Assembly (NCBI GenBank): GCA_027486025.1 | Contig: JAIXPY010000086.1 | Location: forward strand, 1-35,443 | From: Burkholderiaceae bacterium | Lineage (GTDB): Bacteria; Pseudomonadota; Gammaproteobacteria; Burkholderiales; Burkholderiaceae | Direction: 5' to 3' | Length of the DNA stretch: 35,443 nucleotides | In this document: positions 1 through 35,443 of the stretch, piece by piece | How the letters are laid out: each line of letters starts with the position of its first letter | Numbering within the stretch: position 1 is the first letter of the stretch | Notes under the pieces: generated by a model | What the model was told of the DNA's origin: nothing | Seen by the model: only the letters and a program-made list of their open reading frames with translations | Database searches by the model: none | Translations under genes and position numbers: made by a program

Positions 1-76
1 CGGCCAAAGCAAAGAGAAAAACGCCCTGCGCAACCATCGCGCGTAGTGGGTCGTATAGTTTCCAAATTCTCCACAT
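1..76 (-). CDS. pufA: LH1 antenna alpha subunit (PufA), 5' part only
   Basis: Only the first 25 codons are in the window; the gene runs off the left edge. The visible N-terminus MWRIWKLYDPLRAMVAQGVF is the classic start of an LH1 (B875) alpha polypeptide of purple bacteria, which spans the inner membrane once and binds bacteriochlorophyll and carotenoid around the reaction centre. The BChl-ligating histidine would lie just outside the window. A strong Shine-Dalgarno (TTAGGAGA) sits 6-7 bases before the ATG and overlaps the TAG stop of the upstream 73-aa ORF, so translation is probably coupled to it. The rest of the puf operon (pufL, pufM, probably pufC) is expected further left. Confidence 0.95.
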   Translation of the reverse strand, partial: MWRIWKLYDPLRAMVAQGVFLFALA

Positions 77-86
77 AATGTTTCTC

Positions 87-308
87 CTAATTTAAGTAAG
101 ACATAAAGCTATAAACGCCGCTTTCCACTGTCTTAAAAAATGATGCGCCGTCTGAGCTTCCAAACAGCCAGCTTTTTTGAGATGCCGGTAAAGCGATCGT
201 AAGCAAGGCAACCCCAAAGATCACTACATAACTAATTAAAAAAATAAGCTTGAATGACAGTCTGTCGTTCACCAAATTTTTATTCAAAACTTCTGTATTT
301 ATCTTCAT
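87..308 (-). CDS. 73-aa single-helix membrane protein between pufB and pufA (PufQ-like candidate)
   Basis: This ORF sits inside the puf operon, 44 bases after pufB and 10 before pufA. It has its own ribosome binding site (AAGAGGTGA, 3-8 bases before the ATG), and its TAG stop overlaps the pufA Shine-Dalgarno. The protein has a polar N-terminus, one hydrophobic helix at about residues 21-41 (LIFLISYVVIFGVALLTIAL), and a short tail ending in SGVYSFMSYLN. It contains no histidine and no cysteine, so it is not an antenna polypeptide with an axial BChl ligand. I do not recognise the family with certainty. Its size and layout (basic residue, helix, then about 30 residues) resemble PufQ, a 70-75 aa protein tied to BChl intermediate handling, but PufQ is normally encoded upstream of pufB. 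Alternatives are a PufX- or protein-W-like LH1 ring component. Base composition looks more AT-rich than its neighbours. Confidence 0.8.
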   Translation of the reverse strand: MKINTEVLNKNLVNDRLSFKLIFLISYVVIFGVALLTIALPASQKSWLFGSSDGASFFKTVESGVYSFMSYLN

Positions 309-352
309 GATTCACCTCTTCACTTTATTTTCTAAAACTTAATTACTGCTAC

Positions 353-499
353 TTAAAAAAACCATGGACGCCACGCCCATACAAGGATGTGCGCAACGAC
401 GGCGATTGCTGAAAATCCGAGAAGACCTTGCACATAAAATGCATGGAATTCTTGAGCTTCTGCATCGGTAAGCCCAGATATAGATCTGTTTTCACTCAT
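353..499 (-). CDS. pufB: LH1 antenna beta subunit (PufB)
   Basis: A 48-aa protein, [20 protein letters not shown] at the N-terminus and [12 protein letters not shown] at the C-terminus. This is a standard LH1 beta polypeptide. The sequence shows the conserved soluble N-terminal segment [10 protein letters not shown], one membrane helix, the A-x3-H motif with His37 as the bacteriochlorophyll ligand, His19 at the membrane interface, and the terminal tryptophans (W41, W43, W46) that tune the B875 absorption. It pairs with PufA to form the ring around the reaction centre. A Shine-Dalgarno AAGGAG lies 8 bases before the ATG. It is preceded by a structured intergenic leader after bchZ. Its length matches the family (about 47-50 aa). 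Confidence 0.97.
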
Positions 500-519
500 G
501 ATGAATACTCCTTAAGACT

Positions 520-531
520 GACCTTTCGGTC
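520..531 (-). promoter_or_regulatory. GNRA-tetraloop hairpin just upstream of the pufB ribosome binding site
   Basis: On the minus strand the sequence GACC-GAAA-GGTC forms a 4-bp GC-rich stem closed by a GAAA (GNRA) tetraloop. It is 6-7 bases before the pufB Shine-Dalgarno AAGGAG. Stable 5' hairpins are known to protect puf mRNA segments in purple bacteria; that role here is inferred. Confidence 0.55.
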
Positions 532-543
532 TTTTCTACATCA

Positions 544-605
544 CCCCTGTAGATTTGGGGATACGGCATGGTGGTGCCATATTGGGACTGCCCTGACATC
601 GGGCA
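544..605 (-). promoter_or_regulatory. Series of short stem-loops in the bchZ-pufB spacer
   Basis: Three more self-complementary segments follow one another between the bchZ stop and pufB: CCCC/GGGG at 544-547 and 557-560, GGCA/TGCC at 565-568 and 575-578, and TGCCC/GGGCA at 589-593 and 601-605. Together with the hairpin at 520-531 they make this spacer unusually structured RNA. This is the place where pufQ is normally found; no pufQ ORF with a ribosome binding site is present here. The stems are short (4-5 bp), so each alone is weak evidence. Confidence 0.4.
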
Positions 606-622
606 AATGGGTTGCGACTTCA

Positions 623-2083
623 TCATGCTGTCTCCATCACGCCAAGCGACGTCTTGGATTTATTCACACAATCTACGGTGACTCGCTCTAGATTTCCGCT
701 GCGAGCCTCGCGCTCAGACATATCACGGAGGCGTTTTGCAACAGAGATCTGGGTTAAAACCGGTTGACCGCTGATTAAGCGATTCAGTAGCAATTGCGCC
801 TCAACATCCCAAGGCATGGCATGGATTGCTGTTTGTAGGCGGGCTGGAGTTGGATCAACCTTATCCATTTCAGTGCCCAAGGGCAAAATATGAAAGAGGG
901 CATCAAATAGTGCATTGCATACTTCTTGAATTAAGTAAGCTGCGCCCGAATATCCCATATACGGGGTTCCGGTATGCCGACGAATAATGGCGCCTGGGAA
1001 GGATGCAGGAATATAGGAGCAGCGAGCATTGACTTCGCTGGCATACATCCGTTCGTTGTAACTTCCAAACAAAACAAGTGGTGTTTTCTTTTGCACCAAA
1101 TCACGGATTGCGATGTTGTCGGTTTTTTGACCGGGCATTCTGGATACGGCAAAGTTGCAAGGCAGGCCCATTTCGGTTTCTAAGAAATGGCTGACACCGC
1201 GGGTATAGGTTTCATTAGCCACAATCGCAAAGCTCGCGGTCCCAAAAAAGTCTTGAGTCACGGAGCGCCATAAGTCCCATACCGGCTTGAGCGTTGTATT
1301 TTTTTCTTGTGCAATAAATGGCTCTGGATCGAGACCAGTAAGCTCGCCTAACTTACGCAAAAAGGCAGTCGTTGAGTGCATGCCAATGGGCGCTTGCAGG
1401 TAGGGGCGCTCTAATGTCTCGCAGAGCAGGCGACCAAATTCGCGGTACATACAAATATTCACATCGGAGTCGGCCAATTTTTCAACATCAGCCAAGTGGC
1501 TGCTAAGCGGAAACACCATATTGATTTGGGCGCCGATGCCTTCAACCAGACGCTTAATCTCCGCTAGATCGCTGTATAAATTGAAGGTGCCATAAGCAGG
1601 TCCGATGATATTGATCATTGGCTTTTCGCCCGCTTTGCGCTCTGGCCGCGCTGGAATTTTCTTTAAGCCGTATTCAGTCCATAACCAGTTCATTGCCCGG
1701 TTAGCGCACTGCCACTGATCTTCATCAATGGTTCTCGGTAAAAAGCGTTTAATTCCGGTTCCTTCTGGAGTAACGCCGCCCCCAATCATTTCAGCGATTG
1801 AGCCTGTCACTACTACGGCAGGTAAATCAGGATCAAGCACTTTATGTGCCCGCTTCATGGATTCTTCGGTACCTTCACGACCCAATTGTTCCTCGGCTAG
1901 CCCCGTCACAACAATGGGTAGCTCATGGGGTGGTAAGGCATCGGTGTAATGCAATACGGACGTTACTGGGAGGTTTTCACAACCAACTGGGCCGTCAATC
2001 ACCACCTGCAAACCCTTGATTGCAGTAAATACATAGACAGCGCCCCAATAGCCGCCAGCACGATCGTGGTCTAGAACTAGCAT
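623..2083 (-). CDS. bchZ: Chlorophyllide a reductase subunit BchZ
   Basis: 486 aa, the usual BchZ length. With BchY it forms the nitrogenase-MoFe-like catalytic component of chlorophyllide a oxidoreductase, which reduces the C7=C8 bond of chlorophyllide a on the path to bacteriochlorophyll a. The N-terminus [20 protein letters not shown] and the [21 protein letters not shown] stretch (shown here only as the family hallmark) are highly conserved. Cys35 in PVGCENLP is the expected BchZ-side ligand of the [4Fe-4S] cluster shared with BchY. The start codon overlaps the bchY stop (TAATG, one base), indicating translational coupling. It is the last bch gene before the puf operon, the order seen in most purple bacterial photosynthesis clusters. 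Confidence 0.97.
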
Positions 2084-3606
2084 TAGCCCATCTCCTCTGC
2101 TTTTCGTTTCTTCTGCGCCTTTTCATTGCGGCGACGTGTCTCAGCCCGGAAGTCAGGGTGATCAACCGGCACAGCATCCCAAACACCGGCCGCAAAACCA
2201 GTACCAACACCTTCAAAGAAGTCCTTCATGGTGTCAAAACGCGCCTGATTGCCAAGGGCCGAATTAATCACCTGCGCTAACGAGCCAGCTCCAGCCGCAC
2301 CCATCAGTGGCCTTGCTGAAATTAAGTTCGTAAAGTACAGCGATGGAATGGCCGCTTCTTTTGCTTTTTGCACAATCGGTGTTGTACCAATTACTAAATC
2401 AGGTTTGAACTCATGCATCGCGGCAACGTCTTGCTCGAGCGAAGCGCGGTACTGGACATGTACGCCGCGTGCTTCCAGCCAGTCTTGATCTGCACTGCTC
2501 CAGATGGTCTTAGGACAGGCAGTACCAACGTATTTCACTTCAGCGCCGCTCTCAATCAATAAGCGTGCCACTAAGAGCTCAGAACCCTCATAACCGCTCA
2601 TCGTGATGCGGCCCTTGATCGGTTTAGCTGCTAAAGCGGCTTTAATCATTGGCAAGAATTTATCTTTTGATTCGCCAACCTTTGCTTTTGGAATACCGCA
2701 GGCCTCGCCAATCGAATCCAGCCAAGCTGCTGTACCTTCATAACCAATTGGCGCTGAGCCTACAATTTTTCTGCCGGCGGCTTCAAACTCGCGAATACTG
2801 GCGGTATAAAACGGATGGATCGCAGCCACTACTTTTGAGTCCAATGCTTGATAGAGTTCGCGCCATTCACGGGTTGGCACAACCGGCCCTACTGCCAAGC
2901 CCATTGGCTCGAGCATCATGCCAATTCCAACGGGATCGACTGGGAACATTTCACCCAACAAGGTGATGGTTGGCTTGTCCGATACGCCATTGAGTGGGGC
3001 TGATACAGGGCCGGACTCTGCCTCGCCGCGAGCGTAACGCAGCATGGCACTCGCCAATACATCTTTTGCTTCTGCATGGGTTGGCACGCCAAATCCAGGC
3101 ACATCAATTCCAATGATGCGGACACCATTGATTTCTTTTGGCAGAAGCTGCAAAGGCACGCCGCTCGCTGTTGGTACGCACAGATTAATAATCACAATCG
3201 CGTCGTACAGCTCGGGATTAGCTTCTTTGTAAACGGCATCACGAATATCTTCAAACAACTTGCCGGTGACCAAGCTCTCTGAATTAAATGGCACATAACC
3301 CACACTGCGTCGTGCGCCATAAAAGTGGGAAGTAAACGTTAATCCATAGACGCAACATGCCGACCCGGAAAGAATCGTTGCGGTCCGGCGCATACGCAGG
3401 CCGACTCGCAATGATCCAAATGCAGGGCACATACTTTGCGGCTGATCATGCGGACCTTTTGGATAATCCTGTGCGTACTGCCCCAAAATCTCGCTTTTAT
3501 TCGAGGCCTGCGCTGCTGCTAATAACTTTTCTGCGCCAGAATGGCAACCAAGCCCATCCTGGGTCAGTGCTTCGCTCTGAATTGGAATTATTTTGGATTG
3601 GCTCAT
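2083..3606 (-). CDS. bchY: Chlorophyllide a reductase subunit BchY
   Basis: 507 aa, in the normal range for BchY. It is the partner of BchZ in the catalytic component of chlorophyllide a oxidoreductase. Three conserved cysteines expected to hold the [4Fe-4S] cluster are visible in their usual contexts: Cys60 ([10 protein letters not shown]), Cys85 ([10 protein letters not shown]) and Cys143 (NLCVPTASG). The conserved block [17 protein letters not shown] follows the second cysteine. The C-terminus is rich in Lys/Arg/Glu. It lies 11 bases after bchX and overlaps bchZ by one base, so bchX-bchY-bchZ are one transcript. The ribosome binding site before its ATG is weak, which suggests coupling to bchX. 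Confidence 0.97.
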
Positions 3607-3617
3607 GGTATTGATCT

Positions 3618-4625
3618 TTAGACTTTGTCGTAGATCACTTCGAGGGTTGGCTTGATGACTTCATCCTTGCCAACCATGTCAAAAATAGTGGCAGGCTCAA
3701 GCACGACATTACGACCCACTTGATCTGCCGAGAACAGTCCTAATAAATCATCCGAAGACATTGGCTTTGGTCGTACTGGTGGCGCTTCAGCCACGTTGAG
3801 TGCTAATGCCTCAAACACCGATGCCCACTGACTATCGGGTTTGCCGATGATCTCGTAACTCGCGCTCTTGCGGCGAATGTCCTCGTTTGCAGGAATGGCA
3901 GACAGAACTGGAATCCCTACTTTTTCAGCAAAGGCGCTGGCTTCACCGGTACCATCGTCTTTGTTGATCACCATGCCGGCTACGCCGACATTACCGCCCA
4001 GCTTACGGAAATACTCTACTGCTGAGCAAACATTATTGGCAACATAAAGTGATTGCAAATCATTACTTGCAACCACAATCACTTTTTGACACATGTCACG
4101 AGCAATAGGTAAACCGAATCCGCCGCAAACCACATCGCCTAAGAAGTCGAGCAAGACGTAATCAAAACCCCAGTCATGGAAACCGAGCTTTTCAAGTGTT
4201 TCAAATCCGTGGATGATGCCGCGCCCACCGCAACCACGACCCACTTCAGGTCCGCCTAATTCCATTGCAAACACGCCATCGCGCTTAAAGCACACATCGC
4301 CGATTTTGACTTCTTCACCGGCTAATTTTTTCTTCGATGAGGTTTCAATAATAGTGGGGCAAGCTTTTCCGCCGAAGAGCAAGGAGGTGGTATCGCTCTT
4401 TGGATCGCAACCAATCAGCAATACTTTTTTACCTTGCTGCGCCATCATGTAGGACAAATTGGCTAAGGTAAAACTTTTACCGATTCCGCCTTTGCCGTAG
4501 ATCGCAATAATCTGCGTTTTCTTGGTGACTTCGCCGGTATGTACTGGATCGGGATCGACTGCAGCTTCTTTTTTTAAGTTTGTAAACTGAATGGTGATTT
4601 CTTTTGGGTTCACTGGGGCGTTCAT
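3618..4625 (-). CDS. bchX: Chlorophyllide a reductase iron protein BchX
   Basis: 335 aa, a NifH-like ATPase that is the electron-donating component of chlorophyllide a oxidoreductase. The P-loop GKGGIGKS is at residues 44-51. The two cysteines that bridge the [4Fe-4S] cluster of the homodimer are Cys132 (GRGCGGRG) and Cys167 (DVVCGGFGLP). The longer N-terminal extension before the P-loop separates BchX from BchL and NifH, and the downstream neighbours bchY and bchZ confirm it. The ATG overlaps the bchC stop (ATGA, 4 bases), so translation is coupled to bchC. Confidence 0.97.
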   Translation of the reverse strand: MNAPVNPKEITIQFTNLKKEAAVDPDPVHTGEVTKKTQIIAIYGKGGIGKSFTLANLSYMMAQQGKKVLLIGCDPKSDTTSLLFGGKACPTIIETSSKKKLAGEEVKIGDVCFKRDGVFAMELGGPEVGRGCGGRGIIHGFETLEKLGFHDWGFDYVLLDFLGDVVCGGFGLPIARDMCQKVIVVASNDLQSLYVANNVCSAVEYFRKLGGNVGVAGMVINKDDGTGEASAFAEKVGIPVLSAIPANEDIRRKSASYEIIGKPDSQWASVFEALALNVAEAPPVRPKPMSSDDLLGLFSADQVGRNVVLEPATIFDMVGKDEVIKPTLEVIYDKV

Positions 4626-5569
4626 TTTTCACTTCTCCAATCCACTATCATTTTTAAACAGCGTGCATCTTCAAACGCTGTACGGTAAACATCATCTATT
4701 TGGGTTGATGAACGATGGTGAGTAATCAAGTCATCTAAACTCAGAAGACCTGCATCGATGCAATTCTTTACGGCATTTAAATCGCTGGGATCCCATTGCG
4801 ATGCAATTCGCAACTTCGCTTCCCGCATAAATGCTGGTGCAAATTGAAACGCGATATCGTTGTCATAAAAGCCAGCAAGAATAATTTCGCCGCCATGCTT
4901 GAGTCGTGAAATTAATTGGTTTAATACCTGCGCTTGGCCACTAGCATCACAAATGCGTGCATAGTCCTTTCTTGCATCGCTATCGGGATGAATCACTTGA
5001 TATCCTTTGGCACCACTCATGCGGTCAGCATTGACTTCCCAGACCACTGGTTGATGCCCCAACATCACCGCAATGCGCGCAATTAAGCGGCCCACTACGC
5101 CGTGTCCAATAATTAAGTCAGGTTGCTTATGCACATTGCCCTGTGTCACGTGATATGCCGTAGCAGCTAGTGCAAGTAGCACGCCTTCTCTACCGATTTG
5201 CTCTGATAAAGGCGTCACGCGCACTGATGGAACAACTACATGCGATGCTGCTCCGCCAAATAATCCTTTAACATCGCCAAAGCATTTTGCGCCCGGTACA
5301 AATACGCGCTGACCAACTGGAATGGTGGCTTTGGGTCCTACCTCGATGACCCTACCGACAGACTCATAACCAGGAACAAGGGGGTAACCCATCCCCGGAA
5401 AGTGGGGCATCGTGCCGTTCCACAGTAACTTTTCAGTACCAGTACTAATACCACTCCATTCGATTTCGACCACAACGTCATCGGGCTTAGGCTCATCCAG
5501 TACAAGCCTGCTCAACTTGAGTTCTTTGGGAGACTCAATGACAACGGCGGTGGAATGGATGGCGCTCAT
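4622..5569 (-). CDS. bchC: 3-hydroxyethyl bacteriochlorophyllide a dehydrogenase BchC
   Basis: 315 aa. It is a medium-chain dehydrogenase-like protein that oxidises the C3 1-hydroxyethyl group of bacteriochlorophyllide to an acetyl group, one of the last steps to BChl a. Visible features are the GroES-like N-terminal part (ISTGTEKLLWNGTMPHFPG, then YPLVPGYESVGRV) and a nucleotide-binding half with the motif IIGHGVVGRLIARI. It is the first gene of the bchC-X-Y-Z group, 81 bases after crtF. The ATG has no Shine-Dalgarno in front of it: it is preceded by AT-rich DNA holding a tandem PpsR-type box with a probable -10, so the message from that promoter may be nearly leaderless. Read-through from crtE-crtF is also likely. 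Confidence 0.95.
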   Translation of the reverse strand: MSAIHSTAVVIESPKELKLSRLVLDEPKPDDVVVEIEWSGISTGTEKLLWNGTMPHFPGMGYPLVPGYESVGRVIEVGPKATIPVGQRVFVPGAKCFGDVKGLFGGAASHVVVPSVRVTPLSEQIGREGVLLALAATAYHVTQGNVHKQPDLIIGHGVVGRLIARIAVMLGHQPVVWEVNADRMSGAKGYQVIHPDSDARKDYARICDASGQAQVLNQLISRLKHGGEIILAGFYDNDIAFQFAPAFMREAKLRIASQWDPSDLNAVKNCIDAGLLSLDDLITHHRSSTQIDDVYRTAFEDARCLKMIVDWRSEK

Positions 5570-5570
5570 G

Positions 5571-5614
5571 TGTAATATTTTATTTACTTTGCTAGATGTA
5601 AACTAATTTATACA
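5571..5614 (-). promoter_or_regulatory. Tandem PpsR/CrtJ-type boxes and promoter of bchC
   Basis: Read on the minus strand, TGTATAAATTAGTTTACA (5614-5597, a perfect TGT-N12-ACA) is followed after exactly 8 bp by AGTAAATAAAATATTACA (5588-5571, TGT-N12-ACT in the other orientation, one mismatch). TGT-N12-ACA pairs 8 bp apart are the known operator layout for the redox/light repressor CrtJ/PpsR. A probable -35 (TTTACA) is the end of the first box, and a -10 (AATATT), 17 bp on, lies in the second. A second possible -10, TATAAT, is at 5614-5619. The arrangement matches the crtE upstream region base for base in spacing. Confidence 0.8.
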
Positions 5615-5650
5615 TTATATCTAGGTTCAGCATCAGTATTTACCCTTAAA

Positions 5651-6829
5651 TTACCGGATAGCCAGCACGATTTGCGTGTTAATTGGCATCTTGGTTGCCA
5701 CGGTTTGTACCGATTTAAACCCGACTTTTTTCAGTAAGTTACTGATTTCATTGATTGTTCTTGGTCGACCCCGGCCCATGGCCAATAAATAAAAGCCAAA
5801 ATAGGCATGCCCCATCGCTTGCGCATCCGGCGCATCCGCCATGGGTTCTGCGATTAAGAGGGTCCCGCCGCTGGGCAAAGCTACATATATAGAGGTGAGC
5901 AAGGTCAAAACGCGCTCATCATCGTGGTCAAAAATGACGCGCACCAGCGTAATCAAATCGGCACCGGTAGGCAGGGTATCGGTAAAAAAATTACCGCCGT
6001 GGGTCTGAATTTCCCGCGTTGCTGGACTTGATCCCAGTTGCTGTGCCGCCAGTTGCGCTACTCCCGGCAGATCAAACAGCATTTTTTTCAGCTGTGGACT
6101 GCCCTCATGCACGCACTTTAGAAATGTTCCCTGACCTCCGCCAACATCGAGCATGCACTGATGCTTACTGAAGTTGTAGGCATCGACAATCTCATCGGCA
6201 ACCAAGGGTAAGGATGCCGACATCAGTGCGGAGTATTCAGCCACGCTCTCTTGATTTTTGAGTGAAGCCTGATCTTCGTCCTTATCCGAAACGTAAGGCC
6301 AATACTTGCCTAAGTTACGCTCACCCAAAGAGCCAGATAGGAGAGCAAGTGGGTCACGCATGTCGGCATAGAAAGCTGTATGGTGCTCCACCATCGCCGC
6401 AATGGCATCGTTACCAACCAATGGAGAACCGAGTGCACCCAAACCGTAACGCGCTTCAGAGCGACGCTCGAGCAAGCGAATTGCTACTGCCGCATCGACC
6501 AATGTTTGCAATCCTTTCATCGGAAAATGCGTTACGCGACTCAGATCTTCCAGACTGAGTGGGCCATTTTTCAAAAGATTAAATACATTGAGTCGCACAC
6601 ACGCCAATAGGATTTGTGAGTACACAAATCCGGACATCACGTCAAATAAATTGCTAGCGCGGGAGCGGGAGATGGAACGAAAAATCGGGAGACTTGCAGC
6701 AAGGCGTTGAAAGCGTTTTGTCGCAATCAACTGATCGCGCAGGATTAACACGCGGTCCCAAAAACTATACTCTGGCTTTAGCGGCAATTGCGTTTGCGGA
6801 GTAACGGTTTCGTTTGCAACAGTGGGCAT
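5651..6829 (-). CDS. crtF: Carotenoid O-methyltransferase CrtF (hydroxyneurosporene / demethylspheroidene methyltransferase)
   Basis: 392 aa. CrtF uses S-adenosylmethionine to methylate the 1-hydroxyl group of hydroxyneurosporene or demethylspheroidene in the spheroidene pathway. The N-terminal half is a winged-helix dimerisation region (LACVRLNVFNLLKNGPLSLEDLS), as in plant-type O-methyltransferases. The SAM-binding motif LDVGGGQG is at residues 227-234, followed by DLITLVRVIFDHDDERVLTLL and a C-terminal GRPRTINEI segment typical of CrtF. It lies 17 bases after crtE with a short AAGG ribosome binding site, so crtE-crtF are co-transcribed. Its presence indicates spheroidene or spheroidenone as the carotenoid. 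Confidence 0.93.
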   Translation of the reverse strand: MPTVANETVTPQTQLPLKPEYSFWDRVLILRDQLIATKRFQRLAASLPIFRSISRSRASNLFDVMSGFVYSQILLACVRLNVFNLLKNGPLSLEDLSRVTHFPMKGLQTLVDAAVAIRLLERRSEARYGLGALGSPLVGNDAIAAMVEHHTAFYADMRDPLALLSGSLGERNLGKYWPYVSDKDEDQASLKNQESVAEYSALMSASLPLVADEIVDAYNFSKHQCMLDVGGGQGTFLKCVHEGSPQLKKMLFDLPGVAQLAAQQLGSSPATREIQTHGGNFFTDTLPTGADLITLVRVIFDHDDERVLTLLTSIYVALPSGGTLLIAEPMADAPDAQAMGHAYFGFYLLAMGRGRPRTINEISNLLKKVGFKSVQTVATKMPINTQIVLAIR

Positions 6830-6846
6830 ATCTGCCTTGGCCGATT

Positions 6847-7752
6847 CTATGCGGCCATACGACTAATACCAGCCGCAATCAAGCGTGCATCTTTTTCAAA
6901 CCAAGCTGCTGGCAACAGGCGCTCAGCCTCATGCCTGACCAGCATCTTTAATGCGGCATCGCCTTTGCAATTCGGTATCGATCTAATCGCTTTAGAAACG
7001 AGTTCATCAAAGTATTGAACTGCGCCACCGAGCCCAAGTTCACGCGCAGAACTGGGTCGATTGTGCTCGACATCTTGCCCAGCAGGCTTACCTAACATCT
7101 GCGTATCGCCCAAGACATCGCGAATATCATCGGCCACTTGATATGCCTCACCAAGCCACTCGCCCAGCGCACGCCACGTATCCGCATCGGAGCCGGCTGC
7201 TTGCGCGCCACATGCTGTTGCTGCAGCAAACAATGCTCCTGTTTTTGCGCGTTGATAGTCACCGAGAATCGCTTGAGGCTCACACTCCCAGGCCTGCCCT
7301 GCAATAATTCCGCTGGGAGCTCCAACACCGGCTGAGATGGTTTTAATTAACGGTGCAATGCGATTTGCAGAATGACGCGCTGCCAATGCCACCTCTTGAT
7401 ATGCCATCACGATTAAGGCATCACCCGACAGCACCGCTAAGCGCTCACCGTATTGGCGATGGACCGACGGCACACCGCGGCGCAACTCCGCATTATCAAA
7501 ACACGGTAAATCATCGTGGACCAACGATGCGCAATGGAGCAACTCAATTGCAATCGCGGCCGCCATCGATAGTGCAGGATCGTCATCGCCGCAAGCATGT
7601 GCCACTGCCAAGGTCAGTTGTGGGCGAATACGGGCACCCCCTGGAAATACCGCATGGCGCATTGCTGCGCTTAATAACTTGGGGCCAGTGTCGGATTCGT
7701 GGCGCGTCAATGCCGCTTCTAATGCGCGATTGATATGCTTCATTGGTGACAT
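6847..7752 (-). CDS. crtE: Geranylgeranyl diphosphate synthase CrtE
   Basis: 301 aa from the chosen start. It condenses isopentenyl diphosphate with allylic diphosphates to GGPP, the precursor for carotenoids and the BChl tail. The two aspartate-rich motifs that bind Mg-diphosphate are visible: DDLPCFD (residues 80-86) and DDIRD (208-212), together with GGARIRPQL near residue 38. The ATG at 7752 is preferred because GGGAG lies 8 bases before it; an in-frame GTG at 7761 is too close to that site. It is the first gene of the minus-strand crtE-crtF-bchCXYZ-puf superoperon and has a tandem PpsR-type box about 50 bases upstream. A farnesyl diphosphate synthase (IspA) would look similar, but the context favours CrtE. 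Confidence 0.92.
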   Translation of the reverse strand: MSPMKHINRALEAALTRHESDTGPKLLSAAMRHAVFPGGARIRPQLTLAVAHACGDDDPALSMAAAIAIELLHCASLVHDDLPCFDNAELRRGVPSVHRQYGERLAVLSGDALIVMAYQEVALAARHSANRIAPLIKTISAGVGAPSGIIAGQAWECEPQAILGDYQRAKTGALFAAATACGAQAAGSDADTWRALGEWLGEAYQVADDIRDVLGDTQMLGKPAGQDVEHNRPSSARELGLGGAVQYFDELVSKAIRSIPNCKGDAALKMLVRHEAERLLPAAWFEKDARLIAAGISRMAA

Positions 7753-7801
7753 AAGGCACACTCCCGAGGGTGAATCGTCAAAATCCGTGGACGATTTGTG
7801 G

Positions 7802-7845
7802 TGTAAATATTTAATTACTTGCTAATATGTAAAAAAATATAGACA
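7802..7845 (-). promoter_or_regulatory. Tandem PpsR/CrtJ-type boxes and promoter of crtE
   Basis: On the minus strand, TGTCTATATTTTTTTACA (7845-7828, perfect TGT-N12-ACA) and AGTAATTAAATATTTACA (7819-7802, one mismatch) are separated by 8 bp (TATTAGCA). A probable -35 TTTACA closes the first box and a -10 (AATATT or ATATTT) lies in the second at 16-17 bp spacing, so a bound repressor would cover the promoter. The predicted leader of about 40-45 bases then reaches the crtE Shine-Dalgarno. The same region separates divergent crtE and bchO, so it may also affect bchO. Confidence 0.8.
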
Positions 7846-7921
7846 CTCTTATCCTTACTGTCAACCTATGAAACCCTTAGAGCTGTCATGAACGGACCGA
7901 AATTACCGGTATTTTGCCCAT

Positions 7922-7942
7922 ATTGCCTAAAAATTAGGCAAT
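7922..7942. promoter_or_regulatory. Perfect 9-bp inverted repeat upstream of bchO
   Basis: ATTGCCTAA and TTAGGCAAT flank a 3-base AAA loop, a perfect 9-bp palindrome 29 bases before the bchO ATG. AAAATTAGG from its right arm is repeated at 7960-7968, directly before the start codon, exactly 30 bases further. It could be an operator or an mRNA hairpin in the bchO leader. It has no T-run behind it and is poorly placed for a terminator. No regulator can be named. Confidence 0.5.
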
Positions 7943-7970
7943 TTAGCCCCTTTCAGCTCAAAATTAGGTC

Positions 7971-8867
7971 ATGACGCAGGCCTCCATCGACCGAATTCCG
8001 AAAAACTGGCCCCTGCGCGAGTTTAGTAGCTCGATTTCCGCTGGCCAAATGGAATGGCACGTGCAAATGGGGGGTTCTCGCCTTACCCCAGAAGGAGCGG
8101 TAAAGCCAATTGCCTTATTACTCCACGGCACCGGTTCCTCAGCCCACTCCTGGGCAGAATTACTGCCTGTACTGGCTAAAACGCATTGGGTGATTGCGCC
8201 TGACCTACCAGGCCATGGTTTTACGATCAGTCACCAATCAGAACAGCTCTCTTTAACCCTGATCGCGCACAAGCTAGCGGAGTTATTGCATGCATTAAGA
8301 GTGGAACAAATCGACTGCATTATTGGTCACTCCGCTGGCGCTACCCTCGGATTGCAATACAGCCTCCTCTATCCTGCACCCAAACGCATCCTTGGCCTCA
8401 ATCCATCACTGGTAAGCTTGCCGAGCTTCTACCATTCATTTTTAGCGCCGCTAATTAATCCAATTGCGACCTCATCTTTTGTTTCATCGATGATTGCGGA
8501 TTTATTACCGTTTACTTCGATGATCGATAAGTTGCTTGACTCTACTAATTCGAAGCTCAATGGCATTCAGCGTGAGCGATACAAGTTATTGTTCAAACAA
8601 AAAAATCACATCAATGGTTCACTTAATTTCATGGCTGCAACCGATATTCCCAACTTACTTGCACATGCAAATGAAATCTCTTCAGAGTTAACATTCTTGG
8701 TCGCTAATCAGGACAGCTGGGTACGAAAAGAAGAGTTGCTCGCTGTGATCCATCGCTACTTTCCACGGTCTACCGTGATAGCAAAAGACGGCGGCCATTT
8801 GTTTCATGAAGCAAATCCCGAGGTAGCTTTAGCCATTATTGAATCTGCACTCGATTTAGCGCAGTAA
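7971..8867 (+). CDS. bchO: Mg-chelatase-associated alpha/beta hydrolase BchO
   Basis: 298 aa alpha/beta-hydrolase-fold protein. BchO is encoded with the Mg-chelatase subunits in purple bacteria and is needed for normal bacteriochlorophyll synthesis, but its exact reaction is unsettled. The sequence shows the family start NWPLREFS, the oxyanion loop LLHGTGSSAHSW (residues 50-61), the nucleophile elbow GHSAGA with Ser121, and a C-terminal GGHLFHEANPE containing the probable catalytic histidine. The ATG is supported by the conserved N-terminus; the ribosome binding site (TTAGG) is weak and close. It is transcribed away from crtE and towards bchD, with a small membrane-protein gene directly after it. 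Confidence 0.92.
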   Translation: MTQASIDRIPKNWPLREFSSSISAGQMEWHVQMGGSRLTPEGAVKPIALLLHGTGSSAHSWAELLPVLAKTHWVIAPDLPGHGFTISHQSEQLSLTLIAHKLAELLHALRVEQIDCIIGHSAGATLGLQYSLLYPAPKRILGLNPSLVSLPSFYHSFLAPLINPIATSSFVSSMIADLLPFTSMIDKLLDSTNSKLNGIQRERYKLLFKQKNHINGSLNFMAATDIPNLLAHANEISSELTFLVANQDSWVRKEELLAVIHRYFPRSTVIAKDGGHLFHEANPEVALAIIESALDLAQ

Positions 8868-8906
8868 GGCCTGCATTAATCAACCGACTAAGGAGAAAGA
8901 AACGCC

Positions 8907-9041
8907 ATGAACTCGATAACGCTCTATGCAATTGCTGGAATCATTATTCTGGCTGGCTTAGGTCTTTTCATGAATGCCTATATTAAAGGCAACCAAACAT
9001 TGAAAAAGCTCTCCGCCAAGAAAAAGAAAACAAGCTGGTAA
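8907..9041 (+). CDS. Small 44-aa membrane protein after bchO
   Basis: This short ORF starts 39 bases after bchO and has a strong Shine-Dalgarno (AAGGAGA, 10 bases before the ATG). The protein begins MNSITLYAIAGIIILAGLGL, so it has one predicted membrane helix at about residues 5-25. It ends with a lysine-rich cytoplasmic tail (KKLSAKKKKTSW). By the positive-inside rule the C-terminus would be in the cytoplasm. The size and form recall CcoQ-like or other single-helix assembly factors, but there is no clear homology that I can name. It is co-directional with bchO and ends 20 bases from the convergent bchD stop, so it probably forms a two-gene unit with bchO and could act in BChl or photosystem assembly (inference from position only). 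Confidence 0.75.
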   Translation: MNSITLYAIAGIIILAGLGLFMNAYIKGNQTLKKLSAKKKKTSW

Positions 9042-9061
9042 TCCAGCAAAAAGAGATTGAA

Positions 9062-10924
9062 TTACTGCCGTGCTAAATGGGCGGCGCGTTGTGAAATGGC
9101 CTTACCCGAATTGATGTAAGGCAGTGGCAAATACTGCGCAGCCATTTCCCTGGCGAGCGCTTCTGCTAATGCTTGCGGTGCACTAGCCGTATCAATAAAT
9201 AAGATGGCATGGCCTGCTGTACGTAACTGCCGTGCGGTTTGCAAAGCGTCTTGGTGCGCACGCTCGCGACCCCCAACTCCTTCTAATGTGACATTGGCTA
9301 TGCCATCAGTCATCACCACAATCAAGGGCGTCATTCCTTTACGGCGGATCGTTAAAGCCATCTCATTCACCGCAGCAAAACCGGTTGCTAATGGTGTACC
9401 GCCGCCGCCAGGTAAAGCGGCTAAATTACGCTTGGCGCGCACTAAGGATCGCGTTGGCGGCAATACTACCTCTGCAGTACGGCCACGTAAGGCAATCATC
9501 GCAACCTCATCGCGCCGAATATAGCAATCCGCAAGCAGTTGCTCGACTGCACCTTTAGCCTCAGCCAGGCGCTGCGTCGCCGAGGACCCCGATGCATCGA
9601 CAAGAAAAATAGTGACCACGCCTTGGCGCTGCTGATACCGCTTAACGTGCAAATCATCTGCGCGGATCTGAATGCGACTGCGTTGCTTGATCGGAGAAGA
9701 CAGCGTTACCTTGGACTCTGCTTGGCGCATGGTTTGCCAAGGAACTGCAGCACGAATGGTTTTCAGTAAATCCAAGCGCTTGCCGCCCTTAGGTAATCCA
9801 CGCCAGGACTCTGCTGGGCGTCCTGAATTCGCATTCTTTTGCAATTGGCCAAATTGACCTTTAGAGCCTTGCTTACTGTTCGCGCGCCCCAATTCAGTAT
9901 TCAGCTGGGCCAATGCATTGGCCGGAATGCCGGCCTTGATGGCCTCGATCAGCAGCTCTTCTAAATCATCCCTACTAGGCTGCTCCATATTTTCTTTAGG
10001 CTCGCTTGTATCGGTATCGGTGTCATCCTTTTGATTAGGGTCATCCTGCTCTTGCGGATCTTGCTCTGATTTACTTTGCTCCTCATTGGGCGACTCTGCA
10101 TCATCAGCAGACTCATCCAGCTCCTGCTCTTCTCGGCTACTAGGCATGCGGGTAGCGCGGTGAGTAAGGACCAAACGCGCTGCGTCGACTACCTCATCCT
10201 CCGTGACGGCGTCTTGGTTTCGCAATGCCGCCAAGGCTTTCGCAGCTCGGACTGCAAAAAGGCCAGCCCGGATGGAGTCAACCCCAAATGCAGCGGCTGA
10301 TTGCAATAAGGATTCAATAAAGCGGGTATCGCATTCAATATCAGGTAGTCGCTGCCTTGACTCCACGATGACTGCGGGGGTAATTTCCAGCGAATCCTTG
10401 TAGTCATCCAGACTAAGTTGATCGAGGCGCACTTCAAAAGCCATGTGTTCTGCCAAACGCGGGTGCATTGATTCATCTGGCGCTATGCCCTCATCAAACG
10501 CAATCATGCCAAACGCACAGGGGCTTAGTTCAGCCGTCTTTTGTGGATGCCTTACTTCACCGCGATCAACGACTTGTAGGATGTGCGCAATCGTATGCGG
10601 TGAGATGCGTTCAGCCATGGGGAGCACAATAAAACCACTATGGCTTTTGGCTAATAATCCAGTGCTGTATGCCGGCTTACCGTACTGCAGAGTTGCCTCT
10701 AGATCCAGTCCACCGAGCAATTGCTCATCTTGTATCTGCAGAGGGATTTTTTGGAAGTGAATGCCGGGGGCAATCTGCGTTTGTAGGAATGCAAACCATG
10801 CATCCCGAATAGGGCCAAACTGACTCTTAACGCAAACGCCGCCTAAGCCATGGGGATCGATTGCCAATAGCGCTGCAGTCGTCTGTGCATCAAACCAAGC
10901 AGATTGACCGCGTTGTGTGGTCAT
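9062..10924 (-). CDS. bchD: Magnesium chelatase subunit D (BchD)
   Basis: 620 aa. BchD assembles with BchI into the AAA+ motor that, with BchH, inserts Mg2+ into protoporphyrin IX, the first committed step to bacteriochlorophyll. The N-terminal half is an AAA-like domain without a good Walker A motif, as is normal for BchD. A very acidic, low-complexity linker (about residues 265-320, rich in Asp, Glu, Gln, Pro) leads to a C-terminal von Willebrand A integrin-like domain with the MIDAS motif DASGSS at residues 443-448 and the supporting DGIAN near residue 540. It begins 6 bases after bchI, so the two are co-translated. It is convergent with bchO and the 44-aa gene. Confidence 0.96.
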   Translation of the reverse strand: MTTQRGQSAWFDAQTTAALLAIDPHGLGGVCVKSQFGPIRDAWFAFLQTQIAPGIHFQKIPLQIQDEQLLGGLDLEATLQYGKPAYSTGLLAKSHSGFIVLPMAERISPHTIAHILQVVDRGEVRHPQKTAELSPCAFGMIAFDEGIAPDESMHPRLAEHMAFEVRLDQLSLDDYKDSLEITPAVIVESRQRLPDIECDTRFIESLLQSAAAFGVDSIRAGLFAVRAAKALAALRNQDAVTEDEVVDAARLVLTHRATRMPSSREEQELDESADDAESPNEEQSKSEQDPQEQDDPNQKDDTDTDTSEPKENMEQPSRDDLEELLIEAIKAGIPANALAQLNTELGRANSKQGSKGQFGQLQKNANSGRPAESWRGLPKGGKRLDLLKTIRAAVPWQTMRQAESKVTLSSPIKQRSRIQIRADDLHVKRYQQRQGVVTIFLVDASGSSATQRLAEAKGAVEQLLADCYIRRDEVAMIALRGRTAEVVLPPTRSLVRAKRNLAALPGGGGTPLATGFAAVNEMALTIRRKGMTPLIVVMTDGIANVTLEGVGGRERAHQDALQTARQLRTAGHAILFIDTASAPQALAEALAREMAAQYLPLPYINSGKAISQRAAHLARQ

Positions 10925-10930
10925 GGCGCT

Positions 10931-11950
10931 TTAGAAAAAATCGGCCAATACGCGCTCGACTCGCGTTGTAGAGCTACTGTCATCCAATGGATTGCGTCGC
11001 AAGCGGTGACGCAGTGCCAGAGGCGCTAATCGCTTAAGGTGTTCAGCCGTTGCTTTGCGCGCACCATCAAAAGCAGCCAGCGCGCGCATACCGCGCATTA
11101 AGGTTAGCTCGCCGCGCAGACCGTCGGTTCCTAGCTGAGCGCACAGCTTGGTTGCTAGCGTCAACACATCATCGCCAACCGTGACCTTCGCCAAGCGCTT
11201 ACGCGAGCTAAGGATTTTCTCTTTAAACTCGGTTTCGCTGTCCTCGTATTGCGCCAAAAAGCCAACCGGGTCGCGCTCAAATGCATCGCGGCGCTTAATG
11301 ATGTCGATGCGCTGCGCTAGGTCTTGTGGGGTTCTCACTTCAACCGATAAGCCAAATCGATCCAGCATTTGTGGGCGCAACTCACCCTCTTCTGGGTTGC
11401 CACTACCGATCAATACAAAGCGCGCAGGATGGCGAATACTTAAACCTTCGCGCTCAACTACGTTTTCTCCGGAGGCAGATACATCAATCAGCAAATCAAC
11501 TAAGTGGTCTTCCAATAAATTCACTTCATCGATGTATAAATAGCCGCGATTGGCCTTGGCCAGCAAGCCGGGCTCAAATACTTTAATACCTTGGGATAAG
11601 GCTTTTTCAATATCAAGCGCCCCCACAACCCGATCTTCCGTAGCGCCTAGCGGCATATCCACTACCGGAACGGGCACCAAATCGGCCTTTAACTTATCGC
11701 CGGCAGCCTTTCGCGCCTCACAGGCAAAACAGAGGGTTGGCGCACTGGGATCGCAGTGATAAGGGCAACCCGTAACCACTTTCATCGGCGGCAAGAGTGC
11801 TGCCAATGAACGAATGGTGGTTGACTTACCAGTGCCGCGATCACCAAAGATCAGTACACCGCCAATACTGGGCTCAATGGTGGAGAGGGCAATTGCCAGC
11901 TTCATCTCATCTTGAGCAACGATTGCAGTAAACGGGAAATTAAGAGCCAT
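10931..11950 (-). CDS. bchI: Magnesium chelatase ATPase subunit I (BchI)
   Basis: 339 aa AAA+ ATPase of Mg-chelatase. The Walker A motif GDRGTGKST is at residues 36-44, Walker B around YLYIDEVN (137-144), and the sensor/arginine region SGNPEEGELRPQMLDRFGL follows. A cysteine-containing loop GCPYHCDPSAPTLCFAC (61-77), typical of BchI/ChlI, is present. The gene heads a bchI-bchD unit on the minus strand. The ribosome binding site before the ATG is weak (GAATTGAG). A small inverted repeat AGGTC-ATA-GACCT lies 14 bases upstream of the start. It forms the outer edge of the photosynthesis cluster visible here. Confidence 0.97.
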   Translation of the reverse strand: MALNFPFTAIVAQDEMKLAIALSTIEPSIGGVLIFGDRGTGKSTTIRSLAALLPPMKVVTGCPYHCDPSAPTLCFACEARKAAGDKLKADLVPVPVVDMPLGATEDRVVGALDIEKALSQGIKVFEPGLLAKANRGYLYIDEVNLLEDHLVDLLIDVSASGENVVEREGLSIRHPARFVLIGSGNPEEGELRPQMLDRFGLSVEVRTPQDLAQRIDIIKRRDAFERDPVGFLAQYEDSETEFKEKILSSRKRLAKVTVGDDVLTLATKLCAQLGTDGLRGELTLMRGMRALAAFDGARKATAEHLKRLAPLALRHRLRRNPLDDSSSTTRVERVLADFF

Positions 11951-12032
11951 CTCAATTCAATTTAGGTCATAGACCTTGAAAGCATACTACGATTAGAGTT
12001 CAGTCCCTTTTTGAGGGGCCCTTACCCATGGA

Positions 12033-12677
12033 CTACTGGATCGGGATCAGGATCTCATTACGCCGCATCCACGGAATACTCCAAGGCGGGTTGTAACGAG
12101 CTAAGCGGGGGTTGCCCAATGGAAGCGCATTTTTTGATTTAATCCAAGCCATCAGTTCAGCCGTTTTTTCTTGCACTTTGTCGTCCCCAACAAATCCCGT
12201 AAAACGAATCACGGCAATTTTTTGAGTCCCTAAGGCCAATAATTTAACTTGGGGATTATTTGGTTTGGGTAGGGTTTCTAAGGTGTACTGCTTTGGCATC
12301 ACAAACTGGATGAGCCAGGTTTTTTGATCGCCCTTGCCTTCAGCTATCACCGGCACAGTCATGGCAATCTTTTCTGAGACTGGCTCAGCCGTAGTTATCC
12401 CACCATCGCGCACTGCAATGTTGTTACCAAAAATGTAATTGGTAATCTGACGAAAGCCGGCACTAGAGGCCTCACTCAGATCGCCTGGCACTTCTACCTG
12501 AGCCACGATCAAGGGTGGATACTCACGAATCTCAAATGGCTCTGCTTGCAGGATGACGCGATAACTCGGCTCTTCTGTTGCCATGGCAATGGGTACTCCA
12601 ATCAGAAAAAATGAGAGGGTAATGGCAGTCGAAAACCAAACCTGCAATGCGCGAAATAGAGGATTACTAAAAGTCAT
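12033..12677 (-). CDS. SOUL-family heme-binding protein, exported
   Basis: 214 aa with an N-terminal hydrophobic signal (about residues 14-33, ending IAMA before TEEPSY). The mature part fits the SOUL heme-binding family: FEIREYPPLIVAQVEV near the start, a central AMTVPVI motif (SEKIAMTVPVIAE), and the C-terminal LARYNPPWSIPWMRRNEI that is close to invariant in the family. SOUL proteins bind heme or other tetrapyrroles; the bacterial function is mostly unknown. The ORF overlaps the 3' end of the amidohydrolase by 11 bases, so it is the last gene of the pcaD-receptor-amidohydrolase unit. It sits beside bchI, so a role with tetrapyrroles of the photosynthesis cluster is possible but unproven. 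Confidence 0.88.
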   Translation of the reverse strand: MTFSNPLFRALQVWFSTAITLSFFLIGVPIAMATEEPSYRVILQAEPFEIREYPPLIVAQVEVPGDLSEASSAGFRQITNYIFGNNIAVRDGGITTAEPVSEKIAMTVPVIAEGKGDQKTWLIQFVMPKQYTLETLPKPNNPQVKLLALGTQKIAVIRFTGFVGDDKVQEKTAELMAWIKSKNALPLGNPRLARYNPPWSIPWMRRNEILIPIQ

Positions 12678-13596
12678 ATAAGCGCTCCGGATTACTTACC
12701 AGTATCTGCTTTAAAAGCATAGGGTCTTGAATCCAATTGCCCAGCAGATCACACAGATCAGCATCATTGGGCATGAAGCCCTTCACCATGACATGGGGCC
12801 AGTCGGTGCCCCAGACAATCTGCTCTGGATTCGCTTTAAGTAATGCCTCCGCGAAACCATTGACATCGGAGTATGGCGGCGCAACTTGCTCCGAAATGCG
12901 ATAGGTTCCAGTGAATTTAACCCAGGCACGCCCCTCTCGCATCATCGCGCAGAGGTTCTGAAAGCCAGCATTGGCAATACCAAGGCTCGCCTTCACATAA
13001 CCAAAATGGCCGACCACAATCTCCACCGGAAAATCATGAAAGTCTTTTTGTAACTGTGGAAAGGCATCCACATGCATTAAGAATTCCAGATGCCAGCCAA
13101 AGGGAGCGATACGCTCGGCAAGTGTGCGAAGTATGGCCATTGGCAATTGCCCTGTTGCATCAGCTAAATCAACGATGTTGCAGCGCAGTCCGCGCACGCC
13201 TGCTTGATGCAGAGCCTCAATTTCAGCATCGGTAATGGTGTTGTCAACCACCGTAACGCCGCGTAATTTTTTTGGAAACGCCTTGAGTGCTGCGAGCATG
13301 GCACGGTTATCCGTGCCATAAATGCTGGGCTGTACTAACACGGCGCGCTCCACCCCCAAGTGGGCTAACAGATTGAAGTAATCCGGGAGTAGCGCGTCTG
13401 GCGGGGTATAAATTCGCTCGCTGAAATACGGAAAGCTACTTTCAGGCCCGCAAATATGGGCATGGCAATCTACAGACCCAGTTGGCAAAAGCAGATCGGG
13501 TCTGCGCAATACCCGATCTGGAGCCTGGCATAGTGGCGCCTTATTGAGGTTCAATACCGGCGTCTTTTGCAATCTTGGTGTACTTAGCGATTTCAT
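12667..13596 (-). CDS. Amidohydrolase-family metal-dependent hydrolase (2-pyrone-4,6-dicarboxylate lactonase-like)
   Basis: About 309 aa, TIM-barrel amidohydrolase_2 family. The first metal-binding motif VDCHAHICGP lies near residue 42, the barrel histidine is seen in VGHFGY, and the terminal metal-site segment is WGTDWPHV. These features and the length fit the group with 2-pyrone-4,6-dicarboxylate lactonase and related lactonases that open aromatic-derived rings. The exact substrate cannot be read from sequence. The start is uncertain: ATG at 13596 overlaps the 3' end of the upstream receptor gene by 56 bases; the conserved domain begins only at about residue 38, and an in-frame TTG at 13509 would remove the overlap. 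It overlaps the SOUL gene by 11 bases. Confidence 0.82.
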   Translation of the reverse strand: MKSLSTPRLQKTPVLNLNKAPLCQAPDRVLRRPDLLLPTGSVDCHAHICGPESSFPYFSERIYTPPDALLPDYFNLLAHLGVERAVLVQPSIYGTDNRAMLAALKAFPKKLRGVTVVDNTITDAEIEALHQAGVRGLRCNIVDLADATGQLPMAILRTLAERIAPFGWHLEFLMHVDAFPQLQKDFHDFPVEIVVGHFGYVKASLGIANAGFQNLCAMMREGRAWVKFTGTYRISEQVAPPYSDVNGFAEALLKANPEQIVWGTDWPHVMVKGFMPNDADLCDLLGNWIQDPMLLKQILVSNPERLYDF

Positions 13597-14536
13597 TTCG
13601 AACAAACTGGGCCGTTTGCTCTAAATTCATCGGCTTGGATGTAATGCCTGCTTTCGCATATGCAATTCTGATATCCACGTCTTGCAGTGCACGATTAATA
13701 TCTTCGTTGATCTTGACCTTGATTTTCTCTGGGGTCGCCGATGGAGCCCAAACACCAAACCAAAGTCCAATATCAAAGTTTGGATAACCCTGCTCCGCAA
13801 TCGTTGGAATCTCTGGCGCAACAGATGCTCGTGCAATACTGGTTATACCAAGTGCACGCGCTTTGCCGCCGCGGACTTGCGCCATAGCCGTTTCAAATGG
13901 AGCCATGTAAAACGCTGTTCTACCTGCAATGGTTTCTGTAATTGCTTCGGGTGAGCCCTTATAAGGAACGTGCAGCATCTTAATTCCCATGGTCTGATTA
14001 AAGTACTCAGCAGCTAAGTGCGTAGAGCTACCAATACCGGCAGAAGCGTAAGGCAGATCACCTGGTTTTGCTTTTGCAGCAGCTACTAGGTCTTTGATCG
14101 ATTTGTATGGGCTATCAGCACCAACAATTAATAGATAGGGTGTTGTGCCGAGAATATTCAGATCCGTCAAACTTTTTAAGTCATACGGTAATTTTTTATA
14201 AATTGCTGGGTTGGCTGCATACGAGGCAGACTGCACTAATAGGGTGTAGCCATCCGGCGCCGCATTGACGACCACGCCTGTACCAACCAGACCGCCAGCG
14301 CCTGGGCGGTTTTCAATAATTACAGGCTGCTTCCACAATTCAGACAAACTTTTTGCCACCAATCGACCGGCAATGTCAGCACCCGACCCGGGCGTTAATG
14401 GAACAACCATCTTGACGGTCTTGGATGGGTATTTATCGACTGCTGTTTGTGCTTGGGCATGGATGCCCGCACCCAAGATGGCCAAGCCAATCAGTCCGAT
14501 TTGCCATTGTTTAAGCATGGATTTGAATTGCGTCAC
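13541..14536 (-). CDS. Bug-family (TTT) periplasmic solute receptor
   Basis: 331 aa from a GTG start, which is supported by AAGGAG 7-8 bases upstream. An ATG-like longer start at 14569 lacks such a site. It has a signal peptide (IGLIGLAILGAGIHAQAQ) and then the family motif YPSKTVKMVVPLTPGSGADIAGRL, here naming only the hallmark of tripartite tricarboxylate transporter receptors. The middle segment LLVQSASYAANPAIYKKLPY and the HVPYKGSPEA motif are typical. Bug proteins are abundant in Burkholderiales and bind carboxylates or aromatic acids in the periplasm. No TctA or TctB membrane genes are in the window, so it is an orphan receptor. Next to pcaD and a lactonase-like gene it may capture an aromatic-derived acid. 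Confidence 0.93.
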   Translation of the reverse strand: MTQFKSMLKQWQIGLIGLAILGAGIHAQAQTAVDKYPSKTVKMVVPLTPGSGADIAGRLVAKSLSELWKQPVIIENRPGAGGLVGTGVVVNAAPDGYTLLVQSASYAANPAIYKKLPYDLKSLTDLNILGTTPYLLIVGADSPYKSIKDLVAAAKAKPGDLPYASAGIGSSTHLAAEYFNQTMGIKMLHVPYKGSPEAITETIAGRTAFYMAPFETAMAQVRGGKARALGITSIARASVAPEIPTIAEQGYPNFDIGLWFGVWAPSATPEKIKVKINEDINRALQDVDIRIAYAKAGITSKPMNLEQTAQFVRNEIAKYTKIAKDAGIEPQ

Positions 14537-14586
14537 AGTAAGTCTCCTTTTATTTTTATTATGCTGCAATGAAATATTAAGCCAGT

Positions 14587-15378
14587 TTATCGAACCGAGT
14601 CCAAAAATTGCTTGAGGGCTGAATTGAATTGGGCTGGCTTCTCAATATTGGATAAATGGGCCGCATCGTCAATGATGTGCATGCTCGAATGCTGAATTAC
14701 CCGATGCAGCACCGTTGCTTGAGCAACCGTACATGCAGGATCTTGTCTGCCTAGCAAGACCATGGTCGGCGCCGTGATCTTGAGAAGCATCGTTGACTGA
14801 GCCATATCCCGAACCGCGCTGGCACAGGCAATGTATCCATCCACCGGTGTATTCAAAATCATCTTTCGGACCCGCTCAATTTTTGCTGGCTCACTGGCAA
14901 TGAATCCCTCCAAAAACCAGCGCTTGATGGTGCCATCAACTAAACCTGCTAAACCCTGCTGCCGTGCAATCGCGAAACGCTCCTCCCAAAGGGAGCGCGG
15001 CGGCATCTCGCTAGCGGTGTCGCACAAACTGAGTGAGGCAACTCGATCTGGAAAATGAGCGCCAACAAACTGGCAAATCATTCCGCCCATTGATAGGCCG
15101 ACGAGATGGGCTTTGCTAATTTGCAAGGCATCCATCAGGCCGACAAGATCGTTCGCCAATAACTCGATGCTGTAGGGACCAGGGGTCACTTCCGATTGCC
15201 CGTGCCCGCGGGTGTCGTAGCGCACAACGCGGTAATGGGTGGTCAAGGCCACAATCGTGTCATCCCACATTTCTAGGCTCGACATCAAGCTATTGCTCAT
15301 GACTACGACCGGCGCAGTCTCAGGACCATCAATTTGATATGCCATCTTGATGCCATTGGCATGAATTGTTTTTTTCAT
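14587..15378 (-). CDS. pcaD: 3-oxoadipate enol-lactonase-like alpha/beta hydrolase (PcaD type)
   Basis: 263 aa, the usual PcaD length. PcaD hydrolyses 3-oxoadipate enol-lactone to 3-oxoadipate in the protocatechuate/catechol branch of the beta-ketoadipate pathway. The sequence has the PcaD-like N-terminal half with VVVMSNSLMSSLEMWDD (oxyanion region), VVRYDTRGHGQSE, the nucleophile elbow GLSMGG with Ser96, an Asp in LGRQDPACTV, and the C-terminal IDDAAHLSNIEKP with the catalytic His. A good ribosome binding site (AAGGGTG) precedes the ATG. No other pca genes are nearby, so the substrate call is moderate; it may act on a related ester or lactone. It starts the four-gene minus-strand unit. Confidence 0.82.
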   Translation of the reverse strand: MKKTIHANGIKMAYQIDGPETAPVVVMSNSLMSSLEMWDDTIVALTTHYRVVRYDTRGHGQSEVTPGPYSIELLANDLVGLMDALQISKAHLVGLSMGGMICQFVGAHFPDRVASLSLCDTASEMPPRSLWEERFAIARQQGLAGLVDGTIKRWFLEGFIASEPAKIERVRKMILNTPVDGYIACASAVRDMAQSTMLLKITAPTMVLLGRQDPACTVAQATVLHRVIQHSSMHIIDDAAHLSNIEKPAQFNSALKQFLDSVR

Positions 15379-15490
15379 AACACCCTTACAGTAAACAGAT
15401 TGAACCTAAAAATGAATTGCAGTGCCTCTTTTGTTCGCATTCAGCCATTAATTCTACTCAGAAGAGAAGCACTTCACATACACTAATGCC

Positions 15491-15841
15491 ATGATTGCCG
15501 GTTTAGTTCAAATACTGTTATTTCAAGGCCTGGGCGAACTGATTTCCAAGTTTGTCTTGACCACCCTGCCAGGCCCCGTGATTGGCCTTGTCTTGCTGTT
15601 GGCGTGGCTAATGCTGCGCGGCAAGCTTGATCCATCCTTGGCTTTGGTAGCTGATGGTTTTAGTCAATACTTGGGTCTGCTATTTGTTCCCGCTGCCGTT
15701 GGGGTGGTTTTGTTTTTGCCGCAACTCAAAGAACATGCTGGGGCGCTCATCAGCGCTTTGGTAATCAGCGTTGTCCTCACCATTGCCACGAGTGCCATCA
15801 TTCTCAAGCTGATGCACCGCGAGCCCAAAAACGATGCGTGA
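15491..15841 (+). CDS. CidA/LrgA-family membrane protein
   Basis: 116 aa with four hydrophobic segments, the holin-like CidA/LrgA fold. The family motif GLVLLLAWLMLRG and the later FVPAAVGVVLFLP are visible. CidA/LrgA proteins pair with CidB/LrgB proteins; in staphylococci they influence autolysis, and in other bacteria and plants the pairs are linked to export of glycolate, pyruvate or similar acids. The stop overlaps the following lrgB-like gene by 8 bases. No convincing Shine-Dalgarno is seen before the ATG. It is divergent from pcaD, with 112 bases between the two. Confidence 0.9.
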   Translation: MIAGLVQILLFQGLGELISKFVLTTLPGPVIGLVLLLAWLMLRGKLDPSLALVADGFSQYLGLLFVPAAVGVVLFLPQLKEHAGALISALVISVVLTIATSAIILKLMHREPKNDA

Positions 15842-16562
15842 GTCTGCTTCGATTGTCGAGATCTGGGTATACCTCTCTGGCAGCCCCTTAATTGCCCTGT
15901 TTATTACATTGGCCGCCTATCAAATCGGTCTGTGGCTCTATCAGCGCAGCGCCCAAAATCCAATCGCTAATCCAGTAGCCATTGCCGTGGTCTTGGTTTC
16001 CGTTGCCATCGAGCTACTACAAATGCCGTATCGAACGTATTTTGAGGGTGCGCAATTTGTCCACTTTTTACTTGGCTCAGCCACGGTCTCCTTAGCTATT
16101 CCGATTTACCGTGGCATTCAGCATTTGCAAAGCCGTGCCCTGCCGCTGATCATTTCATTGGTCTGCGGTGGCCTCGTTTCCATTTTGAGCGCCGTTGGTA
16201 TTGCAACTGCATTGGGGGCTGATCAAACTCTGGTTGGTGGCCTGTATTCAAAATCGGTCACAGCACCGATTGCAATGGGTATTGCTGAGCAAATTGGTAT
16301 TTCACCGACGCTCACTGCGGTCTTTGCAGTCGTGACTGGCATTCTTGGTGCGGTATTGGCCCGCTTCATACTGGATGCACTAGGGATGAAGTCGTGGTGG
16401 CAGCGTGGCTTTGCGATTGGGGTTGCATCCCACGGCATTGGCGCCTCGCGGGCTTTTAGTGTGAGCCCTGAAGCAGGCGCCTATGCCAGTCTAGCGATGG
16501 GCATGCACGGCATCTTGGGCGCCATTGCAATACCGTGGATTTTTCACCTCATCAATCGCTAA
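15834..16562 (+). CDS. LrgB-family membrane protein
   Basis: 242 aa with seven or so membrane segments. LrgB hallmarks are visible: PLIALFITLAAYQIGLWLY at the N-terminus, the SKSVTAPIAMGIAEQIG motif in the middle, and SHGIGASRAFSVSPEAGAYA near the C-terminus. It is the partner of the overlapping CidA/LrgA gene (8-base overlap), so the two are translated together as a two-component membrane system, possibly a carboxylate exporter. It is convergent with the dienelactone hydrolase gene, with 11 bases between the stops. Confidence 0.92.
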   Translation: MRESASIVEIWVYLSGSPLIALFITLAAYQIGLWLYQRSAQNPIANPVAIAVVLVSVAIELLQMPYRTYFEGAQFVHFLLGSATVSLAIPIYRGIQHLQSRALPLIISLVCGGLVSILSAVGIATALGADQTLVGGLYSKSVTAPIAMGIAEQIGISPTLTAVFAVVTGILGAVLARFILDALGMKSWWQRGFAIGVASHGIGASRAFSVSPEAGAYASLAMGMHGILGAIAIPWIFHLINR

Positions 16563-16573
16563 GCAGAGTTACC

Positions 16574-17266
16574 TCATCCTAAATGCGTTTTTAAAAATGC
16601 ATGGGTACGCTGCCACGCCTCCTTGGTAGCTGCTGCGTTGTATTGCAATGGTGGCAAATGCCGGGCATCCGCTTCCGGATTAGTAAATGCATGCTTTGCG
16701 TCGTAGCGATAGAAGGTATAGGGCGTATTTGCTGCCTTGAGATTGGCCTCGAGTTGATCGACGCCGGCAATGGGGAAGAATTCATCATGTAAGGCCCAAT
16801 GGCCCTGTAGTGGCTTCTGTATTTTGCTGGCATCCACGTATTCGAGCGGAGGATAGCCATACCAAACCACGCTGGCATCCAGTTCGGGTACATGGACTGC
16901 CGAGAGTAGCGTTAGTGCGCCGCCCATGCAAAAGCCCGTGACAGCAACCTTGGAACTGCCAGTTTTCTTCAGGTACTGCACTGCCCCTCGAATATCCTGC
17001 GAGGCAACATCGCCGAAGTTGAGGTCGCCCATCAAGTGCTCTGCTTCTTTCGCCTCTAAGGCTAACTTACCTCGATATAAATCGGGCACTAAGGCGCGGT
17101 ATCCAGCTGCAGCTAACTGATCAGCTACGGCCTTAATCTGATCATCCAGGCCCCACCACTCTTGAATCACGACGACCCCAGGCCTATTTGAGCCCTGCTC
17201 TGGCTCGGCAAGGTATGCATTAACGGATTGGCCATCGGGGCGTGTGTACTGAATCTGTGATTGCAT
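16574..17266 (-). CDS. Dienelactone hydrolase family protein
   Basis: 230 aa from the ATG at 17266, which has AAGGAG 9 bases upstream; a longer reading frame to 17335 lacks this support. Catalytic residues are in the standard places: Glu36 (VIQEWWGL), nucleophile Cys113 in GFCMGG, an Asp in LHDEFFP, and a His in DAKHAFTN. The enzyme class opens dienelactone to maleylacetate in (chloro)catechol degradation, but many homologues act on other lactones and esters. It is transcribed alone on the minus strand, divergent from the isochorismatase-family gene 76 bases away, and convergent with lrgB. Confidence 0.9.
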   Translation of the reverse strand: MQSQIQYTRPDGQSVNAYLAEPEQGSNRPGVVVIQEWWGLDDQIKAVADQLAAAGYRALVPDLYRGKLALEAKEAEHLMGDLNFGDVASQDIRGAVQYLKKTGSSKVAVTGFCMGGALTLLSAVHVPELDASVVWYGYPPLEYVDASKIQKPLQGHWALHDEFFPIAGVDQLEANLKAANTPYTFYRYDAKHAFTNPEADARHLPPLQYNAAATKEAWQRTHAFLKTHLG

Positions 17267-17342
17267 GCCGGTGTACTCCTTAGCTAAGTGGGGATAGAAT
17301 GAAAACGTACACAATAAATTACCACAATCAGGCACAACCGCT

Positions 17343-17873
17343 ATGCTTGCCTCTCCCGATCAAAGCGTATTACTCATCATCGACATGCAGTCCAAGCTGA
17401 TACCAGCGATTGAGGACCATGCGCATGTACTCAGTCAATGCATTCGGCTGGCGAAAATTGCCCAACAACTTGGCATACCCATCATTGGGACCGAAGAAAA
17501 CCCAGTCGGCCTTGGGGAAAATCACCCTGAATTAAAGGTCCTGTGCCAGACAACCGTGACGAAGTTTCACTTTGATGGCTGCAGCGATGGACTCATCAGC
17601 CATATCCCTACCGATCGTAAGCAATTGGTTTTGGTTGGTTGCGAGGCGCACGTTTGTCTCATGCAAACTGCCCTGGGGCTGCTTGAGCAGGGCTTTGCGG
17701 TCACGATTGCAGTGGATGCTATCGGCTCGCGCCAATCCCTGGATAAGACCATCGCCACGCTGCGCCTCAAGGATTCTGGCGCCACACTCAAAACCGTTGA
17801 AATGCTCGCATTTGAATGGCTCAAGACCTGCAAGCACCCCAGCTTTAAAAATGCCTTGGCCTTAATAAAGTAG
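17343..17873 (+). CDS. Isochorismatase-family hydrolase
   Basis: 176 aa, an isochorismatase-like fold of the YcaC type. The catalytic triad can be placed at Asp14 (LLIIDMQSKLIP), Lys74 (TVTKFHFD) and Cys105 (VGCEAHVCLMQTALGLL). Family members hydrolyse amides, isochorismate or related compounds; the substrate here is unknown. The ribosome binding site is weak. It lies between a divergent dienelactone hydrolase gene and the FNR-box region of the stress protein gene, with no obvious operon partner. Confidence 0.88.
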   Translation: MLASPDQSVLLIIDMQSKLIPAIEDHAHVLSQCIRLAKIAQQLGIPIIGTEENPVGLGENHPELKVLCQTTVTKFHFDGCSDGLISHIPTDRKQLVLVGCEAHVCLMQTALGLLEQGFAVTIAVDAIGSRQSLDKTIATLRLKDSGATLKTVEMLAFEWLKTCKHPSFKNALALIK

Positions 17874-17916
17874 GCAAAGATCCTTCACCAAGCAAGCGCT
17901 GTAAAAAGGCAACCGG

Positions 17917-17936
17917 GATTTGATTCACATCAAATC
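17917..17936 (+). promoter_or_regulatory. Perfect FNR/Anr box upstream of the universal stress protein gene
   Basis: GATTTGAT-TCAC-ATCAAATC is an 8-bp perfect inverted repeat whose core TTGATTCACATCAA (17920-17933) matches the FNR/Anr/Crp-type consensus TTGAT-N4-ATCAA at every defined base. It is 96 bases before the ATG. A weak -10 (GAATAT, 17958-17963) would place the box near -42 to -45, the position of a class II activator. This predicts induction when oxygen falls. Confidence 0.8.
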
Positions 17937-18028
17937 ACCAAGGCTTTTTTTGATCAAGAATATGGGCGGTGTGAGTGCTAAACTAAAGTACGATTATTTA
18001 CAACAACAATCATCCTCAAGGAGAAAAC

Positions 18029-18454
18029 ATGAAAATTCTGTTACCCGTAGACGGCTCAAAATCCTCTCTTAATGCCTGCAAGTATGTTGCTAAGCTATCT
18101 GCCGAACTTAAAAGCAAGTGTACGGTCACCTTGATCAATGTGCATGATGATGTCGGTCTTAATCACGTAAAGCAATTCGTAGCCAAGAGCGTAGTCGATG
18201 ACTATCTCCGTGAAATTAGTGAAAAAGAGCTCAAGCCAGCACAAAAAGTATTGGATGCAGCTGGCGTCAAATACACGATGGTGATTAAGCGCGGCAATAT
18301 TTCCGAAGAAATTATTGCTTTAGCCACTAAAGAGAAAATGGACATAATTGTGATGGGCTCGAAAGGCCGTAGCGGCTTTGTTGACATGATCATGGGCTCA
18401 ATTGCACAAAAGATTGTTTCTGGTGCAAAGCAGCCAGTTGTTTTAGTGAAGTAA
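18029..18454 (+). CDS. Universal stress protein (ATP-binding UspA family)
   Basis: 141 aa, a single Usp domain. The N-terminus MKILLPVDGSKSSLNA and the ATP-binding signature G-x2-G-x9-G-S are visible (Gly110, Gly113, Gly123-Ser124 in GSKGRSGFVDMIMGS), so this is the nucleotide-binding subtype. Usp proteins act in survival under growth arrest and low oxygen. A strong Shine-Dalgarno (AAGGAG) precedes the ATG. The perfect FNR box upstream suggests anaerobic control, as known for several Usp genes in Pseudomonas and others. A strong terminator follows, so it is a single-gene transcript. Confidence 0.95.
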   Translation: MKILLPVDGSKSSLNACKYVAKLSAELKSKCTVTLINVHDDVGLNHVKQFVAKSVVDDYLREISEKELKPAQKVLDAAGVKYTMVIKRGNISEEIIALATKEKMDIIVMGSKGRSGFVDMIMGSIAQKIVSGAKQPVVLVK

Positions 18455-18481
18455 TTCACCTGGGCGCCTTTGATGGGCGTA

Positions 18482-18515
18482 AAAAAGCCTCGCAGAATTT
18501 CTGGCGAGGCTTTTT
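18482..18515. terminator. Bidirectional rho-independent terminator between usp and the PII-like gene
   Basis: AAAAAGCCTCGC (18482-18493) pairs perfectly with GCGAGGCTTTTT (18504-18515) around a 10-base loop. The T-run on the right serves usp, and the A-run on the left gives a T-run for the minus-strand efflux operon. Confidence 0.9.
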
Positions 18516-18541
18516 CTATTGCTGCAGGGAAAAAAGAGGGG

Positions 18542-18871
18542 TCACGTTGTACCGTAGTTCTTGGCGATAAAAAATACTTTATCCACATCAGTTTTCCACA
18601 CGACTCCATCGCCAATTTGCCCAGTTTGACAAACTTCGACAATGCGATCCATCAGACGGTCAGCAACATCATCGCTACATACAATCTCAATTCGTACCTT
18701 CGCCGAGTAGTCTGTTAGCTCTTCCTTAATGGTCGATTTGCCAGTGCTACCTGGAGCGCTACAGCCCTCCACGCGTGTCACGGTCATCCCCGGAAAGCCG
18801 GGTGTATCCATTAAGGCATTTCGTAGGGCAGGCAGTCGTCCAGGGCGAAAGACGGCTTTAATTTCGATCAT
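18542..18871 (-). CDS. PII-like signalling protein of the metal-efflux operon (PII-NG type)
   Basis: 109 aa with the GlnB fold: MIEIKAVFRPGRLPALRNAL at the N-terminus and a B-loop-like TGQIGDGVVW (residues 83-92). The T-loop region (about 37-55, GCSAPGSTGKSTIKEELTDY) does not have the uridylylated Tyr51 context of true GlnB/GlnK, so it is probably not modified by GlnD. Its ATG overlaps the stop of the RND pump gene (ATGA), so it is coupled to it. A PII group lacking the canonical T-loop and found beside heavy-metal efflux genes (PII-NG) is described; this fits. It may sense a nucleotide or metal and adjust the pump (inference). Confidence 0.88.
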   Translation of the reverse strand: MIEIKAVFRPGRLPALRNALMDTPGFPGMTVTRVEGCSAPGSTGKSTIKEELTDYSAKVRIEIVCSDDVADRLMDRIVEVCQTGQIGDGVVWKTDVDKVFFIAKNYGTT

Positions 18872-21800
18872 GCTTCAATCTCTTTTTCTTCAAATGTGCG
18901 GTACAAGACCGGCAATACCAATAATGTAAGGGCGGTTGAGGTAATTAAACCTGAAATTACCACCACTGCCAAGGGCCGAGTCACTTCTGAGCCTGGGCCA
19001 CCCGAGAATAACATCGGCACTAAGGCTAGCATTGCCACCGATGCCGTCATCATCACCGGCCGGAAGCGATGCTCACACCCCTCGATCAAGGCATCTTGCA
19101 TCGAGCGCCCCTCTTCTCGTAACTGCTTAATAAAGGAGATCAGTACCACGCCGTTTAACACGGCAATGCCCCACAAATTGATAAAGCCAACTGCTGCCGG
19201 TACCGATAAGTATTCACCGCTAATGAGCAAGCCAAAAATACCGCCAATCGATGCAAAAGGCAGCACCAAAATAATCAGACCAGCCAAGCGAATCGAATTA
19301 AACAACATAAAGAGGAGGAAGAAAATCGCCGCAATCGTAATGGGGATGATGATCATCAGGCGCGCCATCGCACGTTCCATGTTTTCAAACTGACCGCCCC
19401 ATTGCAAGGTATAGCCCTCTGGTAGCGTTACTTTCTTGGCGATTTGCTCTTGAGCCTCCTTTACAAAACCACCAAGATCGCGTCCTTCGACGTTCACGCC
19501 AATGACCAGACGCCGCTTACCGCTCTCCCGCGAAATTTGTGCGGGGCCATCAATTAAGCTGATCTCCGCTAAATCGCGTAGTAGTACCTGAGCGCCATTG
19601 GGCGAATGCAAAATAATCCCTGAAATGGCTTCTACGTTGTCACGGTAGGGTGCGGGGTAACGCAGCATCAAGGGGAAGCGGCGCTCACCCTCATACACAA
19701 TCGAGGCTTGTTTGCCGCCGATTGCGGTTTCAATCACCTCATTCACATCCGAAACGTTAATGCCGTAGCGCGCAATCGCATCGCGATCAATCTTAATATT
19801 CAAGTAGTTTTGGCCGGATGCCTTCTCAATTCGCAGATCAGTACTGCCCTTCATATTACTTAGCACTTGACTGATTTGATCACCCAGCTTTTTGAGCTCA
19901 GCCAAGTCCTCACCAAAAATCTTAATAGCAACCTGCGAGCGTACGCCCGAAACCATCTCATCCACCCGCGCAGCGATGGGCTGGGAAATCGAGAGCTCAA
20001 CACCAGGCAAGGTTTTCAGCTTCTCGCGAATTTGGTTCGCAATCTCTTCCTGAGTTAAGTCGCGATCGCCCAATGGCTTTAAGGTCACAATCGGATCCGA
20101 CTCAAAGGGTTGACCGGGATCAGCAGGCGATTCACCGCGACCTAAGCGGGATACGACGCGCTCAACCCCTGGCACAGTCATGATGCGCTTCATCGCCTCA
20201 AATTCGAGCTTAATCGACTCATCCAAAGAAATGTTCGGCGACTTGGCAATTAAAGGCGTAATCGAGCCCTCTTGCATGACTGGAATAAAGGATTTGCCCA
20301 GCATCGTGAATGCCACAAAACTCGTCAGCAGCAAAATAATGGCTCTTTTCACAACCAACTTGGGATGATCTAAGCACCAATGCAACCACTTGTTATAGGG
20401 AGTTCTAAGGGTTCTGACAATCCGAGTATCTTCCTCGCCGCCGCCCTTCAAAATATACGAGCACAAGACTGGGGAAAGCGTAAAAGACAGAATCAAGGAT
20501 ATCGTTAGGGCAATAGCAATCGTAATTGCCATCGGCGCAAACATCTTACCTTCCATTCCTTCTAGTGAGAGCAATGGCATGAATACCAAAATGATGATGC
20601 CAACACCAAATAGCACAGGCTTGCCGACCTCCGTCGCCGCTTCTAAGATGATGCGATTTTTAGATTCGCCTGACTTCAGACGCGCGCCTAATTTTGCAAA
20701 AGTATTTTCAACCACCACCACCGAGCCATCCACCATAATGCCCACCGCAATCGCAAGACCCCCAAGCGACATCAAGTTCGCTGATATGCCATACCGATTC
20801 ATCACCAAGAAAGTCAGCAGCGGCGTCAGAATCAAGGTTGCCACAACAATGATTGAAGAGCGTACATCCCCCAAGAACAAGAAGAGCAAGACGATCACCA
20901 AGATGATGCCCTCAATCAATACTTTAGCGACGTTGAACATCGCCGCATCAATCAGATCGGTGCGATCATAGAATGGAATGATCTGCAGACCATCGGGTAA
21001 TAGCTTTCCCTCATTGATTTCACGTACCTTGGTCTTAATGCGGCTCACTACCTCACGCGCATTACCCCCGCGAATCATTTGAATAATGCCGGCAACACTC
21101 TCCGTAGTTCCATTGAGGATCGCGGCGCCTTGCCTGACTTCGCTGCCGATGGTCACATCGGCTACGTTACGAACATAGACTGGGGTGCCCTTGACCTCTT
21201 TGAGGATGATCTTGTCAATGTCTTCGGGCTTGGCAATTAAGCCCACACCGCGTATTAAATAACGCTCGGAGTAGGTAGGCAACTGTCCACCGCCGGAGTT
21301 GGCATTGTTGCGCGCCAAGGCTTCGTATACATCCTGCAAGCTGATTTGGTAGTGGCGCAGGCGTTCTGGGTTGACTAGCACTTGGTATTCTTTGGCATAC
21401 CCTCCTTGGGTATTAATTTCAGCGACCCCGGGAACGGAACGTAACATCGGACGGACTATCCAGTCTTGAATCGTTCTGCGCTCAGCCAAATCGTCGACAC
21501 CAATCTCTTTATTGCCATCCGTTGGATGGTTAATGGTGTATTGATAGACTTCACCAAGGCCAGTTGAGAGCGGCGCCAAAACGGGTACTACGCCAATCGG
21601 CATGCGCGAGGCTGCCTCGATCAAACGCTCTAAAACCAATTGCCTTGCAAAATAGACATCGGTTTTTTCAGTAAAGACGAGGGTCACAATCGAGATGCCA
21701 TTGCGATTAAGCGAGCGCATCTCCACTAAACCCGGTAAACCCGTCATGCTGAGCTCAATCGGAATGGTGACAAAACGCTCGACCTCTTCGGGTGATCGGC

Positions 21801-21963
21801 CTGGGGCTTCACTGGCAATCTGCACTTGCACGTTGGTCACATCAGGGAAGGCATCGACGGACAAGCGTTTGGTTGCAATCAAACCGGCAATCAGCAGTAC
21901 CACTGAAATAATCAGGATCAAGAGACGCTGCTGTAGCGCAAGGCGGACTACTTTTTCAATCAT
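18868..21963 (-). CDS. Heavy-metal efflux RND pump, CusA/CzcA family
   Basis: 1031 aa, a full-length inner membrane RND transporter with 12 predicted helices and two large periplasmic loops. It drives proton-coupled export of metal ions through the adaptor and outer membrane channel. The start MIEKVVRLALQQR, the early VDAFPDVTNVQVQI motif and the DGSVVVVEN motif in TM4 place it in the HME-RND family. In TM4 the sequence is AVGIMVDGSVVVVEN (residues 406-420): the first Asp of the CzcA-type DFG motif is replaced by Ala while Asp412 and Glu419 are kept, which is closer to the CusA (Cu/Ag) pattern than to CzcA (Zn/Co/Cd). The metal therefore remains uncertain. It ends overlapping the PII-like gene by 4 bases. 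Confidence 0.95.
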   Translation of the reverse strand: MIEKVVRLALQQRLLILIISVVLLIAGLIATKRLSVDAFPDVTNVQVQIASEAPGRSPEEVERFVTIPIELSMTGLPGLVEMRSLNRNGISIVTLVFTEKTDVYFARQLVLERLIEAASRMPIGVVPVLAPLSTGLGEVYQYTINHPTDGNKEIGVDDLAERRTIQDWIVRPMLRSVPGVAEINTQGGYAKEYQVLVNPERLRHYQISLQDVYEALARNNANSGGGQLPTYSERYLIRGVGLIAKPEDIDKIILKEVKGTPVYVRNVADVTIGSEVRQGAAILNGTTESVAGIIQMIRGGNAREVVSRIKTKVREINEGKLLPDGLQIIPFYDRTDLIDAAMFNVAKVLIEGIILVIVLLFLFLGDVRSSIIVVATLILTPLLTFLVMNRYGISANLMSLGGLAIAVGIMVDGSVVVVENTFAKLGARLKSGESKNRIILEAATEVGKPVLFGVGIIILVFMPLLSLEGMEGKMFAPMAITIAIALTISLILSFTLSPVLCSYILKGGGEEDTRIVRTLRTPYNKWLHWCLDHPKLVVKRAIILLLTSFVAFTMLGKSFIPVMQEGSITPLIAKSPNISLDESIKLEFEAMKRIMTVPGVERVVSRLGRGESPADPGQPFESDPIVTLKPLGDRDLTQEEIANQIREKLKTLPGVELSISQPIAARVDEMVSGVRSQVAIKIFGEDLAELKKLGDQISQVLSNMKGSTDLRIEKASGQNYLNIKIDRDAIARYGINVSDVNEVIETAIGGKQASIVYEGERRFPLMLRYPAPYRDNVEAISGIILHSPNGAQVLLRDLAEISLIDGPAQISRESGKRRLVIGVNVEGRDLGGFVKEAQEQIAKKVTLPEGYTLQWGGQFENMERAMARLMIIIPITIAAIFFLLFMLFNSIRLAGLIILVLPFASIGGIFGLLISGEYLSVPAAVGFINLWGIAVLNGVVLISFIKQLREEGRSMQDALIEGCEHRFRPVMMTASVAMLALVPMLFSGGPGSEVTRPLAVVVISGLITSTALTLLVLPVLYRTFEEKEIEA

Positions 21964-22011
21964 GGCGTGGGTTTATTGACTTAAAAAGAGTGATGGAGGA
22001 ATTGGGGGGCA

Positions 22012-23358
22012 TTAACCGCCAGAAAGCTGCTTCTTGCGCTCGGTATTTAGGTGATATGCGCCTTGAATCACGATCTCAGCACCCTCTTTGAGTCCCGATA
22101 GCACTGGCCTAAAGCCCTTGCCTTCTGGGCCCAGCTTGACTTGAACCATACGGTAGCGCTCATCGTCTTCCCGCACATAGACGTAGTCATGGTTGTCTTC
22201 GCGAACAATCGCCTCAAGCGGCACGAGCAATCGTTCGCGGGGCTGACTATCAATCAGCATGGTCGCCAACATACCAGGCTTGACTTGACCACTCTGGTTA
22301 GGAACATCCATGCGGACTAAAACGGTACGGGTTGTTGGATTGACGATGGAATCGACGTGTGAGATAACGCCCTCAATCGTTTGATTGCGCAAAGCCGGAA
22401 CAATGATGGATGATTTTTGGCCCTTGCGAATTAAATAAGCAGCACTCTCAGGCACTTCAGCAATTGCCCAGAGGGAATCCAGGTCTGCAACTGTAAATAA
22501 GGCTTCGGCAGGCTGTACTACTTGACCTTTGGTTATTTTGCGCTCGACGATTTCCCCATCGATGGTGGCCAGCACATTGTTCACGGATTTAATCACGCTG
22601 GTTTTGGCTAGGCGATCAATGCTCGCTTGATCCATACCTTGCACTCGCAACTGATCATTGGCTGCGCCAAATTCGGCCTTTGCGCTCGTCGCTTCAGCCT
22701 CACGGCGCTGTAACTCAGCGAGGGCAATAACGTCTTCTTTATACAAAATACGAGCTCGATTAGCCGCTTGTTCAGCCAGCTGACTGGCGCTCCTGGCTTG
22801 CAAGAACGATAGTTGCGATTGCGTTAATTCAGTGGAGGTAATTTTGGCTAATAAATCACCCTGCTTCACCATTTGACCTGGAAAACCTAAAATCTCCGAG
22901 ACCCGTCCGGTAACGTTGGCGCCAATACGCGCCAAAAAGGATTCATTAAAGTCAATGCGTCCAGAAACCCGCACCTCTTCGGTAAATTGGCCAAGCTCTG
23001 CTTTGCCGTCTTTAATCATGCCGCGCAAATCATCGTTCACATAAACAATATTGGGGTCTTGAACTGACTTGACAGCTGGCTTGGGATCAAATACATCAAA
23101 ATAATTGAGTGTTGAGAAAACAATAATCAACCATGGCAAAACAAACAGGCCCTTTTTAAACCAACGGGGCGCCTGCAAATAGGTATCGGTCAGTGCCGGT
23201 ACGCGCGCTGCCATCCAATCGAATGCTTGGCTGTAAAGCTGCTTTTGCGTCGCCATTGTGCTGTCATAGGCTTCTTTAGCATATTGCAGGAGGCGATTTT
23301 TTAAGACGATCAACTGATCTCTGATCTGCTTGAGAAGAATCAGTAACTGGGGATTCAT
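22012..23358 (-). CDS. RND efflux periplasmic adaptor, CusB/CzcB family
   Basis: 448 aa membrane fusion protein that links the RND pump to the outer membrane channel. After an unusually long N-terminal region (about 70 residues) it has one membrane anchor (GLFVLPWLIIVFSTLNYFDV). Then come the barrel-sandwich/lipoyl segment GANVTGRVSEILGFPGQMVKQGDLLAKI, quoted here in two parts as GANVTGRVSEILGFPG and QMVKQGDLLAKI, an alpha-hairpin (QLSFLQARSASQLAEQAANR), and C-terminal beta domains. The ribosome binding site AAGGTGA lies inside the end of the upstream outer membrane gene, and the ATG overlaps its stop (ATGA). No His-rich metal-binding N-terminus is seen. Confidence 0.93.
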   Translation of the reverse strand: MNPQLLILLKQIRDQLIVLKNRLLQYAKEAYDSTMATQKQLYSQAFDWMAARVPALTDTYLQAPRWFKKGLFVLPWLIIVFSTLNYFDVFDPKPAVKSVQDPNIVYVNDDLRGMIKDGKAELGQFTEEVRVSGRIDFNESFLARIGANVTGRVSEILGFPGQMVKQGDLLAKITSTELTQSQLSFLQARSASQLAEQAANRARILYKEDVIALAELQRREAEATSAKAEFGAANDQLRVQGMDQASIDRLAKTSVIKSVNNVLATIDGEIVERKITKGQVVQPAEALFTVADLDSLWAIAEVPESAAYLIRKGQKSSIIVPALRNQTIEGVISHVDSIVNPTTRTVLVRMDVPNQSGQVKPGMLATMLIDSQPRERLLVPLEAIVREDNHDYVYVREDDERYRMVQVKLGPEGKGFRPVLSGLKEGAEIVIQGAYHLNTERKKQLSGG

Positions 23359-24692
23359 TTTTTATCACCTTCGAGTTTGGCAACCCACTCTGGGCTTGCA
23401 CGTAAACGCTGAATCTCCGTTGTGATCGATGCCAGATCAAAACGGGCTTTAATTAAGTCATTGCGGGCAGCACGAAAGGTGCGCTGTGCATCGAGGTACT
23501 CGAGCATGCCGCGCTCGCCAAAACGATATGAAATTTCTGCGATGCGGCGTGCGCTGCCAGCAAGTTGCACAACTTCTTGGTCCAAAATTTGCACCTGATA
23601 GCTAGCAATCAGATAAAGTTTGTAGGCCGATTGCATTTGCTGCTCTAAGCTTTGTGTTTGGGCATTTAAGTCGTTCCTGGCTTTGGACGCATTCGCTTCC
23701 GCCTCGGCAATTTGACCACCCCTAAAGTCCCAAATGGGAATGGTCACTACCAATCCATAGAGTCGATCGGTGAAGTTCGGATCATTGAATTGCTGTGCTT
23801 TGACAGACAAGTTAGGTAAGCGCGAATTTTTCTCAAAGCTGAGCCGGGATTGGGCTGACTCCACTTGTGCTTTTGCTTTTTGCAGATCAGGGCTTTGATT
23901 GCGCACTTCGTTCAGCAGTGTCTCGAGCGGCGGTAGCTCGTTTGCTTTTTGGCTATGCGCTGCTAATGCAAAATCGGGTGTGAGCTGATGCCCCACTGTT
24001 TGACGCAGCAATCCGCGGGCCTGCTCGATGCGAAGCTTGCTAGACTCTGCGTTCATTTGCGCATTCAAAAATTCCGTTTGCGCCCGGATCAATTCAAAGC
24101 GTGCGGTCTCGCCTACGTCATAACGCAGTTGCATGCGATCCCGAATTTGCTTGGTTAGATCCAGGTCTTCATTGGCTGCACGCGCCTCGGCTTCCCTGCG
24201 GAGCAACTCGTAATAGCGCATTTGCACATTGGCGATTGCCTCTACCTCAAACGCGACCCGCGTGGCTTGCGCGGCGCGCACATTGGCCTCTGCCGCATCA
24301 ACCCGTGGGAAACGGGTGTAAGGCATATCCAATGGCTGAGTCACCGACCAAGACGAGACATTGCCGGTCGTTAATGGTCCAGTAGCGGAGCGTTGCTGTC
24401 CCGTGTTGTATTCAAATTGGGGGTTTGGCACTGCTTTGGCAGCCCGTAATTGCCCGCTAGAGGCTGCTGCTTGATCGCGCGCTGCCAATACTCGGGGGTT
24501 GGATTCCAATGCCAGCTGAATTAATTGCTCTAGGGTATAGATGGTGCCGGGAGCGGCAGGCATTGACTTCTGGCTTGGCGGCGGCAGATCCAGCTTTGAT
24601 TGTGCCGCTACGTTTGGTATGGCCAGCACGACAGCTGCTGCCAAGGGCATGCAAGCCACCAATCTACCAATTCGGAAATATCGAATGCGCAT
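23355..24692 (-). CDS. Outer membrane efflux protein, TolC/CusC family
   Basis: About 445 aa. A signal peptide (GRLVACMPLAAAVVLAIPNVAAQ) is followed by two TolC-type repeats rich in Ala, Gln, Arg and Glu coiled-coil helices, for example LEQLIQLALESNPRVLAARDQ-like segments at the start of the mature protein and LEYLDAQRTFRAARNDL near the end. It forms the outer membrane exit duct of the metal efflux system. The ATG at 24692 has an AGG 6 bases upstream and gives a compact signal peptide; a longer in-frame start at 24725 has no ribosome binding site. It is the first gene of the four-gene efflux operon, overlapping the adaptor by 4 bases. Confidence 0.92.
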   Translation of the reverse strand: MRIRYFRIGRLVACMPLAAAVVLAIPNVAAQSKLDLPPPSQKSMPAAPGTIYTLEQLIQLALESNPRVLAARDQAAASSGQLRAAKAVPNPQFEYNTGQQRSATGPLTTGNVSSWSVTQPLDMPYTRFPRVDAAEANVRAAQATRVAFEVEAIANVQMRYYELLRREAEARAANEDLDLTKQIRDRMQLRYDVGETARFELIRAQTEFLNAQMNAESSKLRIEQARGLLRQTVGHQLTPDFALAAHSQKANELPPLETLLNEVRNQSPDLQKAKAQVESAQSRLSFEKNSRLPNLSVKAQQFNDPNFTDRLYGLVVTIPIWDFRGGQIAEAEANASKARNDLNAQTQSLEQQMQSAYKLYLIASYQVQILDQEVVQLAGSARRIAEISYRFGERGMLEYLDAQRTFRAARNDLIKARFDLASITTEIQRLRASPEWVAKLEGDKK

Positions 24693-25021
24693 CCTGTACC
24701 TGAGAAATAAAAAACCATTAACCATTCATAAAAACCAATGGTCTTGCCTTGGACTATGTCCACCCCGATACCGGCTTAGATCCTTACAAAGTAAAGCCCA
24801 AACGTAATGACGGTAAACGGGACTCATTGCTGAGCTAGCTACTCCCCAGTGCTTCGTTATAAGAATTAAAACATAAACCAAGAAGAATTGCGGCTTTGCA
24901 CAAAAAATCGCAATACCCATAAAAACTATGGGATTAACATCGTTCCCGTTTGCATTTTGACGAATGGCAAATCACTGGGCATTTGCCATTCGCTTTAATC
25001 AGCTAGATTAATCCTGTGCGC
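24693..25021. other. Non-coding spacer between icd and the efflux operon
   Basis: About 330 bases separate the icd stop from the chosen start of the outer membrane gene. It should hold the promoter of the efflux operon. Apart from the perfect 12-bp stem-loop at 24961-24992 I see no convincing ORF, metal-regulator dyad or sigma-70 pair that I would defend. A 64-codon frame at 24726-24920 has no ribosome binding site. Confidence 0.6.
24961..24992. terminator. Perfect 12-bp stem-loop after icd
   Basis: CGAATGGCAAAT (24961-24972) and ATTTGCCATTCG (24981-24992) are perfectly complementary around an 8-base loop. It begins 29 bases after the icd stop on the minus strand. It lacks a good T-run, so it may be a weak or rho-assisted terminator, or a 3'-end stabiliser of icd mRNA. 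Confidence 0.5.
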
Positions 25022-27250
25022 TTATGCTGACTCAATAATGGCATTAAAGGTTTTGCTGGGGCGCATCACTGCATCGCACTTTTCTGGCTCAGCAAAATAA
25101 TATCCACCAATGTCGACTGGCTTACCTTGAACGGAATTAAGCTCATCAACGATGGTTTTCTCTTGCGCCTCCAGCGCTTTTGCGATTGGCGCAAAGTGGG
25201 CCTGCAGCGCTTTATCTTCCGTTTGTTTGGCCAATGCCTGCGCCCAATACATCGACAAGTAAAACTGACTACCGCGGTTATCGAGCTCACCTGTTTTTGT
25301 GGACGGTGACTTGCGGTTTTCGAGCAGTGCGCCGGTTGCCTCATCCAAGGTGCGCGCCAAAATTTTGGCTTTTTGGTTGCCGGTTTTGTCACCAATATCT
25401 TCTAGGGATACGGCCAGCGCCATAAACTCGCCTAAGGAATCCCAACGCAAATGATTTTCTTCAACCAATTGTTTGACGTGCTTTGGAGCCGAGCCGCCTG
25501 CACCCGTTTCAAACAGTCCACCGCCGGCCATTAATGGCACAATCGACAGCATCTTAGCGCTGGTACCTAATTCCAAAATAGGGAATAAATCGGTAAGGTA
25601 GTCACGCAAGATATTGCCGGTCACGGAAATCGTATCCTTGCCGCGAATCACGCGCTCAAGGGTGTAGCGCATCGCTCGTGTTTGCGACATGATCTGAATA
25701 TCAAGTCCAGTGAGGTCGTAATCCTTTAAATAAGTCTTTACCTTTTTAATTAACTCGGCCTCGTGGGGGCGATACTCATCGAGCCAAAATACAGCCGGGG
25801 TATTCGATAAACGGGCACGATTGACCGCTAACTTGACCCAATCCCGAATCGGCGCATCTTTCACTTGGCACATACGCCAGATGTCACCCTCTTCTACCTG
25901 CTGCTCAAGCAAAACCGTGCCATCGTCAGCAACAATGCGAGCAGTACCAGCTTCGGCGATTTCAAAGGTCTTGTCATGTGAGCCATATTCTTCGGCTTGT
26001 TGCGCCATTAAGCCAACGTTGGGTACTGTGCCCATGGTCTTAGGATCAAAGTTGCCGTGGGTTTTGCAGAAATTAATAATTTCTTGATAGATCCGCGCAA
26101 AGGTACTTTCGGGAATAACCGCTTTGGTGTCTTGCGGCCGGCCATCTGCCCCCCACATCTTGCCGCCAATGCGAATCATGGCTGGCATCGATGCATCCAC
26201 AATCACATCGCTTGGCGAATGCAGATTGGAAATGCCCTTGGCTGAATCAACCATCGCCAATGCCGGACGATGCTCATGGCACGCATGCAAATCCTTGAGT
26301 ATCTCTTGGCGCTTGGAGTCGGGCAAAGATGCGATCTTGTCATACACACTGCTAAGGCCATTGTTGGCATTCACACCAAGCTCTGCAAAGAGTTTTTCGT
26401 GTTTTGCAAAGGCATCTTTGTAAAAGATTTTGACTGCGTGACCAAAGACAATCGGATGCGAAATCTTCATCATCGTTGCCTTCACGTGCAGCGAAAACAT
26501 GAGTCCCGTCTTATACGCATCTTCCATCTCTGCTTCGTAAAAAGCACACAGGGCTTTTTTACTCATGTACATGCTGTCAATCACTTCGCCTTCTTGCAGG
26601 CTGATTTTTGGCTTGAGGACAATGGTTTTACCGCTCTTCGTAACCAAATCCATCTTCACATCGCAGGCCTTGGACATGGTCATGGATTTTTCGCTGGAGT
26701 AAAAATCGCCGCCATGCATATGCGATACATGGGTACGCGAAGCCTGACTCCAGACGCCCATGGAGTGGGGATTATTACGCGCATAGCGCTTAACTGCTGC
26801 TGGCGCGCGGCGATCGGAATTGCCCTCTCGCAATACTGGATTTACAGCACTGCCCAAGCATTTGGAATAGCGCGCCCGAATGGCTTTCTCGTCATCATTC
26901 TTAGGCTCATCTGGAAAATCAGGAATGGCGTAGCCCTTGCTCTGCAACTCTTTAATGGCGTCTTGGAGCTGCGGTACAGACGCACTAATGTTGGGCAACT
27001 TAATGATGTTGGTATCCGGTTGCAAAGTCATCTTTCCCAGCTCAGCTAAATTATTGGGTACGCGCTGTGCTTCACTTAAACATTCTGGAAACTCCGCCAA
27101 GATTCGAGCCGCTACAGAGATGTCACTTTTGACAATATCGATACCGGCTGATTTTGCAAACGCGCTAATGACGGGCAAAAATGCACAGGTTGCCAGTGCA
27201 GGGGCTTCGTCTGTGAAGGTATAAATGATCTTTGAATTTCCTGAGGCCAT
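25022..27250 (-). CDS. icd: NADP-dependent isocitrate dehydrogenase, monomeric type
   Basis: 742 aa, the typical length of the monomeric (IDH-II, roughly 80 kDa) enzyme rather than the 416-aa homodimer. It oxidatively decarboxylates isocitrate to 2-oxoglutarate with NADP+ in the TCA cycle. Family landmarks are [12 protein letters not shown] at the N-terminus, [56 protein letters not shown], and [18 protein letters not shown]. The ATG at 27250 follows a GGA-rich site after the promoter region. It stands alone on the minus strand, divergent from the FKBP gene. Confidence 0.97.
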
Positions 27251-27449
27251 AACAAATCCTTAAATTGGAGGGTGCACGGTATTACGGATTTACAGATAGT
27301 TCTGCATGCCGCTATCCATTCATGCTGCAAGCGCACAAGATAAGCCAACATGCTCATCAACTATTTTAATTCATCGACTTGGCGTGCTTGAGCAGGGTTT
27401 TATATACTGGAACACCGTGTTGCTAAGTGAACTGCAATACTGCTTACTA

Positions 27450-27466
27450 TGCACTAATTTGGTGCA
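27450..27466. promoter_or_regulatory. NtrC-box-like dyad upstream of the FKBP gene
   Basis: TGCACTAATTTGGTGCA is a 17-bp dyad that differs from the NtrC consensus TGCACC-N5-GGTGCA at one defined base. It lies 35 bases before the FKBP start. No sigma-54 -24/-12 pair (GG-N10-GC) follows it, so the match may be chance or belong to another regulator. Confidence 0.25.
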
Positions 27467-27500
27467 TATTGGCAATCTTTTTTAGATAAGGCCCTCGACG

Positions 27501-27977
27501 ATGAATACCCCTCTCAAACTCGGTTTATTGATTCTGGCTGGCGGCCTAGCTGTGGCATTCTTAATGCCGAAATCCGGCGGTGATGCGAAGCCGTCCTCTA
27601 CTACCCCATCTTCTATAAAGGCAAATATCGTGAGCGAATTTCAAAAAATTGACACTGTCCTAGGCAGCGGCGCAGAAGCAACGGCCGGGTCCGATGTATC
27701 GGTTCACTACACCGGCTGGCTGCATGATCCAGCTGCTGCTGATTTAAAAGGCAAAAAATTTGATAGCTCGGTCGATCGTGGCCAAGCGTTTGAATTTCCC
27801 TTGGGCGGCGGCCGTGTGATTAAAGGCTGGGACGAAGGTGTTGCCGGCATGAAAATCGGTGGCAAGCGCACCTTAATCATTCCTGCAGAGATGGGCTATG
27901 GCGCACGCGGTGCAGGAGGCGTTATTCCGCCCAACGCGACACTGGTATTTGACGTGGAGTTGCTTGGCGTTAACTAA
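27501..27977 (+). CDS. FKBP-type peptidyl-prolyl cis-trans isomerase, membrane-anchored or exported
   Basis: 158 aa. The N-terminus has a hydrophobic segment ([16 protein letters not shown]) that acts as a signal anchor or uncleaved signal, followed by a short Ser/Pro linker and one complete FKBP domain. Active-site family residues appear in [57 protein letters not shown] and [16 protein letters not shown]. It would catalyse proline isomerisation in periplasmic protein folding. It is a single gene with a terminator directly downstream, divergent from icd. Confidence 0.94.
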
Positions 27978-28000
27978 AGCACCGGGCCCACTCAATACGG

Positions 28001-28030
28001 AAAAGCCTTCTTATCAAAGAAGGCTTTTTT
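28001..28030. terminator. Rho-independent terminator after the FKBP gene
   Basis: AAAAGCCTTC (28001-28010) pairs with GAAGGCTTTT (28019-28028), followed by further T residues. It overlaps the stop codon of the convergent K+ channel gene, and the A-run on the left may also end that transcript. Confidence 0.85.
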
Positions 28031-28883
28031 AGTTTTCAGGGGTCGGAAAACGAGTGCCGCAATGCTTGCAGTATTGGTTCGTTGTTTCATGACCGTCGGT
28101 ACAACAGGCATCGCAGGTTTTTTTGGCCACAAACTCTTGATTACGGCGATGCGCAAACTCCGCGGTCACAATCCCTGTTGGCACAGCCAATGTGCCCCAG
28201 CCCATCAGCATCATCGCTGATGAAATCAGCTTACCCAAATCGGTGTGCGGAGTAATGTCACCAAAGCCGACGGTTGTCATTGTCGTGATTGCCCAATACA
28301 CCGCAATCGGAATGCTCGTAAAGCCATTGCTTGGCCCTTCTACTACGTACATGATGGAACCCATCACGGTTACTACCATTAAGACCACCGATAAAAACAC
28401 CAGGATCTTGCGCCTGCTCGCCGATAGGGCTTCAGCCAAATGCTGATACTCCGACATGTATGCGGTTAATTTAAAGATGCGGAACATGCGGATTAAACGC
28501 AGCACACGGACATCAATCAATGCGTGCAGCTCCGGAAAGAGAAGGGCAAGATACGTCGGCACCACCGCCAGAAAATCAATCACGCCATAAAAACTAGTTG
28601 CGTAACGCCAGCGGTACTTTGCGCAATACAAGCGCGCAATGTATTCAATGCTGAATAGAATCGTGAACATCCACTCCAGAGTGACTAATTGGCTATGGAA
28701 CTGCTTTGAAATCGATGCCACGCTATCAAGAACGACCACCAATACGGAGAGCAAGATGGCGTAAATTAAAACGCGATCAAACAATAAACCCATCTTGGTA
28801 TCGGATTCAAAAATAACCACATACATGCGCTCTTTGAGTGAATGCGCAGCGTGGTGTTTTGGATCGGCGGAGTGAACTGTCAT
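28029..28883 (-). CDS. Voltage-gated potassium channel-like ion transporter with C-terminal zinc ribbon
   Basis: 284 aa with six predicted helices. The pore loop has the K+ selectivity filter TVGFGD (residues 204-209), and the S4 voltage-sensor helix carries regularly spaced arginines (DVRVLRLIRMFRIFKL, Arg126, 129, 132, 135). After the last helix comes a basic linker and a Cys pair motif, CDACC at 257-261 and CKHC at 272-275, likely a small cytoplasmic zinc ribbon. It belongs to the bacterial Kv-like family; physiological role unknown. It is convergent with the FKBP gene, and its stop overlaps the terminator. Confidence 0.92.
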   Translation of the reverse strand: MTVHSADPKHHAAHSLKERMYVVIFESDTKMGLLFDRVLIYAILLSVLVVVLDSVASISKQFHSQLVTLEWMFTILFSIEYIARLYCAKYRWRYATSFYGVIDFLAVVPTYLALLFPELHALIDVRVLRLIRMFRIFKLTAYMSEYQHLAEALSASRRKILVFLSVVLMVVTVMGSIMYVVEGPSNGFTSIPIAVYWAITTMTTVGFGDITPHTDLGKLISSAMMLMGWGTLAVPTGIVTAEFAHRRNQEFVAKKTCDACCTDGHETTNQYCKHCGTRFPTPEN

Positions 28884-28918
28884 GGGCTTATCAATACTAA
28901 ATCAGTTGCATCTGCACT

Positions 28919-29431
28919 TTACGAATCAGCCCAAATGCCCCAATTACTATTGGGTGGCGACGGCTGGTTCCAGCGCAGAGGATATTTGCATTGGCCCACT
29001 CCCAAGCGACTCCATACATAAGCCACTACAAAAATGGTCAGCACCCCCAGCATGACTACTGCACCCAAATGCATGAGTCCAGCTTGTGCCTGAATCATGA
29101 TGAGTGGATTGGCGCCCGCCGGTGGGTGAACGGTTTTGGTGAGCAACATCAACACGATAGTGACGACCACCGCAAGCGCCATCACCCACAGGGCATCACC
29201 GGCAAGCTGGTATGCGGCGATACCAACTGCAGCCGCAATAAAGTGACCGCCAAATAAGGCACGAGGCTGCGCTGGTGGCAAGGTTGTTAAGCCAAACAGA
29301 AACAAAGTGGAGCCGCCCAAGGATGCAAGAAGCAGTGGCGTAGTAGCGTTACCCGTAACCCATAAGGCAGATGTAATGGCAATGGCGGATCCGAGTACAA
29401 CCCATGCCAAGCGAAGAAAAAGAGCTCTCAT
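28919..29431 (-). CDS. HPP-family membrane protein
   Basis: 170 aa from the ATG at 29431 (a longer frame begins with TTG at 29446). It has four hydrophobic helices. The name-giving motif is seen in KTVHPPAGANPLI, together with SLGGSTLFLFGL earlier (the LGG and helix pattern of the family). HPP proteins are integral membrane proteins; in plants and cyanobacteria some are linked to nitrite transport, but the bacterial role is not established. It lies downstream of the DCC and TIGR03643 genes on the same strand with 47 bases between them. Confidence 0.88.
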   Translation of the reverse strand: MRALFLRLAWVVLGSAIAITSALWVTGNATTPLLLASLGGSTLFLFGLTTLPPAQPRALFGGHFIAAAVGIAAYQLAGDALWVMALAVVVTIVLMLLTKTVHPPAGANPLIMIQAQAGLMHLGAVVMLGVLTIFVVAYVWSRLGVGQCKYPLRWNQPSPPNSNWGIWADS

Positions 29432-29478
29432 GACGCTACGATACAAGTAAATCTGAGAGTGCTACGATAAAACTAGGG

Positions 29479-29880
29479 TTAATTGGGTTTGCTTGGGTAA
29501 CGGGCCTTTGCAAGGCGCAGTAGTGGCGGTCCAAAAAACCCCGAAATACCATGCCGGTGCTTGGCAAAGAAACGGTAGCCGGGCCCTAGAATCGGCATCA
29601 TCCAGCGGCGTGAAAAAATCCATGCCATTAGCGGCAAATTAGCCCGGCGATATGCCTCCCCAAACACGGCCACCCCATTGATCGGTGGCTCGCCTTCGAT
29701 CTGGCCGTACATGCTCGCTAAAGCCTCTTCACACGACACACCCACTCTTTGCGGATCGTATTGCGCTGAATTGATGTCAACAAAATGGAGTAGGCCTGCT
29801 TGATTGCGGTTTTGCAAAAACAGGATTTCTGCCTGACATAAGGGGCAGGCGCCATCATAAAAAAGGGTAAAGAGCTTCAT
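29479..29880 (-). CDS. DCC-family thiol-disulfide oxidoreductase-like protein (DUF393)
   Basis: 133 aa. The N-terminal LFYDGACPLC holds the DxxCxxC signature (Asp9, Cys12, Cys15) of the DUF393/DCC family, which has a thioredoxin-like fold. The remainder, with FVDINSAQYDPQ and WIFSRRWMMPILGPGYRFFAKHR, also follows the family pattern. A redox role is presumed. The start codon overlaps the stop of the upstream TIGR03643 gene by 4 bases, so both are translated together; this pairing points to a shared role that is not known. Confidence 0.9.
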   Translation of the reverse strand: MKLFTLFYDGACPLCQAEILFLQNRNQAGLLHFVDINSAQYDPQRVGVSCEEALASMYGQIEGEPPINGVAVFGEAYRRANLPLMAWIFSRRWMMPILGPGYRFFAKHRHGISGFFGPPLLRLAKARYPSKPN

Positions 29881-30170
29881 CGTCCGTGGGACTGCTTGTA
29901 CTGGGTTGGACAGTAGGCACGATCGATATCGGGACTACGCAGTGCGCTGTGTTTGGTCGCGCGGCCCGTCACACGAGCACGCCATAAGCGAAAAGAGCCC
30001 GACTTCAAATTGGCGCGCATAAGGCGAATAACTGCAGGCTCTGATAATCCATAGCTACGCAAAATGGCTTCAAATGGCGTGCGGTCCTCCCAGGCCATTT
30101 CGATGATGCGCGACACGTCTGCCGCGCTGAGCTCTGCTAAGGTTAGGAATGGATGATCTGGTGATGGCAT
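29877..30170 (-). CDS. TIGR03643-family small protein (DUF2805)
   Basis: 97 aa from the ATG at 30170; a frame opening with TTG at 30179 is less likely. Family features are SRIIEMAWEDRTPFEAI, YGLSEPAVIRLMRANLKSGSFRLWRARV and the terminal DRAYCPTQYKQ. It resembles a short helix-turn-helix-like basic protein of unknown function that occurs in many aquatic Proteobacteria, Bacteroidetes and cyanobacteria. It overlaps the DCC gene by 4 bases and is divergent from the lipoprotein gene. Confidence 0.88.
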   Translation of the reverse strand: MPSPDHPFLTLAELSAADVSRIIEMAWEDRTPFEAILRSYGLSEPAVIRLMRANLKSGSFRLWRARVTGRATKHSALRSPDIDRAYCPTQYKQSHGR

Positions 30171-30230
30171 ACCGAGCAAGTGTAGAGCTTATTCACTAGA
30201 ATGGTGTAACCCCACTTCATTTAATCCATC

Positions 30231-30587
30231 ATGCATTTCCCTGCCCGCCGTTTCCTTCACTTTGGATTGCTAGCCTCCCTAATGGGCGGCCTCGCGGCTT
30301 GCGATAAAAACGATTACGCCACCTGGAGTTGTATTCCAGGGGCGGATGGAGCAAAAGTAACCATGGTGCTAAGTCGTTCGCTCATGACTTTCGATCCGCC
30401 GCAGGGATTGGCAATCAATCCGTCCAGTAAAAACGAATCGGATTTGCGCTTTTGCGGTAGCTTAGGCCATGACAGTTATTTTGATCTGCGTTGCCCGATC
30501 AATACACAAGCGGCAGTAGTTCGGTTTACGCCCGGATCCGGAGCGCTTCGTCTTGGCACACAAACGATGCAATGCACCGTCCTTTGA
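30231..30587 (+). CDS. Hypothetical lipoprotein
   Basis: 118 aa with a type II signal peptide: the lipobox LAAC ends at Cys24 (MGGLAACDKN). Four further cysteines in the mature part (WSCIPG, LRFCGSL, DLRCPIN, MQCTVL) could form two disulfides in the periplasm. No family is recognised. It would be a lipid-anchored, Cys-rich small periplasmic or outer membrane protein. It is the first of four close + strand genes (18-base gap to the Trp-rich protein). Confidence 0.75.
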   Translation: MHFPARRFLHFGLLASLMGGLAACDKNDYATWSCIPGADGAKVTMVLSRSLMTFDPPQGLAINPSSKNESDLRFCGSLGHDSYFDLRCPINTQAAVVRFTPGSGALRLGTQTMQCTVL

Positions 30588-30605
30588 CCTGTTTCTTGAT
30601 GCCCC

Positions 30606-30836
30606 ATGCCAACTAAAAATCCACTCAGCCCAAAAAAGTTATTGCTGACGAAGTGGACTGCAGTTCATCCCATCAAAAAACAAAAGCATTTTTTGGTGAG
30701 TAAAGTTATTCTGCCCGAACTGCCGCAGGAAGCTATCCAGCACGTGGAAATTGAAGCCGTCTTCAGCAAAGAGGTGCGGCAAATTGATTGGCGTGAATTG
30801 ACAGACGCCACCATTTGGAAACAAGGCTGGGTTTAA
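30606..30836 (+). CDS. TIGR02450-family Trp-rich small protein
   Basis: 76 aa. It fits the small conserved Trp-rich family TIGR02450: NPLSPKKLLLTKWTAVHPIKKQKHFLV at the start, quoted here as NPLSPKKLLLTKWTAV and KKQKHF, and the ending WRELTDATIWKQGW. The function is unknown. Its stop TAA is directly followed by the ATG of the SDR gene, so these two are coupled. The family is common in aquatic bacteria and cyanobacteria. Confidence 0.88.
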   Translation: MPTKNPLSPKKLLLTKWTAVHPIKKQKHFLVSKVILPELPQEAIQHVEIEAVFSKEVRQIDWRELTDATIWKQGWV

Positions 30837-31535
30837 ATGATGCCATCACTACCCGAGGGCTATCGCGCCCTCATCATCGGCTCATCGGGAACGATTGGGT
30901 CTGCTTTTTTGGAGCTGCTTCAGGCTGACCCCCGCTGCGGTGAGGCGATTGGCATTCATCGTCACTCCAGCCCAGCCATTAACTATGCAGATGAATCATC
31001 GATTGCAATCGCCGCGCAAGCCTTGGCGACCAGCGGCCCGTTTCACCTGATCGTCAATGCCATTGGCGTCCTGCATACCGATGCGTGGAGCCCTGAAAAA
31101 AAGGGGGCTGATGTGTGTTTCGGCCAGCTAGAAGCGATCTTCAAGATCAATGCATTTGGCCCCGCTGTAACACTAGCTAAGTTCAGCAGCCTACTTGCTA
31201 AAGAGAATGCCATCATGGCCGTGATCTCCGCCAAAGTAGGCAGCATTGAAGACAATCGCTTAGGTGGTTGGTACAGCTACCGGGCATCCAAAGCAGCGCT
31301 CAATATGCTACTTAAAACGACTGCAATTGAGTTGCGACGCACACAACCCAACACTAAATTAATTGCGCTCCACCCCGGCACCGTCAACTCACGACTCTCC
31401 AAGCCATTTAAAGGCGAGCAAATTGGTCGGCCAGCGATCGATGCGGCGCGGGATATGCTGGCGGTACTCAATCAATTACCGCTCTCTGAATCGGGCAGCT
31501 TTTACAGCTACTCAGGGGAAAAATTGCCATGGTGA
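30837..31535 (+). CDS. Short-chain dehydrogenase/reductase (CsgA-like)
   Basis: 232 aa SDR. The nucleotide-binding glycine motif GSSGTIG is at residues 15-21 and the catalytic YxxxK is Tyr148-Lys152 (SYRASKAALN). The NAIGVLH and HPGTVNSRLSKPF segments resemble the C-factor/CsgA group of short SDRs. The substrate is unknown. The gene starts immediately after the Trp-rich protein stop and overlaps the next gene by 7 bases, so it is inside a coupled operon. Confidence 0.9.
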   Translation: MMPSLPEGYRALIIGSSGTIGSAFLELLQADPRCGEAIGIHRHSSPAINYADESSIAIAAQALATSGPFHLIVNAIGVLHTDAWSPEKKGADVCFGQLEAIFKINAFGPAVTLAKFSSLLAKENAIMAVISAKVGSIEDNRLGGWYSYRASKAALNMLLKTTAIELRRTQPNTKLIALHPGTVNSRLSKPFKGEQIGRPAIDAARDMLAVLNQLPLSESGSFYSYSGEKLPW

Positions 31536-32119
31536 TTCGAGCACAATTGCAATTCTGGCAACGTGCGATGGCTATGCTAGTCATCTCGCTTTGCCTCAGC
31601 ACTACTGCGCTTGCTAACTTAGCTGGTCCAATGACGGATGGACAACACATTCTGTTGATGCGCCATGCGGATGCCCCTGGCTTTAGCGATCCTGCAGGCC
31701 ATCGCCTTGATCAATGTAGTACGCAGCGTAATTTGGGCGAGTTTGGAAAAAAGCAGGCTGAGCGCACTGGGCAGTGGCTGAGTCAACAAGGCATTGAGAG
31801 TGCGAAAGTGTTTAGCAGTCCATGGTGCCGCTGCATTGACACTGCGACCTTGTTAAAAAAGGGCTCAGTCACCATTGATCCAGCACTGGGTTCTTTTTTT
31901 GAAAACATGGGTCAAGCAAATCAAAAAACAGAAGCTCTGCGCCAGTTGGTACAAAAGAGTCTTAAGCAGTTTCCGAAGACGCCCATCATCATGGTCAGTC
32001 ACCACGTCAATATTGAGGCATTCACCGGAGTGGTGCTTGGCTCTGGTGACATGGTCCTCGTCAAAATTGGACCCAATGGCAAACCGATATCGCATCAGGT
32101 GCTTCCGGGCATGCGTTAA
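31529..32119 (+). CDS. Exported histidine phosphatase-family protein
   Basis: 196 aa. A signal peptide (about residues 1-29, ending STTALA) precedes a phosphoglycerate-mutase-like histidine phosphatase domain. The active-site motif reads LLMRHADAPG (RHA instead of RHG, His46 as phospho-acceptor), followed by RNLGEFGKKQAERTGQWL, VFSSPWCRCIDTA, and a second histidine in VSHHVNIEAFTG. It would be a periplasmic phosphatase of unknown substrate. It overlaps the SDR gene by 7 bases and is convergent with the nucleosidase gene. Confidence 0.9.
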   Translation: MVIRAQLQFWQRAMAMLVISLCLSTTALANLAGPMTDGQHILLMRHADAPGFSDPAGHRLDQCSTQRNLGEFGKKQAERTGQWLSQQGIESAKVFSSPWCRCIDTATLLKKGSVTIDPALGSFFENMGQANQKTEALRQLVQKSLKQFPKTPIIMVSHHVNIEAFTGVVLGSGDMVLVKIGPNGKPISHQVLPGMR

Positions 32120-32144
32120 CTCACAGAGGTAAGAAGCACCGGAT

Positions 32145-32708
32145 TTACCGCTCCATTACCCTGCGCAGTTGTTCCAAAAAGAGTTCTTCGCCATGCTGCA
32201 CGCCCTTATGCCAATCGCTGCCAGCGGAGGCATCGGCATCGTCGGTAATGTATTTGAATGAGCGCCATGGAATAGCCGCATCGTGCGCAACTGCGGCAAT
32301 CGCAAAGAGTTCCATATCTACTACATCAATGGCTTGTGCAATCAGCCATGGATCAGTCTCCGTTACAAAACTATCGCCAGAGCCGCACACATATGCTCCG
32401 CCATCCGATACATAGGCATTCGGGCGCTTGGAAAATGGCACCTCTCCACGCGGAGCCAAGGGCTCTGCAAAAACATCCCGCTGCACGACCTTACCTATAT
32501 CCAGCAAGCCATTCACAGCCGGGTTAATTCGCCCTACGGTGCCGAAATTAATGATCTCCCGTGGGCTATAGGTTTGAATTGCCTTAAAGGTTGCAATTGC
32601 TGCGTTTACTTTGCCAATCCCGGTATAAACCACGGCCGTTTCTGGCGGGAGGCGTTTTGGATCGAGCTCATTCTCGAGTGCAGTGATAATGACAAACGGG
32701 TGGCGCAT
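32145..32708 (-). CDS. MTA/SAH-nucleosidase-like phosphorylase superfamily protein
   Basis: 187 aa, shorter than MtnN (about 230 aa). Features of the PNP/UDP phosphorylase fold are visible: VIITALENELDP at the start, TGIGKVNAAI, IINFGTVGRINP, the ribose-binding VDMELFAIAAVA and the catalytic Asp in ITDDADA. It probably splits methylthioadenosine, S-adenosylhomocysteine or a similar nucleoside and releases adenine. The divergent neighbour is apt, which salvages adenine, a good functional match. They share a 71-base promoter region. Confidence 0.82.
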   Translation of the reverse strand: MRHPFVIITALENELDPKRLPPETAVVYTGIGKVNAAIATFKAIQTYSPREIINFGTVGRINPAVNGLLDIGKVVQRDVFAEPLAPRGEVPFSKRPNAYVSDGGAYVCGSGDSFVTETDPWLIAQAIDVVDMELFAIAAVAHDAAIPWRSFKYITDDADASAGSDWHKGVQHGEELFLEQLRRVMER

Positions 32709-32779
32709 GATGAAATTTACCTTGGATAGTCGCTACAGAAACGCAATCAACAAACAACTCAACTTAACTAATACACATT

Positions 32780-33307
32780 ATGCAAATGCAATTGCTCGAT
32801 TATCTGCCAACCATTGCTGACTTTCCAAAGCCGGGCATTCAGTTTCGGGATATTTCCCCATTATTGGGCGACCCAGCGGCCTTTGCCGATGCCATCCGCC
32901 ACATGGCTGCCATTGCTCAGCAGTTTGACTACAGCCATATTGTTGGGGTCGAGTCGCGGGGGTTTGTATTTGCCTCGGCACTCGCCCTACACAGCCAAAA
33001 AAGCCTGGTGCTGGTCCGCAAACCCAATAAGCTGCCGCTAGCCAGTCACCGAGAGTCGTATGGTCTGGAATACGGATCAGACGCACTGGAAATCCAAAGC
33101 GTATCCTTGCCTGCTGGCTCACGGGTGCTGTTGATCGATGATGTATTGGCAACCGGCGGCACACTGCTAGCCGCTTCTAAACTAGTCAAGCAAGTCGGAG
33201 CCAATGCCATTGCATCGATCTGCTTACTGGAAATTGAATGCTTAGGTGGCAGGGACAAATTAGAAAACCATGGCATTGTTTCGCATGCTGTTTTAAAGAC
33301 GCCTTAG
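32780..33307 (+). CDS. apt: Adenine phosphoribosyltransferase
   Basis: 175 aa, the normal Apt length. It converts adenine and PRPP to AMP in purine salvage. The PRPP-binding motif VLLIDDVLATGGT is at residues 116-128, and the N-terminal FPKPGIQFRDISPLL and VGVESRGFVF segments are diagnostic of Apt among phosphoribosyltransferases. It is divergent from the nucleosidase-like gene that likely supplies adenine. It is convergent with the acyltransferase gene, with 43 bases between stops. Confidence 0.97.
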   Translation: MQMQLLDYLPTIADFPKPGIQFRDISPLLGDPAAFADAIRHMAAIAQQFDYSHIVGVESRGFVFASALALHSQKSLVLVRKPNKLPLASHRESYGLEYGSDALEIQSVSLPAGSRVLLIDDVLATGGTLLAASKLVKQVGANAIASICLLEIECLGGRDKLENHGIVSHAVLKTP

Positions 33308-33350
33308 TCACTATTTACGCCGCCTCTTATCTTGTTGAGTGATGCGTAGA

Positions 33351-34442
33351 TTAGGAAAATAAAGCAGCAGGACGCCAGCGCCCAATGGGTAACTCTACCA
33401 AGCGGTATAAATAGTTTGCAGCAATCCAGCTCAGCACAGAAACTAGTCCAATTGCAGCAACTGCTACTGCGGGGCTTTCCACATGGAATGCAAGCAGTGC
33501 TGTATTAGCCAATAAGATGAATGCAAAGTGAATTAAGAAAGCGCAATAGGCGCGAGCACTGGCCCACTGCATCGCGCTTGCAAGCCACGATTTTGGATGC
33601 CGGTAGGGTCTATTACCTGCATAAAGCAATACAAACGCAATGCCAAGCGCAAGATAATTACGCAGCCAAACTGAATGCAGCGCAGAAAGAAGCAAAATGC
33701 AAGTAATCGCTACCAGTATCTTTTTTGCACTGGTCTGATTGACGCTTGCCTGAATTGCATTTAGGCCGCTAGCCCAATACGCCAGAACGCCGAGGCCATA
33801 CGAGCCGATAAAGTAAATAAAGCTATCTTCAAAACTGGCATGGCGATTGAAGTACAAGAGCGATGCCACAATCAAAATAGATATGACACCTATGCGTAGC
33901 ATCTGCCGCTGAAAAATCGCATAGATCAACGCCAGCGCTGTAAAAAGCTGCCAATCAATGGCCACATACCAAACCCCTGCCGAGATTGAGTCATACCCCA
34001 GCAGGCCTTGCAATAAAAAGAGGTGCGCCAAAACTTGGGTGATGGTTTCGGGCTGACCAATGTACTCGTCCGCAGACCATTGGCGCGCCAGTGCTGCACA
34101 CACTATAGTTATTAATAAAGCAACGATATATGGCCCAACCAAACGTAAGTAGCGACGAATCGCCAGTTGCGCTACCAATCGAGATCCGCCTACCTTTGAA
34201 TGTGTATGGCTTATCGCAAAGGCTTTTTCAGCCGTCTGCGCCGCGAGGTAGCCAGCCATCACTAAAAATATTTGAACGGCATACCTGCCGTAATCAAACA
34301 AGATGCTACTGAGATGAGGCAACTGGAGCGAAGTTGCTAGAGCCAATTGACCATAACTAACGCAGTGGTGCAAAACAATAATCTGCGCCGCTAACACCTT
34401 CAAACCATCAACCAACCAATACTGAGATCCTTCAGGCTTCAT
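33351..34442 (-). CDS. Acyltransferase-3 family membrane protein (OafA/YrhL-like)
   Basis: 363 aa with about ten hydrophobic helices. The N-terminal LKVLAAQIIVLHHCVSYG includes the HH pair (His25-His26) that fits the catalytic histidine position of acyltransferase-3 proteins, which O-acetylate or O-acylate surface polysaccharides or other carbohydrates. The motif RYAVQIFLVMAGYLAAQ (the FFvlSGF-like segment, changed to FLVMAGY) and WYVAIDWQLF are typical. The start overlaps the end of the 65-aa gene by 11 bases, and the ribosome binding site is weak, so it is probably coupled. The substrate is unknown. Confidence 0.88.
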   Translation of the reverse strand: MKPEGSQYWLVDGLKVLAAQIIVLHHCVSYGQLALATSLQLPHLSSILFDYGRYAVQIFLVMAGYLAAQTAEKAFAISHTHSKVGGSRLVAQLAIRRYLRLVGPYIVALLITIVCAALARQWSADEYIGQPETITQVLAHLFLLQGLLGYDSISAGVWYVAIDWQLFTALALIYAIFQRQMLRIGVISILIVASLLYFNRHASFEDSFIYFIGSYGLGVLAYWASGLNAIQASVNQTSAKKILVAITCILLLSALHSVWLRNYLALGIAFVLLYAGNRPYRHPKSWLASAMQWASARAYCAFLIHFAFILLANTALLAFHVESPAVAVAAIGLVSVLSWIAANYLYRLVELPIGRWRPAALFS

Positions 34443-34629
34443 TCGGTGGCTTTGACTTAGGCTTGCCAGAGAATGCAGCCAATAGTGGATTAGCCTTTAC
34501 TAGTTCATCGGCCAGCTGTTGTTTAGTTTTGGACTGGGTCCCTGTTCCAGGACCTTTTACTTTGGCGGCATTTTTCATCTTATGCGCCACGGATAGCCCC
34601 AGGTTTTTGTATAAGTCTGTTTTTTTCAT
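34432..34629 (-). CDS. Small basic hypothetical protein (65 aa)
   Basis: 65 aa with a fair ribosome binding site (AGGAAA, 6-8 bases before the ATG). The protein is Lys-rich (MKKTDLYKNLGLSVAHKMKN at the N-terminus) with a Gly/Thr/Lys-rich middle and a Pro/Lys tail, and it has no membrane helix. I do not recognise the family. It overlaps the acyltransferase start by 11 bases. It could be a nucleic-acid-associated small protein, but nothing proves this. Confidence 0.7.
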   Translation of the reverse strand: MKKTDLYKNLGLSVAHKMKNAAKVKGPGTGTQSKTKQQLADELVKANPLLAAFSGKPKSKPPNEA

Positions 34630-34768
34630 AGGGATTTTCCTGGCTCACTGAAGGATGGGGTTCATTGAACTGCTGTCATGGCGCTCAACATACTAACGAA
34701 ACGAAGGGGCTTTGCAATTCCCTTGGTTACGCTTCCTGATTATTTTATGCTGTAGGATCATTTAAGCG

Positions 34769-34805
34769 ACATCAAACTGGAATTTTGGCTTGATGTTCTT
34801 TTTGT
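34769..34805 (+). promoter_or_regulatory. Stem-loop with T-rich tail before a 48-aa ORF
   Basis: ACATCAA (34769-34775) pairs with TTGATGT (34790-34796), then TCTTTTTGTTTATTTTTT follows. It looks like a weak intrinsic terminator or attenuator in the + direction, directly before the small ORF at 34827. It is also 31 bases from the Shine-Dalgarno of that ORF. Confidence 0.4.
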
Positions 34806-34826
34806 TTATTTTTTGAGGATTTTGAT

Positions 34827-34973
34827 ATGGCTACCAGCACCACTCCCGCAATTAATTTACGCAATTCCGTTACGGAATGCGCCCAGTCGCTTAAAAAAGA
34901 GAATGCGGGCAAGTTTTACAACTATGGCATTCGGGATTGCGCTGCATCGATCGCAGCCCTGAAGGCAAAGTAA
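34827..34973 (+). CDS. Small hypothetical protein (48 aa)
   Basis: A short ORF with a good ribosome binding site (TGAGGA, 7-8 bases before the ATG). The 48-aa protein has a Thr-rich start (MATSTTPAIN), then NSVTECAQSLKKENAGKF and a C-terminal GIRDCAASIAALKAK. It has two cysteines (18 and 38) and no membrane helix. No family is recognised. It stands alone between a stem-loop and the rubrerythrin promoter region. The clean ribosome binding site and in-frame length argue for a real gene. Confidence 0.55.
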   Translation: MATSTTPAINLRNSVTECAQSLKKENAGKFYNYGIRDCAASIAALKAK

Positions 34974-35188
34974 ACCTAATAAGTCTTATCTAGCAATATA
35001 TATAATAAAAACAATGGCTTGGGATGGTTTATTGCATTCAATTTTTGTTAGCAATTACTTACTTTAAATTGTGACACATTTATTAAGTTAATCAGAAAGA
35101 CAAATTTGGTTGTTTTTAACTATCGCTCTAATACAAAAATACGATTATTTAGGGCCCAAAGATCCGCATAATTTGTCTGTGGCGATTC

Positions 35189-35207
35189 ATTCAATCCTTG
35201 ATTGAAT
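35189..35207 (+). promoter_or_regulatory. 8-bp inverted repeat upstream of rubrerythrin
   Basis: ATTCAATC-CTT-GATTGAAT is a perfect 8-bp inverted repeat 46 bases before the rubrerythrin start. It could be an operator for a redox or iron regulator. It does not match Fur, OxyR or FNR consensus in full, so no regulator is named. Confidence 0.45.
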
Positions 35208-35252
35208 TACATCCCCTCCATTTTGATTTAACTGAAAACAAGGAGCCCTTAA

Positions 35253-35443
35253 ATGAGCAAAACTGTAAAAGGCACAAAGACTGAAGAGTCCTTGAAGGCC
35301 GCATTCGCTGGCGAATCCAAAGCAAATCGCCGTTATTTGTATTTCGCAAACATGGCTGACGTTGCTGGTGCAAACGACGTAGCTGCTGTTTTCCGTTCCA
35401 CCGCTGAAGGTGAAACAGGTCACGCCCATGGTCACATGGAGTA
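35253..35443 (+). CDS. Rubrerythrin-family protein, 5' part only
   Basis: The first 63 codons are visible; the gene continues past the right edge. The sequence MSKTVKGTKTEESLKAAFAG begins like rubrerythrin; the diiron ligand pattern appears in AFAGESKANRRYLYFA (Glu21) and in the second helix FRSTAEGETGHAHGHMEY (Glu52 with nearby His residues). Rubrerythrins reduce hydrogen peroxide in the cytoplasm with a diiron centre and usually a rubredoxin-like domain. A strong Shine-Dalgarno (AAGGAG) precedes the ATG. Whether the C-terminal rubredoxin domain is present cannot be seen. Confidence 0.92.
   Translation, partial: MSKTVKGTKTEESLKAAFAGESKANRRYLYFANMADVAGANDVAAVFRSTAEGETGHAHGHME

Follow-up and report, generated by a model that had tools for sequence, protein, structure and literature searches.

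The puf operon of Rubrivivax gelatinosus contains two open reading frames (ORFs) of unknown function, one of which, ORF2, lies upstream of pufA (Nagashima et al. 1994, cited in PMC12817894). In the available passages of PMC12817894, ORF2 was still "of unknown function" in December 2025; they test it only as the source of Gemmatimonas pufA2, an origin that was rejected (10.1-14.5% identity, no alpha His), and section 8 of that paper does not mention a relationship of ORF2 to the beta chain. A second such frame, ORF74, is known from Roseateles depolymerans (Suyama et al. 2002, cited in PMC10037100). In a sigma-factor mutant of this species pufA, pufB and ORF74 were the three most reduced loci (0.71, 1.09 and 2.34% of TPM left), and they are described as forming a single 1-kb transcript (PMC10037100); the passages of that paper available to us give no function for ORF74. 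By locus number, a further small ORF of the same puf operon, ORF77 (RD2015_RS05175), lies between pufM and pufC (PMC10037100, Table 2). Another small puf gene, pufQ, is required in Rhodobacter sphaeroides for the formation of bacteriochlorophyll (BChl) and antenna, and its product interacts with ferrochelatase (PMC5725709, in the part available).

Judged by its sequence and its place in the operon, the ORF analysed here matches both ORF2 and ORF74, and hence the gene is not new; members of its family lie between pufB and pufA in the four loci L114, L116, L122 and L132.

Genetic organisation of the locus

The window, i.e. the whole stretch of DNA that was analysed (35,443 nucleotides), carries minus-strand genes of the bchX, bchY and bchZ types, named from their order and size, which lead into pufB, the ORF and pufA. 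Its relevant features are as follows:

1..76, minus strand: pufA (LH1 alpha), first 25 codons, ATG at 76; PF00556, 3.7e-06; cut by the contig end
81..89, minus strand: stop codon TAG of the ORF (89-87) within TAGGAG, the pufA Shine-Dalgarno (SD) sequence; stop-to-ATG distance 10 nt
87..308, minus strand: the ORF, ATG at 308, TAG at 89-87; a 73-aa His-less protein, probable member of the LH1-beta family and orthologue of ORF2/ORF74
about 312-318 (region 309..319), minus strand: SD-like GAGGTGA of the ORF, just upstream of its ATG
353..499, minus strand: pufB (LH1 beta), 48 aa, without a C-terminal tail; PF00556, 1.9e-12; NCBIfam pufB_517_ASD, 1.1e-22
623..2083, minus strand: bchZ-type gene (so named by its place in the gene order), next upstream of pufB

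Only 25 codons of pufA are present because window and contig (G000:C22) begin at the same base; pufL of the source genome begins at base 22 of another contig (G000:C8). The end of a bchZ-type gene is also found upstream of pufB in relatives.

An earlier note on this DNA had presented the ORF as a real gene for a small protein with one hydrophobic stretch and no His, equipped with its own SD sequence and with a stop that overlaps the pufA SD. All of these features were confirmed: the protein of the window has 73 residues, GAGGTGA precedes its start codon, and its stop codon is the first part of TAGGAG, 10 nt from the pufA ATG. The pufA SD overlaps the ORF stop in 122 of the 134 distinct loci in which a pufA start was found.

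Distribution of the gene order pufB-ORF-pufA

Within the genus, pufL was detected in 59 of 151 genomes and the ORF, counted from matches at E <= 5.2e-6, in 55, all of them among those 59; in the other four (G091, G101, G109 and G136) the sequence breaks off at a contig end no more than about 310 bases from where pufL starts. The order pufB-ORF-pufA was observed in each of the 48 puf loci of the genus that were read. An unbiased sample of 399 genomes of the bacterial order contained 46 with pufL (45 informative and one cut): 37 with pufB-ORF-pufA (36 loci plus the window's own genome, counted from the window), five with pufB-pufA and a tailed PufB, and three in which a tailless pufB is preceded by a PufQ-like gene. 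Conservation of the arrangement, a check proposed in the earlier note, is thus evident in 48 of 48 loci of the genus and 37 of 45 informative genomes of the order, and the premise from which that note started, that LH1 beta and alpha genes are almost always adjacent, does not hold for this group. Beyond the order, the phylum and class samples yielded 31 loci (a count that leaves out one further pufL match, G968), which comprised 23 of the type Q-pufB-pufA (Q being a PufQ-like gene), eight of the type pufB-pufA and none with the ORF.

The 216 pufL loci that were compared, which include repeats of some genomes, consisted of (i) 173 pufB-ORF-pufA loci (139 distinct), (ii) 26 Q-pufB-pufA loci, (iii) 13 pufB-pufA loci, (iv) two loci with the ORF in which pufB is cut or below threshold, and (v) two uninformative loci. 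Wherever all three genes were present (173/173), the ORF followed pufB and did not lie between bchZ and pufB. The ORF family is common to most sampled phototrophic members of its order. A profile of 17 sequences (A1) matched 307 proteins at E <= 1, the 120 listed including proteins of Piscinibacterium, Ramlibacter and Burkholderiaceae, and a scan of one genome per species revealed 128 places with the family. Among the 80 of these that were kept, the titles include Rubrivivax gelatinosus, R. benzoatilyticus, Roseateles depolymerans, Rivibacter, Piscinibacter, Methylibium, Aquincola, Pseudacidovorax and Polynucleobacter. With identical sequences merged, the full-length family comprises 134 distinct sequences.

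Several records deserve separate mention. Three loci bear the titles Thermoflexus, Methylotenera and Klebsiella (L087, L097 and L119), yet their puf genes look like those of Burkholderiales, and L087 is near same-genus loci; the records are probably MAGs that were mislabelled or mixed. L177, L178 and L186 keep the order pufB-ORF-pufA with a strongly diverged PufA (33-35% to the query). Five beta-like matches over several contigs of one genome of the class sample (G1555) suggest that it has several antenna gene pairs. One protein of 131 aa (P0056) reads as PufB fused in frame to the ORF protein; it is encoded on a 621-base contig, and the fusion may be an assembly effect.

Purifying selection

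The earlier note had raised the case of a dN/dS near 1. Within the genus the median for the ORF was 0.305 (47 sequences, 352 pairs, three of them >= 1), and the ORF is under purifying selection; pufB (420 pairs) and pufA (348 pairs) had medians of 0.078 and 0.089, respectively. Along the ORF, pN/pS was 0.77 over the first 16 residues versus 0.26 over the last 12, although part of the constraint on the latter may be on the DNA, since these codons adjoin the pufA SD.

These values bear on the explanation that the protein has no role and that the reading frame only couples translation of pufA to that of pufB. The overlap of stop codon and SD is indeed widespread, and in one genome (L019, G117) the frame is split. 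Nevertheless, such an explanation is highly improbable in view of the purifying selection, the 134 distinct full-length sequences, the residues of the VYxFMS motif that are invariant in 37 sequences from across the order, and the intact family protein named for Polynucleobacter antarcticus (P0066). In L019 the ORF is split over two frames in a T-rich run (1501-1720), through either sequencing error or decay; this locus was excluded from the dN/dS set, and its partial reading was kept in the set of 134 sequences.

Relationship to the LH1 beta chain

The protein encoded in the window, searched alone, matched no Pfam family. Among 37 diverse members of the ORF family, the antenna family PF00556 was matched by 17 (best 2.3e-4) and NCBIfam pufB_517_ASD by 23 (best 1.1e-11); in P0067, the sole member with scores shown, both antenna models were under their curated cut-offs. 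DUF2567 was matched by 11 of the 37 about as well as PF00556, and PufB too touches DUF2567. In the PDB, a family profile (A2) matched LH1 beta chains (8z81_B, 1.3e-15; 7xxf_B, 1.4e-12). The best stretches end at about profile position 64, and no chain in the searched PDB set has the C-terminal part of the family, so that no solved complex in this set shows the protein. A search of the PHROGs gave no match. With PufB as tblastn query, many of the 80 scanned loci gave the ORF as second match.

Profiles were also compared with hhalign. The ORF family matched tailed Burkholderiales PufB with a score of 135 over 72 columns (Prob 99.8, E 1.6e-28), followed by other tailed PufB (96, Prob 99.2), PufQ-like proteins (73, Prob 98.4) and short PufB (52, Prob 97.2). 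In 50 control shuffles, in which the ORF columns were permuted within the N-terminus, helix and tail, the maximum for these four groups was 22.1, and none came near the scores given above; reversed-sequence controls gave Prob <= 2.2. With an ORF set restricted to the genus, tailed Burkholderiales PufB again ranked first (93.8, Prob 99.1, E 5.5e-19) and the order of the main matches was the same, except that PufQ-like proteins (69.7) stood just above other tailed PufB (66.6). An origin from pufA was rejected, because the profiles do not match (score 13.9, Prob 1.4; 23 of the 50 shuffles scored as high).

On the strength of these comparisons the ORF protein almost certainly belongs to the LH1-beta family and would therefore be of antenna ancestry, a relation that the earlier note overlooked. 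The gene itself is already in print, and what seems to be new is the beta ancestry of ORF2 and ORF74: searches of the open-licence literature of PMC found no statement tying either of them to LH1 beta. It should be added that, among the matches listed, many family members are named "light-harvesting complex 1 beta chain" by JGI pipelines, so automatic annotation has already put some of them in LH1 beta. A tree of the superfamily separates the ORF, PufB and PufQ-like groups (SH-aLRT 90, 90 and 88, none starred); being unrooted and built from few columns, it does not reveal which two of them form a sister pair.

Residues lost and retained

In the joint alignment the axial His that ligates BChl is present in all 131 PufB and in none of the 134 ORF sequences, which have at this position Gln (85), Val (15), Leu (9), Lys (7), Ile (5) or other residues. 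The window member has Ile. Gln can ligate chlorophyll. The earlier claim that the protein, having no His, cannot ligate BChl is thus sound for the window member, but it cannot be extended as a rule to a family in which 85 of 134 members carry Gln. The second His, near the cytoplasmic end (position -18), is found in 128 of 131 PufB; in the ORF family it is outside the ten commonest residues there, single members such as P0069 seeming to keep it and the window member having Lys. The N-terminal motif GLTxxEAxEFH, usual in PufB, is not kept either.

Packing residues, on the other hand, are retained: of the 134 sequences, 131 have Trp at +9, 117 have Trp at +6 and 116 have Ala at -4. The tail is the most conserved part of the protein, as Val, Tyr, Phe, Met and Ser of VYxFMS and one preceding Ser are invariant in the 37 diverse sequences from across the order. 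Lys and Arg are more numerous before the helix than after it in 80 of the 134 ORFs and less numerous in 18, a charge distribution that agrees with an N-in orientation and a tail outside.

Tails of PufB and a possible origin by duplication

The PufB of ORF-bearing operons stops 1-3 residues beyond its final Pro-Trp in 120 of 121 distinct cases (one was not measurable). Of 38 distinct operons that lack the ORF, 21 have a PufB whose tail is 22-28 residues long (12/25 with and 9/13 without a PufQ-like gene), among them all five Burkholderiales operons that have neither the ORF nor a PufQ-like gene. The tail of these five PufB (four distinct sequences) matches the ORF tail with Prob 98.0, compared with 90.8 for other PufB tails and 53.7 for PufQ-like tails. 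The heads of the same Burkholderiales PufB are also the best match of the ORF head (99.2), ahead of PufQ-like proteins (98.4), other tailed PufB (98.2) and short PufB (98.2).

These similarities suggest that a tailed pufB was duplicated in tandem and that the copies then underwent reciprocal loss, an origin that we consider likely. The upstream copy would have kept the His and lost the tail, and the copy that became the ORF would have lost the His and kept the tail. Seventeen of the 38 operons (4/13 pufB-pufA and 13/25 Q-pufB-pufA) have neither the ORF nor a tail on PufB, which indicates that the tail can disappear without being traded for the ORF. The alternative that PufB and the ORF were fused late to give tailed PufB was considered but not preferred, the tail of this PufB being about equally near to Alphaproteobacteria-type PufB tails (Prob 97.5) and to the ORF tail (98.0); these near-equal matches make an ancestral tail the preferred, if not proven, explanation. 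The ORF requires six changes on the pufL tree, of which starred branches force one, but with 42 of 83 inner branches open this tree is too poorly resolved for counting gains and losses.

Relationship to PufQ

The placement of the ORF had led the earlier note to propose, among other roles, a relocated PufQ-type assembly factor. On such a reading the protein would be the Burkholderiales counterpart of PufQ, moved from its place upstream of pufB; it would act in assembly or tetrapyrrole flux, during the formation of pigments and antenna chains, and would not stay in the core complex. Elsewhere, many operons contain a small gene in the interval between bchZ and pufB. Its product is a Rhodobacter-type PufQ in some (PF05398, up to 2.2e-29) and a diverged, PufQ-like protein in others. 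For the comparisons, 13 PufQ-like proteins from this interval in other Pseudomonadota and seven Rhodobacter-type PufQ were chosen by hand.

The ORF profile matches the 13 PufQ-like proteins with Prob 98.4 (E 8.3e-15, 0/50 shuffles), and in the reverse direction the ORF is the best genome-wide match of the PufQ-like profile in all 13 ORF-bearing genomes searched (E 3e-11 to 4e-5). In five Burkholderiales genomes without the ORF the best match of this profile is tailed PufB (E 1e-13 to 3e-10), and PufQ-like proteins and tailed PufB match each other with Prob 97.6. A PufQ-like gene and the ORF occur together in none of the 216 pufL loci (at least 450 bases upstream of pufB were in view for 165 of the 173 pufB-ORF-pufA loci), and the three operons of the order that have a PufQ-like gene, all of one family code (f23), are without the ORF; this exclusivity may partly reflect phylogeny. 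PufQ itself is most conserved at its C-terminus, its mutants are low in antenna, and it interacts with ferrochelatase (PMC5725709, in the part available). The PufQ-like protein of one locus (L216), encoded upstream of pufB by a gene whose end lies 657 bases ahead of pufL, carries His where the beta chain has its ligand (AHFMPKKWRGW).

Other observations argue against a counterpart of PufQ. The search with the Pfam model of PufQ that the earlier note recommended was negative, since PF05398 is matched neither by the window ORF nor, at E <= 10, by any of the 37 members, and is not among the 19 families that these members matched. Against Rhodobacter-type PufQ the ORF scored 22.9 (Prob 32.8), barely above a shuffle maximum of 22.3, and the genus-only set scored 2.0. 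The 13 PufQ-like proteins are so called mainly from their position, and no source name says PufQ; PF05398 matched one of the seven scanned, and weakly (0.021), and they match Rhodobacter-type PufQ with Prob 60. The ORF is, moreover, nearer to tailed PufB (135 or 96) than to these proteins (73), and the five Burkholderiales operons with neither gene nearby imply that the function is dispensable or provided elsewhere. The C-terminus of PufQ is predicted to be cytoplasmic (PMC5725709, in the part available), whereas homology with the beta chain places the ORF tail outside. What survives of the earlier proposal is therefore the match to the PufQ-like profile together with the mutual exclusivity, while the position and the lack of a match to PF05398 speak against it and the score against Rhodobacter-type PufQ is hardly distinguishable from its shuffles; we regard a PufQ counterpart as a real but rather doubtful possibility.

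The origin and exact role of PufQ are disputed. It is conceivable, though we would not call it probable, that the LH1 beta family gave rise, repeatedly or once very early, to pigment-less helpers of the puf operon, PufQ as well as ORF2/ORF74, by loss of the ligand and retention of the tail, each operon having one of them or a PufB that is still tailed.

Possible role of the protein

Taking into account the coupling to pufA (122/134), the kept packing residues and a tail formerly carried by ring chains, we tentatively prefer to see the protein as a subunit without pigment, located within or at the LH1 ring, while the match to PufQ-like proteins and the mutual exclusivity favour an assembly factor. 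That the protein is a permanent, pigment-less subunit of the core complex has, in our opinion, a nearly even chance of being correct. Such a protein would be made in step with PufA, inserted N-in/C-out like a beta chain, and packed against LH1 alpha in or beside the ring, with BChl absent from the usual site; its periplasmic tail would do for the core complex as a whole what, where PufB is tailed, is done by the tails of all beta chains. The variable residue at the ligand position, the N-terminus and the helix (dN/dS 0.305) are looser than expected for a ring subunit constrained like PufB or PufA.

A special case of this reading, with a stoichiometry of one, is a ring-gap protein like PufX or protein-W, present once per core complex and interrupting the LH1 ring for quinone exchange. 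A single hydrophobic helix, without a ligand and co-expressed with LH1, would suit such a function, and there is a possible precedent for a one-copy beta relative in the core complex of Halorhodospira halochloris (8K5O), whose chain 4 (8k5o_4, 105 aa) is a single-copy beta-like chain beside 16 beta chains and matches the family profile at 7.7e-4. However, PufX (PF11511) is not among the Pfam families matched by the 37 members, the PDB matches are confined to antenna chains and a few weak unrelated ones, and the ORF does not share the position of pufX, after pufM. In addition, the location of the gene within pufBA points to more than one copy for every 16 PufA, provided that translation does not differ. 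PufX, protein-W and LH1 gamma, all named in the earlier note, accordingly found no sequence support in the Pfam and PDB searches, and a ring-gap function is unlikely.

If, as we tentatively favour, the protein sits in the ring, the core complexes of most phototrophic Burkholderiales, including Rubrivivax, Roseateles, Polynucleobacter and many lake bacteria, would hold an unpigmented beta-like subunit that is absent from the searched PDB structures. If it instead acts like PufQ, it would be the missing PufQ counterpart of this group, and PufQ would gain an origin in the antenna family. Either role bears on the building and opening of antenna rings, and an ORF known for thirty years in two model phototrophs would acquire an ancestry through which its role becomes testable, that of a beta chain unable to bind its BChl in the usual manner and produced beside LH1 and in step with it.

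Comparison with known systems

PufX, protein-W, LH1 gamma and protein-U are small helical components of LH1 rings or of their surroundings (PMC8564508 and PMC9640540, in the parts available), and in this the ORF protein may resemble them, but none of them was matched by the family in the Pfam and PDB searches; protein-U differs further in having two helices (PMC9640540), and the gamma-like chain of Rhodopila in its length of 22 residues (PMC8564508). PufQ is likewise a small single-helix puf protein with a best-conserved C-terminus (PMC5725709, in the part available), from which the ORF protein is distinguished by its gene position between pufB and pufA and by the lack of a match to PF05398. 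With tailed PufB it shares full-length homology, Trp at +9 and a small residue at -4, whereas it has lost the axial His (134/134) and carries a tail in place of the short end of the neighbouring PufB. The closest likeness is to the two ORFs already described. ORF2 lies upstream of pufA, and locus L122 of R. gelatinosus DSM 1709 encodes a 74-aa member between pufB and pufA; ORF74 has a locus tag between those of pufB and pufA (RS05150, RS05155 and RS05160; PMC10037100, in the part available), and the family member of R. depolymerans DSM 11813 (L132) is exactly 74 aa long.
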